A DNA stretch of 64,000 nt. Origin: Nodosilinea sp. FACHB-131 (GTDB lineage Bacteria; Cyanobacteriota; Cyanobacteriia; Phormidesmidales; Phormidesmidaceae). The translations under genes were made by a program, and so were the position numbers. The stretch covers positions 1 to 64,000 of the forward strand of contig NZ_JACJOF010000037.1 of assembly GCF_014695395.1 (NCBI RefSeq). Reading direction: 5' to 3'. The notes under the pieces were generated by a model. The model was given only the letters and a program-made list of their open reading frames with translations. It did not search any database and had not been told where the DNA came from. Shown piece by piece: positions 1-64,000 of this stretch; the first letter of the stretch is position 1; every line of letters starts with the position of its first letter.

Positions 1-2
1 AG

Positions 3-74
3 CAGCTGCCCGAAAACGCTGAGGCCATGCTCCACATTGCCATGATTCGCATCATGCTCAGGCGCTTAGCCTAA
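3..74 (+). mobile_element. C-terminal end of an IS5-type transposase (cut by window edge)
   Basis: The first 72 bases read as 23 codons and a stop, ending in MIRIMLRRLA. The pattern 'AMIRIMLRRLA' is the usual last helix of IS5-family DDE transposases in cyanobacteria. Only the tail is inside the window, so integrity cannot be judged. The 160 bases after the stop hold no gene I can support and may include the right end of the element. Confidence 0.6.
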
Positions 75-234
75 CTCGCTACACCTCTACCCCTTTTCAA
101 ACGCCCTCTTAGATTAAGCTCGCTATTGAACTTCTATCTGGAAGAAAGAGTACTGGGAAGACGGCTCAACTAGCTGGGTGAGCATTGGCAGTTGTGAAGA
201 GGATTAGTGTGCTGCTTGTTGCCTCCCAGCTATC

Positions 235-732
235 TCAAAGCACCTGTTCCCCTGCCCGTTTAAGAACTTGCTCAATCAATTGCTTACCTAGCCACATGCC
301 ACAGTGCTGTAACTGTCGAATTAGAGGTTGAACTTCATCGATGTGTCCGAGCTGTTTAGCCTTCAATAGAATCCCCAAGGTTCCAGTGCAAGACAAGCCG
401 TAGAGTTGGGCAATTTGACGACCTAGTTGATCGTCTAAAACCAATAGACAGTTCGCTTGAGTTAGACCAACTGCAATCACCTCAGCTTCGCCCTTGCCTA
501 GATCAGTCTCATTGGGAATTAATTCTGGAAAGGGCAAGGCAACAGGGCTGATCCAAGCCAGATCACCCAACGTTGGCACCTCAATACCCTGCGATCGCCC
601 CACTTCAAGCTCTTGAATAACAGCGGTAGGCACTTGAACCTGCTGATACAGCCTGGGAAGCAGACCGAGTTGAGAGACCTGATGCAGATACAGTAGAGGC
701 GAGGTATTAACGACAACAGGACGATCAGGCAT
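235..732 (-). CDS. DUF3368 PIN-domain protein, probable toxin
   Basis: A 165-residue protein with the DUF3368/PIN layout: the first acidic residues follow VVVNTSPLLYL near residue 8, a Glu sits in GKGEAEVIAVG (about residue 81), and LVLDDQLGRQIA (about residue 97) carries paired Asp residues. PIN proteins are Mg-dependent ribonucleases, and DUF3368 members usually pair with UPF0175 antitoxins. The upstream UPF0175 gene overlaps its start by 8 bases, which fits translational coupling in one operon. Full length for the family. The function as an RNase toxin is inferred from family and neighbour. Confidence 0.85.
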   Translation of the reverse strand: MPDRPVVVNTSPLLYLHQVSQLGLLPRLYQQVQVPTAVIQELEVGRSQGIEVPTLGDLAWISPVALPFPELIPNETDLGKGEAEVIAVGLTQANCLLVLDDQLGRQIAQLYGLSCTGTLGILLKAKQLGHIDEVQPLIRQLQHCGMWLGKQLIEQVLKRAGEQVL

Positions 733-976
733 TCTGAATGTCTTGTTCGAGTTCTTCTGCAGTCAGTTGAAATGGCGAGACATGGTAGCGCCCCAAGGTC
801 ATTAAAAAGGCGACCCGAGACATACCCGCTAATTGTGCCGCCCGCCCAGACGATAACTTGCCCATTTCAAACAACTTGACCGCTGCTAGCCTGGTTAGCT
901 CTTGAGAAATACTCTCTGGCGTTTCTTTCAGGCTAATTAGCACTTCTTCTGGAACCTGTACTTCAATCGTGGCCAT
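725..976 (-). CDS. UPF0175 family protein, probable antitoxin
   Basis: An 83-residue protein opening with a short beta strand (ATIEVQVPEEVLISL), followed by 'LAAVKLFEMGKLSSGRAAQLAGMSRVAF', the helix-turn-helix-like core typical of UPF0175. The family supplies the antitoxin of DUF3368 PIN toxins, and here it is the first gene of the pair, the usual order for antitoxins that repress their own operon. ATG start at 976 is preceded on the minus strand by CAAGGACAACT, a plausible ribosome binding site. Autoregulation is inferred. Confidence 0.85.
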   Translation of the reverse strand: MATIEVQVPEEVLISLKETPESISQELTRLAAVKLFEMGKLSSGRAAQLAGMSRVAFLMTLGRYHVSPFQLTAEELEQDIQNA

Positions 977-1299
977 AGTTGTCCTTGAGTGATATGCCAG
1001 TCATCTAGAGCATGAGTCAGGCTAAGAATCAGTTCTTTCATTATCACTGACCCACCTCCTCAATCACCAGCAACAGGCAGGTGCTGGGGGTGCGGAATGT
1101 GTAGGTTGCTTTCCTTATCTGTGACTCCCTCTGTTCCGGTGATACCATGATCGCCAAGCGCTTCTGTTAAAGGATTGAGCCGGGAGCAATGACCGTCCTG
1201 TCTGGGGAGAATGTAGAAAATTTTGGTGCTGAATTTATAACCATTCGCACTCATCGGCAGCGGTATTTTTGAGCGATCGCTAAGGATTCTTCAACAGTT
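977..1299. other. Intergenic stretch between divergent TA pair and sensor operon
   Basis: About 320 bases between the minus-strand antitoxin and the plus-strand multisensor kinase. It should hold both promoters. A 64-codon open frame on the minus strand (1060-1254) and a 34-codon one (ATG at 1041) show no recognisable protein pattern. One HIP1 octamer lies at about 1273. Nothing else can be supported. Confidence 0.5.
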
Positions 1300-4200
1300 T
1301 TGCAGAATATTGCAGGCTATACCCTCCAACGGGCTATTCATGAGGGAGCGCACACCCGAGTCTATGCTGGGGTGACCCAGCCGGGCGAGCAACCGGTGGT
1401 GGTTAAGCTGCTCAAAGCGGACTATCCCTCTTTAGAAGAGATCACGCGTCTTAGACACGAATTTAGCATTCTGGATGGCTTGGACAGCCCAAAGATTATC
1501 AAGGCGCTGGCGCTAGAGCCCTACCAAAACGGGCTGGCGCTAGTGCTAGAAGACTTTGGCGGCATTGCTCTAAGCGACTATCTAGAGCAACGTCCGCTGA
1601 GCAGCAACGAGTTTCTTGCCATTGCCCTCCAGCTCACCGCTGCGCTAGCGACATTACACCAGAGCCAGATTGTTCACAAAGACATCAACCCCCGCAACAT
1701 CCTGATTCACCCGGCCAGTGGACAGGTCAAACTGATTGACTTCGACATTGCCTCGCGCCTGTCTCGAGAAAACCCAACCGCGAGCCGTCCCACACTGCTC
1801 GAAGGAACCCTTGCCTATCTCTCGCCAGAACAAACCGGGCGCATGAATCGGACGATCGACTATCGCGCCGATTTCTACTCCCTGGGGGTGACCTTTTACG
1901 AAATGCTGACTGGGCAGATGCCCTTTCCGACCACTGACCCGCTGGAGCTGGTGCATTGCCACATCGCCAAAACCCCCGCTGCCCCCGATCAGCTCCGTCC
2001 CGACCTGCCCACTGCCCTGGCTGACCTGGTGATGAAACTGCTGGAGAAGACAGCGGAGGATCGCTACCAGAGTGCGCTGGGGCTCAAGGCCGATCTGGAC
2101 CGCTGTCAGCAACAGCTGCGGGAGTCGGGAACCATCGTCCCTTTCCCCATTGGTCAACTCGACTGTTTTAGCCAGTTTCTTATTCCCCAAACCCTATACG
2201 GTCGGGACAACGAAGTAGCTACCCTGCTGGCAGCGTTTGAGCAGGTCAGTGCCGGAGCAGCGGAACTGATGCTGGTGAGCGGATATTCGGGTATTGGCAA
2301 AACCTCTCTGGTGCAGGAAGTTCATAAGCCCATTGCTCGGCAGCGGGGGTACTTTATTGCCGGTAAGTTTGATCAATTCAAGCGCAATAGCCCCTATGCG
2401 TCGCTGACCCAGGCTTTTCAAGAGCTGATGCGGCAGCTGCTGACAGAAAGTGACGACCGGATTGCCCAGTGGAAAGCCAAGCTGCTGGCGGCTTTGGGCA
2501 CGAATGGCCAGATCGTGGTGGAGGTGATTCCGGAGGTTGAGCGGATCATCGGGCCTCAGCCGGCGGTGCCCCAACTGGGGGTCTCGGAAGCGCAAAATCG
2601 GTTTAATCGGGTTTTCCAGCAGTTCATTGGGGTGTTTAGCCAGCCGGAGCATCCCCTGGTCATTTTTTTGGATGACTTGCAGTGGGCTGATCTGCCTTCC
2701 CTAAAGCTGATCGAGCTGCTGGTGACGAATCCGGAGAGCCAGTATTTGCTGCTGCTGGGTGCCTACCGCGACAACGAGGTCAGCTTAGCCCACCCCTTAA
2801 TGCACACCCTGGAGCAGATGCAAGCCGCTGGGGCCACGGTGCGCAATCTTGTGCTGCAACCGCTGAAGCAGCCCGAGGTCAGTCAGCTGGTGGCCGATAC
2901 GCTCCACACTGACGCAGCTCAAGCCCAATCTCTGGCCCAGCTGATCTTTAAGAAAACCCAGGGCAACCCCTTCTTTGTCACCCAGATTTTGAAATCGCTG
3001 CACCAGGACGGGCTGCTCTGGTTCGATTTTGACCAGGGCCAGTGGTGCTGGGATGAAGCGGTGTTGCAGAGCGTTGACATAACGGAGAACGTGGTGGAAC
3101 TGATGGTGAATCAGATCCAGAAACTCTCTGCTAAGACCCAGCAGGTGTTAAAGCTGGCGGCCTGCATTGGGGATAAATTTTCCCTGGATATGCTGGCGAT
3201 CGTGAACGAAGCCTCTCAAACAGAAACGGCTGTCGATCTGTGGGAAGCCCTACAAGCGGAATTTGTGATGCCCCTCACCCAGGCCTACAAAATTCCCCTG
3301 GTACTGGATTTAGACAAAACTCCTGATGAAGGGTTGGTTGAGCAAGCGGCGGAAAAAACCACCGCTCAGATCGTCTACCGGTTTCTGCACGACCGGGTGC
3401 AGCAGGCCGCTTACTCGTTAATTCCAGAGGCGCAACGGCGGTCAACCCATCTCAAAATTGGTCAACTGCTGCTGCAAAATATTCCAGCGGCAGAGCGCAA
3501 TGACAACATTTTTGCGATCGCCAATCAGCTCAACTACGGCGTCGGTTTACTGACCTCAGAGGCTGAAGCCTACCAGATGGCCGAGATCAACTGGGTGGCA
3601 GGCCAAAAGGCCAAAGCCGCTGCCGCCTATGACTCGGCCCTGCGCTACCTGTTGGTGGGCCTGGAACTGTTGCCAGAAACTAGCTGGCAGCAGCAGTATG
3701 ACCTGACCCTGGCCCTGCACAATGCCGCCGTTGAGACAGCCTACCTAAACGGTGATTTTGACCAGATGGAGGCCTGGGCCGCAATTGTTTTGCGTCAGGG
3801 GCGATCGCCCCTAGACACCATGACGGTGTACGAGGTCAAAATTCAGGCCTGTATGGCCCGGATAAAACAGCTAGAAGCGGTGCACTTGGGGTTGCAGGCG
3901 CTGGAACGGCTGGGGGTGAGCCTGACGTCGTCGCCCACCTTGGCCGACATTCAGCAGGTGCTGACCCAAACCGCTGGCCAGCTGGAGGGCAAAAGCTCCG
4001 CTGACCTGCTCAACCTCCCTCCTATTCGCGACGCCGAGAAACTCGCCACCATTCGCATGCTGACCAGTCTCGGATCGCCCTGTTATCAGGCCGCACCGAT
4101 GCTGTTTCCTTTAGTGATCTGCGAACAGATCGGTCTCTCCCTGCGCTATGGCAATTCGCCCTTCGCCGCCTACAGCTACGTGTGCTATGGGGTGATTCTC

Positions 4201-7200
4201 AACGGCATTTTGCAAGACAGTGAGGCGGCCTATCGGTTTGGCCAGCTCGCCCTCCAAGTGGTCGAAAAGTTTAACGCGGTAGATCTAAAAGCCAGCGTTA
4301 GCTTTATCGCCGGGGCCTGCACGCTGCACGGCAAAATTCACGTGCGCGAAACCCTGCCTCTACTGTGGGAGGGCTACCAAAGCGGTCTGGAAAACGGCCA
4401 GCTTGAATACGGCGGTTACGCAGCGATTCAGCGCTGCCACCATGCTTATTTGATGGGGCAGGAACTGCCCAAACTCGCGGCTGAAATGGCGACGATTAGC
4501 ACCACCCTGGCTCAGCTCAAGCAGGACAACGCCCTGGGCTGGAATCAGATTGTGCAGCAATCGGTGCAAAATTTGATTGACTCGCCGGAGCACCCAAGCC
4601 GCCTCCAGGGAGCCGTCTACCAGGAAGCAGCGGCCTTGCCCCTGCTCAAGGCTGGTAACGATCGCACCGGCCTGCACTACTTCTACCTCAACAAGCTGAT
4701 ACTCAGCTATCTGTTTGGCCAGTATGACCAAGCCCTAGAGGATGCGGGGTTAGCTGAACAGTACCTGGATGGGGTGAAGGGATTTTTAGTGGTGCCGGTA
4801 TTCCAGTTCTACGATGTGCTGACCCGTCTGGCCCTGGGCATAGCTGGAGCCCTGCCCCTCGACTCGGTGCTCAGCCAAGTCGAGCAGAACCAGGCGGCTC
4901 TGCGGCGGTCGGCCCAGTACGCGCCGATGAATTTTCAGCACAAGCTGGATCTGGTGGAAGCGGAGCAGGCCCGCCTGCTGGGTCAGCCCTGGCTGGCGAT
5001 GGAGCACTACGATCGCGCCATCGCCGGCGCCCGAGAGCAGGGCTATGTGCAAGAAGAGGCGATCGCCAATGAGCGAGCCGCCGAGTTTTACCAGGCTCAG
5101 GGCCGCGACAAAGTGGCCCAGGTCTACCGAGCCGAGGCCTACTACGGCTACCTGCGCTGGGGTGCGATCGCCAAGGCCCAGGCGCTAAATGCCCAGTATT
5201 CCGCCCTGGGCACCCAGACCTCTAGGCAAGAGCCCGGCCCGACGACAGCCTCGCTCACCAGCAGCTCGGTATCCACGAGCGGGCTTAAAGGCTTTGATCT
5301 CGCCACCGTCATCAAGGCCTCCCAGGCCCTGTCTGGGGAAATCGTGCTGAGCGACCTGCTCACCAAGCTGATGCAGATCGTGCTGGAAAATGCCGGGGCG
5401 GAGCAAGGGGCTTTACTGCTGGATACCGATGGACAGTTGGCGATCGCAGTCTCGGGCCAAGTCTCGAGCGAAGTTTCGGGCACGGGGGACGGTGATCGGG
5501 TGGCCGTGCAGCAGGGTGAGGCCGGGACTGGGAGCGATCGCGACAGTAGCGCTCCGTTGCCCCTGCCGCTGTCGGTGATCAACTACGTCGCCAGAACCCA
5601 GACCGCCCTGGTGCTCAGCGATGCCACCGCCGAAGACCTGTTTGCCACCGATCCCTACATCCTCGCTCACCAACCCAAATCCGTTCTGTGTGCTCCCCTG
5701 CTGCACCAGGGGAAACTGACGGGGCTGCTGTACTTAGAGAACAACCTCACCCCCGGTGCCTTTACCCCGGATCGTTTGGAGGTCTTGCAGCTGCTGGCGG
5801 CCCAAGCTGCCATTTCGATTGAAAATGCCCGCCTCTACGCTGATCTGGAGGAGGCCAACCGCACCCTGGAGGCCAAAGTGGGCGATCGCACCCTAGAACT
5901 GCGGGACAAAAACGTTCTGTTGCAGCAGGAGATTCAGGAACGGCAGCGGGCCGAAGCGGCGGCTATGGTCGCCAGCCGCGCCAAAAGCGAGTTTCTCGCC
6001 AACATGAGCCATGAACTGCGCACGCCCCTGAACGGCATTTTGGGCTATAGCCAGGTGCTCAAAAAGCACCAGACCCTCACCGAGCCGCAGCGGCAGGGTA
6101 TCAATATCATCCATCGCTGCGGCGAGTACCTGCTGACGCTGATTGACGATGTGCTCGATTTGTCAAAAATCGAAGCGCGCAAAATGGAGCTGCACCCGGA
6201 GGCCTTTCACCTACCCCGCTTTCTCGAAAACCTGGTAGAAATCTGCCGCATTCGCGCCAGCCAGAAGCAGATTGCATTGACTTACGAGGTGATCGCGCCC
6301 CTGCCCGACTATGTCTACGCCGATGAAAAGCGGCTTCAGCAGGTGCTGCTGAACCTTCTGGGCAACGCCGTCAAGTTTACCGAGGCGGGTCAGGTCTCGC
6401 TGAAGGTTGGCCCGGCCCAGGCCTGGGCCGTTGGGAGCGATACCGGGAGCGATCGCCAAGGCGCGGTCCCTGCCGCCGCAACCTCTACCGCTAATCTGAT
6501 TCGCTTTGAAGTCGTCGATACGGGCGTGGGCATTGCCCCTGGGCAGCTGGCGCAGATCTTTGACCCGTTTCACCGCACGCCAGAGTCGGGGCGACACACC
6601 GACGGCACGGGGCTGGGGCTAGCGATTAGTCGCCAGCTGGTGCAGCTAATGGGCAGCGATATTGGCGTCAGCAGCGAACTGGGTCAAGGCAGTCGGTTCT
6701 GGTTCGATCTTGACCTGGCGGCATCTCAGCCGGGCGAGACGGTCAGCCCCACCACCAGGCAGGTGATCGTCGGCTATGGGGGCGATCGCCGCACCGTTTT
6801 GGTAGTGGACGACAAGGACTATAACCGGGCCGTCATCGTCGACTTTTTGGCCCCCCTCGGCTTTCAGCTGCTAGAGGCGACCAACGGCCAGGAGGGGCTG
6901 GCCCTAGCGGTGCAGCACCGGCCCGATGTCGTACTGGTCGATCTGGTGATGCCGCTGATGGATGGGTTTGAAATGACCCGTCGGTTAAAACAAATCCCGG
7001 CGTTGCAAACCGTGGTTGCGATCGCCATTTCCGCCAGCGTGATGGAATTTGACTATCGTCAGAGCCAGTTAGCCTGCTGCGATGATTTTCTGCCCAAGCC
7101 CATCCATGAACCGGCCCTGCTGGCAAAGCTCCAGCTTCACCTGGGTCTGGAATGGCTATACGATCCTACCCCCCCAGCCCCGCTGCCCGCTGCCTCGCCC

Positions 7201-7434
7201 CAACTTTCCCTTCTCCCCCTTGCCCCCGCCGCCATTCCCTCTGGGTCTGAACTTGACACCTTGCTCAACCTCGCTCTGATGGGAGATCTCAAAGGCGTCG
7301 TGGCCCATGCCGATCGGATCGAACAGCAGCAGCCGCAGTGGGCCCCTTTTACCACTCAGCTCAAGCAGTTAGCCCTAAGCTATAAGGGAAGACAGGCCAT
7401 CGACCTGATTAAACGTTATCAACCACCGGTATGA
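1300..7434 (+). CDS. Multi-sensor hybrid kinase: Ser/Thr kinase, AAA ATPase, GAF, histidine kinase, receiver
   Basis: A 2044-residue signalling protein. Domains in order: a Ser/Thr kinase-like domain (residues 1-270) with catalytic Asp128 in HKDINPRN and a DFD (residue 147) in place of DFG; an AAA/STAND-type ATPase with Walker [10 protein letters not shown] at 328-336 and Walker [11 protein letters not shown] near 457; a long helical repeat region (about 700-1310); a GAF domain (about 1333-1520); a histidine kinase with phospho-acceptor His1571 in SHELRTPL and ATP lid GTGLGL; and a receiver with Asp1881 in LVDLVMP. It resembles the cyanobacterial HstK-type kinases. The only usable start is TTG at 1300, since the frame opens at 1273 without ATG or GTG. 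Its stop overlaps the next kinase gene. The signal sensed is unknown. Confidence 0.9.
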
Positions 7435-9125
7435 GTGAGGATACGGAGAAGACTGCGACTATTCTGGTAGTGGATGACACCCCGACCAACCTCGATGTGC
7501 TGTTTGATTTTTTGAACAATGCCGGGTTCAAAGTGCTGTTTGCCGAGGATGGCGAAAGCGCCCTGGAGAAGGCTCAGTACGCCAACCCAGACCTGATTTT
7601 GCTCGACATTCTGATGCCAGGTATGGACGGCTTTGAAACCTGCCAACGCCTGAAGCAGCAGGAAGCAACCGCCGTCATTCCGGTGATTTTTCTGACCGCC
7701 CTGACGGAAACCACGGACAAAGTGAAGGGCTTGGCGTTGGGGGCCGTGGATTTTATCACCAAACCGTTGCAGTACGAAGAGGTGCTGGCCCGGGTGAAAA
7801 CCCACCTGCGCCTCCAGAGCCTAACGCAACAGCTGCAAGCCCAAAACATGCAGCTCGCGCGCGAGGTGCAGGAGCGCACCGAGGCCGAAGCCGCTCTGCA
7901 GCGCCAAAATCAGCGATCGCAGCTGTTCGCCGACGTCACCCTCAAGGTGCGCCAGTCTTTGCAGATTGATGAAATCCTGCAAACGGCGGTCACAGAGGTT
8001 AAAAACATTCTCCAGGCCGACCGGGTGCTGATCTATCGCCTCTGGCCCGATGGCACCGGCAGTGGGGTGGCCGAGGCGGTGGGGCCGGGTTTGCCCCAGG
8101 TTATGGGGGTGGTCTTTCCCCAAGAGGTGTTCCCCATCGCATCGAAGGAACAGTACCGTCAAGGGCGGATTCGCAGCTTAGTCGATGTCGCCCACGATCA
8201 GCAGGTCGCGCCTTGCCTGGTTGGGTTTTTGCAGCAGTTCGAGGTCCAGGCCAAGCTGGTGGTGCCTATTCTCGCCCAGGGCGACCTGTGGGGCCTATTG
8301 ATTGCCCACCAATGTGCTGGCCCCCGGCATTGGACAGGGTTTGAAACCGAGTTGCTCCAGCAGCTCGCCGACCAAATTGCGATCGCCCTGACCCAGGCAC
8401 AGCTCCTAGAACAGGAGACCCTCCAGCGGCAGGAGCTCGCCCGCTCCAATGCCGAACTCCAGCAGTTTGCCTATATTGCCTCCCACGATCTGCAAGAGCC
8501 GCTGCGCATGGTCACCAGCTACCTGCAACTCCTGGAGCGCCGCTACAAAGGCCAACTCGACACCGATGCCGACGACTTTATTCAGTTTGCTGTCGATGGG
8601 GCCCTGCGCATGCGCACCCTGATCAACGATCTGCTGACCTATTCGCGCATTGGCACCCGGGGGCATGCCTTTGAACTGACTAGCTGTACCGCTGCGGTGG
8701 AGCAGGCGATCGCCAATCTCAAGCTCGCGATCGAAGAGAGTGGGGCCGTCGTCACCTACTCAGACTTACCCCAGCTCCAGGCTGATCCCACCCAGCTGAT
8801 CCAGCTGTTCCAGAACCTGATCAGCAATGCGATTAAGTTTCGTAGTGAGGCTCCCGTTCGCATTGCGATTGCTGTCAGCCAAACGGAAGATGCCTGGCTG
8901 TTTTCCGTCCAGGATAATGGCATTGGCCTTGACCCCCAGTACGCTGACCAAATCTTTGTCATCTTTCAACGGCTCAATAACCGCACCCACTATCCGGGCA
9001 CGGGCATTGGGCTGGCGGTGTGCAAAAAAATCGTGGAGCGGCACGGCGGTAGGATCTGGGTGGAGGCTGACCTTGACCAAGGAGCAACCTTCTACTTCAC
9101 CATTCCCCAGGGAGGCATGACATGA
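7431..9125 (+). CDS. Receiver-GAF-histidine kinase
   Basis: A 564-residue sensor kinase. An N-terminal receiver (about 10-125) has its phospho-Asp in [12 protein letters not shown] coiled linker leads to a phytochrome-type GAF domain (about 160-320), then a HisKA helix with His352 in SHDLQEPLR and an HATPase domain with N box NLISNAIKF and GTGIGLAV. The kinase half is of the bacteriophytochrome/Cph1 type that partners Rcp1-like receivers, and such a receiver is the next gene. In the GAF domain Cys262 occupies the place of the chromophore Cys of cyanobacteriochromes but is followed by Leu, not His, so bilin binding is doubtful. ATG overlaps the previous stop as ATGA. Confidence 0.9.
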
Positions 9126-9574
9126 TGGTGCCGTCCAGAAGCGTGGTACATCCCATCGAAATTTTGCTCGTGGAAGATAACCCTGGCGACATCCGGCTGA
9201 CTCAAGAAGTGCTGAAGGAAGGCTCGATTCGCAATCACCTGAGCGTAGTGGATGACGGCGAGAAGGCGATCGCTTTTTTGAACCACATGGCTCCCTACCG
9301 CCACGCGCCCCATCCCAACCTGGTGCTGCTGGATCTAAACCTACCCCGCCGCAGCGGCTTAGACGTGCTGAGGATGATTAAAACCAGTGCTGTGCTCAGG
9401 CACATTCCGGTGATTGTCTTTACCAGCTCCCAAGCCGAAGACGATATCAATCGTGCCTATGACCTCCACGCCAACTGCTACATCACCAAACCCCTCGATC
9501 TGGAGCAGTTTAGCCGCAGCATCAGATCCATCGAAGATTTCTGGCTGTCTGCCGTAGAACTGCCGTCGGAGTAA
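9122..9574 (+). CDS. Rcp1-type single-domain response regulator
   Basis: A 150-residue receiver without an output domain. It starts its fold with IEILLVEDNPGDIRLT, has the phospho-Asp in LVLLDLNLPRRSG, the conserved Thr/Ser in VFTSS and Lys in YITKPLD. The NPGDIRL signature and about 145-residue length are those of Rcp1, the phospho-receiver of cyanobacterial phytochrome Cph1. It overlaps the preceding phytochrome-like kinase by ATGA and is 3 bases from the next kinase gene, so it most likely shuttles phosphate between them. A second ATG at 9125 is possible as start. Confidence 0.92.
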   Translation: MMVPSRSVVHPIEILLVEDNPGDIRLTQEVLKEGSIRNHLSVVDDGEKAIAFLNHMAPYRHAPHPNLVLLDLNLPRRSGLDVLRMIKTSAVLRHIPVIVFTSSQAEDDINRAYDLHANCYITKPLDLEQFSRSIRSIEDFWLSAVELPSE

Positions 9575-9577
9575 CCT

Positions 9578-11542
9578 ATGGTTCCCCAAGCCCCCATCCA
9601 CGTTTTGCTGATTGAGGATAACCCTGGCGATCGACGGCTGATACAGGAGCTGCTGCGGGAGGTGACCTCGGTGGCCATCCAGCTCGACTACGCCGACAGT
9701 CTAGGGCAGGGCATGCAGTATCTCAAGCAGACTGCCTTCGACGTCGTGCTGCTAGACCTGTTTCTGCCCGACAGTCAGGGGTTCGCCACCTTCACCCAGC
9801 TACATCAGCAGGAGCGCAAAACCCCGATTATCGTCACTACCGGCCTAAACGATGAAACCCTGGCGCTCAACGCCGTGCAGGCCGGAGCCCAAGATTACCT
9901 GGTCAAAGGCCAGATCACTGGCGAGCTGCTGGTGCGCTCCATCCGCTATGCGATCGAACGCAAGCGGGCAGAGCAAAAGATCCGCGAGCAAGCGGCGCTG
10001 CTCGATATTGCCACCGACGCTATTCTCGTTCGCGACGGGCAACACCAGATTCTGTTTTGGAATCGGGGCGCTGAGCGGCTGTACGGGTGGACGGCGGCAG
10101 AGGCTCTGGGGCAAAAAGCTACCGAGCTGCTCTATGCCGAAGACAATCTAGGGCAAATGCAGCAGGTTCAGCAGCAGTTAATGCTCGACAACGAGTGGCA
10201 CGGGGAACTCAATCAAATCACTAAGACCGGGCAATCCATCATCGTTGAAAGCCGGTGGACTCTGGTGCGCGACGATGACGGCCAACCCCAATTTATTCTG
10301 GTGGTGAGCACCGATGTTACTAGCAAAAAACAGCTAGAGGCACAGTTTTTTCGCGCCCAGCGCTTAGAGAGTATCGGCACCCTGGCCAGCGGCATTGCCC
10401 ACGATCTCAACAATATCTTAACCCCCGTCTTAGCCACCTCTCAACTCCTCCAGATGGAGGCGTTTCATCAGGATGAACGCAGCCTAGAACTGCTTCAGAT
10501 TTTAGAGATAAATGCTCGACGCGGCGGCGATATTATTAAGCAGGTGTTGTCTTTTGCCCGGGGAGGTGAAGGCAAAAATACGATATTGCAAGCTGGGCAT
10601 TTGATTCGTGAAATTCAGCAGATTATTCGCGGCACTTTTCCTAAATCTATTGAACTGCGGGTAGATATTTCTAGGGATCTGTGGACCGTTGTGGGTAACG
10701 CCACCCAGCTCCACCAAGTGCTGATGAATTTATGCGTTAACGCCCGCGATGCCATGCCCCAAGGGGGAACCCTGAAAATTTCGGCAGAAAACCTGACCCT
10801 AGACGAAGGGTGTACCCGCACAAACCTCGACGCTAGAGCCGGAACCTATGTTGCAATTGCTGTTACCGATAGCGGCTGCGGCATTGCGCCTGAGCTGCTC
10901 GATCGCATATTTGAACCGTTCTTTACGTCCAAAGAAATTGGCAAAGGTACCGGGTTGGGACTGTCAACGGTGCTAGGAATTGTGAAGAGCCATCACGGTT
11001 TTATTACCGTCTCCAGCCTGCCCGATCAGGGAACTGAGTTCAAAATTTTCCTGCCAGCGGTCATGGTTGCTGACCCTCCAGCGCGGAGTCCTGCCGAAGT
11101 CTGGATCGGCAATCAAGAGCTGATTTTGGTCGTCGACGATGAAGCCCCCATTCGGGAGGTAACTAAAGCCACCCTGGAGGCCTACAACTATCGCGTGTTA
11201 ACTGCCGGTGATGGTCTCGATGCGATCGCTCTCTATGTTCAACACCAACACGACATTCGCCTGGTGATCATGGATTTGATGATGCCTGCTTTGGATGGGG
11301 CTACCACCTTCCGAATCTTGCACAAACTCAATCCCCAGGTGAATGTAATTGCTGTCAGTGGGTTGCCGTATCAAAATGCTGAACTGACCTCCGTTGCTGC
11401 TCTCGAAATTCAAAGCTTTTTACCCAAGCCTTACACTGTCGACGAATTACTTCAAGTCGTAGACGAAGCGCTGAAGCCTAAGGACCATCGGCAAGCCGGT
11501 TTGGCCCGTCAGGCCGGCATTGGCCGCTGTGAAAGCGAGTGA
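9578..11542 (+). CDS. Hybrid histidine kinase: receiver-PAS-kinase-receiver
   Basis: A 654-residue protein. The first receiver (about 5-125) has Asp in VVLLDLFLPDS and its NPGDRRLIQ helix resembles the preceding Rcp1-like gene. A PAS domain follows (about 145-255; FWNRGAERLYGWTAAEA). The kinase has His near residue 271 in ASGIAHDLNNIL, the class in which the H box is followed by DLNN, and an ATP-binding domain with NLCVNARDAMP and GTGLGLSTV. A second receiver (about 510-630) has Asp in VIMDLMMPAL. It is the last gene of the four-gene phosphorelay operon. Its downstream target is not apparent; no DNA-binding output gene lies next to it. Confidence 0.9.
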   Translation: MVPQAPIHVLLIEDNPGDRRLIQELLREVTSVAIQLDYADSLGQGMQYLKQTAFDVVLLDLFLPDSQGFATFTQLHQQERKTPIIVTTGLNDETLALNAVQAGAQDYLVKGQITGELLVRSIRYAIERKRAEQKIREQAALLDIATDAILVRDGQHQILFWNRGAERLYGWTAAEALGQKATELLYAEDNLGQMQQVQQQLMLDNEWHGELNQITKTGQSIIVESRWTLVRDDDGQPQFILVVSTDVTSKKQLEAQFFRAQRLESIGTLASGIAHDLNNILTPVLATSQLLQMEAFHQDERSLELLQILEINARRGGDIIKQVLSFARGGEGKNTILQAGHLIREIQQIIRGTFPKSIELRVDISRDLWTVVGNATQLHQVLMNLCVNARDAMPQGGTLKISAENLTLDEGCTRTNLDARAGTYVAIAVTDSGCGIAPELLDRIFEPFFTSKEIGKGTGLGLSTVLGIVKSHHGFITVSSLPDQGTEFKIFLPAVMVADPPARSPAEVWIGNQELILVVDDEAPIREVTKATLEAYNYRVLTAGDGLDAIALYVQHQHDIRLVIMDLMMPALDGATTFRILHKLNPQVNVIAVSGLPYQNAELTSVAALEIQSFLPKPYTVDELLQVVDEALKPKDHRQAGLARQAGIGRCESE

Positions 11543-11638
11543 GCCGGGAAGGTGGGCGAGGCGGGGAGAGTCGAGGCAGGGCATGACCAAAACCTGCCGC
11601 CATCCCCAAATTCTTTCCTTCCCTAACCCCCTATTTCC

Positions 11639-12322
11639 CTACCCCGGCACCGTCAACGCGCGCCCGTTGTCCGAGGGCTGAAGGCTGAGGATATAGGGCA
11701 CCGCTGCCTTGACCCAGGTGGTAATGGGGGTATACGTGGCGGCATCGTCGCCGTAGCAGGTTTCGAGCATGGCGGTGTGAATGATACCGGGGTTGAGGGC
11801 CACTGCCGCCATACCCGCAGGTAGCTCCTGCGAGAAGGCCTGGGTAAGCCCTTCTACCCCCCACTTGGTCGCACAGTAGGGGGCAAATTCTGGTGAGGTC
11901 GATCGCCCCCAGCCAGAGCTGAAGTTGACGAAAATGCCCGATCGCTGCTCGACCATAGGCGGCGCAAAGTGGCGAATGACGTTGACGGTGCCGTTGAGGT
12001 TGACCGCAACCACCGCCTCAAACTCGGCAGCGGGCACGCTCCACAGCGGGGCCGGATGGTTAACTAGGCCCGCATTGTTGATCACCAGGTCGGGCAGGCC
12101 ATTGGCGGCGATCGCACCCCTGGCCCAGGCTGCTACCGCTGCGTCATCGCGAATATCGACCGCCGTGAATTGATGGGGGGTAGGGTACTGCGTCGTCAGC
12201 TCAGCGATCGCCTCGGCCCGGCGAGCACAGCCTGACACCCGATGGCCCGTCGCCACAAAACCATCGACCATAGCTCGACCCAGCCCCTGGCTTACTCCGG
12301 TGATGACGATGTGTTTGCCCAT
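11639..12322 (-). CDS. Short-chain dehydrogenase/reductase
   Basis: A 227-residue classical SDR enzyme. The nucleotide-binding motif TGVSQGLGRAM lies at residues 8-18, NNAG at about 85, and the catalytic Ser/Tyr/Lys set is visible as NFSSGWG and YCATKWG (YxxxK). These enzymes reduce or oxidise carbonyls or alcohols with NAD(P)H in the cytoplasm. The substrate cannot be told from sequence. It stands alone, convergent with the sensor operon and divergent from the following small membrane protein gene. Confidence 0.9.
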   Translation of the reverse strand: MGKHIVITGVSQGLGRAMVDGFVATGHRVSGCARRAEAIAELTTQYPTPHQFTAVDIRDDAAVAAWARGAIAANGLPDLVINNAGLVNHPAPLWSVPAAEFEAVVAVNLNGTVNVIRHFAPPMVEQRSGIFVNFSSGWGRSTSPEFAPYCATKWGVEGLTQAFSQELPAGMAAVALNPGIIHTAMLETCYGDDAATYTPITTWVKAAVPYILSLQPSDNGRALTVPG

Positions 12323-12501
12323 GGTGTATGTGCGCTAAAGGATAGTGCGATCGGGGTTCCGCCCCAGACCATGGCTGAGCATGCCCTAATCTGGCCGCAG
12401 GCGCAAGGGGTGGGCGGCTGACCCTAGGTCGGGCCTTGTGTCAGGATGGAATGAACGTGGGGCACAGACAAGCTTGGAATATGGCACGGAGAAAAATCGC
12501 C

Positions 12502-13056
12502 ATGGGCAACTGGGGATTGAGACTGCGGCAAATACCGGTGGTGGCGGTGCTCTGCCTGGTGCTGCTAGGGCTGTGGGGCGTGAGTCGGCCGGCCCCTAGC
12601 ACTGTGGTGTGCGATCGCGCTGCCCCGAGCCAAGTTTATTGCCGGGCCACCCTACCGCTCCCCTGGGCCTGGCTGCCGAGCCGGAGCTTTTTGCTCGACG
12701 ACGTGGCTATGACCTCAGAGCTGTGCGACAACAATCCCCACGGCGGCGTGCGCTTTTGCCACCGGCTAACGCTGCTGGGAGCCGATTATCAGATCACGCT
12801 GCCAGAGGTGCGCACACCGCTGGCGGCGGCGGCCCTAAGGGAACAACTGCGCCAGTTTGTTGCCGGTGAGGGCAGCCCCCGCCTGAGCTGGTCTAGCCCC
12901 GGCAGCGGCGTGCCCTGGCGCACCCTGGTGATTGGGTCACTGCTGGTGGTGGCTAGCTGGGCTTTGTGGGATGTGCGCTGGCCACCGGTGGCTCCCTCTC
13001 CCTTAGCTCTCGATGGCGCGGTGCCCGCCCATCGCGCAATTGATACAAAGGATTAA
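12502..13056 (+). CDS. Hypothetical membrane protein
   Basis: Not a family I recognise. From ATG at 12502 (GGAG 10 bases upstream) it has about 184 residues: a membrane helix early (VVAVLCLVLLGLWGV), an extracytoplasmic-looking middle with four Cys residues (CDRAAPSQVYC, ELCDNN, VRFCHR), and a second helix near the C-terminus (LVIGSLLVVASWALWDV). Earlier in-frame starts exist at 12436 (TTG), 12451 and 12481 (ATG). The Cys pairs could form disulfides outside the membrane. No neighbour suggests a role. Confidence 0.6.
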   Translation: MGNWGLRLRQIPVVAVLCLVLLGLWGVSRPAPSTVVCDRAAPSQVYCRATLPLPWAWLPSRSFLLDDVAMTSELCDNNPHGGVRFCHRLTLLGADYQITLPEVRTPLAAAALREQLRQFVAGEGSPRLSWSSPGSGVPWRTLVIGSLLVVASWALWDVRWPPVAPSPLALDGAVPAHRAIDTKD

Positions 13057-13155
13057 TATCGCCCAAAGGGCCACATCATCGGCTAGAGCAGTGACTAAGA
13101 CTCTTGTCAAGAGACATGTCGGTAAATCGTTACAAAACAAAATATCTAAAGAGGC

Positions 13156-13210
13156 TTTTCCCCAGGTTTTCCCCAGGTTCAACCGACTTTTCCCCAGGTT
13201 TTCCCCAAGG
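13156..13210 (+). repeat. Four TTTTCCCCAGG repeats with helical spacing, DnaA-box-like
   Basis: TTTTCCCCAGG occurs at 13156, 13167 and 13188, and TTTTCCCCAAGG at 13199. The starts are 11, 21 and 11 bases apart, close to whole turns of the helix. TTTTCCCCA differs by one base from the DnaA box TTTTCCACA. An AT-rich stretch (about 13122-13151) lies directly upstream. This arrangement resembles an origin or an iteron-type binding site, but may be a simple tandem repeat. Confidence 0.7.
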
Positions 13211-13241
13211 GTTCACGTTGGAGCACGGGCTTGGGCAGCTT

Positions 13242-13250
13242 TGTGGAAAA
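13242..13250 (-). promoter_or_regulatory. Exact DnaA-box-type 9-mer
   Basis: TGTGGAAAA on the plus strand is TTTTCCACA on the minus strand, a perfect 9-mer of the DnaA box type. It lies 32 bases after the four near-matches. A single 9-mer can occur by chance; the clustering makes it worth recording. Binding is not shown. Confidence 0.35.
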
Positions 13251-13275
13251 CCGTATTTTCTTCGGCGGCGATCGC

Positions 13276-13569
13276 CTAGTCGGCTGCCCGCCCGCCTGGG
13301 ATCGCCAAAACCCCTACTCTATCGTGGCAACCATGGGCTGCTAGCTCAAACAGGTCGGTAAGGCAAGATTGACAGTATTCGAGGAGTTCGGCAGAATGAT
13401 GCGACTGGCAGAGCCGAGTACCGCGCTCCCGGCCCAAAAAGCCCGTCTCTGGGTTCTTACAGGCTGGCCTATAGCACTCCGGTTTTGCCCTGGGCAGAGT
13501 TGGCCTAGACGAATTCCCGTGTTCTTTTAGCAGACAGAGTGTTGCATCGACAGGCGTTGAATCTCTCAC
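13276..13569 (-). CDS. Possible small zinc-ribbon-like protein
   Basis: A 97-codon frame from GTG at 13569. Its middle has Cys and His residues spaced as in a metal-binding knuckle: CYRPAC, then CQSHH about 17 residues later, then CQSC. The N-terminus and the C-terminal tail show nothing I recognise. There is no ATG and no strong ribosome binding site, so it could be chance. It fills most of the space between the DnaA-box-like cluster and the DUF2811 gene. Confidence 0.35.
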   Translation of the reverse strand: MRDSTPVDATLCLLKEHGNSSRPTLPRAKPECYRPACKNPETGFLGRERGTRLCQSHHSAELLEYCQSCLTDLFELAAHGCHDRVGVLAIPGGRAAD

Positions 13570-13690
13570 GCCTGACTGCTGTGGGCGGCTTTATGCTGCC
13601 TATCCCCACGGCTGGCCTCAGCGCCAGGCTGCTGGATTGTGTCCCGTCGCGATCGCTACAGTTCATCTCCCCTTACCAAGGCAGCGCCCT

Positions 13691-13933
13691 ATGACCCTCA
13701 ACATGAGCACTCCCAAAGTTAGCCTCATGGCCGAAGTGCCGGAAGACCTCTACAACGCGCTTCAGGTGTACCTAGATGGCAACCCCGCATGGAGTCAGCA
13801 CCGCGTATTCTGCGCTGCCCTATCGCTGTTTTTGATGCAAAGTAACCAGGGCGATAGTCAACGAGCGGCCGCTAAAGGTCGTCGCGATGTCAACCGCATC
13901 TACCTCGATGCCCTGTTTGACTACACTGTCTAG
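13691..13933 (+). CDS. DUF2811 domain protein
   Basis: About 80 residues from ATG at 13691 (a second ATG is at 13703). The sequence KVSLMAEVPEDLYNALQVYLD followed by a Trp-containing segment, VFCAALSLFLMQ and, near the end, RIYLDALF is the DUF2811 pattern, a family of small proteins found almost only in cyanobacteria. The fold resembles ribbon-helix-helix-like small regulators, but function is unknown. An upstream extension to 13637 is open but outside the family's length. Confidence 0.8.
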   Translation: MTLNMSTPKVSLMAEVPEDLYNALQVYLDGNPAWSQHRVFCAALSLFLMQSNQGDSQRAAAKGRRDVNRIYLDALFDYTV

Positions 13934-14000
13934 CGACAAGTCGGCCAGCCACTCACTGACTAGTACTTGACCAGGCTGATGGTGACAAGCTCTGACTAAC

Positions 14001-14069
14001 AGGGTTTAAGGTTTAGGGTATCTGGTTCGGGGTGGGTCGTGAACCCTAAGCCCTGAACCCTAAACCTCT
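14001..14069. repeat. Telomere-like GGTTTAGGG inverted repeat (copy 1)
   Basis: GGTTTAGGGT at 14010-14019 is exactly complementary to ACCCTAAACC at 14057-14066, with further AGGGTTTA/ACCCTAAG units around. It lies between the convergent ends of the DUF2811 gene and the coiled-coil gene. Related palindromes occur at 33898-33968 and 56144-56222. Confidence 0.8.
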
Positions 14070-14178
14070 AGTAACCGGTCAGTTTTGGCTTGAGAGATTG
14101 CTAGATTGCGATCGCCTATGCCCTAGGTTTGAGGTGCAACCCTAAATGCCGCACCTCAAACCCTGAGTCTTCTGCCCT

Positions 14179-14922
14179 CTAATCAACCCAGCCAATGTCG
14201 GCATCGGTCAGCATCGGATTGGGTTGCCCCTTCTGAACGCTGTACTCCGGCACTCCCCGATGGTAGGTGGGCCTATCCTTGGTTTCTATGGGGCGGCGGG
14301 GCGTAATGTCTGCTCCAGAGGTGCGGCGCGCTGCCGGAGCTGGAGCAGCAGGGGGGGCCGGGGTCTCGGCCAGCTTCAGAATGGTTTTCTTGGCCTCATC
14401 CAGCTCGGCCTGGGTTTTGGTCAACGCCTCGGCCTTGGTCTTGGTGGCTGCCTCTGCCTGAGCAAGGCTATCCTTTAGCTCAAAAAGACGGCCCTGTTGG
14501 GTTTCGAGATCTTTTTGCAGCCCGGCAATGGTTTTCTCCAGATGGGCTTTGTCTTTTGCGGCGGTGGCCAGGTCTTTCTCTAGGGCACTCACCCGCTGGA
14601 CTAGGTCAACATCGGGGGCGATCGGAGGCTCTGCTGCGGCTGGAGGCTCGGCCGCCGCGACCTCTACTGGGGCTGGGGGCTTAGCCGCCGCAACCTCTGC
14701 CTTAGCCTTGGGGGCGGGTGTTGCTTTGTCCTCGGACTTAGCCGGCTGCCGGCTGGCAGCGGTGCGGCGAGAAGACCCAGAACGGGAAGCGCGGCGGCTA
14801 GGCGCAGCCTTGGGAGCTGCGGGCGTTTCGTCAGCCTCAGCTTGAGGGGCGATCGCAGGGTCTGGGGCGTCAGCCTTATTCACTTCTTCTTTAAGTAGAT
14901 CGGAAAGGCTTTTTTTCGTCAT
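14179..14922 (-). CDS. Disordered coiled-coil partner of ParA (McdB-like candidate)
   Basis: A 247-residue protein. Residues 1-14 are a short helix ([12 protein letters not shown]), 15-100 are rich in Ala, Pro, Lys and Arg and look disordered, about 103-200 form a strong heptad coiled coil ([18 protein letters not shown] onward), and the tail carries Tyr residues and a single Trp three residues from the end (DIGWVD). The ATG overlaps the TGA of the ParA gene. Small disordered coiled-coil proteins encoded directly after a ParA ATPase include McdB, the carboxysome positioning factor, in which a C-terminal Trp is conserved. This member is longer than typical McdB, so it may be another ParA adaptor. 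The gene is certain; the role is inferred. Confidence 0.75.
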
Positions 14923-15560
14923 GGCTGGGTCCAGTCTCGCTGTAGTTCTTCGGCAACTCGGCAGTAGTCAGAACGGGCCTCCTGGCTGTTTTTGCCGCGC
15001 CACTTGAGCACCGGCAGCCCCTCTAATGCGGCCCGCTCGTGAGCTTTGTAGGCACGAATAAACGCATTACAGGCGGGAATTTTTAGCTCCAGCAGGGTGT
15101 TCTGGGCTTCAATGGCTTCGCCGACGCTGCGGGAATCCACCTTCGTCAACAATACTCGATGGGATACCCCGCTGGGCGATACCGCTTCATTCACTGTAGT
15201 AATCAGCACGGCCAAATCCATGGGTGCCGGGGGCGTGGGCAGCAGCAAATAATCCGCCGCTGGAATCACCGCCGCCAGGGTTGCTGACCCCAGTGCCGGT
15301 GGGGTATCCACCACAATCAGGTCATGGGTGTGCTCCTGTCTGAGCCGTTTTAACCGAGCTGGGTTGATTTCTGTCTTCACCTCAAAGCCCAGCTCAACCG
15401 GGCTGCGGCCCGTCCACCATAGGGCCGATCCCTGGGGGTCAGCATCGACCAGCAGCACCGATCGCGTCTCCGCAAACACCGCTGCCAAATTAACGGCAGT
15501 CGTGGTTTTGCCCACCCCTCCCTTACCGTTAAACACCGCTAACACAATCGGGCTAGCCAA
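14919..15560 (-). CDS. ParA/MinD-family ATPase (McdA-like candidate)
   Basis: A 213-residue Walker ATPase. The deviant Walker A is [10 protein letters not shown] at residues 10-19 with the signature lysine, switch I is DADPQGSA (about 41), and switch II is VVDTPPALG (about 83). It lacks the long N-terminal DNA-binding region of plasmid ParA, as expected for short orphan ParAs that form gradients on the nucleoid and move protein cargo. No ParB gene is present; the overlapping coiled-coil gene is the obvious partner. McdA-type carboxysome positioning is one possibility; chemoreceptor or other cargo positioning are alternatives. The ATG at 15560 is preceded by AGGAGGA. Confidence 0.88.
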
Positions 15561-15951
15561 TTAAAGTTCCTCCTTAGGAGATGTGGCCAAAGCCTCTGGC
15601 AAGCTGTCTACTAAAGATTTCGAGGACAAATCAGCCAGAATAAACGCTGCATGGCTCGTTTTCCAAAGTTACTCAGCGCTCCAACCTACGGAATAGTACT
15701 GCAAGCCTGTGCAAACAGCATATCCAGATTTGCCCCATTCCTTAAAAACCTCGCTGCCTAACCCCCACTCATCCCTCGGCCCCCTTGATAAAATACAGCC
15801 ACCCTAGTCGAGATCAGTTCTTGGCGGCAGTATTATGCCGCAACCGGCTGTGGCTATGACGCTGGGGCTCCTGAGGCGATCGCTTTTGGCTCCGAAGAGC
15901 GCCCTGCCGATATAGAAAGCTTATTACTCCTAACCGTTTACCCGATTTCCC
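15561..15951. other. Divergent intergenic region upstream of parA-like and DUF1003 genes
   Basis: About 390 bases between the divergent ParA-like and DUF1003 genes. A strong AGGAGGA ribosome binding site for the ParA-like gene lies at about 15567-15576 on the minus strand. A short hairpin GGCGGCAG...ATGCCGC is at about 15823-15842. One HIP1 octamer is at about 15878. I see no gene in it. Confidence 0.5.
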
Positions 15952-16587
15952 ATGGCTAATTCCACCGAGTCGGCTGCCACTACATCGTCAAAGACCTGGT
16001 TTAGCCGTCGTCCCAAGCAGCGCATTTTGACGGCTCCCCTGCCTGACCCCATTGCCGAAAACATCGAGGCAATTATTACCCTTCACCGCCAGGAAGCCGA
16101 GAAGGCCTCGGCCACCGAGCGAGTTTTAGAGGTGGTGGCTTCGTGGTTTAGTCGACCTGGGTTCTTGTACCTGCTGCTGCTGAGTCTAGGCTTTTGGCTT
16201 GGTGGCGACGCCCTTAACCACACCAGCCTGCTGCCCTTTGAACTACCCACCTTCGGCTGGGCGGATCAGGGACTAGATGCAGCGTCGCTGCTGATCTCGA
16301 CTGGGGTGTTGATTCGCCAAAACCGCCAGGAAAGCTTTGCCGAACAGCGCACCCAGCTAATGCTTCAGCTCAATCTGCTGTCGGAGAAGAAAATTGCCAA
16401 GATCATTGCCCTACTGGAAGAGCTGCGCGAAGATCTGCCCGATATCGCCCAGCGCTACGACCACGAGGCGGCCATGATGCAACTCTCCACCGATCCCCTA
16501 GCGGTACTGGAGGCCTTAAAGGAAAACCTGGAAGAAGAAATATCCAAGGAAAACCTGGAAGAAAAAATACCCACCGAGGACGCGTGA
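15952..16587 (+). CDS. DUF1003 family membrane protein
   Basis: A 211-residue protein with a basic N-terminus, two membrane helices (about 64-82 FLYLLLLSLGFWLGG and 103-118 LDAASLLISTGVLI) and then the family hallmark NRQESFAEQR followed by a long cytoplasmic helix (LQLNLLSEKKIAKIIALLEEL). DUF1003 proteins are small inner-membrane proteins of unknown function. The C-terminal tail holds a short direct repeat (KENLEEEIS / KENLEEKIP), probably a recent duplication of about 27 bases. Confidence 0.8.
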   Translation: MANSTESAATTSSKTWFSRRPKQRILTAPLPDPIAENIEAIITLHRQEAEKASATERVLEVVASWFSRPGFLYLLLLSLGFWLGGDALNHTSLLPFELPTFGWADQGLDAASLLISTGVLIRQNRQESFAEQRTQLMLQLNLLSEKKIAKIIALLEELREDLPDIAQRYDHEAAMMQLSTDPLAVLEALKENLEEEISKENLEEKIPTEDA

Positions 16588-16654
16588 CCGTCGACGGTTT
16601 AGGTGAGCTAAGGGTAGCTCACAGCAGCCTAGCTACAGTCTCGGTAGCTGAGTC

Positions 16655-17017
16655 CTAGCGCAATAGCTGCTTGACGGTGCTGATCATATCGGCGGGGCGA
16701 AAGGGTTTGGTGATGTAGGCATCGGCCCCCTGCTTCATGCCCCAGTAGCGGTCAAACTCTTCGGCCTTGCTAGAGCAAATAATGACGGGAATGTTTTGAG
16801 TGGCGGCGGTGTTTTTGATCCAGCGGCAGAGCTCGTAGCCATTCATGTTGGGCATGACAATGTCGAGCACCACCAGATCGGGAGGCGTCGCCTGAATCAT
16901 CTCCTGGGCTTCTACGCCGTCTTTGGCTTCCACTACCGTCAAGCCTGCCTTAATCAACAGCCCGGCGATCATTTCTCGCAGGGTTGAACTGTCGTCCACA
17001 ATTAGCACTGTACTCAT
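16655..17017 (-). CDS. PilH/CheY-type response regulator
   Basis: A 120-residue stand-alone receiver. DDSSTLREM near the N-terminus supplies the acidic pocket, the phospho-Asp is in LVVLDIVMPNMNG, and Ser/Lys are in ICSSK and YITKPFRP. The phrase EEFDRYWGMKQGADAYITKPF is typical of PilH/PixH-type regulators that act with CheA-like kinases in type IV pilus motility and phototaxis of cyanobacteria. No CheA, PilJ or PilG gene is near, so the partner lies elsewhere. Confidence 0.88.
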   Translation of the reverse strand: MSTVLIVDDSSTLREMIAGLLIKAGLTVVEAKDGVEAQEMIQATPPDLVVLDIVMPNMNGYELCRWIKNTAATQNIPVIICSSKAEEFDRYWGMKQGADAYITKPFRPADMISTVKQLLR

Positions 17018-17133
17018 ACCGATGCCTCGCTGACGGTATGCAGACCGCCCATTGCTCCGTAGCTATTATGGCCAATTTGGGCAGACTCTAACACTTTATT
17101 TGAGGACGGCATCGCGGAGGGGATGGAGAAGAG

Positions 17134-18036
17134 TTATCGCAGCGAAAACTTGCGAACTGCCAGCAAGCTGCCCATTAACCCTACTAGAGTACCCAGCCCC
17201 AGCAGTGCCGCAGGCAGCAAAATTAGCTGCTGGGGTGTTAGCCTCAGCCCCTGCACCACAAACTGAATGAAGTCGGCCTGCTGGGTGGCCAGCTCGGTTA
17301 AAAAGCGCTGAATGGTAAACAACAGTCCCCAGGCTACGGTGGCCCCGGCTAGACCAAAGGTGGCCCCCTGCAAAATGAAGGGCAAATAGATCCAAATGCG
17401 GGTAGCTCCGACGAGCTGCATGACCTCGATCTCGCGCTTGCGGGCCAGCACAATCAGGCGGATGGTAGTAGTGATGACGGCGGTGGCGGTGAGGGTGAGA
17501 ATAGTGATGACAAATAGGCTGGTCCACTTGAGGCCGTCGTTGAGCTGGGCCAGGCGGGTGACGGCTTCGTCGACGTAGCGCACTTCGTCAATGCCATCGA
17601 GGCTTTGGAGCTGACTGGCGATCGCCGGCACCGACTCAGAATCCTTCGCTTTAACCTTGAGTTCGTCGACTAGGGGATTGCCCTTGAGCTGGTCGGTGGC
17701 TCCGGCAATATCAGACAGGCCCAGGTCGGCCACCAGAGACGCCCAGGCCACTTCCTTGGTCACTGGGGTCACCGCCACTACGTTGGGGAAGCCCTCGACT
17801 ACTGGCTTTAGATCGCTGGCCTGAAAGCCGCTTTCTAAATAAGCCGATACCTCAAGCTGGCTACCAAACTGGTTGAGCAGCCGCTCTAGCTGCCAGGTCG
17901 ATTGCAGGCTAATGCCAAATAAAAACAGCAGCACGGTGATGGTGCTGATGGCCGCCCAGTTCATCCAGCCGCCGCGCCGCAGCCCCAAAAAGGTTTCGCG
18001 CAGCAGGTAGTCGAACTTAGTGAAAAGCTTAAACAT
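17134..18036 (-). CDS. ftsX: Cell division protein FtsX
   Basis: About 300 residues from ATG at 18036, chosen because MFKLFTKFDYLLRETFLGLRR is the usual FtsX opening; the open frame extends upstream to 18138 without homology. One membrane helix follows (ISTITVLLFLFGISL), then an extracytoplasmic domain (about 55-165), then three membrane helices including the FtsX motif EIEVMQLVGATRIWI in the cytoplasmic loop. FtsX with the ATPase FtsE activates peptidoglycan hydrolases at the septum. No ftsE is adjacent, which is common in cyanobacteria. Confidence 0.92.
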   Translation of the reverse strand: MFKLFTKFDYLLRETFLGLRRGGWMNWAAISTITVLLFLFGISLQSTWQLERLLNQFGSQLEVSAYLESGFQASDLKPVVEGFPNVVAVTPVTKEVAWASLVADLGLSDIAGATDQLKGNPLVDELKVKAKDSESVPAIASQLQSLDGIDEVRYVDEAVTRLAQLNDGLKWTSLFVITILTLTATAVITTTIRLIVLARKREIEVMQLVGATRIWIYLPFILQGATFGLAGATVAWGLLFTIQRFLTELATQQADFIQFVVQGLRLTPQQLILLPAALLGLGTLVGLMGSLLAVRKFSLR

Positions 18037-18295
18037 AAGCGCCCTTGCCTGGGTGAGTTGGGCTGACGGTAATTGAACCGACAATAACAGATATGGGGGG
18101 CAGCACCCGATGCCAACGCTAACTACAGCATGGTACAAACTATGCTCTGTTCATACCCTTGTCAAGGGGCATTCGCTATTCGCAACCTAATTGGCCTGGG
18201 TTAGGCGGCTCTGGGCTGAGCCCTGGGTCGTCTTTAGGAGGGCTAGGCAGTAGTTACTATTAAAGTGATCGAGGAGTTTGAGGATAGATGTGTCA

Positions 18296-19276
18296 ATGGT
18301 TGAAGCGGCTGGTTTGCCCGATCGCCAGGCGGTGATTGACCAGGCTCTAGCCCTGGGGTTTCACTTAGTGGGCATTGCTGCTGTGGAACCTGAGCCCAGC
18401 CCATCTGAAACCGCCGCCGTGGGTCATCTGCAAACCTGGCTTAACCAAGGCCACCAGGCCGATATGGACTGGATGGCAAATCCCAGACGGCAGGACATTC
18501 GCCAGGTGCTACCGGGGGCGCGATCGCTGATCTGCGTGGCCCTCAACTACTACACCCCCCACCGTCATTCCCAAGATCCGAGCCACGGCAAAATCTCGCG
18601 CTACGCCTGGGGTCGCGACTACCACCGGGTGCTGCACAAGCGCCTTAAGGCTCTGGCCGACTGGCTGACGACGGCTGAGGAGGGAACGACTCAGGTGCGC
18701 TACTACGCTGACACTGGCCCGGTGCAGGATAAGGCCTGGGCCCAGCAGGCGGGCCTGGGCTGGATAGCCAAAAACGGCAACCTGATCACTCGTCAATACG
18801 GCTCCTGGGTGTTTTTGGGGGAGCTGGTGACGACCCTGTCCTTGGCCCCTGACCCGCCCCACACCGCCCACTGCGGCACCTGCACTCGCTGCCTGGAGGC
18901 TTGCCCCACCGGAGCGATTACCCAGCCCTACGTGGTTGACGCCAACCGCTGCATTGCCTACCACACCATTGAAAACCGTGATGAAGCCTTGCCAGAGGCG
19001 ATCGCCCCTCACCTGCAAAACTGGGTGGCGGGCTGCGACATTTGCCAGGATGTCTGCCCCTGGAACCAGCGCTTTGCTCAGCCCACCACCGTCGATGAAT
19101 TTCAAGCCCGCCCCGAGCATCTGGCCCCAAACCTAGACGACTTAGCTAACCTATCAGAAGCAGATTGGGACAGTCGATTTCGGGCTTCGGCCCTGCGGCG
19201 CATCAAACCGGCCATGTGGCGGCGCAATGCCCGAGCTGCTCAGAAGTGGTCGGGTGACCATAGCGCTGACCCGTAA
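18296..19276 (+). CDS. queG: Epoxyqueuosine reductase QueG
   Basis: About 326 residues from ATG at 18296 with GAGGA 10 bases upstream; GTG 18290 and TTG 18278 are possible but poorly placed. The protein has the QueG core with the catalytic Asp region [21 protein letters not shown] and two iron-sulfur motifs: [16 protein letters not shown] and, later, [11 protein letters not shown]. It reduces epoxyqueuosine to queuosine in tRNA with cobalamin, the last step of the pathway. Cobalamin genes lie elsewhere in this window. Divergent from ftsX. Confidence 0.95.
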
Positions 19277-19324
19277 CCAACGTACACTCTATATAGTTCT
19301 GCTATCTAACCTGCGAAGTTTACC

Positions 19325-20206
19325 GTGCTAAAACGCTCTCTCCTGCCCCTGCTCACCCTCTGTGGATTGCTCGGCGCTACCCTGCCGGCCCACTCCCAGG
19401 CTTTGACCCCCTACGTGCTGCCCCTCGACTACGACTTGATGACTGAGCAGGGGTTGTTTCTCGCCAACGAGGCCCAGCAGCTAGCAGAGTTTCAGCAGTT
19501 TGGGCGAGCTTTGGCCCTGGCCCAGCTAGCGGCGCAGCTGGCCCCCAACGACGGCCAGGTATTGGCCCTGCTGGGCGGGCTCTACCTGCAAAACAATGAG
19601 GTCGACAAGGCGCTACCGCTGCTAGAAAAATCCCGTAGCCTGTTGCCCGACAACGCTCGGGTGCTGTTTGCCCTGGGCTCGGCCTACCTGCAGCAAGACA
19701 ACCCTCAGTTAGCTTCCAGCTACCTGGAGCAGGGGCTACAGATTGAGCCCAACAACCCCAGCGCTCTGTTTGACCTAGGCAACACCTACTTCAAGCTAGG
19801 TCAATATCCCCAGGCGATCGCCCGGTTTGAGCAGTCGGTGGCGGCGGAGCCGGACTTTTGGCCCTCTGTGAATAACATTGGCCTGGTGCTCTATGAGCAG
19901 GGCGAGGCGCAACGGGCCGTGGAGTACTGGCGCTCTAGCCTGGAGCTGGCGGGCAATGAGCCCGAGCCCAAGCTGGCGATCGCCGCCGCCCTGCACGCCC
20001 AAGAAAACTGCGGAGTAGCGGTGGTTAGAGCCAGCAGCGCCGCCTGCCAAGAGGCGGTGCGCCTGGGCACCGAAGCCCTGGAGCAAGACAGCCGCTATGC
20101 CGACATCGAATTTTTGAAGACCAACCTCTGGGGCGATCGCCTGTTGACCTCCACCAGCGCGTTTTTTGAGCTACCCGACATCAAAGCGCTGATTGCCGAA
20201 CTGTAG
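19325..20206 (+). CDS. Exported TPR protein
   Basis: 293 residues from a GTG start at 19325. A signal peptide (LKRSLLPLLTLCGLLGATLPAHSQA) leads to a mature protein with four or more tetratricopeptide repeats between about residues 60 and 200 (for example ARVLFALGSAYLQQDNPQLA and PSALFDLGNTYFKLGQYPQA). TPR proteins are scaffolds; this one acts in the periplasm or thylakoid lumen. A late CGVAVVRASSAAC segment could form a disulfide. Convergent with ppk2, 25 bases apart. Confidence 0.85.
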   Translation: MLKRSLLPLLTLCGLLGATLPAHSQALTPYVLPLDYDLMTEQGLFLANEAQQLAEFQQFGRALALAQLAAQLAPNDGQVLALLGGLYLQNNEVDKALPLLEKSRSLLPDNARVLFALGSAYLQQDNPQLASSYLEQGLQIEPNNPSALFDLGNTYFKLGQYPQAIARFEQSVAAEPDFWPSVNNIGLVLYEQGEAQRAVEYWRSSLELAGNEPEPKLAIAAALHAQENCGVAVVRASSAACQEAVRLGTEALEQDSRYADIEFLKTNLWGDRLLTSTSAFFELPDIKALIAEL

Positions 20207-20231
20207 CCTCTAACGGCGGCTTGCCGACCGC

Positions 20232-21176
20232 TCAGTAGCGCTGAGGCACAAAAAACTGCTCGTTGATCGGGGGGCGCTCGTAGTCATCCGGCGCGCTGCG
20301 GCGCGGGGTTAGCTCCAGGGGCTCGGGGGTCATATCGACGTAGTCGATCTTGCTGAGAATGTGGCTGATGCAGTTGAGCCGAGCCCGCTTTTTGTCGTCG
20401 GCTTCGACCGTGAACCAGGGCGCTTCGGGAATGTTGGTGTGGGCAAACATGGCGTCTTTCGCCTGAGAATACTCCACCCAGCGATCGCGCGACTCCAGAT
20501 CCATCGGGCTGAGCTTCCAGCGACGGGCAGGGTCGGTCAGGCGCGACTGAAACCGCCGCTCCTGCTCGTCATCGCTAACCGAAAACCAGTACTTCAGCAG
20601 AATGATGCCCGATCGCACCAGCATGCGCTCGAACTCGGGGCAGGTGTGCATAAACTCGTCGTACTGGGCGTCGGTGCAAAAGCCCATCACCCGCTCGACC
20701 CCGGCCCGGTTGTACCAGCTGCGGTCAAAGCAGACAATTTCGCCGGCGGCGGGCAGGTGGGCCACGTAGCGCTGAAAGTACCACTCGGTTTTTTCGCGAT
20801 CGCTCGGCGTCCCCAGGGCCACCACTCGACAGCCGCGCGGGTTGAGCTGCTCGGTGAGGCGCTTAATGGTGCCACCCTTGCCCGCCGCATCGCGCCCCTC
20901 AAACAAAATGACGATGCGGCTGCCGGTGTGCTTGACCCAGTACTGCATTTTCACCAGCTCCACCTGCAGGCGGGCCAGCTCTTTCTCATAGAATTTGCTG
21001 GTTAGCTTCGAGCTGCCTTCCGACTCAGAGATGTAGTGAAAGACAGGTGGCTCCAAACCTTTCGCCCGATCCTTTTTGCGCTGCTGCTTGGCCTTCTTTT
21101 TGGCTTTTTTCGTCTTTTTGGAAGAGTCAGAGTCCTCGGTGGTTCCGAGGTCGGCTGAGGCTTTGCGATCGCCCAT
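20232..21176 (-). CDS. ppk2: Polyphosphate kinase 2
   Basis: 314 residues. After a Lys-rich, probably disordered N-terminus (about 1-45), the PPK2 domain shows Walker A FEGRDAAGKGGTIKR (about 112-126) and the lid/Walker B segment CFDRSWYNRAGVERVMGF. This class uses polyphosphate to phosphorylate nucleotides or the reverse. The exact nucleotide preference (ADP or GDP, class I) is inferred from the single-domain form and length. Convergent with the TPR gene and upstream of nothing on its strand but alaS. Confidence 0.93.
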   Translation of the reverse strand: MGDRKASADLGTTEDSDSSKKTKKAKKKAKQQRKKDRAKGLEPPVFHYISESEGSSKLTSKFYEKELARLQVELVKMQYWVKHTGSRIVILFEGRDAAGKGGTIKRLTEQLNPRGCRVVALGTPSDREKTEWYFQRYVAHLPAAGEIVCFDRSWYNRAGVERVMGFCTDAQYDEFMHTCPEFERMLVRSGIILLKYWFSVSDDEQERRFQSRLTDPARRWKLSPMDLESRDRWVEYSQAKDAMFAHTNIPEAPWFTVEADDKKRARLNCISHILSKIDYVDMTPEPLELTPRRSAPDDYERPPINEQFFVPQRY

Positions 21177-21214
21177 GGGTGTTGCCCTGATAGACTGCCG
21201 CTATGAGCTTAGCG

Positions 21215-23866
21215 CTAGACCAACGTCTCTAGCAGCTGCGCCTTCGCACTCGCCAACGCTTCAGGCAGCTTGCTGGCGTCGCGTCCGCCCGCCTGAGCCA
21301 GGTTGGGCCGTCCGCCACCGCCGCCGCCAGTGAGCTTGGCAATGCCGCCGATAAACTTGCCCGCCTGCAGCTTTTGCTCTATCACCTCGGGGCTAAACGC
21401 GGCGACCAGGCTGACTTTCTCAGGCTCAGGCACCGAACCCAGCACCACGGCTCCAGCACCCAGCTTTTGCAGCAGGCGCTCGGCGGCGGTTTTGAGGGCT
21501 TCGGCGCTGACGCCTTCTAGCTCGGCCACAATGACTTTGAGAGAGCCCACGGCTTCGGCGCTGTCGAGCAGCTGGTCAGACTTCAGCACCGCCAGTTCAG
21601 ACTTCAGTGCCTCTAGCTCTTTCTGGGCGGTCTTGAGGTCGGTTTGCAGGGTGGTGACGCGATCGCTCAGCTCCTCGGGTTTAGCCTTAAAGCGATCGCT
21701 CAGATCGCGCACCACGGCATCGCGCACGTTGAGATACTCCAGCACGGCGGGGCCAGCAACGGCCTCAATACGGCGGGTGCCAGAGGCTACCCCGGCCTCA
21801 GAGATGATTTTGAACAGGCCAATTTCAGCAGTGTTGCTGACGTGGGTGCCGCCGCACAGCTCCATCGACACGCCGGGGAAGTCGATCACCCGCACCTCGG
21901 CGCTATATTTCTCGCCAAACATGGCGATCGCGCCCTTGGCCTTGGCCTCTTCCAGCGCCATCACGGTGATTTCCCCCTGGTGGCCCTCGGCGATCCAGCT
22001 ATTCACCTGTTCTTCGACCTGCTGCACCTCGTCAGCCGTCAGGGCGCGGGGGCAGTTGAAGTCAAACCGCAGGCGATCGAAGGCAACCAGAGAACCAGCC
22101 TGGGAAATATCGGGGTCGACCAGCTTTTTCAGCGCTGCTTGCAGCAGGTGGGTAGCGGTGTGGTTGGCCTGGGCACGACGACGGCAGGCGCGATCGATCT
22201 GGGCTGTGACCTGATCGCCCACCGCCAGCGCACCCCGCTCGACTCGGCCAAAGTGAACGAAGAAGTCGCCGTCTTTCTTGACGTCATGGACGCGGATCAG
22301 CAGGTCATCGCCCGACAGGTAGCCGCGATCGCCCACCTGACCGCCCGACTCCGCGTAGAACGGCGTCTGGTTGAGCACCACCTGCCCTTCCTGCCCCGCC
22401 TCAATGCGATCCACCGACTTCCCGCCGACTAGTAGTGCTTCTACTTTGCTAGCGCTGGTGGTGTCTTTGTAGCCCAAAAACTCTGTTGAGTGAATGTGTT
22501 CAGCTAGGCTGTCAAGGCTGCCCTGCACCGTCAGGTCAATGGTTTCGTGGGCATCCTTCGAGCGCTGGCGCTGTTCTTCCATTGCCGTTTCAAACCCGGC
22601 GGCGTCTACCGTCAGGCCCTGCTCTTCAGCAATTTCCTGAGTCAGCTCTAGGGGGAAGCCGTAGGTGTCGTAGAGCACGAAGGCATCGGTGCCCGAAATT
22701 TGCTGGGTCTGCGACTGGCTCTCGCGCTTGAGAATGTCGGTCAGCAGCTTTTCGCCCCGCTCCAGGGTTTCGAGAAAGCGGGATTCTTCGCGATCGAGTT
22801 CGGCTTTGATCTGGACATCGCGCTGCCGGGTGTTGGGGAAGGGCGTTTCTGCTAAGACGATCGCTGCCTCGGCCACTTTGCTAATAAACGCGCCCTCAAC
22901 GCCGATCAGCCGCCCGTGGCGCACCACCCGACGAATTAGCCGCCGCAGAATGTAGCCCCGACCCACGTTGGAGGCGGTAATGCCGTCAGCGATCATGTGG
23001 ACGACGGCCCGCACGTGATCACCAATCACCTTCAGCGAAACCTTCGTCTTCTCGTCAGACTTGCCGTAATCAAGTCCTGCTAATTCCGCCGCTGTTTTGA
23101 TGATGGGCAAAATCAGGTCGGTTTCGTAATTGTTGGGCACCTGTTGCAGAATCTGGGCCATGCGCTCTAGGCCCAGGCCGGTGTCAATGTTTTGGTTTTG
23201 CAGCGGGGTGAGGTTGCCCTCGGCATCCCGGTTGTACTGCATAAAGACCAGGTTGTAGAACTCGATAAAGCGCGAGTCGTCTTCCAGGTCAATTTTGTCG
23301 TCGCCCAACTCGGGATGAAAGTCGTAGTAGATTTCCGAGCAGGGGCCGCAGGGGCCGGTGGGGCCAGAGGTCCAGAAGTTGTCGGCCTCATCCATGCGCT
23401 GGATGCGGTGGGCGGGGATGCCGATCTGGTCGCGCCAGATGGCAAAGGCGTCGTCGTCTTCGCGAAAGACGCTCACTATCAGGCGCTCGGCGGGCAGTTT
23501 GAAGACTTCGGTAGACAGTTCCCAGGCCCAGGCGATCGCCTGCTCCTTGAAATAATCTCCAAAGCTGAAGTTGCCCAGCATTTCAAAGAAGGTGTGGTGG
23601 CGCGCCGTGCGGCCCACATTCTCAATGTCGTTAGTGCGAATGCACTTTTGTGAGGTGGTGGCGCGATCGACATCCGCCGGGCGCTGGCCGAGGAAGATCG
23701 GCTTGAAGGGCAGCATGCCGGCGATGGTGAGCAGCACCGTGGGGTCTTCGGGCACCAGGGATGCGCTTGGTTTAATGGCGTGCCCCCGCGCCGCATAAAA
23801 CTCCAGAAACGTCTGGCGAATCTCTGCGCCGGTCATCGTAGTGGAAGAGGTGGGGGACTTTGCCAT
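21215..23866 (-). CDS. alaS: Alanyl-tRNA synthetase
   Basis: 883 residues, the usual length. The class II catalytic domain occupies about 1-250 ([25 protein letters not shown]), the tRNA recognition domain follows, the editing domain has the zinc motif HTATH and CGGTH, and the C-terminal Gly-rich DHHA1 domain ends with [15 protein letters not shown]. It attaches alanine to tRNA-Ala. Upstream (23879-23951) lie a simple repeat and a REP-like hairpin. No alaS riboswitch-like structure was recognised. Confidence 0.97.
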
Positions 23867-23878
23867 GGAACGGGGGAA

Positions 23879-23917
23879 GGGGTGGATGGGTAAGGGGGTG
23901 GATGGGTAAGGGGGTGG
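23879..23917. repeat. Simple tandem repeat GGGGTGGATGGGTAAG
   Basis: About two and a half copies of GGGGTGGATGGGTAAG directly upstream of alaS. Similar GGATGAGT/GGATGGGT repeats lie upstream of holA (48088-48148). Confidence 0.8.
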
Positions 23918-23923
23918 TCAACT

Positions 23924-23951
23924 GTAGGGTGCATCCGCAACGCGATGCACC
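23924..23951 (+). repeat. GTAG-headed REP-like hairpin
   Basis: GTAG is followed by GGTGCATC (23928-23935), an 8-base loop and the exact complement GATGCACC (23944-23951). A GTAG foot before a hairpin is the mark of REP elements mobilised by RAYT transposases; a RAYT gene is at 28162-28704. Confidence 0.65.
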
Positions 23952-24027
23952 ATCTAGCAGATCATCGCCAGAGTAGGCGTTCAAGGCAGGGGGAATGATC
24001 AACCTCACCTGAACTTAACTTGACTTC

Positions 24028-24067
24028 CAAAGTCGGATATTCAACTTGAAAGTGGAATATTCAACCT
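24028..24067. repeat. Two imperfect 20-bp direct repeats
   Basis: AAAGTCGGATATTCAACTTG is followed directly by AAAGTGGAATATTCAACCTT. They lie in AT-rich intergenic DNA between alaS and acyP, about 220 bases before acyP. They could be a tandem operator or residue of a repeat array. The surrounding stretch (23960-24285) holds no gene I can support. Confidence 0.6.
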
Positions 24068-24285
24068 TACCTGAATTTCTATTTTGACCGATGATTGCAG
24101 ATTGCGAAGTCAACTAGGCCGAATTTTAAGGCGATCGCATCAATCTCGGTATCGGTGGCCCTCAGTCGAGTGGGCTGAGGCGCATTTCGAGACAGCGGTT
24201 GCGATCGCCAGGGCGTGAGGGGTACGGAGTAGAGCAAACGCCCTATGCGAAAATCTTGGCGTGATCAACCTACAGACCAGGGACT

Positions 24286-24558
24286 ATGGAACAAATTCGA
24301 GCGGTGATTCATGGGACTGTGCAGGGAGTTGGGTTTCGTTATCACACCTGCCAGACAGCCCAACAGCTAAAGGTTAAGGGCTTTGTACGCAACCAGCCAG
24401 ATGGCACCGTTGAAATTGTGGCAATGGGTACCAGCGACCAGCTCAAGGCCCTACTGCACTGGGCTCATCAAGGACCAGTGGGTGCCCGAGTTACCGGGGT
24501 AGAGACTGAACCTTATACAGGATCAGCTCATTTCGATGGGTTCACCATTGAGCGCTAG
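24286..24558 (+). CDS. acyP: Acylphosphatase
   Basis: 90 residues, the normal length. The active-site motif VQGVGFRYHT holds the phosphate-binding Arg, and GFVRNQPDGTVEIVA holds the catalytic Asn. It hydrolyses acyl phosphates in the cytoplasm. Stand-alone gene with its own upstream region; ends 25 bases before a scrap of rodA-like sequence. Confidence 0.93.
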   Translation: MEQIRAVIHGTVQGVGFRYHTCQTAQQLKVKGFVRNQPDGTVEIVAMGTSDQLKALLHWAHQGPVGARVTGVETEPYTGSAHFDGFTIER

Positions 24559-24582
24559 CCGCCGTGTCTAAATGTTTAGCAA

Positions 24583-24662
24583 CGCCGATCGCCCGTAGCT
24601 CAGCCAGGGCAGCGGAATGCCGGCAATGGGAGCCGACTAAGGGTCACACCAATGGTGAGCAG
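24583..24662 (-). pseudogene. Fragment of a rodA/ftsW-like gene
   Basis: 24583-24618 is identical over 36 bases to 32663-32698 inside rodA, and the following 40 bases remain similar (TGCCGGCAATGGGAGCC against rodA's ACCAGTAATCGGTGCC; GGGTCACACCAATGGT against GATGGTCATGCCAATAT). On the minus strand it once encoded the segment around IPLPWLSYGRSA. Indels now break the frame. It is a decayed partial copy of the rodA 3' region or of a paralogue. Confidence 0.75.
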
Positions 24663-24677
24663 GTGACTGTAGCCACC

Positions 24678-24698
24678 GTAGGGTGGGCACTGCCCACC
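24678..24698 (+). repeat. GTAG-headed REP-like hairpin
   Basis: GTAG followed by GGTGGGC, a 3-base loop and GCCCACC: a perfect 7-bp stem. A degenerate relative is at 35129-35149. Confidence 0.65.
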
Positions 24699-24789
24699 AG
24701 TAGAGAGAAAGTTTTCCAGAAGTTGCGTCTGCCCCGCTATGCTCTCAACCGATGTTGCTAGGCGATGCGGCCAGAGTTGACTAGCGATC

Positions 24790-24818
24790 AAAAAAGACCC
24801 GTGGCTGGGCCACAGGTC
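24790..24818 (-). terminator. Rho-independent terminator of the 24868-25227 gene
   Basis: On the minus strand GACCTGTGGC, loop CCA, GCCACGGGTC form a 10-bp stem with one mismatch, followed by TTTTTT. It lies 50 bases after the stop of the small gene at 24868-25227. Confidence 0.9.
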
Positions 24819-24867
24819 TCTAGGAGGGTATTTTGTTAGCGTTCACGGCGGCGGCACGGACGCATCG

Positions 24868-25227
24868 CTAGGCGCTGCGGCGGCGGGGGCGCTTGCGCTC
24901 TGACTTTTTCTTGTAGCCGATCGCTTGGGCGGCGTTGCTGTCGGGGCCAAACTGAGCCCGCACGGCTTCTTTCATGCCCAAAATCGAGTTGTGAAACTCC
25001 CATTCGGCCTGGCGGGCGGCATCGGCGGCGGCTTTGACCATCGCTTGCAGCTCGGTTTCTTTTTGTTGCATGGCCAGCATGGCAGCAAAATTAGCTTTGA
25101 GGGCTTCGGGCGACGCGTCGGTGCGGACGGGGCGATAGCCTTCGACGGTGCCGAGGCTGTTGAGGGAGTCAATGTCGTTGCTGATGGTTTTGCTGAGCAG
25201 ACGACGGGTGATGTTGACGACGGGCAT
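24868..25227 (-). CDS. Small basic helical protein of unknown function
   Basis: 119 residues from ATG at 25227 (AAGGTG upstream). The middle is helical and rich in Ala, Gln and Glu (LAMQQKETELQAMVKAAAD), and the tail is strongly basic, with GYKKKSERKRPRRR at the end, suitable for nucleic acid binding. Proteins ending in GxKKKSERKRP are widespread small hypotheticals in cyanobacteria and planctomycetes. It has its own terminator, so it is a single-gene unit. Function unknown. Confidence 0.75.
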   Translation of the reverse strand: MPVVNITRRLLSKTISNDIDSLNSLGTVEGYRPVRTDASPEALKANFAAMLAMQQKETELQAMVKAAADAARQAEWEFHNSILGMKEAVRAQFGPDSNAAQAIGYKKKSERKRPRRRSA

Positions 25228-25394
25228 GGTGATACACCTTGGGTAATGGTTGATATACGGACGCGAGCAAATAGCCTGCCTGAAGAAAGTTCAGGACTGG
25301 TGGCGGAGGTTTGGGGGAGCGACGAAAGGTTTCAGGTCAGGCGATGGGAGACGACGGTTGGGGCGAGGCGTTGTCTCATCTATTGCCAAGATGC

Positions 25395-25835
25395 CCGGTG
25401 CGGAGAAGCGATGTAGCCTCAATTTGAAAGATTGCGACCCGACACCAGCAGTTTTGATAAAGACTGGATGAATGTTGCACCAGGTTGAAGCGAGTTTTAG
25501 CACAACAATGGTGATGCAGCGCAGAAATGATTGATTTGCTGCCATGACAGAAGCATTGTGCACTGAGCAGGTAAGAGTGTAACGAGCGACTATTCGAAGT
25601 TGCTCTATGACAGAAGCATTGTGTATTGACAACTTAAAAGGTTGCGCGATCGCAGCAGCATTGTCGCGCCGCAACTTAAGATGTTGCCGCCTTGCAATAG
25701 GAAGTTGAGCTGTCGCACTAAAGCATTTCGGCTTGACAATCGAATGTTGCGCTGCTGCACTAAAGCATTGCGGCCTCACACTAAAGGATGCAGCCCTGAC
25801 AATAAAGCGGTGGGGTGCTGCAATAGGCGATCGCG
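25395..25835. repeat. Array of 21 in-phase degenerate 21-bp tandem repeats
   Basis: The segment divides into exactly 21 units of 21 bases with no insertion or deletion. The core consensus is TGACAATAAAGCATTG within the unit; strongly matching units begin at 25416, 25731 and 25752-25794. Because 21 is divisible by three, several frames stay open, and each would encode a degenerate seven-residue repeat (for example FSAAAQH, FSATAQL, ASVIEQL on the minus strand). Whether it is translated is unknown; no start with a ribosome binding site stands out. Confidence 0.85.
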
Positions 25836-26021
25836 CCAGAGCAGGGGAAGGTATTTCGCCACCTGCTGCACTACAGACAGTTAGTTTAGGCCAGCTAAGG
25901 GTCGAGCTACCGAACCGATCAGTCATTACCTTAAAAGGCACCTAAACCTTGGCCACTGATCTCCTTGTGAAACAAAACGCCTGTGCCACAACAGGAGCAA
26001 GCGTCACCCCTACCTAGCCCT

Positions 26022-26220
26022 ATGCCTGCTGCTATAGACCCACGATCGCTGAGCGTGCAAGACTATCACCGTATGGTAGCAGCAGGCATTTTGGCCGCAG
26101 ATGAACGGATGGATTTACCAGAAGTAGAGAGTATGGGATAGAGCAAAAGCTCTATGAAGGAGATGCGATCGCACCCCTGGCGTTTCCCGACTGCGAGATT
26201 GCAGTGCGGGAGGTGGTGCG
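26022..26220 (+). pseudogene. Broken Uma2-family (DUF820) nuclease gene
   Basis: The first part (26022-26141) encodes the Uma2 N-terminus, with IDPRSLSVQDYHRMVAAGIL, then stops. After a frameshift, 26150-26220 reads LYEGDAIAPLAFPDCEIAV, the usual Uma2 C-terminus. The middle two thirds, including the catalytic residues, is missing. Uma2 genes are abundant in cyanobacteria and often decay. This copy cannot be functional. Confidence 0.85.
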
Positions 26221-26480
26221 ATCGAGCGAGCAGAGACAAGACAGCTATGCGATATCAAGATGTAATTACGCTCGACTCTGAAAAGCAAGGTAGCAAATCG
26301 TAAACTCGTGTGATGTGAACCGAGTTTCTATTGTTGTAGCTCGTGTCAAGAGCGATTTGATGCAGTGTAAGTAGCTTGAGTTTCAGCACATCTATCAAGA
26401 ATCCGGAATCTGTAGTAAATGCTTTGTAGATCTCAAGATGCCATCGGGCAACCATTAGGTAGTTTCAGAAGATTGAATGT

Positions 26481-28088
26481 ATGAATCAAGAGCAAGACTC
26501 CTCTCAAGCTGAGTACGACTATTACTGGAATCTCGACCAACAAGAAAGAGATCAATTACTTGAGAACGAACAAACTCTTGATTCAATTCGAGTACTGCTA
26601 CTATTTCAGCAGGGACTGCAACTAGCTAAGAAGGAAGAATTTGACGCTGCGATCGCTAGCTATGACAAAGCGGTTGCGATCGGACCAGACCATGCTTGGG
26701 CTTGGGCAGATCGAGGGTTTGCTTTAACAAAGCTAAATCGTTATGAAGAAGCAATTGATAGCTATGACAAAGCCGTTGCGATCAGACCAGACCATGCTTG
26801 GGCTTGGGCAAGTCGAGGAATTGCTTTAGCAAAGCTAAATCGTTATGAAGAAGCAATTGATAGCTATGACAAAGCGGTTGCAATTGAACCAGACCGTACT
26901 TGGGCTTGGGCAAGTCGAGGAATTGCTTTAGCAAATCTAAATCGTTATGAAGAAGCAATTGATAGCTATGATCAAGCTTTAAAGCTTAAAACAGGTAATC
27001 ACTGTGTTTGGTGCAAACGAGCCAAAGCATTACATGAACTAGGCCGTTACGAGGAAGCCGTTCTTAATTATGACAAGGTTTTAGAGCAGCAATCTATGCT
27101 TGAACCTTCTTGTGCTTGGGACAAGAGCGTAATTATCAAAAAGAATAATCAGCTTCTTTCCTACTTGATGAATCAGTGGGCACCAGGTAAGAGAACCTTT
27201 TGGGGGAATCTCCGCTTGATATACTTTGCATTTCTACATCCAATTATTTGGGGAAATCTCCGCCTGATATACCTTGAATTTCAATTTCCAATTATTTTTT
27301 GCATGCTGCTAGCTTTAATTGTCTTTTCTAAAGGCACTCTTTTTGCTCAAATTCTGCAAGGAGGCTTATATATAATATTCACAGGTCTTTCAATCTTACT
27401 GATTCCTGCCGCTCTTGTCGAATTTAGAAAGAACATTAAAACCTCTTGCAGAATGTATTTTAGGAGCGGCATTTTAAGCTATATACGGGCTTTTTCGATC
27501 TGTTTTATTACTATAATTATCGGTTCAATAATTTACATTTATTCCCCCAGCTTTCTTCGTTTTGGATGGGGGCAGTTAGTGTTTTCAAATTCAGGTAATT
27601 GGGCAATTACGCAGCCACTTGAAATGGCAAATCAAGCTGCCGAAACAGCAAATGCTTTTCAAGAGCACCTTGCTACTCAAACTCTGGATGTTCTCAATAG
27701 AAGTGAAGGTAGAGTTAGTTATGTTGATTTTCGATGGGTATTCATTCCTGCTCTTTGGCTCCTACTGATTCTTGCCTTACCTGCTTGGGCAAAATGGGAG
27801 GAGGAAAAGTACCGCAAAGGTATCCATACTTGGAAGGGTATTACAATTAACTCCATTAAGTTTGGTTTGGCACATCTAATTATGGGAATTCCCATTTGTA
27901 TAGGTTTAAGCCTTTCAGTGCCAGGATTTCTTTTTGCCTGTCGTTACAGGTATGTTTATCAACAGCATCTGAGAAAAAATGGCAATGAACAAGAAGCACA
28001 GGAAGCTGGAGTATTCGCGAGCACAGCCGACCACGCAATTTATAATGCAATTCTAATCACATTGTTGATTACTGCTTTCCTGTTCTGA
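26481..28088 (+). CDS. TPR protein with multi-helix membrane domain
   Basis: 535 residues. Residues about 45-210 hold four to five TPR repeats; three are nearly identical at protein and DNA level (NRYEEAIDSYDKAVAI), a 102-base unit that points to recent duplication. The C-terminal half (about 235-535) has six or more membrane helices and a final stretch typical of bacterial inner-membrane proteins (IGLSLSVPGFLFACRY). The codon use is clearly more AT-rich than neighbours, and the gene sits between a broken Uma2 gene and a RAYT element, so horizontal origin is likely. The role is unknown; a scaffold at the membrane is the cautious reading. Confidence 0.8.
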   Translation: MNQEQDSSQAEYDYYWNLDQQERDQLLENEQTLDSIRVLLLFQQGLQLAKKEEFDAAIASYDKAVAIGPDHAWAWADRGFALTKLNRYEEAIDSYDKAVAIRPDHAWAWASRGIALAKLNRYEEAIDSYDKAVAIEPDRTWAWASRGIALANLNRYEEAIDSYDQALKLKTGNHCVWCKRAKALHELGRYEEAVLNYDKVLEQQSMLEPSCAWDKSVIIKKNNQLLSYLMNQWAPGKRTFWGNLRLIYFAFLHPIIWGNLRLIYLEFQFPIIFCMLLALIVFSKGTLFAQILQGGLYIIFTGLSILLIPAALVEFRKNIKTSCRMYFRSGILSYIRAFSICFITIIIGSIIYIYSPSFLRFGWGQLVFSNSGNWAITQPLEMANQAAETANAFQEHLATQTLDVLNRSEGRVSYVDFRWVFIPALWLLLILALPAWAKWEEEKYRKGIHTWKGITINSIKFGLAHLIMGIPICIGLSLSVPGFLFACRYRYVYQQHLRKNGNEQEAQEAGVFASTADHAIYNAILITLLITAFLF

Positions 28089-28106
28089 GTTTTCCTATTA
28101 GCCGAC

Positions 28107-28137
28107 GTAGGTTAGGTGAAACGCAGTGGAACCCAAC
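28107..28137 (+). repeat. REP hairpin, left flank of RAYT gene
   Basis: GTAG is followed by GTTAGGT, a loop GAAACGCAGTGGA and ACCCAAC: a 7-bp stem with one mismatch. It is the inverted counterpart of the hairpin at 28767-28798. Confidence 0.8.
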
Positions 28138-28161
28138 ACCCTCAAACCAAGCTTTAATCCC

Positions 28162-28704
28162 TTACTCACGACCAATATTTTCATCAAACTCAACCGCTCT
28201 TATCGCGCCCCAATCTGCCGGATAGACTCTATCTGCAACATAGCGATGAAAGCTCGAATAGGGCCAATCTTGTGGCCTATTCACCAGATTATGCTTCACC
28301 GGGTTGTAGTGAATGTAATCCACATGCTGCCTAAAGTCGGCTTCATTACGAATTTGATGTTCCCAAAACCGTCGCTGCCAGATAGCTTGCTCCCCTTTGC
28401 GAAGGCGGGAGATTGATTGTTGTTGTTTGTAAGCTTTAGGGCACTGCAGGCTAAACCAGGTTTTGATGCGCTTCCATCGAGAGGAAAAGTCGGCATCACC
28501 CTCGGGCAGAGTCCAAATGCTGTGGATGTGGTCGGGCAGGATGACGATGGCGTCAATGGTGAAGGGAGACTCTATTTTGACGATGTGAAAAGCTTTGCGG
28601 AGTAGGACTATGGTTTCGTCGTGATGAAATAGGGGTTGCCGATTGTAGGTAACGACGGTGAAGAAGTAGGTGGCCCCTGAGGTTTGGGCGCGTCGGTAGC
28701 GCAT
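28162..28704 (-). CDS. REP-associated tyrosine transposase (RAYT)
   Basis: 180 residues of the Y1/HUH superfamily. The metal-binding HUH motif is in ILPDHIHSIWTLPEGD, and the typical RAYT C-terminal words WQRRFWEHQIRNEADFRQHVDYIHYNPVKH are present in order. These enzymes cleave single-stranded REP hairpins carrying a GTAG foot. Two REP hairpins in opposite orientation flank this gene at 28107-28137 and 28767-28798, as expected of a complete REP-RAYT unit. Full length, no frameshift seen. Confidence 0.93.
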   Translation of the reverse strand: MRYRRAQTSGATYFFTVVTYNRQPLFHHDETIVLLRKAFHIVKIESPFTIDAIVILPDHIHSIWTLPEGDADFSSRWKRIKTWFSLQCPKAYKQQQSISRLRKGEQAIWQRRFWEHQIRNEADFRQHVDYIHYNPVKHNLVNRPQDWPYSSFHRYVADRVYPADWGAIRAVEFDENIGRE

Positions 28705-28766
28705 GGATGTGGTTGAGGGATTGCGTGCGCTTAGGGTAGGTTGTTGGGCAGGAAACTATCAGGGCA

Positions 28767-28798
28767 GTTGGGTTACGCTGGCGCTTCACCCAACCTAC
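28767..28798 (-). repeat. REP hairpin, right flank of RAYT gene
   Basis: On the minus strand GTAG is followed by GTTGGGT, loop GAAGCGCCAGCGTA and ACCCAAC, a 7-bp perfect stem. Same family as 28107-28137, inverted. Confidence 0.85.
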
Positions 28799-29090
28799 GT
28801 GGGCCTGAATCAACGTTCTAGGCTCTGTAGCGAATTTGACTTGATTTGGGCGTCTGAATAGAGTACTTTACTGAGCTATGGCTGTCCGCGTGCAGTCTGA
28901 GCTTCCCAAAAATTTGGTCTAACGCCACTGGAAGGTGCTACCAACACCAACCAGCGGCTAACCCCGTCGACTGAGCGACCAGTCTCGGAGGCTAAGGTTG
29001 ATTTTACCTGGCCGTCCTGAACTGCACATGTCTGGGGCGGCCAAGTTTTTGGGATTCCTTACCCACCGTTAGCAAAGGAATCCCTGAATT

Positions 29091-29381
29091 ATGTTGTGTT
29101 TGCCATATTTGGTGTCGTCTGCCCGTCGAGGCGAGGCGACCAATCCGCTGCTGCTGGCGAATCCTGAAGCCCAGCCGGGGCGTGAGCGGTTGCGCCATCT
29201 GGTGATTGGCTCACAGGAAGGGGTGCGTGCCACCATCAATCAGCTGCATGTGCTGAACTATGCCGATCAGATGACCTGGAGCCAGTTGATTGCAATACCG
29301 CGATCGGGGATTTTGATTACTCCAGAGCAGGGTGAGGTGTTTAGTCTGCTGAGGCGCGATGGTCAAAGACCGGCCCTTTAG
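29091..29381 (+). CDS. Small conserved cyanobacterial protein, possibly with altered N-terminus
   Basis: 96 codons from ATG at 29091. The C-terminal 60 residues (RHLVIGSQEGVRATINQLHVL onward, then WSQLIAI and GEVFSLL) match my memory of a family of 60-75-residue cyanobacterial proteins of unknown function that begins close to this point. The first 35 residues look unrelated and may be read-through of old flanking DNA, or the true start was lost. Neighbouring DNA contains mobile and decayed genes. Confidence 0.5.
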   Translation: MLCLPYLVSSARRGEATNPLLLANPEAQPGRERLRHLVIGSQEGVRATINQLHVLNYADQMTWSQLIAIPRSGILITPEQGEVFSLLRRDGQRPAL

Positions 29382-29443
29382 GGCCATCGACAGGTAGATT
29401 GAGACCTCTAAGGAGTCAGGTGCCTTCTATAGCCATGACGTTA

Positions 29444-29779
29444 TCAGTCACAGCACCAAAGGCACCTGCCCCCTGATGCAAAAACATCGGCTACAGAATC
29501 AAACAGAGACAGCTCTGCCATCTGCCACTTTTCGTAAAAATGGGCGATCGCCTCTAGCGCTAGGCTTAGGCGTTGATAGGTTTCGTCGTAATTGCTCAGC
29601 TCAGTAGTCACTCTACAGGTCGCCACTGTGCGTAGCTGATGGACATTAGCTAACGGCCTAGTCAGCTGCGGGCTGCTCTTTAAACCTGCATCAACGCGAT
29701 CGCCGCCTCTCCACCCGCGCGATTTACCCCTGAAGATTTTTTTATCTACCTCCATAGTTTCATCAAGGTTGTCATCCAC
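29444..29779 (-). CDS. Possible small helical protein
   Basis: 111 codons, not recognised. Residues 55-100 (ELSNYDETYQRLSLALEAI, HFYEKWQMAELSLFDSVADVF) look like genuine amphipathic helices, whereas the first 50 and the last ten look random. It may be a real gene with an internal start or the remnant of one. Nothing in the neighbourhood supports a role. Confidence 0.3.
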   Translation of the reverse strand: MDDNLDETMEVDKKIFRGKSRGWRGGDRVDAGLKSSPQLTRPLANVHQLRTVATCRVTTELSNYDETYQRLSLALEAIAHFYEKWQMAELSLFDSVADVFASGGRCLWCCD

Positions 29780-29964
29780 ATTGGTAGGGTGACAGTGAAT
29801 TCAAACGGTAGCAAAGAGCAGTTAGAAACCCCTTACTTAGACCTTTGTATCGTTTCGCTCTTGAGGTGGGAAAAAGTTAGTTTTGTTTCGAATTCATAAC
29901 AATTGCTGACACCATCACAATCAGAATTACCACTCAAAAACTATCAACAAGATCAGGAGTCTCT

Positions 29965-30948
29965 ATGAATAGCGAGCGACAATTCACAACCCAAACTCAG
30001 ACCGAAGCTCAGCCCCCTAGCTCTGAGGCAAGTTTTTCACCCACCGTCAAAGTTCATGGTGAAGTGCCCCCGACTAACGTCTATGAGGTAGAGGCCAAGC
30101 CCGCGATCGATACCGAAGCCAAAACCGAAGTGAAACCAGAGCAGAGCCCGCCCCAACCGCCTCAAGAGGGCCAGTCTAACCCAACACTGACCAGGTTATT
30201 GGTTGGCGGCCTAGTGGGCGGCACCCTCGGCACACTGGCTGCTGCTCTAGCCAATCGCAAAACCTCCAAGGGCTTTGACCACAGTGCCCAAGGGGTAAGC
30301 CGCGCCTTTAAAACCATTGGTCAAGGCCTGAGCCAGGCTGCCCGAGGGGTAGGCGATGCAGCCAGAAGCGTGGGTGAGGGAGCAACCTATGCCGTAGTGG
30401 GCTCAGCCCAAGACGCCGCCCAGAGCATCACAACCGGAACTCAACAGGCGAAATCGACTACTGCCGACGTGGTGCACACTACAACTGAGAAGGTGAACCA
30501 GACGGTTAAGGGCGCAGCAGCGGGCATCACCGAAGGGGCTCAACAAGTCAAGACAACCGCGGCTGAAGCTGTTCAATCCACCACTGAGCAGATTAACCAG
30601 GCCGTTAAGGATATTGCTGAAGGCACTCAGCGCCCGACGACTGACAGTGCAACGGTTGAAGAACCTGTTTTAGCGGGTGAGCAAGCCGTCGTGAGTTCCC
30701 CATCAGAGACAGCTAATGTTTCGGCGGTTGATGAACCTGCTTTAGAAATGAGTGATGTATTAGATGTCATTGAGGCAGAGACTGTCAATCTTGACGACTG
30801 GAAATCAGAGGCTGAAATTCAAAGCGGTGTAGACGATTCCACCTCAGCCAACAAATTTGTTCAAGAAGAAATTACGATTTCTCCCCAGCCCTCTGCCTCT
30901 CTAGGGTTTGAGGCTACCCGCCCCAATGAAAAGCCAAGGAGAAAATAA
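29965..30948 (+). CDS. Glycine-zipper membrane anchor with LEA-like helical repeats
   Basis: 327 residues. Order of parts: a Pro/Glu/Gln-rich disordered N-terminus (1-75); a glycine-zipper membrane segment at about 78-95 (LLVGGLVGGTLGTLAAALA); a long Ala/Thr/Gln helical region (about 105-225) of degenerate 11-residue repeats such as QQVKTTAAEAVQSTTEQINQ, reminiscent of group-3 LEA or YtxH-like proteins; an acidic tail. ATG has AGGAG 6-7 bases upstream. First gene of a three-gene operon; its stop overlaps the second gene's start by one base. Membrane-attached amphipathic helix is what can be seen; function is unknown. Confidence 0.75.
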   Translation: MNSERQFTTQTQTEAQPPSSEASFSPTVKVHGEVPPTNVYEVEAKPAIDTEAKTEVKPEQSPPQPPQEGQSNPTLTRLLVGGLVGGTLGTLAAALANRKTSKGFDHSAQGVSRAFKTIGQGLSQAARGVGDAARSVGEGATYAVVGSAQDAAQSITTGTQQAKSTTADVVHTTTEKVNQTVKGAAAGITEGAQQVKTTAAEAVQSTTEQINQAVKDIAEGTQRPTTDSATVEEPVLAGEQAVVSSPSETANVSAVDEPALEMSDVLDVIEAETVNLDDWKSEAEIQSGVDDSTSANKFVQEEITISPQPSASLGFEATRPNEKPRRK

Positions 30949-31508
30949 TGTCTACACCTAACGACGAAACCGTCACCACTAGGAATAGGAATCAAATTTC
31001 CCCAACGGTCGAGGATGGGTCTGATTCCTCTGAGCGAAACGTCAGTCCTAACAGTCAGGCGTTTACCAAGGTGGCCATTGGGGCTTTGATAGGGGCCACC
31101 CTAGGGGGCATTGCCGGCGCCCTGACCAACAGAGGCGTTGTCGATCGCATCAACACCTCTGTGCGGGGCGTTGGCAATACCGTCAGAAAAACGACCGCTG
31201 GCATTGACGAAACCGTTAAAGGCGTGGGCGATGCGGTCCAGAGCGTTGCGGTTGGGGTCAATACGACCGCCAAGGAGATCAACGAAGCGGTGCGAGAAAC
31301 GGCTGAGGGGATTAGCGGAACTGTAAAAAGCACCGTTCACACTGTGCAAAACACCGCTGATGAGGTTCAGGAGACGGTTGGCAGTACGGTAAACACCGTC
31401 AAAAGCGTCGTGGAGGAAACCACTGCGTCTGCCAACCTGACACCGGACGCAGAGCAAGCAACGCTCTATAAGCTAGTTCCTGTTACTGGCAACAAACCCA
31501 ATGCCTAA
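30948..31508 (+). CDS. Paralogue-like glycine-zipper/LEA-like protein
   Basis: 186 residues, built like the gene before it but shorter: disordered start, glycine-zipper segment at about 40-60 (VAIGALIGATLGGIAGALTN), then a helical region of 11-residue-type repeats rich in Val, Thr and Glu (VRKTTAGIDETVKGVGDAVQ). The two proteins share the NRxxxD..xxxV/SR.. join after the zipper, so they are probably diverged duplicates. ATG in TAATG with AAGGAG upstream, translationally coupled. Resembles YtxH or gas-vesicle accessory-type helical proteins only in style. Confidence 0.75.
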   Translation: MSTPNDETVTTRNRNQISPTVEDGSDSSERNVSPNSQAFTKVAIGALIGATLGGIAGALTNRGVVDRINTSVRGVGNTVRKTTAGIDETVKGVGDAVQSVAVGVNTTAKEINEAVRETAEGISGTVKSTVHTVQNTADEVQETVGSTVNTVKSVVEETTASANLTPDAEQATLYKLVPVTGNKPNA

Positions 31509-31564
31509 CTTCGAGCAACAAAGGGCACTTCAATGAACCCTATCGGCATGACAGGACGTCGATT

Positions 31565-32437
31565 ATGAGCTGGCTATCTCAACTGTTGATCGGAAAAAGA
31601 GCGCAAAACTGTCAGCCGATGGCAGCCTCGCCGGTTTCCCCCAGCCCACCACCGGAGTCTATGGCTCAGGTGGTGGTTGAGGAAACCATTATGGCGGTGG
31701 CGAAATGGTTGATCAGTCTGGTGAATCGAACCATGGAAACGCAAGCGTCTTCGCCAAAGCCAGAGTCGCCCCCCCCAGCGAACCCCGATGAGGAGCAGGT
31801 GGCCAGTGTCGATACTCCACTGGTAGAGCCCGAAGCGAGTGCGGTAGACCAGTTGCTGGCAAAGTTTAGCGGTTTGATCGAGGAAGCTTGCGATCGCACC
31901 CAGTCAATTGCATTGCTTGAAAACCGTCTTCAGGAGCTTGAATCTACCCTGCAAGGCACTCCAGATTGGCAAGACTCTATTCAACTTCTCAATCAGGCGG
32001 TGGTCAAACTCGATGGCCGCCTCAGCCAGGTAGAAAGAATATTGCAACAGGTTGATCTGGGAACACTTTCAGAGACTTTAGCGATTTCTCTAGAAAACGA
32101 ATCTCACCTTCAGCAGTGGGCCCAAACCTCGACCCAGCAAATTGCTGAGTTGAGCGATCGCTTAAACACCATCGAAACCACAGCTGAAACAGCAGAGGAG
32201 CAGCATCGCGCCAATCTGCACAAAATTTTTCAGGTGATTCAACCTACCGTTCAACAAACAACGGCCCTTGAAGGGCGCGTTTCTCATTTGGAGAAAGTCG
32301 TCACTCGATTGAGCCTTGTGCCTAAGTTCGTAGAGAGCAACTATCGCTCCATTACCACCCTGCAAAATTACGTTAAGCAGGCTAAGGGCGATCCAGTTTC
32401 AAGCGGCAACGGGAACGGTAGCCAAAAGGTAAACTAG
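31565..32437 (+). CDS. Coiled-coil protein, third gene of helical operon
   Basis: 290 residues, not recognised. A Pro/Ser-rich start, an amphipathic helix (VVEETIMAVAKWLISLVNRT, about 37-56), another Pro-rich linker, then a long coiled coil from about 90 to 260 (IALLENRLQELESTLQG, LDGRLSQVERILQQV, LSDRLNTIETTAETAEE). It follows the two glycine-zipper genes by 56 bases on the same strand. It might bind or cap those membrane-anchored helices; that is inference from order alone. Confidence 0.7.
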   Translation: MSWLSQLLIGKRAQNCQPMAASPVSPSPPPESMAQVVVEETIMAVAKWLISLVNRTMETQASSPKPESPPPANPDEEQVASVDTPLVEPEASAVDQLLAKFSGLIEEACDRTQSIALLENRLQELESTLQGTPDWQDSIQLLNQAVVKLDGRLSQVERILQQVDLGTLSETLAISLENESHLQQWAQTSTQQIAELSDRLNTIETTAETAEEQHRANLHKIFQVIQPTVQQTTALEGRVSHLEKVVTRLSLVPKFVESNYRSITTLQNYVKQAKGDPVSSGNGNGSQKVN

Positions 32438-32584
32438 CTAGACCAACTCCTGTTTGAGAGCCTATAGAGACGGCTCCACAATCTGCCGCTTTCTACACTG
32501 AGCAACCATCCCGGTTGCTCAGTTCAGCGCTGACGGGGTTCTCCGGCAGGGTAATGGAGAGAGTGGAGAGTGCCTGCGATCGCC

Positions 32585-33844
32585 CTAATCCGTAAACTTC
32601 AGGCGATGGCGAAAGTTTGCCACCGACTCCACCATGCCCAGGGCAATAAAGTTCGTCAGCAGCGCCGATCGCCCGTAGCTCAGCCAGGGCAGCGGAATAC
32701 CAGTAATCGGTGCCAAACCGATGGTCATGCCAATATTGACCACCACCTGAAACACGATCATCGACAACACCCCAATCGCCAGGAGTGAACCAAAGTCGTC
32801 CTTGGCGTTTTGGGCAATAATCACCAGGCGGTAACAGACCAGCCAGTAGGTGAGAATCACCACCATCGAACCCACAAAGCCCCACTCTTCGCCCACCGCC
32901 GAAAAAATAAAGTCGGTGTGCTGCTCAGGAATAAAGTTGAGCTGAGTTTGGGTGCCGTGGCCCAGACCCTGACCCCAGATCTTGCCTGCCCCAATGGCAA
33001 TACGCGACTGAATCAGGTGGTAGCCGCCCCCCAACGGATCTTTATCGGGGTCGAGAAACAGCACCAGACGATCTTTTTGGTAGTCCTGCAACAGGCTCCA
33101 GAGTATATCCCCCAGCTTGCCTGCAATCAGGTTCACCGCCGTGGCGACCACGGTGCTAAACCAGCGCCAGGGCAGCGTAAACCAGGCCGTTAGCCCCATG
33201 GACAGACTCCACACCAGCCAGCCGGGCAGCACCAGGTGAAATAGAATTGTCGCCACCAGGGGTGACACAAACAGCACCAGCCAGCCGGGGTTGCAGTTGG
33301 CCCAGTAGAGCATGCCTATGGTAATCGCCCCAAACACCAGCGAAGTTCCCAGGTCAGGCTGCACAAAGACCAGTATCCACGGCAGCACAATGACGGCGAT
33401 CGCACTACCGACTCCCCAAAGCGTAGAGGCGTCGCGGCGGCTGAGCATCGCCGCCAGGGTAATGATGATGCTCAGCTTGGCAAACTCGGAGGGCTGCACG
33501 TAGAAGCCGCCTAGGGCAATCCAGCTCTGGGCACCGCCGCCCACGGTGCCGATAAACATCACCGCCACCAGCAGCAGGTTGACGATGCCGTAGATAATCC
33601 ACTGCCAGTTGAGCAGGTGCTCGTAGCGACTGCGGGACACCCACAGGGCAATGCTCAGGCCAATCAGTCCTAGCACGCCATGGTTTAAGCCATAGTTGCC
33701 GTCAACCGTGTTGCGCTGAATACTATGAATGACAACCGCCCCAAAGGCCGTGAGCGCCACGGGCAGCGCCACCAGCACCCAATCGATACCCTGCCAGCCC
33801 ACCGCCAGCGATCGCCACTGCTTTTGCGCATCGGTTAAAAACAT
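32585..33844 (-). CDS. rodA: Rod shape-determining protein RodA (SEDS glycosyltransferase)
   Basis: 419 residues with about ten membrane helices and the SEDS signatures: YVQPSEFAKLSIIITLAAML, FVQPDLGTSLVFGAI with the conserved Asp region, and TGIPLPWLSYGRSALLTNF near the end. RodA polymerises peptidoglycan glycan strands for side-wall growth with a class b PBP. Here it is not next to mreBCD or a PBP. A 36-base identical scrap of its 3' region lies at 24583-24662. Confidence 0.95.
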   Translation of the reverse strand: MFLTDAQKQWRSLAVGWQGIDWVLVALPVALTAFGAVVIHSIQRNTVDGNYGLNHGVLGLIGLSIALWVSRSRYEHLLNWQWIIYGIVNLLLVAVMFIGTVGGGAQSWIALGGFYVQPSEFAKLSIIITLAAMLSRRDASTLWGVGSAIAVIVLPWILVFVQPDLGTSLVFGAITIGMLYWANCNPGWLVLFVSPLVATILFHLVLPGWLVWSLSMGLTAWFTLPWRWFSTVVATAVNLIAGKLGDILWSLLQDYQKDRLVLFLDPDKDPLGGGYHLIQSRIAIGAGKIWGQGLGHGTQTQLNFIPEQHTDFIFSAVGEEWGFVGSMVVILTYWLVCYRLVIIAQNAKDDFGSLLAIGVLSMIVFQVVVNIGMTIGLAPITGIPLPWLSYGRSALLTNFIALGMVESVANFRHRLKFTD

Positions 33845-33897
33845 CGCCGTTGCCTACCAGTTCGCCCAATTGATTATGCCAAGAACAAGCGGTAGAA

Positions 33898-33968
33898 GGT
33901 GCAGGGTATAGGGTTTAAGGTGCAGGGAAAATCCTTGAACCCTATACCTCAAACCCTATACCCCATAC
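33898..33968. repeat. Telomere-like inverted repeat (copy 2)
   Basis: GGTATAGGGTT at 33905-33915 is exactly complementary to AACCCTATACC at 33938-33948, with extra GGTGCAGGG and AACCCTATACC units. It lies between the rodA start and the mrp stop. Confidence 0.85.
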
Positions 33969-35033
33969 CTAAGACGCCAACGCCGCTACCGACACCCGAG
34001 CTGCCACCTGCTGGGCCATAGCCCGCAGCGCCTTGGCGCTCTCCGAGTCAGGGTGCTGCACCACAATGGGAATGCCCTGGTCGCCGCCCTCGCGCACCGC
34101 CATCTCCAGGGGAATGCAGCCCAGTACCGGCAGGTCCAGTTCTTTAGACAGCAGCTCGCCACCGCCAGAGCCAAAGATGTCGTAGCGCTTCTCGGGTGCG
34201 TCCGGGGGAATAAACACGCTCATGTTTTCGACAATGCCCAGCACCGGCACCTTGAGCTGCTGGAACATTTTCAGCCCGCGGCGAGCGTCGGAAATCGCCA
34301 CCGACTGAGGGGTTGAGACAATCACCGCCCCGGCCATAGGCACCGCCTGGGCCAGAGTGAGCTGGGCGTCGCCCGTGCCGGGGGGTAAATCCACAATTAA
34401 ATAGTCCAACTCGCCCCACTCCACCTGGTAGAGAAACTGGCGAATAATGCCGTTGAGCATGGGGCCGCGCCAGATTACCGGCTGGTCGCGATCGATTAAA
34501 AAGCCCATCGACACCATCTTGACGCCGTGGTTAAAGGCGGGCTCTAGCACTTCCCCCTGCTTGACCACCACCTGGGCCTCGGTCAGGCCCATCATGATCG
34601 GCGCGTTGGGGCCGTAAATATCGGCATCGATCAGACCGACTTTTGAGCCCATTTGCGCTAGGGAAACGGCCAGATTCACGGCCACGGTGCTCTTGCCCAC
34701 GCCGCCCTTGCCGCTGGAAACGGCAATGATATTTTTGACGCCGCCGATGCCGGTGCGATCGGGCAGGGCTTTTTGCTGGGGCGTCTCGGCGGTGACATCT
34801 ACCTTTACCGTCTCCACCCCCGGCAGCGATCGCACGGCTTTCTGGCAGTCTTCAACAATGAACTCGCGCAGGGGGCAGGCGGGGGTAGTCAGCACCAAGG
34901 TGAAGCTGACGGTGCCGTCTGCGATCGCCACGTTGCGGATCATATTGAGATCGACCAGGCTTTTTTGCAGCTCCGGGTCTTGCACCGGGCGCAGCACGTC
35001 TAAAACAGAAGCTTCGGAGAGGGTTGGGCTCAT
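33969..35033 (-). CDS. mrp: Mrp/ApbC-type iron-sulfur carrier ATPase
   Basis: 354 residues. The N-terminal MIP18/DUF59 domain (about 5-80) has the conserved Cys in TTPACPLREFIV; the ATPase has Walker A SSGKGGVGKST (about 106-116), the Mrp word GLIDADIYGPNAPIMMG, and ENMSVFIPPD plus YDIFGSGGGELLS. It carries Fe-S clusters to apo-proteins in the cytoplasm. The CxxC bridge typical of eukaryotic relatives is absent, as in many bacterial Mrp proteins. Confidence 0.93.
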   Translation of the reverse strand: MSPTLSEASVLDVLRPVQDPELQKSLVDLNMIRNVAIADGTVSFTLVLTTPACPLREFIVEDCQKAVRSLPGVETVKVDVTAETPQQKALPDRTGIGGVKNIIAVSSGKGGVGKSTVAVNLAVSLAQMGSKVGLIDADIYGPNAPIMMGLTEAQVVVKQGEVLEPAFNHGVKMVSMGFLIDRDQPVIWRGPMLNGIIRQFLYQVEWGELDYLIVDLPPGTGDAQLTLAQAVPMAGAVIVSTPQSVAISDARRGLKMFQQLKVPVLGIVENMSVFIPPDAPEKRYDIFGSGGGELLSKELDLPVLGCIPLEMAVREGGDQGIPIVVQHPDSESAKALRAMAQQVAARVSVAALAS

Positions 35034-35128
35034 GGAGTTGGGGGAGTGGCCAGCAAGTTAAAGAATGGACGACATCGACAATAGACGGCTTTGGATCACC
35101 AACCCTGGTAAGCAATGGTTGGCGATCG

Positions 35129-35149
35129 GTAGGGTGGGCATTACTCACC
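35129..35149 (+). repeat. Degenerate GTAG REP-like hairpin
   Basis: GTAG followed by GGTGGG, a short loop and CTCACC, one mismatch in the stem. It resembles 24678-24698 and lies in the mrp upstream region. Confidence 0.45.
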
Positions 35150-35244
35150 GCTGCTCATCCCGCCTAGCGCAAGATTGAGCAAACCATCCCCTATCTTAAG
35201 CTGCCCGGTCGCCCCTTGAGCACAAGTGCTTAGGGCAAGCGGTG

Positions 35245-35775
35245 CTACCAAACTTGAAAGCGAGAGTTGGGTCCACTGAGTAGATTGGGGTGCTCAGCGG
35301 CTTCGGCCAGGGCTGAGGCCACCTTGGCGGCGTAGGGGCGCAGCAGTGACCAAGCTAGCGGCGACAACCACCCCCGTAGAGTGACCGAGTAGGAAATCTG
35401 AGTACCCCGCACAGTGGATTTGAGGTGGTAGGTGACCCGCTCTTCCAATCCGGGGATAGGCAGTACCCGCACGCTGATCAACTCATGGGGCTGCACCCGC
35501 TCCACAAAAATCTTTACGGGAATGGGGCAAATTTTAGTAAACGCTCGGTAGATTAGCCCCGGCTTAGGTTTTAACCCTAGGGGCGCGTTGGTGCTGGTCA
35601 GCAGCGGGTGCCAGGAGACGTCTGCCAGGTTCATGATCGTTTGCCAGAGGGTCTCGACCGAGGCGGTGCTCACAATTAAGTAAGACTTCTCTAGCTGCTG
35701 CTGCACCTGCACCCAGCGATGGATCAGGTGTAGCAGGGTCAAAAACGGACGGGGAAAACGCTCGACGCTAAACAT
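35245..35775 (-). CDS. SRPBCC/polyketide cyclase-like protein
   Basis: About 176 residues from ATG at 35775, chosen for GGAAGG 8 bases upstream; the frame opens to 35823. The body (about 27-150) follows the START/SRPBCC pattern used for coenzyme Q-binding-like proteins: SYLIVSTASVETLWQTIMNL with a conserved Trp, then alternating strands (ISVRVLPIPGLEERVTYHL, TQISYSVTLRG) and a long C-terminal helix (LLRPYAAKVASALAEAAE). It should bind a hydrophobic ligand. No pathway context is visible. Confidence 0.65.
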   Translation of the reverse strand: MFSVERFPRPFLTLLHLIHRWVQVQQQLEKSYLIVSTASVETLWQTIMNLADVSWHPLLTSTNAPLGLKPKPGLIYRAFTKICPIPVKIFVERVQPHELISVRVLPIPGLEERVTYHLKSTVRGTQISYSVTLRGWLSPLAWSLLRPYAAKVASALAEAAEHPNLLSGPNSRFQVW

Positions 35776-36151
35776 GGCGACGCCTTCCATCGCTGGCCTG
35801 CTGGGCTGGAGCCTGGAGACCATAACGGGCTAAGGGGACTGGCAAGACGATCATGGTGGGCGTTACAGGGGCAAAAAAGGCTGGGCTAGGCCGAACTGTC
35901 GTTACAGAACGTTGCGTTTCTAAACATTTTTCTCAACCTGGCGGATGAGGTTGGTGTTGGGTCGGGTTTCACGGTAGCGTGTGAAAACTGGGTACCGTGA
36001 CATAGTGTTGCTAAGGCCAAACTGCCTAGACGGCCATCAGGCAAAATGCAGGCGGCGGGAGAAAAATTGGATCCGCAAACCCTGCTTGGCCATTCCACAG
36101 TGTGACATATTCGACCCGGTGCCGACATAACATATTGTTTTCTCTACGCCC
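35776..36151. other. Divergent upstream region of SRPBCC gene and hemF
   Basis: About 375 bases with the promoters of two divergent genes. There is an imperfect palindrome TTTCACGGTAGCGTGTGAAAA near 35968-35988. No gene is supported; short open frames here lack any protein pattern. Confidence 0.4.
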
Positions 36152-37192
36152 ATGACCACCACCCCTGTTTCTAAGCCCGCTGCTGCCACCACCGCACCCC
36201 CGACAGATTCTCGCGATCGCGTCAGCGCCATGCTGAAGCAGCTGCAAGACAGCATTTGTCAAAAGCTAGAGGCCCTCGATGGCGGTGCCCAATTTCAGCA
36301 AGACGCCTGGGAGCGGCCCGAGGGCGGCGGCGGGCGATCGCGCGTGATCAAGCAGGGCAACATCTTTGAGCAGGGGGGCGTTAACTTTTCTGAAGTTTGG
36401 GGCGACCACCTGCCGCCGTCGATTTTAGTGCAGCGCCCCGAGGCGGCGGGTCACCGTTTCTATGCCACTGGCACCTCCATGGTGCTGCACCCCCGCAACC
36501 CGTTCATTCCTACGGTGCACCTCAACTATCGCTACTTTGAGGCCGGCCCGGTCTGGTGGTTTGGCGGCGGCATCGACCTCACCCCCTACTACCCCTTCGA
36601 CGAAGACGTGGTGCACTTTCACCAGACGCTGAAGGATACCTGCGATCGCCATAACCCCAATTACTATCAGGTCTTTAAGCCCTGGTGTGACGAGTACTTC
36701 TACCTCAAGCACCGCGGCGAGACCCGGGGCGTGGGCGGCATTTTCTTTGATTACCAGGATGGTCAGGGAATGCTCTACCGAGGCCCAGACGCAGGTAAAG
36801 CCGCCGACCAAACTAGTCAGGGCATTGGCGAACTGCCCCCTCGCAACTGGGACGATCTGTTCAACTTCTCCCGTGACTGCGGCAACGCCTTTTTGCCCGC
36901 CTACGTGCCTATCGTGGAGCGTCGCCACGCTACAGAGTACAGCGACCACCAGCGGCAGTTTCAGCTCTACCGCCGGGGTCGCTATGTCGAGTTCAACCTG
37001 GTGTATGACCGGGGCACGATCTTTGGTCTGCAAACCAACGGGCGCACCGAGTCGATTTTGATGTCGCTGCCTCCGCTGGTGCGCTGGGAGTACGGCTACA
37101 CCCCCGCGCCTGAGAGCCCTGAGGCACGGCTATACGACGTATTTCTCAAGCCCCAGGACTGGGTTAACTGGTCGGGCCACCCCGCCAGCTAG
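36152..37192 (+). CDS. hemF: Oxygen-dependent coproporphyrinogen III oxidase
   Basis: 346 residues. The family motif [20 protein letters not shown] (about 107-126) and [18 protein letters not shown] are present, with [20 protein letters not shown] near the end. The enzyme decarboxylates coproporphyrinogen III to protoporphyrinogen IX with oxygen, a step common to heme and chlorophyll synthesis. The N-terminal 20 residues are a Thr/Pro/Ala-rich extension. A strong terminator follows at 37242. Confidence 0.97.
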
Positions 37193-37241
37193 GCCGACGC
37201 TAAACCTCTGTATCCCTTGACGGGCAGGGGCTTTGAACGTT

Positions 37242-37281
37242 GCCCTAGGCCACTCAACAGCAGTGGTCTAGGGCTTTTAGT
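37242..37281 (+). terminator. Rho-independent terminator after hemF
   Basis: GCCCTAGGCCACT (37242-37254), a 7-base loop and AGTGGTCTAGGGC (37262-37274) pair with a single G-T type mismatch, followed by TTTTAGTTGTTT. Confidence 0.9.
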
Positions 37282-37490
37282 TGTTTAGATTTCTTAAAAA
37301 ACCCCGGAATCCACATAAATTAAAGCTTTTGGCGATCCACTTTTCTAGGGATGCCCTTAGAATGGGGCAGTGAAATTCTGAATTGACAGGGGTTTCAGCC
37401 GTTTTGGCTGCCGGGGCCGTTGTACGTGCTCTGGGTCTATCGTCAGATTGCGGCTGCTATCCCAGTGTTCTTTGCCCATAGGAGACAGTT

Positions 37491-37781
37491 ATGAACAAAG
37501 CTGAACTCGTTGATAAGGTGGCTGAGAAAGCCTCTGCCGGCGATAAGTCTATGACCAAAAAAGACGTTGACTCGGTGATTACGGCCACCATTGACGCCAT
37601 TATGGAAGCTGTTGCTACAGGCGAAAAAGTCACCCTAGTAGGGTTTGGCTCCTTTGAGCGCCGCGAACGCAAAGAGCGGGAAGGGCGCAATCCCAAAACC
37701 GGCGACACCATGGTGATTCCGGCAACCAAGGTACCTGCATTTTCCGCTGGCAAACTGTTCAAAGAAAAAGTGGCCAAGTAA
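37491..37781 (+). CDS. hup: HU-type DNA-binding protein
   Basis: 96 residues with the HU/IHF fold: MNKAELVDKVAEKA at the start, VTLVGFGSFERRERKEREGRNPKTG in the DNA-binding arm with the conserved Pro-containing tip, and VPAFSAGKLFKEKV at the end. The protein bends and compacts DNA in the nucleoid. A good ribosome binding site (ATAGGAGACAG) precedes ATG. It has a 210-base leader region after the hemF terminator, and the next gene starts 8 bases after its stop. Confidence 0.95.
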   Translation: MNKAELVDKVAEKASAGDKSMTKKDVDSVITATIDAIMEAVATGEKVTLVGFGSFERRERKEREGRNPKTGDTMVIPATKVPAFSAGKLFKEKVAK

Positions 37782-37789
37782 CCACTCCC

Positions 37790-38905
37790 TTGACTTTCAT
37801 CCCGTCTGCTCCCACAGATTCAATTCGACCCGTTCACGGGGGAAACCTGGCCTGGGCGGCTGCGATCGCCAACTGTTCCCCCGATTCTCTTACAGACTTT
37901 TCGGCCAGCATTAATCCCCTAGGGCCGCCTGCATCGGTAGTTCTAGCTATGGCCGAGGCCTTGGGGCAGCTGCGCCACTATCCTGACCCTGACTACGCTG
38001 TCCTGCGCCGCGCTTTGGCAAGCTACCACCAGGTGCCCGCCGACTGGGTGCTGCCGGGTAACGGGGCGGCTGAACTGCTCACCTGGGCTGCCCGAGATCT
38101 GGCTGAGGGGCCCGCTGCGGTGGGCTGTCACCTGTTAACCCCGGCCTTTGGCGACTATGGCCGCGCCTTGGCCGCCTTTGGGGTTCCTCTGCAGCCCTGG
38201 CCGCTTTCTCTAGATGAGATTGCGGAGGACGGTACCGTTCAAAACGCTGTCTCGTGGCCCGATGTCGAGGGGGCAGGCATCTTAATCAACAATCCCCACA
38301 ATCCCACTGGCCGCTTATTCAGCATAGATAGCCTCAGACCTCTGCTCGATCGCGCTGACACCGTGATTGTGGATGAGGCCTTTATGGATTTTGTGCCGCC
38401 GGATCAGCAGCAATCCTTGATCGGCGAACTCGATCGCTACCCGAATTTGGTGGTGCTGCGATCGCTGACCAAGTTTTATACTCTGCCGGGTTTGCGCATT
38501 GGCTACGCCCTGGGCCACCCCGACCGCCTGCGCCGCTGGCAGCGCTGGCGCGACCCCTGGCCGGTGAATGCCCTAGCGGCGGCGGCGGCGATCGTGGCGG
38601 TGCAAGATAAAGCTTTTCAAACCCGCACCTGGCAGTGGTTGCCCCCCGCCCGGGCCGGCCTTTTCCATGGACTGCGGGCTATCCCTGGGCTAAGGCCTTT
38701 AGCCGGGGCGGCTAACTATTTGCTAGTGCGCACTACAACTCCGGCTCCGGTGCTGCAAGAGACCGTGCTGCGCAGCCACCAGCTGTTGATTCGCGACTGT
38801 TTAAGTTTCCCTGAGCTAGGGGCAGACTACTTTCGGGTGGCGATACGCACCGCTGACGAAAATGAGCGTTTGCTAACAGCCCTCGGCCAGGCTATAGCGG
38901 TATGA
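37790..38905 (+). CDS. CobD/HisC-like PLP aminotransferase (threonine-phosphate decarboxylase type)
   Basis: 371 residues from a TTG start at 37790; no ATG or GTG lies in the first part that preserves the conserved N-terminus (VHGGNLAWAAAI, DFSASINPLGPP). The fold-type I PLP lysine is in RSLTKFYTLPGLRIGYA, and INNPHNPTGRLF and VIVDEAFMDF are conserved. HGGN...D.SA.INP.GPP is the mark of L-threonine-O-3-phosphate decarboxylases (CobD/CobC) that supply aminopropanol phosphate for cobalamin. Histidinol-phosphate aminotransferase is the alternative. Coupled to hup by 8 bases. Confidence 0.82.
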   Translation: MTFIPSAPTDSIRPVHGGNLAWAAAIANCSPDSLTDFSASINPLGPPASVVLAMAEALGQLRHYPDPDYAVLRRALASYHQVPADWVLPGNGAAELLTWAARDLAEGPAAVGCHLLTPAFGDYGRALAAFGVPLQPWPLSLDEIAEDGTVQNAVSWPDVEGAGILINNPHNPTGRLFSIDSLRPLLDRADTVIVDEAFMDFVPPDQQQSLIGELDRYPNLVVLRSLTKFYTLPGLRIGYALGHPDRLRRWQRWRDPWPVNALAAAAAIVAVQDKAFQTRTWQWLPPARAGLFHGLRAIPGLRPLAGAANYLLVRTTTPAPVLQETVLRSHQLLIRDCLSFPELGADYFRVAIRTADENERLLTALGQAIAV

Positions 38906-39001
38906 TGCCCCCAATCTTAGGCCCTAGGCCTAAACTGAGCGGCCCGTTGGTTTTATCTAGTTTTCCCTTAGCAATTCCCCGTCGAGCTGCCTGAGCTACC
39001 C

Positions 39002-40546
39002 ATGACCACCGTTGCTCCGCCCCTGCTGCACCTCAATCCACCCCCCGAACTCAAGGTGGTGAATATGACTAAGCGGTTTGGCAGCCTAGTGGCTCTCAAT
39101 GACGTCACCCTCACCCTCAAACCCGGTACCTTCCACGGGCTGCTGGGGGAAAATGGGGCCGGTAAAAGCACTTTGGTAAAGTGCATTATGGGCTTCTATT
39201 CGCCCACCGCCGGGCAAATCTTGGTGAACGACCAAATCTATCCCATCAAAAGCCCTAAGGATGCCCACGGCTGCGGCATTGGCATGGTGTACCAGCACTT
39301 CACCTCAGTGCCCGCCATGACCGTGGCCGAAAATCTGGTGCTCAGCCGCTACGATCGCACCCAAATCATCAACTGGAACCGCGAGTACGCATCCCTGCGC
39401 ACCTTTATGGAGCGATCGCCCTTTCAGGTCGACCTCGACACGCCCGTGGGTCAGCTGGCGGCTGGGCAAAAGCAAAAGCTCGAAATTCTCAAGCAGCTCT
39501 ACCTGCAAAGCCGCATTCTCATTTTGGACGAGCCCACCTCAGTGCTCACCCCCGACGAGGCCGACGAGGTGCTGGGTCTGCTGCGCCAGGAGGTGCGGTT
39601 GGGGCACCTCAGCGTGCTGCTGATCACCCACAAGTTTCGTGAAGTGCTGGCCTTTACCGATGAGGTGACGGTGCTGCGCAAGGGCTATCTGGCGGGCCAC
39701 GGGGCCGTAGCCGACCTGACCGTGGCCGATATGGCCCGGATGATGCTGGGGGCCGAGCGGGTGACCAAGTCGGTCGATAAAGCCCCAATTGCAAAGCGCC
39801 ATCCCGTGCTGACGGTGCATGGCCTAGGGGCGCTCAAAGACAACGGCCTACCCGCCTTTGGCCCCCTCGACCTGACAGTGCACAGCGGCGAGATTGTCGG
39901 CATTGCTGGGGTCTCGGGCAACGGCCAGCGGGAGCTGGTGGAGGCGCTGGCTGGGCAGCGATCGCCCACCTATGGGCATATCGAGGTCAACGGTGACCCC
40001 TACCGCGCCACCCGGAGCGAAATGGTTAGCCACGGCGTCTGCACCCTGCCCGAGGAACCCCTGCGCAACGCCTGCGTGCCTAGGATGTCGGTAGCTGAGA
40101 ACATGGCCTTGCGCACCTTCGATCGCCCTCCCCAGTCCCGCGCTCGCCTGTGGCTTAGGCTCGGGGCCATCCGCAAGGCGGCCGAGGGGCTGATTGCGGC
40201 ATTTTCCGTCAGGACTCCATCCCCCGACACCCCGATTCAAAACCTGTCGGGGGGCAACGTGCAGCGGGCGGTGCTGGCGCGGGAACTGTCGTCCCCCGAC
40301 GTCAACCTGCTGATTGCCGCCAACCCCTGTTTTGGCCTCGATTTTCAAGCCGTAGATCAAATTCACAACGCTTTGGTAGAGGCCCGCAACCGGGGGGTAG
40401 CGGTGCTGCTGGTGAGCGAAGATCTCGACGAGCTGCTGGCCCTGAGCGATCGCATTTTGGTGATTAGCGAGGGGCAGTTTGTCTACGAGAGCCCTGTTGA
40501 GCAGGCCAATGTCGCCGACATTGGCCACAAGATGGCTGGTCACTAA
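39002..40546 (+). CDS. Duplicated ABC ATPase, sugar/nucleoside uptake type
   Basis: 514 residues with two ABC domains. The first has Walker A GENGAGKST (about 50), signature LAAGQKQKLEILK and Walker B ILILDEPTS. The second has a degenerate Walker A (GVSGNGQREL) and signature NLSGGNVQRAVLARE, with NPCFGLDF replacing the usual Walker B, as in RbsA/NupO-type ATPases that serve BMP-family nucleoside importers. No permease or binding protein gene is next to it, so it is either an orphan or works with subunits elsewhere. Confidence 0.9.
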   Translation: MTTVAPPLLHLNPPPELKVVNMTKRFGSLVALNDVTLTLKPGTFHGLLGENGAGKSTLVKCIMGFYSPTAGQILVNDQIYPIKSPKDAHGCGIGMVYQHFTSVPAMTVAENLVLSRYDRTQIINWNREYASLRTFMERSPFQVDLDTPVGQLAAGQKQKLEILKQLYLQSRILILDEPTSVLTPDEADEVLGLLRQEVRLGHLSVLLITHKFREVLAFTDEVTVLRKGYLAGHGAVADLTVADMARMMLGAERVTKSVDKAPIAKRHPVLTVHGLGALKDNGLPAFGPLDLTVHSGEIVGIAGVSGNGQRELVEALAGQRSPTYGHIEVNGDPYRATRSEMVSHGVCTLPEEPLRNACVPRMSVAENMALRTFDRPPQSRARLWLRLGAIRKAAEGLIAAFSVRTPSPDTPIQNLSGGNVQRAVLARELSSPDVNLLIAANPCFGLDFQAVDQIHNALVEARNRGVAVLLVSEDLDELLALSDRILVISEGQFVYESPVEQANVADIGHKMAGH

Positions 40547-40656
40547 CGCCTTTGGGGGTTTTCCCCCTCGTGGAGCCGGTCTAGCAGCGGGTAAACTACA
40601 GATCTAGCTTTGTTGCATGCTTTGTTAATACCGTACCGACATAGGCGAGTCAGACT

Positions 40657-41139
40657 ATGGGTGAACCGTTAACGCAGCAAATTCCAGGCATTGCCGACGC
40701 CGACTGTCTGGCTCTGGTGCAAGAATACTGCCGATTGGCGGTTTGCCCCAGCCTGAGCGATGCCAAAAGCCAGCGCCTCGACGAGCTGCTTGCCCTAGCC
40801 GAAGACGATGGCCGCCTTGACTTTTGGATCAACGAAGCCGACCACTTCATCGACCATGCCATTGGCCTGGGTAGCGCCACGCGGGTCTACGCCTCGGTGA
40901 ATGAAAATCTCAAGGCGCGGCTGCGCGAACTGCTCGATCTCACTCAGACCGCTAACCCCGGCGATAAAGCCTTGGAGCTGCTTGAAGAGCTAGATGAGAG
41001 CCTGGCCGAGGGTGCTCGTCAGGTGCAGCAGCAGTTGGCCAAGCGCGGCTATGACCCCGGCCCGGTAGACGGGGTCGCGGGGCCTAAAACCCAGCGCGCC
41101 CTGCGAGACTTCCAGCGATCCAAGGACTCTGGCCGCTGA
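40657..41139 (+). CDS. Peptidoglycan-binding-domain protein
   Basis: 160 residues. The N-terminal 110 are helical and not recognised (LALVQEYCRLAVCPSLSDAK, DFWINEADHFIDHAIGL). The C-terminal 45 residues are a PG_binding_1 repeat (VQQQLAKRGYDPGPVDGVAG then KTQRALRDFQ). There is no signal peptide, so either the protein is cytoplasmic, using the module for another contact, or export is unusual. Function unknown. Confidence 0.78.
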   Translation: MGEPLTQQIPGIADADCLALVQEYCRLAVCPSLSDAKSQRLDELLALAEDDGRLDFWINEADHFIDHAIGLGSATRVYASVNENLKARLRELLDLTQTANPGDKALELLEELDESLAEGARQVQQQLAKRGYDPGPVDGVAGPKTQRALRDFQRSKDSGR

Positions 41140-41305
41140 GGTCAGTTCCATGGCGTTTAGTGGCGGGCACTATCCTGGTTCGACCCTTGGGTCTGAGCGA
41201 CAGTGCTCTATCAGAGTGACTAGGCGATCGCCTGACGCTGACTATTGCTAAGTCGTTGGCGGAGGGAGACAACAAAATTTTTGAGCTGGTTTGGGAGCGA
41301 CGGCC

Positions 41306-42175
41306 ATGGCACAAGATTCCCTCGACAACACAGAGTCAGCGACTCTCGATCTAAAGGCTTATTTTGACCGTATTGGCTGCGGGCACCTGGGCAATGCTCT
41401 CCAGGAGGGGAAGCTCGCGCCTACTCTAGATACCCTCAAAGCCATTCAACAGGGCCACACCAGCACCATTGCCTTTGAGAATCTCAGCTCGTTTTTTCAC
41501 CAGCCCGTCTCCCTAGCGCTGGAAGATCTACAGCAGAAACTCATCCACGACCAGCGGGGTGGCTACTGTTTTGAACAAAATCTGCTGCTGCGATCGGTGC
41601 TTGTGGACTTAGGCTTTCAGATCACGAACCTGGCCGCCCGCGTGCGGTGGAATCTGCCGAAGGACATCATCACGCCCCGCAGCCACATGCTGCTGAAAGT
41701 GGATATTGATGAGACTTCGTACATCGTCGACGTGGGCTTTGGCGGTCTAACAATGACAGAACCGCTTACCCTAGTGCCAGAGCGACCGCAATCTACCTCC
41801 CATGAACCCTACCGCCTCACGGTAGCTGGCCAGACCTACTGCTTAGAAGCCCAACTCAACCAGGTGTGGAAACCGCTGTACTGCTTTGATCTGCAAGCAC
41901 AGCAGCGCTGCGATTACGAAGTGAGCAATTGGTATGTATCAACCTATCCCCAATCGCTGTTTGTCAACTCGCTAATTGTGGCTCGGCCTGGGAACGGCTA
42001 CCGCCATGCCCTGCTCAACAATCAGTTGACCACGCGCTATCTCGACGACCGCTCTGAGCAGCGTCTGTTGACCACTGCCACCGAACTGCACGATGTGTTG
42101 AGCGACGAATTTGGGTTGCGGGTGCCCGAGACCTTAGATCTACAGCAAGCCCTAGAACGCTTCGCGGCATCCTAG
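41306..42175 (+). CDS. nat: Arylamine N-acetyltransferase
   Basis: About 289 residues from ATG at 41306; a TTG at 41291 would add five. The catalytic triad is visible: Cys in RGGYCFEQN (about residue 79), His in PRSHMLLKV and Asp in YIVDVGFGG. The TSTIAFENLSSFF helix near residue 45 is typical. The enzyme moves an acetyl group from acetyl-CoA to aromatic amines or hydrazines. Stand-alone gene, convergent with the FKBP gene. Confidence 0.93.
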   Translation: MAQDSLDNTESATLDLKAYFDRIGCGHLGNALQEGKLAPTLDTLKAIQQGHTSTIAFENLSSFFHQPVSLALEDLQQKLIHDQRGGYCFEQNLLLRSVLVDLGFQITNLAARVRWNLPKDIITPRSHMLLKVDIDETSYIVDVGFGGLTMTEPLTLVPERPQSTSHEPYRLTVAGQTYCLEAQLNQVWKPLYCFDLQAQQRCDYEVSNWYVSTYPQSLFVNSLIVARPGNGYRHALLNNQLTTRYLDDRSEQRLLTTATELHDVLSDEFGLRVPETLDLQQALERFAAS

Positions 42176-42204
42176 GGCTTGCTTAGGGGAATTGCGCTGG
42201 AAGA

Positions 42205-42765
42205 CTAACCGATACGCAGCAGTTCCACATCAAAGAGCAGGGTGGCGTTGGGAGGAATCACCCCCCCAGCGCCCCGGCTGCCATAACCCAGCTCTGAAGG
42301 AATTACCAGCTTGCGCTGACCGCCCACCCGCATGGTGCCAACTCCTTCATCCCAGCCTTTGATTACCTGGCCCACCCCAATTTGAAAGGTGAAAGGGCGA
42401 CCGCGATCGCGGGAACTGTCAAATTTAGTCCCGTTTTCGAGAGTACCGGTGTAGTGCACCGTAACCCGCTGCCCCGGCTGGGGCATAGCCCCTGTCCCTT
42501 CGACAACGTCAACGTACTGTAGGCCAGAATCAGTAGTTACTAAAGTCTCTTCGGGCATCATAGTCGAGGCATCCTCATTGGCAGGAACTAGGTCAGCAGC
42601 AGCCTGGGCAAGTTGGGCGACGGGCTCAGCTATGACCGCTTCGACCACCTGAGGGGTGTCCAAATTTGCGGCCATGGCCTCGGGTTGGGGGCTGGTAAAT
42701 TGAGCTACCAGCAGCACCACGCAGCAGGCCGCCAAAATTCCTAAGCTAATCAAAATTTCTCGCAC
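42205..42765 (-). CDS. FKBP-type peptidyl-prolyl isomerase, exported
   Basis: 186 residues. A membrane anchor or signal helix ([20 protein letters not shown]) is followed by a variable linker and a complete FKBP domain (about 78-186) with [18 protein letters not shown], the [18 protein letters not shown] core and [19 protein letters not shown]. It speeds proline isomerisation in exported proteins, in cyanobacteria probably in the thylakoid lumen or periplasm. The CC pair inside the hydrophobic helix could be a lipobox but lacks the usual LxGC order. Confidence 0.93.
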
Positions 42766-42849
42766 GGCGTATCTCCCATTGCAGCTTGAGCTTTACCGAT
42801 CATATCGCCTCCAGCCACCCTAAGGGAAACCATCCGCCGCCTCACTCCC

Positions 42850-43599
42850 TTACCCAAACCGGTACCCAAACCCCCGCAGCGTCGTTACATACTGCGGGTG
42901 TGCTGGGTCGTGCTCAATTTTTTCTCGCAGCCAGCGAATGTGCACATCTACGGTTTTGCGATCGCCCACAAAATCGGCTCCCCACACGGTCTGAATCAGC
43001 TCTTCCCGCGACCAGACCCGGTTAGGGCTCTGCATAAACAGCTCTAAAATGCGAAACTCCTTAGGCGATAGATTCACCTCTTGCCCCGCCACCAGCACCC
43101 TAAACTCCGTAGCGTGGAGCACGATATCGCGGTAGGTCAAAGTAGCTTTGTCAGGCTGCGCCGCTGACCACTGGTATCGCCGCAACAGGGCGCGACAGCG
43201 GGCAATGAGTTCGCGCATGCCAAAGGGCTTGGGCAAGTAGTCGTCGGCACCCACCTCCAGACCCACTACCCGATCCATTTCGGTTCCCTTGGCACTCAAA
43301 ATCAGAATCGGCATATCCAGATTGTGGTGGCGCATCATCCGACAGATGTCGAGCCCGTTAACGCCGGGCAGCATGAGGTCAACAATGGCCAAATCAATGT
43401 CTAGGCCAGCGAAACCATCTCCAGCTGGTGGAAACATTAGCTCTAGGGCGCGGTGGCCCGACTCGGCGGTGACCACCTGATAGCCCTGCTCCGTCAGCGC
43501 CAGGGCCACGGTTTCGCGGATCAGGTCTTCGTCGTCAATAATTAAAATGCGCTCTTGCACCGTCGACAACGACGCTCGACCAGGGGAGATTTTTTGCAC
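42850..43599 (-). CDS. OmpR/PhoB-type response regulator
   Basis: 249 residues. Receiver (about 17-135) with acidic pocket IIDDEDLIRE, phospho-Asp in LAIVDLMLPGVNG and Lys in YLPKPFG; winged-helix DNA-binding domain (about 150-249) with VNLSPKEFRILELFMQSPNR and VDVHIRWLREKIE. The closing YVTTLRGFGYRFG is standard. It resembles cyanobacterial SphR/RpaB-class regulators, but I cannot place it among them. The gene upstream on the same strand encodes a histidine-kinase-like protein that lacks its phospho-His, 220 bases away. Confidence 0.9.
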   Translation of the reverse strand: MQKISPGRASLSTVQERILIIDDEDLIRETVALALTEQGYQVVTAESGHRALELMFPPAGDGFAGLDIDLAIVDLMLPGVNGLDICRMMRHHNLDMPILILSAKGTEMDRVVGLEVGADDYLPKPFGMRELIARCRALLRRYQWSAAQPDKATLTYRDIVLHATEFRVLVAGQEVNLSPKEFRILELFMQSPNRVWSREELIQTVWGADFVGDRKTVDVHIRWLREKIEHDPAHPQYVTTLRGFGYRFG

Positions 43600-43822
43600 A
43601 GCACAGCCAGCCTAACGGAGCGTGAACAGACGCAGGCAGACTGGGAACCACGGTCGATCACCTCCCATAGAGACTAGCTCGTAACCCAGGGAGTGCTCGT
43701 CAACCGTGGCGTTTACCCGTCGCCCAGTTAGCGGCTCGGCGTCTGCACCACTTCGCTATCGTGTCGGACTTAGCTTAAGGAAACGTCGGATTTTGGTTAA
43801 GCTTGCGTAAACTCGCCCCTGT

Positions 43823-45241
43823 CTACCGTTGACAGGCGACCCCAGTCGCAGCCGGGTACCCCAACTCTGACTGCGCTTTGGTACTCTCTAACCCTGGCAA
43901 CAGCACCATCAGCCGACAGTCGCTATCCCCATTTCCCTGGATGACCAGCTGTCCGCCGTGGCGCTGCACCAGGTGCTGACCCAGTAAGATGCCGAGCAGA
44001 GAGCGAGGGGGTTGACGAGTCACTGGCGAAGCTTGGAGTACGGTCACTACTTCCTGGGGTAGCCCCTCCCCTAGCCAAGGATTAGATAGCCACAGGGCCA
44101 GGGCCAGGGTCTTGCCCCGCCGACAGGCATGAATGCGTAGAGCACCGTTTTCCCCGGCCACCTGCATGATGCTGAAGGCTAGGTGATATAAGATTTGCTT
44201 GACCACGCGCTGGTCCAGAATCCACTGGCTTTCGCCGGGTTCTACAGAGAGACTGAGGGTTTGGGCGCTGGCTTCGGCCAGGGGGGCCAGGGTTGTCAAC
44301 ACCTGCTGACCCAGGGCTTCAATATCAACAGCGGTCGGCACCAGGTCGAAGCGTTCGGTCTCTAGTGGGTTGAGGTCGATGAGTTCTTCTACCAGAGCCA
44401 TCAGAATCTGGCTGCTACGGTGCACAATGTCAGTGTATTCCCGTTGTTTGGGGGTGAGGGGGCCATAGATTTCTCGGCTGAGCATGGTGGTCATGCCGAG
44501 CACCGTGGTCAGGGGGCTGCGTAGCTCCTGGGTGAGCTGGCTAATCAGGTTGAGGTGCACCCGATCCACCAGAGATTCTAAGGGAGCCTGAGGGGCAGGA
44601 ATCAGGTAGGTGGCTCGATGGCGTTCGTACTCGCTCATGCCCCAGCGAGCCGCCATGGCTAGAAACCCCAGCTCTTGGGCGGTGAACGCTCTCGGCTGCA
44701 CATCCATGACGGCTAGGGTGCCGATGCAGGTGCCCTGACCAGTCATAAGCGGGACTCCGCCATAGGCTCTAATGCCGTAGGCCATGGCTAAATTGCCTTG
44801 AGCCAGGACTGGGTTTTCAAGTGTGTCGGTCACCAGCAGGGGTTGCTCGCTATCGAGAATGTAGACCCCAAACCCCTCCACGAGGGAAAGCTGACGCTGC
44901 TGCGATAGGGGGTTGCCTACTCCTAGGGATGACAGTCCATGGGCGGCTCGCACGTACTCGGTTTGGCTGTCGGCCAAGGTGACCACAGCGATGGGTACAC
45001 CAAGGAAGCGAGCCGCCATTTGAACGGCTTCTTCCCAGGCTGGGATGCTGCTGGGTGAACTGAGCTCAAGGGTCGCGATCGCCTGGCTGCGCCGCTGCTG
45101 GCGCTCAACCCAGGACAGACCTTGGAGAGAACAACAGGGCCAGATTTGCGGGGGAATGGCCGCTTCATTCGCCGCTTTACCCTCGGGCACCACTGGAAAC
45201 ACAGAAACGCTCATGGCCAAGCCCAACCCCTGATGAAACAC
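43823..45241 (-). CDS. GAF-domain histidine-kinase-like protein without phospho-histidine
   Basis: 472 residues (ATG at 45214 is an alternative start). A GAF domain occupies about 55-205 (FLGVPIAVVTLADSQTEYV, GTLAVMDVQPRAFTAQE). The dimerisation helix that follows reads SQLTQELRSPLTTVLGM, where Gln stands in the place of the His of SHELRTPL. The ATPase part is also reduced: the N box (VVKQILYHLAFSIM) lacks the usual Asn, and only LLGILLGQHLVQRHGG of the G2 region remains. So it is probably not a kinase but a signalling scaffold or phosphatase-like partner. Next to an OmpR-type regulator on the same strand. Confidence 0.85.
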   Translation of the reverse strand: MFHQGLGLAMSVSVFPVVPEGKAANEAAIPPQIWPCCSLQGLSWVERQQRRSQAIATLELSSPSSIPAWEEAVQMAARFLGVPIAVVTLADSQTEYVRAAHGLSSLGVGNPLSQQRQLSLVEGFGVYILDSEQPLLVTDTLENPVLAQGNLAMAYGIRAYGGVPLMTGQGTCIGTLAVMDVQPRAFTAQELGFLAMAARWGMSEYERHRATYLIPAPQAPLESLVDRVHLNLISQLTQELRSPLTTVLGMTTMLSREIYGPLTPKQREYTDIVHRSSQILMALVEELIDLNPLETERFDLVPTAVDIEALGQQVLTTLAPLAEASAQTLSLSVEPGESQWILDQRVVKQILYHLAFSIMQVAGENGALRIHACRRGKTLALALWLSNPWLGEGLPQEVVTVLQASPVTRQPPRSLLGILLGQHLVQRHGGQLVIQGNGDSDCRLMVLLPGLESTKAQSELGYPAATGVACQR

Positions 45242-45358
45242 AGGCTTAGCATGCCCGTGGGGGATGGCTGAAGTAACGGTAGATGGGGGCAGACGGTATC
45301 TTTACGTACCGTTGGTGGGTTCTGGGTACAGGCGCTGGTGCTGAGATTGCGATCGGAC

Positions 45359-46405
45359 TCAGTCTTGAGGTACGGCAAAGACAGTCGTGGCAGCGGCTGC
45401 CGCTGCCGCTGCTTTGGCCTGGTCAAGCAGATCCCAAATCTGCTGTAGCATGGGGCCTAAACCCGTGCCGGCTACGGCCGAAATGCCATATACCGGCCCC
45501 GGCACCAGCGTTTCGAACTGATGGATCAGCTCGGCTAGGGCTTCAGGGGTGAGGGCATCGACTTTGTTGAGGGCCAAAACTTGGGGGCGATCGCTTAGGT
45601 CGCGTCCGTAGGCCGCAAGCTCCTGCTGGATGGTGTGGAAGTTCTCCACCGGCTGCTCGGCGGTAGCGTCGACTACATGCAGCAGCAGTCGAGTGCGCTC
45701 AATGTGGCGCAAAAACTCATGGCCTAGCCCTAACCCCTGGTGTGCCCCTTCAATAAGGCCGGGGATGTCGGCAAACACGGTGCCGTCGCCCGAGGGCCGG
45801 CGCACCACCCCCAAATTGGGAATGAGAGTCGTAAACGGATAGTCGGCAATTTTGGGCCGCGCCGCCGACAGGGCTGAAATTAGGGTTGACTTGCCCGCGT
45901 TGGGTAAGCCGACAATGCCGACCTCGGCCAGCAGCTTAAGCTCTAGGCGCAACCGCCGCTCTTCACCCGGCAATCCAGGCAGGGCGTGCTCTGGGGCGCG
46001 GTTGCGGTTGCTGAGAAAGTGGCGGTTTCCCAGTCCACCCTTGCCGCCCTGGGCCACGCAGAGGAGCTGGCCAGGCTCGACTAAATCACCCATCAGCTGA
46101 TCAGTGGCCACATCGTAGATAGCGGTGCCGCAGGGAACATCGAGGTATAGATCGACTCCGGCGGCACCGGTCATGTTTTTGGGGCCACCCCGCTGACCAT
46201 CGTCGGCCTTAAAGCGGTGGGCGTAGCGAAAATCGAGTAGGGTTTGAAGCTGCTGGGTAGCCCGCAGGTAGATTGAGCCACCGGGGCCACCGTTGCCCCC
46301 CGCTGGCCCGCCAGCGGGAACGTACTTCTCGCGCCGAAAGGCGACGGTGCCATCGCCGCCGTCGCCAGCAATTACTTCAACTTCAGCCTGATCAATAAAC
46401 TGCAT
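45359..46405 (-). CDS. obgE: Obg GTPase
   Basis: 348 residues. The glycine-rich Obg fold (1-160) contains [21 protein letters not shown]-like spacing, and the GTPase domain has P loop [10 protein letters not shown] (about 167-176), [10 protein letters not shown] in switch II and NKVD. The C-terminus ends in an Ala-rich tail without the long extra domain. Obg binds the large ribosomal subunit late in assembly. Its ATG overlaps the stop of the DUF4168 gene (TAATG), so the two are coupled. Confidence 0.95.
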
Positions 46406-46932
46406 TATTCAGTGCCGTTGGCAGATTGTTGCTGGAGCTGTACCATCGCTGCCCGAATTTGCTCGGCCAGGGCTGGGTCTTGGGGATAGGCGGCCGTGAT
46501 TCTGTTGAAGTCCTCCGTCGTGATCCCGTTGGACTGCACGATGGTCCTGGCCTGGTTGCAGTAATTGACGATGATAGTGCGCACGTCACTGCGCAGGCTG
46601 CGGGGCAGCTGGTTGAGATTGGCGGCGCCTTTGCAGGACAAATCGATGCTGCTGATGTCGTGGCTGGTGCCGGTTAGCAAGGTCTTGATTTGGCTTAAGG
46701 CCTCGTTGCGTGGGGCCTCCATCTCAAGCACCGAGGCGGCGTAGCCCGTTATATCGTCAGACGAAACCGAACCGTTTTGGGCCCAAGCGGCGCTTCCCAA
46801 GGTGACGTTGCCCGTGGCCATGGGAATAGAAACGCCTGCGCCACCGGCTAGCACAGTTAAGCTGGCGATCGCAGCGGCCAAGACCAGGGTGCGACGGTGA
46901 ACAGATAAAGGGTAAGTCAATAAGTGAATCAT
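46405..46932 (-). CDS. DUF4168 exported protein
   Basis: About 175 residues from ATG at 46932, where the signal peptide begins ([20 protein letters not shown]); the frame opens to 46986. The mature part contains the DUF4168 word [20 protein letters not shown] near residue 60 and, later, [24 protein letters not shown]. The two Cys residues (LSCKG, NYCNQ) may pair. DUF4168 proteins are small periplasmic proteins of unknown function. The gene is coupled to obgE downstream. Confidence 0.8.
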
Positions 46933-47098
46933 TATGGGTATATCTCCTGTGCTGGTATCAACCAGAATGGCCCTGTGCTCCAACAAAAAAGAAGGCTTTT
47001 AAAGTAAGACTCTTTTTGGGTAAACGCCACCCTCGGCGCGATCGCTCGAATCTCACAGCCCAGACGGGACAGCGCCCCTGTGAGTTCCAGCGGTGAGG

Positions 47099-48085
47099 CT
47101 AGGCACCACCGGGCCTAAACAACCGACAAAGTTCTATCACTTTTGTGTGTAGAGTAGCGCGTTCATCCCGGCCCTGCTTTAGATCAGACTCTAATTCTAG
47201 TAGCAAAGGCAAACTCCGTTGCAATTGGGTGAGACTCAGCGATCGCACCTCCTGTTTTAAGAAGTAAATTCGCTTGGGATTAGCGATCTCTGCCGCCGCC
47301 GCCACCTCGGCATCGCTGGCTACCCCGACTAAGGCCTTAAGCCACAGCCAGAGCCGAAACTGGCTGACCAGGGTGGCCACAATGCGAAGGGCGGGCTCGT
47401 TGCGATCGAGCAGGTCATTAACTAACCCCAGGGCAGTAGAGGTATCGCCCTGCTTAATGACCTGAGCTAGCTTGAGGCTGGTCTGGGTTGACACCGTCAC
47501 CAGCTCTGCGGCCACTGCGGGGGGAATGGGCTGTGGGTTTGCCCCCCAGTAAAGGGCCAGCTTTTCCAACTCTAAATGAAGTTGGCGGGTGTCGTTGCCC
47601 ACTGCTTCTGTTAGCAGATCGAGGGTGCCAGACTCCAGACTCATACCCCGCTCCTGGGCCACGGCGGCGACTTGCTGGCGAATTTGATCGGTTTTCCAAG
47701 GGGGAATGGTGGCAAACTCGCGCACCTCACCCCAGGTTTTAAAGAGTTTCGTGAATTTGGCCCGGCCATCGGGCTTAGCGGTGCTGGTTAGTAACAGCAC
47801 CGAAGTGTCGGGCAGCTGGGGTAGAGTGCGCTCAAACTCGGCCAGAATAGCGTCTGAGCAGCGTTGCCCCAAGTTGGTATTCGTTAGCCACACCAGCCGT
47901 TGACCCTCACCAAAGGGAGGCGTCATAGCCTGGTTGAGGGCTTGAGACGGGCCGTTGGCGACCTCTGCTGGCACCACATCGTAATTAAAGCTGGCCCAGG
48001 CCTCGTTCAGGGTGCGCTGGCGCAGGGTTTGGACGGCCTTTTGGAGGGCAAAGTCGTCGTCGCCCCAGAAGTAGTAGGCGGGCAT
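47099..48085 (-). CDS. holA: DNA polymerase III delta subunit
   Basis: 328 residues with the HolA arrangement: an N-terminal YYFWGDDDFALQKAVQTLRQ, the middle domain with LLLTSTAKPDGRAKFTKLFK and the helical domain LLDRNEPALRIVATLVSQFRLWLWLK. The subunit loads the sliding clamp. Its start follows a GGATGGGT-type simple repeat (48088-48148). Confidence 0.9.
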   Translation of the reverse strand: MPAYYFWGDDDFALQKAVQTLRQRTLNEAWASFNYDVVPAEVANGPSQALNQAMTPPFGEGQRLVWLTNTNLGQRCSDAILAEFERTLPQLPDTSVLLLTSTAKPDGRAKFTKLFKTWGEVREFATIPPWKTDQIRQQVAAVAQERGMSLESGTLDLLTEAVGNDTRQLHLELEKLALYWGANPQPIPPAVAAELVTVSTQTSLKLAQVIKQGDTSTALGLVNDLLDRNEPALRIVATLVSQFRLWLWLKALVGVASDAEVAAAAEIANPKRIYFLKQEVRSLSLTQLQRSLPLLLELESDLKQGRDERATLHTKVIELCRLFRPGGA

Positions 48086-48087
48086 GG

Positions 48088-48148
48088 GAGGGTGAGTGGA
48101 TGAGTGGATGGGTGGGTGCGTAGATGAGTAAGTGGAGGAAGATGGGGA
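48088..48148. repeat. Simple repeat of GGATGAGT/GGATGGGT units
   Basis: Alternating GGATGAGT, GGATGGGT, GTAGATGAGTAAGT in about 60 bases directly upstream of holA. Akin to the repeat upstream of alaS. Confidence 0.65.
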
Positions 48149-48227
48149 CGGTGAGGGAGTGGGGTGTGGGATGATGGCGTCTGAGATTGGGATGGTTTGT
48201 TGGGGCTAGGGGTTATTTAGGGATTTT

Positions 48228-48845
48228 ATGGTGCAGCTGTGGCAGAGCCCTATCTTAGAAGAAAGTTTTGCGCTGATTGACCGAGAAGTGGGCGAGCATG
48301 GGTTTGCTCCGGCGGAGTACGCGGTGGTGCGGCGCGTCATTCACAGTACCGCTGATTTTGAGTTTAAGGAGTTAGTCAGGTTTAGCGAGGAGGCGATCGC
48401 AACGGCGACCCAACATCTCTCAAAAGGCGGCCCAATTATTGTAGATGTGACGATGGTGCGCCAGGGGGTAGTGAGCATGGTCGAGCGCACGTTTCAAAAT
48501 CCTTTGCTGACAGCCGTGATGGCAGGGGACCCACCAGAGGAGGGCCGTACCCGCACGGAAACCGGGCTGCTGCGGTGTTTGGAGGAATATCCCAACGCGT
48601 TGGTGGTGATCGGCAATGCGCCGACGGCGCTGATGGCGCTCTGCGATCGCATCGCCACCGCCCAGGCCCATCCCGCTTTAGTCATCGGTGCTCCGGTCGG
48701 CTTTGTGGCGGTCGAAGCCTCAAAACAGCGCCTGGCTCAGACCTCGGTGCCCCAGATTCGAGTGGAGGGCCGCAAAGGGGGGTCGCCTGTAGCTGCGGCC
48801 ATTCTCAATGCCCTGCTGGTGCTGGCCTGGGAGCAGCGGCCATGA
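48228..48845 (+). CDS. cobH: Precorrin-8X methylmutase
   Basis: 205 residues. The active-site His is in RRVIHSTADFE (about 43), and VDVTMVRQGV, VIGNAPTALMALCD and GAPVGFVAVEASK are conserved in CobH/CbiC. It converts precorrin-8X to hydrogenobyrinate (or cobalt-precorrin-8 to cobyrinate) by methyl shift. Its stop overlaps the start of cbiET as ATGA, so the pair is one operon in cobalamin synthesis. Confidence 0.95.
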   Translation: MVQLWQSPILEESFALIDREVGEHGFAPAEYAVVRRVIHSTADFEFKELVRFSEEAIATATQHLSKGGPIIVDVTMVRQGVVSMVERTFQNPLLTAVMAGDPPEEGRTRTETGLLRCLEEYPNALVVIGNAPTALMALCDRIATAQAHPALVIGAPVGFVAVEASKQRLAQTSVPQIRVEGRKGGSPVAAAILNALLVLAWEQRP

Positions 48846-50098
48846 CCCCAATTCAGGTAGTGGGGGTAGGGTTAGATGGCCGAGAGGGGCTATCGCCCAA
48901 ACTGCTGCAAATCATTGACCAAGCGGCGGTGCTGGTTGGCAGCCCCCGACATCTCAGCTACTTTCCCGACGGGTTGGCAGAAACCTGGGTCTTAGGAGAT
49001 CTAAAGGCAACTCTCGATCGCCTCCGTCAGTGGCTAGACACTGCTAAACCTGGTATTGCCGTGGTTTTGGCCTCTGGCGACCCGCTCTTTTTTGGCCTGG
49101 GGCGGTTGCTGCTCGACCACTTACCCGCTGAGAGCTTAACCTTTCACCCCCACCTCAGTGCGGTGCAGCTGGCCTTTAATCGGCTCAAACTTCCCTGGCA
49201 GGGGGCAACGCTGATTAGTGCCCACGGCCGCTCCACTGAAGAACTCACTACGGCCCTGCGGCGAGGGGATGCGTTGATTGCGGTACTCACCGACCCAACC
49301 CACAATCCGACTGCCCTCGGTCAGCTGATTCTCACGCTGGGGCTGCCCTATAGCTATCGTCTAGTGGTCTGTGAGAATTTGGGGGATGACACTGAAACCA
49401 TCCACCATTTGACACCTGAAACTACGGCGGGCAAAACCTTCGCGGCTCTCAACGTGGTGGTGCTCCAGCGGCACTGCGAGGAGTGGCTCGATCCAGAGAC
49501 CCTGCCGCTGATTGGCCTGCCCGATCGCGCCTTTGCTACCTTCAGCGATCGCCCCGGCCTAATCACCAAGCGCGACATTCGTATTCAAATTTTGGCTGAC
49601 CTAGACCCAAGGCCAGGGCAGACTATTTGGGATATTGGGGCCGGTACCGGTTCCGTCAGCGTTGAAATCAACCGTCTCTGCCCCACAGCCCAGGTCTATG
49701 CCATTGAGAAAACCGCCGCCGGCCACGGCTTAATTCAGCAAAACCAGCGTCGTCTGGGTAACGCCAACCTGCACCCGATCTATGGAACTGCCCCTGAGGC
49801 CTTGGCGGCCCTGCCCGACCCCGATCGCATCTTTGTTGGCGGCAGCGGCGGCCACTTGGCTGAAATTCTTGATCAATGTGCCCAGCGCCTCCGCCCCCAG
49901 GGCCGCATTGTCCTGGCCTTGGCGACCCTAGAGCACATCAGCACGGTGCTGGCCTGGGCCAGCGGCAGCGCAGCCGGTCGAACTGCCTGGCCGATAGAGC
50001 TGCGTCAAATTCAGGTGCAGCAGGGGGTTCAAGTCGGGGCATTGACCCGCTGGCAGCCTCTCACCCCTATCACTGTCATTACCCTGAACCACCCCTAA
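48842..50098 (+). CDS. cobL: Bifunctional precorrin-6Y methyltransferase (CbiE-CbiT fusion, CobL)
   Basis: 418 residues from ATG at 48842; the open frame extends upstream only inside cobH. Residues 1-205 are the CbiE methyltransferase (VVGVGLDGREGL, ASGDPLFFGLGRLL), and 225-400 are CbiT (KRDIRIQILADLDPRPGQ, IWDIGAGTGSVSVE with the SAM-binding glycines). Together they methylate precorrin-6Y at C5 and C15 and decarboxylate the acetate chain. Follows cobH directly, the usual pairing. Confidence 0.93.
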   Translation: MTPIQVVGVGLDGREGLSPKLLQIIDQAAVLVGSPRHLSYFPDGLAETWVLGDLKATLDRLRQWLDTAKPGIAVVLASGDPLFFGLGRLLLDHLPAESLTFHPHLSAVQLAFNRLKLPWQGATLISAHGRSTEELTTALRRGDALIAVLTDPTHNPTALGQLILTLGLPYSYRLVVCENLGDDTETIHHLTPETTAGKTFAALNVVVLQRHCEEWLDPETLPLIGLPDRAFATFSDRPGLITKRDIRIQILADLDPRPGQTIWDIGAGTGSVSVEINRLCPTAQVYAIEKTAAGHGLIQQNQRRLGNANLHPIYGTAPEALAALPDPDRIFVGGSGGHLAEILDQCAQRLRPQGRIVLALATLEHISTVLAWASGSAAGRTAWPIELRQIQVQQGVQVGALTRWQPLTPITVITLNHP

Positions 50099-50154
50099 TT
50101 ATTCCGGCGATGTAGGCACCACCTACCCGTGCATCTCCCTATCCTTCCAACCCT

Positions 50155-50931
50155 TTACCCCAAAGCCCACACCCCTACCCCTGTGAGCACCAGCAACCCC
50201 AGCGGCAGCAGACCCGTGAGCGGCTGATCGGGCAGCCCCACTAGCCAAATTGGGCCATCTTTGCCGGGCTTCAGCAGGGCCAGGGCATCGATGGCGGCGA
50301 TCGCAAACACCCACCCGGCATGTAGGCCCCAAGCCAAGCCAAGGCTGCCGCCCTCGGCCCAGCGAGCCAACAGCAACACCGCCCCCATCACGGCTAACCC
50401 CGGCAGCTGAGGCGCTCCAGCGGGGCCATCCCACACTAGGTGAGAAAGGGCAAAAATTAGGCAGACGGCGATCGCCATCAGCCCCACCGGCAGCGCTTGC
50501 CCCAGCCCATTGACTAGCACGCCGCGAAATACCAGTTCTTCAATCCAGCCTACAAATAGCGCCAGGGGCAGCACTGCGAGCAGCACCACTCCTGGCGAAG
50601 GACTAGCGATTGTTTGAGCGTCGATGTTGTCGTTGGCCTGGCCCATTGGGGAAAGCTTGGCTCCCCCTGAGGCAACGGGTTGGGCTGACCGCTGCCACCG
50701 CCGCCAGCCCAACCCCACCTGCAATGCCACTAGTAGGGCTACACCGCCAGCGGCTACCCCAAACCCGGCAGCGGCAGCTCTGGCAAAAGGCCAATCCCAA
50801 GCGATGCCGTAGGCTGACCAAGTGCTATCGGCGAGGCGACGATGCACCTCCACCGCTACGGGAGCCAGCAGATATAAAGGCAGCAGCAGGGGCAGCTTAT
50901 GCTGTGGGGCAACGGGGTAGGTGAGCGGCAC
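50155..50931 (-). CDS. CPBP intramembrane metalloprotease
   Basis: 258 residues with about seven membrane helices. The CPBP/Abi motifs are EELVFRG (about 142-148, in WIEELVFRGVLVNGLG) and HLVWD (in FALSHLVWDG), which bind the catalytic metal. The family cleaves membrane proteins or prenylated proteins, and some members give self-immunity to bacteriocins. No bacteriocin gene lies near. Substrate unknown. Confidence 0.88.
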   Translation of the reverse strand: MPLTYPVAPQHKLPLLLPLYLLAPVAVEVHRRLADSTWSAYGIAWDWPFARAAAAGFGVAAGGVALLVALQVGLGWRRWQRSAQPVASGGAKLSPMGQANDNIDAQTIASPSPGVVLLAVLPLALFVGWIEELVFRGVLVNGLGQALPVGLMAIAVCLIFALSHLVWDGPAGAPQLPGLAVMGAVLLLARWAEGGSLGLAWGLHAGWVFAIAAIDALALLKPGKDGPIWLVGLPDQPLTGLLPLGLLVLTGVGVWALG

Positions 50932-51053
50932 ATGAGCGATGCGCGCAACTAATAAGCAAGCTGGAATCCCTAAGGCTAACCAGCTTAAAAAAAAACAACT
51001 AGATCCGCGATCGCAGACATATTCACCGACGAAATTGCCATAGTAAGCCAGTA

Positions 51054-51434
51054 CTATTCTTCGTCAGAGTCGGCGTCGAGCTGCTTCAGATGAATGTGCT
51101 TGTAGCCCAGCTTAATTTCAAACTCGTCGCCAGACTTCAGGCCCATTTCTTGGGTATAGGTAGCACCAATAACAATCTGACCATTTTTGTGGACGCTAAC
51201 CCGATATGTGGGTTCGCGACCGCGGCCATCTTTACTGCTTTCAGGATCAAGGTTAATGCCTTTAGCCTCTAGCAGCGCATCGTAAAAGCCGGACAGATTG
51301 ACCCGTACCTGATTGTCTTTGGTCAGGGTGTAGTAGCCACATTCTTTGGCAGTTTCACGCTTCGTTAGGTTAGATAGGTCTTTAACCTTTTGGAGCAATG
51401 CTTTGCCGGTCAGGGGAGTTGGTTTTTCTGCCAT
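51054..51434 (-). CDS. Cyanobacterial AbrB-type transcription regulator
   Basis: 126 residues of the cyAbrB type: an N-terminal helical part (LTGKALLQKVKDLSNLTKRE), a central RVNLSGFYDALLEAKGINL and a C-terminal AbrB-like DNA-binding part with ATYTQEMGLKSGDEFEIKLG. cyAbrB proteins regulate nitrogen and carbon genes, and are essential or duplicated in cyanobacteria. Ends in an acidic DADSDEE tail. A long non-coding stretch lies upstream. Confidence 0.92.
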   Translation of the reverse strand: MAEKPTPLTGKALLQKVKDLSNLTKRETAKECGYYTLTKDNQVRVNLSGFYDALLEAKGINLDPESSKDGRGREPTYRVSVHKNGQIVIGATYTQEMGLKSGDEFEIKLGYKHIHLKQLDADSDEE

Positions 51435-52670
51435 TGTCAGGGAAAATCCTTGTGTAAGACGGGAAGCCGAATGCTAAAAAACGGCAGGTCGTTCCTGGAA
51501 ATAAGGATGGCGACCATTGCGGAATAGCAGAAGAATAATAGCAAATAAATCTGCCCACTCGCACAATTAATTATAGTCAAGGTATTAGAGGCTGTCACCT
51601 AAAAAATAAATGATTTAGATTGGCTTTTACTGATTTTATTTGTCCACTCGTTATCTACGCCAGGTGTAGGGCAGCTTCAGAAAAGTCAGGCCTTAAGACT
51701 CTGTCATTGCCTAGTGGGCAGAATATCTCAAGTTTGTGAGCGATTATTTAGACAAGCTTGGTCGTCTTTGATGGCTGATTAATGCCATTCCCTTATTCTC
51801 CCCACTACTCGTCTACCCTATTTTTATCGGAATTAGATTTGCTGAATGCTTAGGCAAAACCCCTCAGCCCTCGGCTTTCTTGTTTCAGGGACGGTAGGAA
51901 CTGGAAAGGTTTGAGAAAAGACTTGTTGTAACGTTAGTCACTGCTGATCTCCCTGCCCTACAGAAAGGTGTGCAGGCTCATGCCTCCACTAAAGGTGAAA
52001 GTTTAGGAGGTTCTCAACCTTTTACTCACTCAAGGTAAGACCTTTGAAGCAATCCCTAAGACAGTAACTCGGCCAGAGCGAACCGCAATTTATCGCTAAA
52101 ACCATTTAGCTTCCTAAATTCTCCAATTCTGAGAGATTTAGAACCGCCGACTCCTGTGGGGTTAGGGGCGAGGGCGAGACAAGATTCACACTCACGAAGG
52201 CCATTGGCCTAACTAAACTTTCATTCGCTACAGGTTTTGTCCCGGGAGCTAAAGCCACAGTTTTGGCGGATAGAAAGGCCTAATTGGGTTCTCTGATCTG
52301 AGTTGTAAGCAGTTCGCTACAGGTTTGTAACCGTAAAATCGCTGTTTCGAGACCGCCCGAATCATGTCCATCTGCTGTTAAAACTTACCTGAAGAACGGA
52401 ACCTCTTCAAGAACAGCCCAAACTGAGTAGGGGCAGCTATAAAGCTGTCCGTCGATAGAGGTACCGCGCTCCAGTAGCGGACTGCTAGGCCAAGGGAGCG
52501 CTGCGCTTACTCCGTTAGGTAAGGTGTTTTAACTAGTGGTTTAAGTGCCCTCAACCAATTGGTTCAAAAACTAGCGAGAGAAAGGCGCACCGTACTTGCC
52601 TAGGGCGTGGCAATGGCGCGCCTTTCTTTAAGGAAATGCTGAGTCTATCTAAAGCAGCCTAGACTGAGCG
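51435..52670. other. Long region without recognisable genes
   Basis: About 1.2 kb between the cyAbrB gene and the acs stop. The first 200 bases should hold the cyAbrB promoter. The rest is lower in GC than neighbours, has no open frame with a protein pattern on either strand and no tRNA-like fold I can see. An inverted repeat lies at 52578-52627. A small RNA or an extinct gene is possible but not shown. Confidence 0.5.
52578..52627 (-). terminator. Possible terminator after acs
   Basis: AAAGGCGCACC (52581-52591) and GGCGCGCCTTT (52615-52625) pair with one mismatch over a long loop. It is 45 bases past the acs stop. There is no clear T run on the minus strand, so it may work in either direction or only protect the transcript. 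Confidence 0.4.
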
Positions 52671-54638
<1,968 letters not shown>

Positions 54639-55340
54639 AGACAATGCCAAGTCTCTTGCGAACACAAATAACGTTAGACGAAAGCCGCTGTAGAAGGGCG
54701 GCGTCTCTTGAAAACCATACGATTTTTAGCGGCCTTTTGAACAGCAAGTACGGGTTCCGTAATGTTTTTTGGGACACTTGTCTAAAAAGAGAAATGACCA
54801 TCTGCTGCAATGCCTAGACAAAATTCAGTACCTCAGCCCAAAGAACGCTAGCCCTCAGGAGATGGTGGCCTCTCTTACCGCCTATTTTTGATTGCCTACC
54901 CCCCCTGCATCAACGTTTCAGCTTCGAACAAAAACCGTTTTCCGACCGGTCTAAGTGTATCTCTGTCCCCTGTTTTCAGAGCTGGTTCAGCTCAAACAGA
55001 ACGGAATTTATCCCTGTTGTCGCAAAGATTAAACCAAAGGGCGATCACTACAAAGACCATACCGATCCTTTACACCATGTCCAGTAACCCTAAGACTTGG
55101 TGTAAAGGAGCTGATTTTCCCACTGCCACTGATTCAATCAGAGTCGCTATCACCACTACGAAACGACTCGGGTCGAAATTGGGCAGCTCAAGTTTGCTGG
55201 GCGGTTGATCGCATCTTTAACTCAGGATTATCCATGGCTCAGTTGTTGTTGAGCAGTCGTTTAGGATGTCAGTGATCGGGTGTTTTAGCTGTGGCGGTGG
55301 GCTACTTAATTGTGGCTATGGCCTAGGAGCTTAGCGATCG
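54639..55340. other. Upstream region of acs without supported gene
   Basis: About 700 bases. A 106-codon frame on the plus strand (54888-55208) has Ser/Thr-rich random composition and no motif. The region should contain the acs promoter. Toward 55260-55340 it grades into remnants of a cyclase gene. Confidence 0.45.
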
Positions 55341-55607
55341 CACCGGCCAGTTCCTTCGCCGCGCATCGGCATCAAAAAATTTATCTACAACCTCTAGGGC
55401 GACGCCGTAAACACCGCCAGCCGCATAGTGTCTGAGCAAATTCGAGTGCTAGAAACTACCTACAACTGCCTGAAAGCCACCTACAACCGTGATCTGAGGG
55501 GCGAAGTCTGGGTCAAGGGCAAGGGGCAGATGCGCACCTCTTTCTGCGCCAAAAAAGACTGGCGACCGCCGCTAGGCCACTCTGAGCACTGGTCAACTAA
55601 ACAATGA
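55341..55607 (+). pseudogene. C-terminal remnant of a class III adenylate/guanylate cyclase
   Basis: The frame reads IGIKKFIYNL, a TAG where Trp is expected, then GDAVNTASRI and, after a small deletion, IRVLETTYNCL and RGEVWVKGKGQMRT. This is the end of the catalytic domain of class III cyclases (KFIYDLWGDAVNTASRM, then the E/VKGKG hairpin). The metal-binding Asp residues and everything upstream are missing. It ends at a TGA just before the roadblock-like gene. Confidence 0.85.
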
Positions 55608-55722
55608 TTTGTTGTGGCTGGCCGGGTATGCTAAGCCAAGGGAGTTCTTTCAGGTAGCCAGCGATGCGCCTCGTGTCTATGGCTGGTTCCTTCAGTATCC
55701 TGTGCCACCACGTGAATGGTCT

Positions 55723-56136
55723 ATGACTACGGCTAAGGCATCTGTACCGGCGCAGCCCGCGCCCCCGCTCTCCGCCCAAGACGCAATGCTGGAGAATATT
55801 ATCGGAGTTGCTATCTTCGACTTCAGCGGTCTGCCCCGCGAGTATTTCATCACCGCCGACAACGAAAGTACGAGCTGGGTGCAGCTCGTATTTCAGGCCC
55901 TAGGGCTCAAATCGCTGCTGATGTCCTCGCTGAAGCTAGAGGGGTTCTCCCACATCTGCATTGAGCTAGACCAGCAAACTGCCTTTGTGGTACGCACCAA
56001 GGAGGAGTATGTAGCCCTGCTAACGCGCAAACCCCTGGTGTTCGCCACGGCCCAGGAGAGCGATCGCTTTAGCCACTGGGTGCGCCAGTTTGAGCGCATC
56101 CTGCTGCGCGAGCACAGCCGATTTATTCCGGCCTAA
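55723..56136 (+). CDS. Roadblock/LC7-like small protein
   Basis: About 137 residues from ATG at 55723. After a Pro/Ala-rich start, the fold reads as a roadblock-type sheet and helices: IIGVAIFDFSGLPREYFIT, WVQLVFQALGLKSLLMSSL, then ICIELDQQTAFVVRTKEEYV. Cyanobacteria hold a family of such proteins, usually of unknown role; roadblock proteins often regulate small GTPases or polarity. The assignment is from pattern only. Convergent with the metal-sensor gene. Confidence 0.65.
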   Translation: MTTAKASVPAQPAPPLSAQDAMLENIIGVAIFDFSGLPREYFITADNESTSWVQLVFQALGLKSLLMSSLKLEGFSHICIELDQQTAFVVRTKEEYVALLTRKPLVFATAQESDRFSHWVRQFERILLREHSRFIPA

Positions 56137-56143
56137 AGGGGCA

Positions 56144-56222
56144 TAGGGTGCAGGGTTTAGGGTGAAAGGGTTGGCTGAATGCTTGCGATTCTGCCCTAAA
56201 CCCTGCACCTTAGACCCTAAAA
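56144..56222. repeat. Telomere-like inverted repeat (copy 3)
   Basis: GGTGCAGGGTTTAGGG (56147-56162) and its complement CCCTAAACCCTGCACC (56194-56209) form a 16-bp stem. It lies between convergent genes, where it may also end transcription both ways. Confidence 0.88.
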
Positions 56223-56570
56223 CTAAGGCAAAAACCGATCTAACGCAGCTTTAAGCTCGGCAATTTCTTCCTCAATGTTGCCGTCTTCGGCAGCGCGACC
56301 AATGCACTCGGTCAGGTGCTCATCGAGAATGATGCGGGCGACGCGATCGAGTGCCCCCCGCACCGCCGCCACCTGCACCAGCACGTCTGGGCAGGGCCGG
56401 CTTTCCTGCACCATAGTCTTAATGCCGCGAATGTGGCCCTCAATGCGGGCCAGCCGATTGACAATTCGCCGCAGCGATTCTGGGTCATGGACGTGGGGAT
56501 GAGCCCTGGTATCACCGGTGGGCTCGACCTCGTGCAGGTGGGAATGGGGAGTGGGGCTCGGGTTATGCAA
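56223..56570 (-). CDS. CsoR/RcnR-family metal sensor, InrS-like
   Basis: 115 residues of the DUF156 fold: LRRIVNRLARIEGHIRGI, VQESRPCPDVLVQVAAVRGA with the first metal Cys, and DEHLTECIGRA with the His and second Cys. The His-rich N-terminus (HSHLHE, HPHVHDP) resembles InrS, the nickel sensor of Synechocystis that represses an exporter gene. No exporter is next to it. Copper sensing (CsoR) is the alternative. Confidence 0.88.
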   Translation of the reverse strand: MHNPSPTPHSHLHEVEPTGDTRAHPHVHDPESLRRIVNRLARIEGHIRGIKTMVQESRPCPDVLVQVAAVRGALDRVARIILDEHLTECIGRAAEDGNIEEEIAELKAALDRFLP

Positions 56571-56636
56571 TGGAATCTGAGAATGAATAACACACGGACA
56601 AAGGCGGCTCAGCTGTAAAGCTGGCTTAGTGCCGCC

Positions 56637-57056
56637 CTACTGGGGCGGCGAAAATCCTGACAGGGTAGCTAAGTCCTCTAAAGACTTAACCCCTGGGGAG
56701 AGCTGACCATCAATTTCCCAAGTGGGATATCCCTGAATGCCCTTTTGCTCACACAGCTCTGGCTGCGGGTTGTCGCCATCGGCGGCACACTCTACGTAGG
56801 GCACTTGCTCCACAGCCTCACCAAACATCGCCTTCTGATCAGCGCAGTGGGGGCACCAATAAGCCCCGTACATTACGCTTCCGGTGTCGGCTAAGTGCTG
56901 AGCCAGCTGGGCTTCGTAGCTGGTGGTGCCGGTAACGGTTTGGGTAGGCTCAGGCCCACATCCAGCCAACAGCAGAGTACCCAGCGCTAACCCTCCCAGC
57001 CAGGAGACGTTCAGCAGGGGCTGAGGCCAAGAACGAACGCGGTGCAGTGAAACCAT
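56637..57056 (-). CDS. Thioredoxin-fold lipoprotein
   Basis: About 139 residues from ATG at 57056 (frame opens to 57074). A signal helix ends in the lipobox LLLAGC, so the protein should be a lipoprotein. The thioredoxin-like domain has the redox pair in YGAYWCPHCADQK, a further Cys pair (VECAADG, ELCEQKG) and the cis-Pro in GYPTW. It matches the thioredoxin domain fused to VKOR in cyanobacteria and plant LTO1, here as a stand-alone protein. It would help form disulfides outside the cytoplasm. Confidence 0.85.
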   Translation of the reverse strand: MVSLHRVRSWPQPLLNVSWLGGLALGTLLLAGCGPEPTQTVTGTTSYEAQLAQHLADTGSVMYGAYWCPHCADQKAMFGEAVEQVPYVECAADGDNPQPELCEQKGIQGYPTWEIDGQLSPGVKSLEDLATLSGFSPPQ

Positions 57057-57132
57057 AACGCTTAACCAACACAACCCTAAGCTGGTGGGTGGGCGATCGC
57101 CTACCCGCTAGCCGTTGAACCCCAGTGTAGCG

Positions 57133-58191
57133 TCAAGCCACGGCGATAGGCGCGTAAAGCTCCATAACCCGTGCCAGGTCGAGACGCGACTGGGCTCCCA
57201 GGGCAAAGCCTGAGCAATGCCCCTGGTTCAGGTGGTCGGCGGCCGCGCAGCCGATCATCGCGGCATTGTCGGTACAGAGGCTAAGGGGCGGAAATAGCAC
57301 CTGCAGGCCGTGATCGACGGCTGCCTGTTGGAGGTGCTGGCGCAGACCGCTGTTGGCAGCAACTCCACCCCCTACCGCCACAGTGGTCAGGCCGTAGGCC
57401 TGGGCACAGGCCACCACCCGGCGGGTCAGACTGCGGGCCACTGTGGCCTGGAAACTGGCGGCCAAGTCGGCTACCGGTAGGGGATCAACCCCATCTGCCC
57501 TAAGTTTTTCCACCAGTCGCAGCATCGCCGTCTTTAGCCCGCTAAAGCTGGAGTCGTAGGGGTGGAAGCCCCCCTCGGGGCGCGAAATATTGCCTTCGGG
57601 CAGCGGGAACGCCTGAGGATTGCCAGTCTGGGCCAGCTGGTCGATGATGGGGCCGCCGGGATAGTCCAGCTCCATGAGGCGCGCTACCTTATCAAAGGCT
57701 TCCCCAGCGGCGTCGTCACGGGTTTGGCCCAGGGTCTGGTACTGGCCGCAGCCTTTGACATAGATCAGGCTGGTGTGCCCCCCTGACACCAGCAGGCACA
57801 GGTAAGGGGGCTCCAGATCAGGGCTGGCCAGATAGTTAGCGTAGACATGCCCCTCCAGATGGTGAATCCCTAGGAAGGGCTTGCGGTGCACCATAGCCAG
57901 GGTTTTGCCCGCTGTTAGCCCTACCAATAGAGCGCCTACTAAGCCTGGGGTGCAGGTGGCGGCGACCCCATCAATGGCGGTCCAGCCCAGTCCAGCTTGG
58001 TCTAGGGCCGCACTGATACTTTCCCCCAGCGTGACGACATGGTGTCGCGAGGCTACCTCGGGCACAATGCCGCCGTAGGGTTGGTGAATGGCAATCTGCG
58101 AAGCAACGACGTTGCTGAGGACGGTGCGATCGCGCACCACCGCCGCCGCTGTCTCATCACAGCTAGTTTCTATCGCTAAAATCGTCGCCAT
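57133..58191 (-). CDS. tsaD: tRNA threonylcarbamoyladenosine synthase TsaD
   Basis: 352 residues of the ASKHA fold: [16 protein letters not shown] at the N-terminus, the metal-binding pair [12 protein letters not shown] (about 109-120), [13 protein letters not shown] and [11 protein letters not shown]. With TsaB, TsaE and TsaC it makes t6A37 on ANN-decoding tRNAs. Stand-alone gene, divergent from psaF. Confidence 0.97.
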
Positions 58192-58409
58192 GGGGGTTGT
58201 GCTTAAAAGAGAACTAGAGTAAGCCGCAAAAGCGAATTAGAGTAAGGCGCGCCGTAATTTGTAGAGATGTAAACACCCCACCGATATTAGCTTTACGGGG
58301 GTTCGACCGCGAGGTATTATGGCGACCAAGTTGGGTGAATTTTTGTTCAAAAAACTTAACTTTACGTTCAAATCGCCCTAGTTTCTTCGGTAATTAAAAG
58401 GAACAGTTT

Positions 58410-58910
58410 ATGCGACGGTTTTTTGCTGTAGCGCTTGTAGTGTTTCTCTGGTTCGGGTTTGCCCCCCCGGCTTCCGCTAGCCTGGCTGGCGACAACGTAG
58501 CCGGCCTTACCCCCTGTGGTCAGAACGAGGCATTTCTGAAGCGAGCCGCTGGTGCCAAGACCGAATCGGCCAAAGCTCGGTTCGACTTTTATGGTAGCTC
58601 TACCCTGCTGTGCGGCAGCGATGGCCTACCCCACTTGGTGGTAGACGGCGATCTGGCCCATGCCGGTGAGTTTCTCATCCCTAGTCTGTTGTTTCTCTAC
58701 ATCGCTGGGTGGATTGGCTGGGTAGGTCGCGCCTACCTCATCACGGTACGTGGTGACAAGAATCCCGAAGAAAAGGAAGTCGTTATTGATGTGCCCCTGG
58801 CTATCAAGACCATGTTAACTGGGTTTGCCTGGCCGCTACTTGCCTTCAAAGACATTGCTAGCGGGGCTATGTTTGCTAAGAACGAAGAGATCACTGTATC
58901 TCCTCGCTAG
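58410..58910 (+). CDS. psaF: Photosystem I subunit III (PsaF)
   Basis: 166 residues. A cleavable signal peptide ([20 protein letters not shown]) leads to [15 protein letters not shown] with the first of two lumenal Cys (second in [13 protein letters not shown]). A membrane helix follows ([20 protein letters not shown]), and the C-terminus returns to the stroma. PsaF helps hold antenna and, in some lineages, plastocyanin or cytochrome c6. First gene of psaF-psaJ-psaL. A 218-base region upstream separates it from tsaD. Confidence 0.97.
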
Positions 58911-58973
58911 GTAAATCTCCCGCTGATTCCCAGAATAACGACTCCCCAGAATAAGACCCAGGAGAATTAGACC

Positions 58974-59099
58974 ATGAACAACGGCCTGCCTCGGTATCTA
59001 TCAACTGCCCCGGTGTTGCTGACCGTGTGGATGTTGATTCACGCCGGTATTTTGATCGAATTCAATCGCTTCTTTCCCGACTTGCTGCTACACCCCTAG
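58974..59099 (+). CDS. psaJ: Photosystem I subunit IX (PsaJ)
   Basis: 41 residues encoded by a small frame with AGGAG 8-11 bases before ATG. The sequence [20 protein letters not shown] then a short membrane end and FNRFFPDLL is PsaJ, one membrane helix next to PsaF. It lies 63 bases after psaF. Confidence 0.95.
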
Positions 59100-59224
59100 G
59101 GAAAGACCTCGTGAGGCAGTCCTCGCGAACACGCTCTAGAGATGGTTTTTGGAGACTTAACAGCATCTGGAAACCGTCTTTATCTATTTGCTGTGATCTT
59201 GTTTGAGTTGGAGAAACTTCCCCC

Positions 59225-59707
59225 ATGACAGACCTCATTCAGCCCGCTGGGGATCCACAAATCGGCAACCTAGAGACGCCGATTAATTCCTCTGGGTTTT
59301 CAAAGGCTTTTATTGGCAATCTGCCCGCCTACCGCAAGGGGCTTTCCCCCCAGCGGCGCGGCTTAGAAATTGGCATGGCCCATGGCTATTTTCTCTACGG
59401 TCCCTTTGCCCTACTCGGCCCCCTGCGCGATTCTGAAATTCCCGGCCTAGCTGGGTTGCTGAGCGCGGCGGGCCTAGTGGTGATTTTGACCGCCTGCCTG
59501 TCAATTTACTCAGGTTCTGGCCTTAACCACTCCGTTACTAAAGCCACCACCCCCTTCCCCCCTCCCGCCAGCCTCGAATCTGATGAAGGCTGGAGCGAGT
59601 TTGCCGGTAGCTTTTTGATCGGCGGCATTGGCGGAGCTACCTTCGCCTACCTGCTGGCGGCTAATCTGCCCATTCTGACCACTCTAGTCAGCGGCGGCCA
59701 TAGCTAA
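59225..59707 (+). CDS. psaL: Photosystem I subunit XI (PsaL)
   Basis: 160 residues. Typical words are FSKAFIGNLPAYRKGLSPQRRGLEIG and MAHGYFLYGPFALLGPLRDSE, followed by two or three membrane helices. PsaL sits at the centre of PSI oligomers. The C-terminus (AANLPILTTLVSGGHS) differs from the longer hydrophobic end of Thermosynechococcus PsaL that supports trimers. It follows psaJ by 125 bases, with no psaI in between or directly after, and a strong terminator follows. Confidence 0.97.
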   Translation: MTDLIQPAGDPQIGNLETPINSSGFSKAFIGNLPAYRKGLSPQRRGLEIGMAHGYFLYGPFALLGPLRDSEIPGLAGLLSAAGLVVILTACLSIYSGSGLNHSVTKATTPFPPPASLESDEGWSEFAGSFLIGGIGGATFAYLLAANLPILTTLVSGGHS

Positions 59708-59737
59708 GCTTGCCTCTGTAATCTATATTCTGTAAAC

Positions 59738-59779
59738 AGCAGGGGCGATGGATCGCAGTCCATCGCCCCTGCTGTTTTT
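59738..59779 (+). terminator. Rho-independent terminator after psaL
   Basis: AGCAGGGGCGATGGA (59738-59752), loop TCGCAG and the perfect complement TCCATCGCCCCTGCT (59759-59773), followed by GTTTTTAAG. One of the strongest in the window. Confidence 0.95.
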
Positions 59780-59907
59780 AAGTGCGGTATGGACAATCAG
59801 GCGTAGCCTGTACCATTGGGAGAACAACGTTTTTCCAATGATTTTTGTGTGCTGAATGCTGAAACTGGGCAAAGCGAAGCATGCCCGACCTACTGCTAGG
59901 AGCTGTT

Positions 59908-61137
59908 CTACAACGGGCCGATCGCCTCTACCGCTGCTTCCACCGCTAGGGCCACATGGGTCCAGTGGGTGCCGCCCTGGCAGTAAACGATATAGGGTTC
60001 TCGTAGAGGGCCGTCAGCCGATAGTTCTGAGGTGCTGCCGTCGATAAAGGTGCCCCCAGCCATTACCAGCTCGCTGTCGTAGCCGGGCATGGCAGCCGGT
60101 ACGGGTTCGACATAGGCGTCGATGGGAGAATGCTGTTGTACGGCCTTACAAAAGGCGATCAGCTTCTCGGGTGACCCTAGGCGAATGGCCTGGATCACGT
60201 CGCGCTGGGATGCACTGGGGTCTGGATTGACGGGGTACCCTAGGGCAGCAAAGGTGGCCGCTAGAAGATAATTGCCCTTCATGGCTTCACCAACCATTTG
60301 GGGAGCTAAGAATAGTCCCTGATAAAGCAGGCGGTTGAGGTTGAGGCTAGAACCACCGCTGGCCCCAATGCCAGGGGCGGTAAGACGGCAGGCGGCCGCT
60401 GCAACTAGGTCGGCCCGACCAGCGATGTAGCCACCGGTGGGGGCAATGGTGCCGCCGGGGTTTTTGATCAGCGATCCGGCCATGAGATCGGCGCCAACGG
60501 CAGTAGGCTCACGGTCTTCTAAAAATTCGCCATAGCAGTTATCGACAAAACAGACAACGGTGGAATTCTGGCCTTTTACCGTAGCCACGATCTTTTCGAT
60601 TTCGGCTATGGTGAGGGATGACCGCCAGCTGTAGCCGCACGATCGCTGGATGTGCACCAGTCGGGTTTTTGGCCCCACTGCTGTCGCTAGGGCATCCCAG
60701 TCGAGGGTGTGGTCAGCGGTCAATGGTAACTCTCGATAGGACACCCCAAACTCGGCCAAGGACCCCTGGCCTTTGCTCCGTAAGCCAATTACCTCTTCAA
60801 GGGTGTCGTAGGGAGTGCCTGCTACGGCTAGCATTTCATCCCCAGGGCGCAGCACGCCGAACAGGGCGCAGGCGATCGCGTGGGTGCCTGAGACAAACTG
60901 CGATCGCACCAGGGCGGCCTCCGCCTGCACTATGTCGGCAAAGACGCGATCGAGGGTGTCACGCCCCAGATCGTCGTGCCCGTAGCCCGACACGCTGTTA
61001 AAGTGGTGACTTCCCACCCGATGCTGTCGAAATGCCCCTAATACTCGCGCTAGATTTTGCTTGACCTGAGCGTCAATTCCATAAAATATTGGAAGAAGGG
61101 TCGAGTCAGAGGGCATCATCAGGTTTGATTGTTGCAA
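59908..61137 (-). CDS. Methionine gamma-lyase family (aluminum-resistance type) PLP enzyme
   Basis: 409 residues. The Cys/Met-type PLP fold shows FVSGTHAIACALFGVLRPG (phosphate cup), CFVDNCYGEFLE with the PLP Asp, and the lysine in AGSLIKNPGG (about 241). The family (PF06838) is called aluminum-resistance or methionine gamma-lyase-like; bacterial members act on sulfur amino acids, but the true substrate in cyanobacteria is not established. Convergent with psaL and divergent from desC. Confidence 0.9.
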   Translation of the reverse strand: MQQSNLMMPSDSTLLPIFYGIDAQVKQNLARVLGAFRQHRVGSHHFNSVSGYGHDDLGRDTLDRVFADIVQAEAALVRSQFVSGTHAIACALFGVLRPGDEMLAVAGTPYDTLEEVIGLRSKGQGSLAEFGVSYRELPLTADHTLDWDALATAVGPKTRLVHIQRSCGYSWRSSLTIAEIEKIVATVKGQNSTVVCFVDNCYGEFLEDREPTAVGADLMAGSLIKNPGGTIAPTGGYIAGRADLVAAAACRLTAPGIGASGGSSLNLNRLLYQGLFLAPQMVGEAMKGNYLLAATFAALGYPVNPDPSASQRDVIQAIRLGSPEKLIAFCKAVQQHSPIDAYVEPVPAAMPGYDSELVMAGGTFIDGSTSELSADGPLREPYIVYCQGGTHWTHVALAVEAAVEAIGPL

Positions 61138-61258
61138 TGGTTAAATTTTTTCGTTAAGAAACAGGGGTAACTATTGTCCCCTACATTTACTCTGCCTGAG
61201 CAAAATTCTTACTGAGGATTCCTGCTGGGGCGCTTGTCCAAAATTCTGAGATTTCTGC

Positions 61259-62080
61259 ATGACTGCTGTAACTACCGAGCGTTTGTCCCGCGATTGGGTC
61301 ACCCTTGGCTTCATGATTTTTGTCCACAGCATGGCGGCCCTGGCGTTTCTGCCCGCTAACTTTTCCTGGGCGGCGATCGGGGTAGCACTGCTGCTCCACT
61401 GGTTCACCGGCTGCCTGGGTATTACCCTGGGTTGGCACCGACTGGTGTCTCACCGTAGCTTTACGGTGCCCAAGTGGCTGGAGTACTTTTTTGTTTTTTG
61501 CGGCACCCTGGCTTGCCAGCACGGCCCAATTATGTGGGTCGGCCTACACCGCCACCACCATGCTTACTCTGACCAGAGCCTCGACCACCACGACTCTAAC
61601 AAGGGTTTTTGGTGGAGCCATATGGGTTGGATGCTGCGCGACGTGCCGGCCCGCCACGAGGTTGACCGTTTCATCCGCGATATCAAAGACGATCGCTTCT
61701 ACCTGTTCTGCGAAAAGTATTTCCTGCTGCTTCAAGTTGGTCTCGGCGTAGTGCTTTACGCCCTGGGCGGCTGGCCCTTTGTGCTGTGGGGCATCTTTGT
61801 GCGGCTGGTGGCGGTTTACCACTGCACTTGGCTAGTGAATAGTGCCACCCACAAGTTTGGCTACCGCAGCCACGAGACCGAGGACAAATCAACCAACTGC
61901 TGGTGGGTGGCCGTGCTCACCTACGGTGAGGGCTGGCACAACAACCACCATGCCTATCAGTACTCGGCCCGCCACGGCCTCAAATGGTGGGAAGTTGACA
62001 TGACCTGGATGACCATTCGCCTGCTTGAAACGGTCGGTCTGGCCAAAAAAGTCAAGCTAGCTGGCTCTACTGAAAACTAG
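61259..62080 (+). CDS. desC: Delta-9 acyl-lipid desaturase
   Basis: 273 residues with four membrane helices and the three His boxes: HRLVSH (about 60), HRHHH (about 98) and HNNHH (about 232). In cyanobacteria DesC introduces the first double bond at C9 of acyl chains bound to lipids, using ferredoxin. The KWWEVDMTW words after the last box are typical. A paired terminator follows at 62101. Confidence 0.93.
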   Translation: MTAVTTERLSRDWVTLGFMIFVHSMAALAFLPANFSWAAIGVALLLHWFTGCLGITLGWHRLVSHRSFTVPKWLEYFFVFCGTLACQHGPIMWVGLHRHHHAYSDQSLDHHDSNKGFWWSHMGWMLRDVPARHEVDRFIRDIKDDRFYLFCEKYFLLLQVGLGVVLYALGGWPFVLWGIFVRLVAVYHCTWLVNSATHKFGYRSHETEDKSTNCWWVAVLTYGEGWHNNHHAYQYSARHGLKWWEVDMTWMTIRLLETVGLAKKVKLAGSTEN

Positions 62081-62098
62081 ATCATCGGTTCCAAACCA

Positions 62099-62139
62099 TT
62101 AAAAAGCTGGGTTAGTACAGGTTACTAATCCAGCTTTTT
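62099..62139 (+). terminator. Terminator after desC
   Basis: AAAAAGCTGGGTTAGTA (62101-62117) pairs with TTACTAATCCAGCTTTTT (62122-62139) with one mismatch. A and T runs at both ends allow it to act in both directions. Confidence 0.9.
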
Positions 62140-62309
62140 AATTGTAACGCCAGCAGAATTCTTCAATGTTTCGCTAGCATCAAACTCTTCGATGCTTCTT
62201 TGAACGGGCTGAACGACTCAATAAGTAACTGAACCTAAAGTCAGTCGTTTGAGTTTAAGAAAAAATTGCAGTTTCAAATCACCTACGCAAATTTTGACGG
62301 TTAGCTGGT

Positions 62310-62738
62310 CTAACTCGCTTGGTTTTTAGGAAACTTACAGGTGACCTCGATTTTAAAGTCACCATCAATGGAACCCTTAGCCAGCATAGGAATTCCGGTA
62401 TCGGCGTTAATTTTGATACCAAAGCTGAGTTTGAGGTCTTCAACCTCAGCCCCAGCCAGGTTTTTGAAGGCCCCTAGGGCATACATTGTATAGGCACGAA
62501 TAGTTTGGTGAATTGTTTGAAGCTGAGCGCTAATGGGCGGCGGTAGAGCCCGCGTTGGTGCGCCGGGTAGCCAATCATAGTCGCGGTTAGTATCGGGGTC
62601 GTAGGAGCTGGGTGGAGCAGGCGGAGCGGCAAGTGGAGCGACTGGCATTCTGTAGGTTTCTGCAACCTCAGTTTCTACGTAAATGGTGTAGCTCGTGCCG
62701 TTATCATCCTCAAGCACAATTGGCTGAATCGTCGTCAT
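62310..62738 (-). CDS. Trypco1/CU044_2847-type protein
   Basis: 142 residues. The N-terminus starts as beta strands (IQPIVLEDDNGTSYTIYVE), a Pro-rich linker follows (APLAAPPAPPSSYDPD), then an amphipathic helix and the motif AGAEVEDLKLSFGIKIN followed by KGSIDGDFKIEVTCKF. This is the pattern of the trypsin-co-occurring domain 1 family (CU044_2847). In other genomes it accompanies trypsin-like proteases in conflict systems; no protease lies near. ATG at 62738. Function unproven. Confidence 0.72.
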   Translation of the reverse strand: MTTIQPIVLEDDNGTSYTIYVETEVAETYRMPVAPLAAPPAPPSSYDPDTNRDYDWLPGAPTRALPPPISAQLQTIHQTIRAYTMYALGAFKNLAGAEVEDLKLSFGIKINADTGIPMLAKGSIDGDFKIEVTCKFPKNQAS

Positions 62739-62964
62739 AGTTCACCCCTAACGCAACGATCCATAGAATACATTCGCTCAAGGATGAACTATCCCATTGA
62801 TCAAGGTTGATCAAAGAATTGCAGCATCTCAACGATGTCGACGTTGCCTTAAGGGAGCAACATTGCTGCTCCGGCACACCGTTTACGCTGGTTTAATTCA
62901 CGCCCGACAATGAGCAATCGTCGGGCATGATCCACCGCAAGAAGTCAGATACTGGCTCTTTACC

Positions 62965-64000
<1,036 letters not shown>

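Follow-up and report, generated by a model that had tools for sequence, protein, structure and literature searches.

A putative family of cyanobacterial pseudo-histidine kinases with glutamine at the phospho-acceptor position

To our knowledge, DivL of Caulobacter is one of only a few pseudo-histidine kinases whose workings are understood. RetS of Pseudomonas is membrane-bound with a periplasmic sensor, and the plant chloroplast sensor kinase (CSK) has lost the phospho-accepting histidine. DivL is described in the cited part of PMC4211667 as having neither kinase nor phosphatase activity and as binding DivK~P; the same part describes its ATP binding as poor. Hik2, as presented in the cited part of PMC13421787, is a cyanobacterial GAF-containing sensor kinase without membrane domains.

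Here we describe a gene of Nodosilinea sp. FACHB-131, located in a stretch of 64,000 nucleotides that was analysed as a whole (the window). With a probability of roughly 65%, we read its product as belonging to a family of cyanobacterial pseudo-histidine kinases; it would take in a signal through a GAF domain and act by binding a receiver or another histidine kinase, with no phosphorylation. With the DivL type of pseudo-histidine kinase it shares a HisKA domain and a HATPase-like fold, the loss of both the acceptor and the ATP site, and conservation of the gene. Among the papers listed by searches of the open-access literature, we saw no description of such a family.

The gene and its family

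The open reading frame at 43823-45241 lies on the minus strand and encodes 472 residues from a GTG codon. Translation more probably begins at the ATG at 45214, which would give a protein of 463 residues, since in several congeners the opening codons of the matching region contain an in-frame stop. The features of the locus are as follows.

43823..45241, minus strand: coding sequence of the putative pseudo-histidine kinase, starting with GTG at 45241 or, more likely, ATG at 45214
44645..45034, minus strand: GAF domain, residues 70-199 (Pfam PF01590, 3.2e-14; pLDDT of 87-97 in 10-residue blocks)
44357..44551, minus strand: HisKA/DHp domain, residues 231-295 (Pfam PF00512, 2e-12; 51.2 bits in the whole-genome search)
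44528..44530, minus strand: codon of Gln238, at the position of the phospho-accepting His (from the sequence; Gln in 129 of 144 members)
43892..44344, minus strand: degenerate catalytic/ATP-binding (CA) domain, residues 300-450 (ATPase-like fold in the model; no HATPase_c match here)
44162..44197, minus strand: degenerate N-box QILYHLAFSIMQ, with Ser357 at the Asn position (alignment)
44057..44083, minus strand: NPWLGEGLP at the position of the G1 box (DxGxG), without the G1 Asp (alignment)
43979..44002, minus strand: degenerate G2 box SLLGILLG (alignment)
42850..43599, minus strand: response regulator of the OmpR/PhoB type (usual receiver residues, by eye; a neighbour in most of the genus)
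45359..46405, minus strand: GTPase of the obg/cgtA type, upstream neighbour, given for context only (neighbourhood)

The GAF and HisKA domains are supported by their Pfam matches (3.2e-14 and 2e-12), and the DHp assignment of the latter also by the structural model. HATPase_c gave no Pfam match in this protein at E-values up to 1. The AlphaFold model (mean pLDDT 79.5, pTM 0.52) keeps the GAF, DHp and CA folds; since the pTM is low, the arrangement of the domains relative to one another is uncertain. A scan for promoters and terminators at the locus returned nothing above chance.

Within its own genome the protein stands apart, the best match scoring 1034 bits and the next 73 bits. A single-sequence search with E-values up to 1e-25 produced matches in 201 of the 388 genomes of the class. 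A profile search of a phylum sample at 1e-60 detected the family in 15 of the 21 genomes that belong to the class of the window and in none of the 38 outside it.

Two plus-strand reading frames were noticed elsewhere in the window. A very large one at 1300-7434 encodes a histidine kinase of 2044 residues with canonical HisKA and HATPase_c domains, and the one at 41291-42175 appears to resemble an arylamine N-acetyltransferase.

The phospho-acceptor and ATP sites

The H box of the protein reads LTQELRSPL, and Gln238, encoded by CAG at 44528-44530, occupies the place of the phospho-accepting histidine, as the sequence-only reading had claimed. Glutamine is also the usual state among the orthologues that this reading had proposed to collect: in 144 in-family sequences the position holds Gln in 129, Glu in seven, His in five, and Arg, Asp and Ser in one each. 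These 144 include at least two pairs that are likely the same record (L022/L054 and L045/L056) and the fragments L147 and L152-L154; L030-L039 and L155-L158, being other histidine kinases, were left out. The glutamine is encoded by CAG in 70 sequences and by CAA in 59. The patterns used to collect the 80-locus set did not cover the H box, so the way of searching does not account for the Gln count in that set.

A private mutation of Gln238 is ruled out by these counts. Orthologues with His, which had been named as evidence for such a mutation, do occur in five cases (L101, L113, L116, L059 and L024), but in each of them the four nearest neighbours in the tree all have Gln, and all five lack the N-box Asn. 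These five proteins are possible acceptors of phosphate in trans.

The loss of histidine at Gln238 is beyond chance. The genome has 97 HisKA matches, and of the 96 others 94 carry His, one has Gln together with an ATPase domain, and one, below threshold, has Tyr. In a published survey, 722 of 76,471 HisKA domains (0.9%) were without the histidine (cited part of PMC12632262). The one other Gln-bearing match of the genome is that of L328 (G000:C20:566200-568700), whose HisKA domain at C20:567294-567485 reads GQELRTPL, with Gln for the phospho-His; this protein retains its N, G1 and G2 boxes and is a different kind of His-less kinase.

Changes were counted by parsimony on a FastTree tree built without the Gln column. 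The Gln site changes 13 times in all, five times if His is scored against all else. This compares with a median of 12 for the DHp domain, although among the full set of 427 sites 68% change faster than this one. Several DHp positions do not change at all (G249, M250, G260, K265, Q266, Y269 and S276), and the H-box face is not among these. With a count so near the DHp median, a special role for the glutamine is not apparent, and the idea that Gln is a new conserved functional residue is unsupported.

The same counts bear on whether the protein could be a phosphatase only, dephosphorylating a response regulator through Glu/Asp at H+1 and Thr/Asn at H+4, a reaction for which His is not strictly needed. 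According to the cited part of PMC12632262, His is indeed not essential for the phosphatase activity of HisKA proteins, and the family has Glu/Asp at H+1 in 136 of 144 members and Thr/Asn at H+4 in 114, with Ser in a further 21. However, with 14 changes at H+1 and 15 at H+4, neither site evolves more slowly than the median DHp position, and among the exceptions to the motif are Gln, Lys and Asn at H+1 as well as Ala, Gly and Leu at H+4. The protein described here itself has Ser at H+4, and DivL, likewise a pseudo-kinase, is no phosphatase in the cited part of PMC4211667. The site-change counts therefore speak both against a new catalytic role for the glutamine and against a dedicated phosphatase, which we regard as unlikely.

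At the ATP site, the protein has LYHLAFSIM as its N-box, LSNPWLGEGLP at the place of G1, without the Asp, and SLLGILLG as G2. The absence of the N-box Asn, already recognized from the sequence, is thus borne out, and the losses extend to the Asp of G1 and to the first two glycines of G2. Across 143 aligned members the N-box position is Ser in 118 and Gly in 12, with others in the remainder and Asn in only one; the G1 Asp is found in none. In contrast, all 13 comparison kinases have both the N-box Asn and the G1 Asp. The first, second and third G2 glycines are present in 2, 1 and 127 of the 143 members, respectively, and glycines also align within the G1 region of the family. Neither the phospho-accepting His of a catalytic HisKA kinase (Gln238 here; His in five of 144 members) nor its set of ATP-site residues (N-box Asn, G1 Asp, G2 glycines) is therefore in place. 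Weak nucleotide binding by the family is possible, given the third G2 glycine, the G1-region glycines and the weak detection of HATPase_c in 36 of 39 aligned family members.

The gene neighbourhood

The neighbourhood was examined in 120 longer loci, consisting of the set of 80 and a second set of 40 that includes three congeners. In loci with enough flank, gun4 lies directly upstream of the pseudo-kinase gene in 16 of 73 (80-locus set) and 11 of 37 (40-locus set), the latter 11 being spread over ten families. The next gene downstream is ictB in 47 of 75 and 16 of 38, respectively. One representative of each was assigned by profile (Pfam GUN4, 1.4e-65, plus GUN4_N; NCBIfam TIGR00947, 637 bits, cut-off 366), and the other gun4-like and ictB-like neighbours were called by phmmer at E-values up to 1e-35. 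The order gun4 – pseudo-kinase – ictB is probably an old arrangement and pairing with an OmpR-type regulator probably late, as far as the distribution of these genes indicates.

The recurrent gun4/ictB neighbourhood offers a concrete first guess on physiology, gun4 being a regulator of chlorophyll synthesis; this possible link is the most interesting lead. The placing may reflect a functional link to photosynthetic physiology, in which the GAF domain would sense redox conditions or the state of a tetrapyrrole and the protein would modulate, by contact, either a NarL-type regulator or an active kinase, but we hold this to be quite unlikely. Synteny is no proof of a functional link, because smpB is also part of the block and gun4 is not adjacent in most loci. 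A NarL-type regulator is found 2.9-4.3 kb downstream, with smpB between, in 34 of 80 and 2 of 40 loci. A weaker-scoring one is found upstream in 9 of 80 and 8 of 40, at 0.9-2.7 kb except in L223, where it is 7 kb off and on the other strand. Both NarL-type neighbours may be mere synteny.

In the window the pseudo-kinase gene is flanked by obg upstream and by the OmpR regulator downstream, with FKBP next after the regulator. The OmpR-type neighbour reported by the sequence-only reading is indeed there, at 42850-43599 on the same strand, 223 bp downstream. The regulator adjoins the pseudo-kinase gene in 18 of the 23 genus loci; L042, a relative that belongs to a different genus of the same family, has the pair too. 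In the 18 genus loci it is on the same strand, 36-534 bp downstream as measured between stop-to-stop frames. This arrangement and the receiver of the regulator, which by eye keeps its acidic pocket, Asp and Lys, would be consistent with a dedicated co-regulator of the adjacent OmpR regulator within the genus.

However, within the flank covered, the other five genus loci lack the regulator beside the gene, and the remaining longer loci that were surveyed did not have the two side by side either. In two genomes (G002 and G015) the two genes sit apart, and in two more (G001 and G018) the kinase-like gene is present with only a regulator sister of 62-63% identity. Regulator matches of 52-64% identity were listed for 37 of the 38 genomes, and the exception, G005, has the window-type copy alone; the window's regulator is itself 61% identical to a sister in its own genome. 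Pairing with OmpR as a rule of the family is therefore rejected, the adjacent regulator is at best a genus-level partner, and the co-regulator reading is improbable. The earlier suggestion that the protein may control its neighbour without phosphorylating it is supported in its second part: the protein appears unable to phosphorylate, and 129 of 144 members have Gln. The part concerning control is weakened, because adjacency is limited to the genus and L042 and because the Gln site is unremarkable (13 changes against a median of 12).

The 61%-identical sister of the window's OmpR regulator occurs at L189 (4015-4701 and 4913-5674), where it adjoins a NarL-type regulator; the latter is 56% identical to that of L094, which is of the type present in 34 of 80 loci about 3 kb downstream of the pseudo-kinase gene.

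Mode of action and comparison with known systems

Over residues 28-452, dN/dS ranged from 0.08 to 0.27 across ten pairs, with purifying selection in all ten. For the pair at 0.27, dS is as low as 0.04, and dN/dS within the GAF domain is 0.66. The CA domain gave at most 0.22, so this inert domain is maintained. Despite the variable Gln site with its 13 changes, whole-protein purifying selection in all ten pairs and the family-wide loss of the key ATP-site residues make a decaying pseudogene, or a kinase of unusual chemistry active on another residue, very improbable.

We return to the reading of the protein as a pseudo-histidine kinase that acts by binding. Phosphorylation of the adjacent regulator is not expected, as the reaction needs both the His, which is absent, and bound ATP, which is unlikely. 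A signal received by the GAF domain would alter the DHp helix bundle together with the inert CA domain; the protein would then bind a receiver domain or another histidine kinase, with no transfer of phosphate. Action on another kinase might be that of a decoy, as the sequence-only reading suggested, or take place in a heterodimer. Because the GAF domain, the DHp helices and the ATPase-like shell that are kept resemble DivL, we infer a GAF-driven change in the contacts of the DHp domain and continued signalling by contact. A candidate partner is the L236 kinase, which has the most similar DHp among the 96 own-genome HisKA domains (39% identity over 64 residues; the next has 33%). A family kept across many lineages of the class without the acceptor or the key ATP residues would be a good system in which to study what use a histidine-kinase scaffold has once its chemistry is gone.

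The best fold matches of the DHp-CA region were RetS (Z 17.3), GacS (16.9) and DivL (16.7), with HK853 at 16.3. The active kinases GacS and HK853 reach scores close to those of the others, so the fold does not separate active from inactive kinases. HK853, a HisKA kinase/phosphatase of Thermotoga, has the same DHp-CA fold (Z about 16, 10-11% identity); unlike the protein described here, it is an active kinase and phosphatase, as stated in the cited part of PMC7005713. By description, Hik2 and CSK may be similar in kind to the family, but Hik2 differs in being an active kinase with an iron-sulfur GAF domain (cited part of PMC13421787). The Hik2/CSK type would be marked by such an iron-sulfur cluster and by phosphotransfer to Rre1.

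RetS (PDB 6dk7/6dk8/7n0e) is the top fold match, with several others within 1 Z unit and a sequence E-value of 7e-12. Its structure has been solved in complex with GacS, according to the entry title. Orphan modulators of the RetS type contact the hybrid kinase GacS; the likeness here is one of fold only, and RetS, by alignment, retains its His. The family may work by contact in the way of either DivL or RetS. In DivL (PDB 4q20), as in the protein described here, the DHp and CA folds are of the HisKA type and another residue stands in for the phospho-His; the structural match has a Z of 16.7 over 206 residues at 15% identity, and the sequence match an E-value of 7e-07. As far as the cited source covers it, DivL differs in having Tyr at the site and PAS sensor domains, whereas the present protein has Gln and a GAF domain and comes from another phylum.
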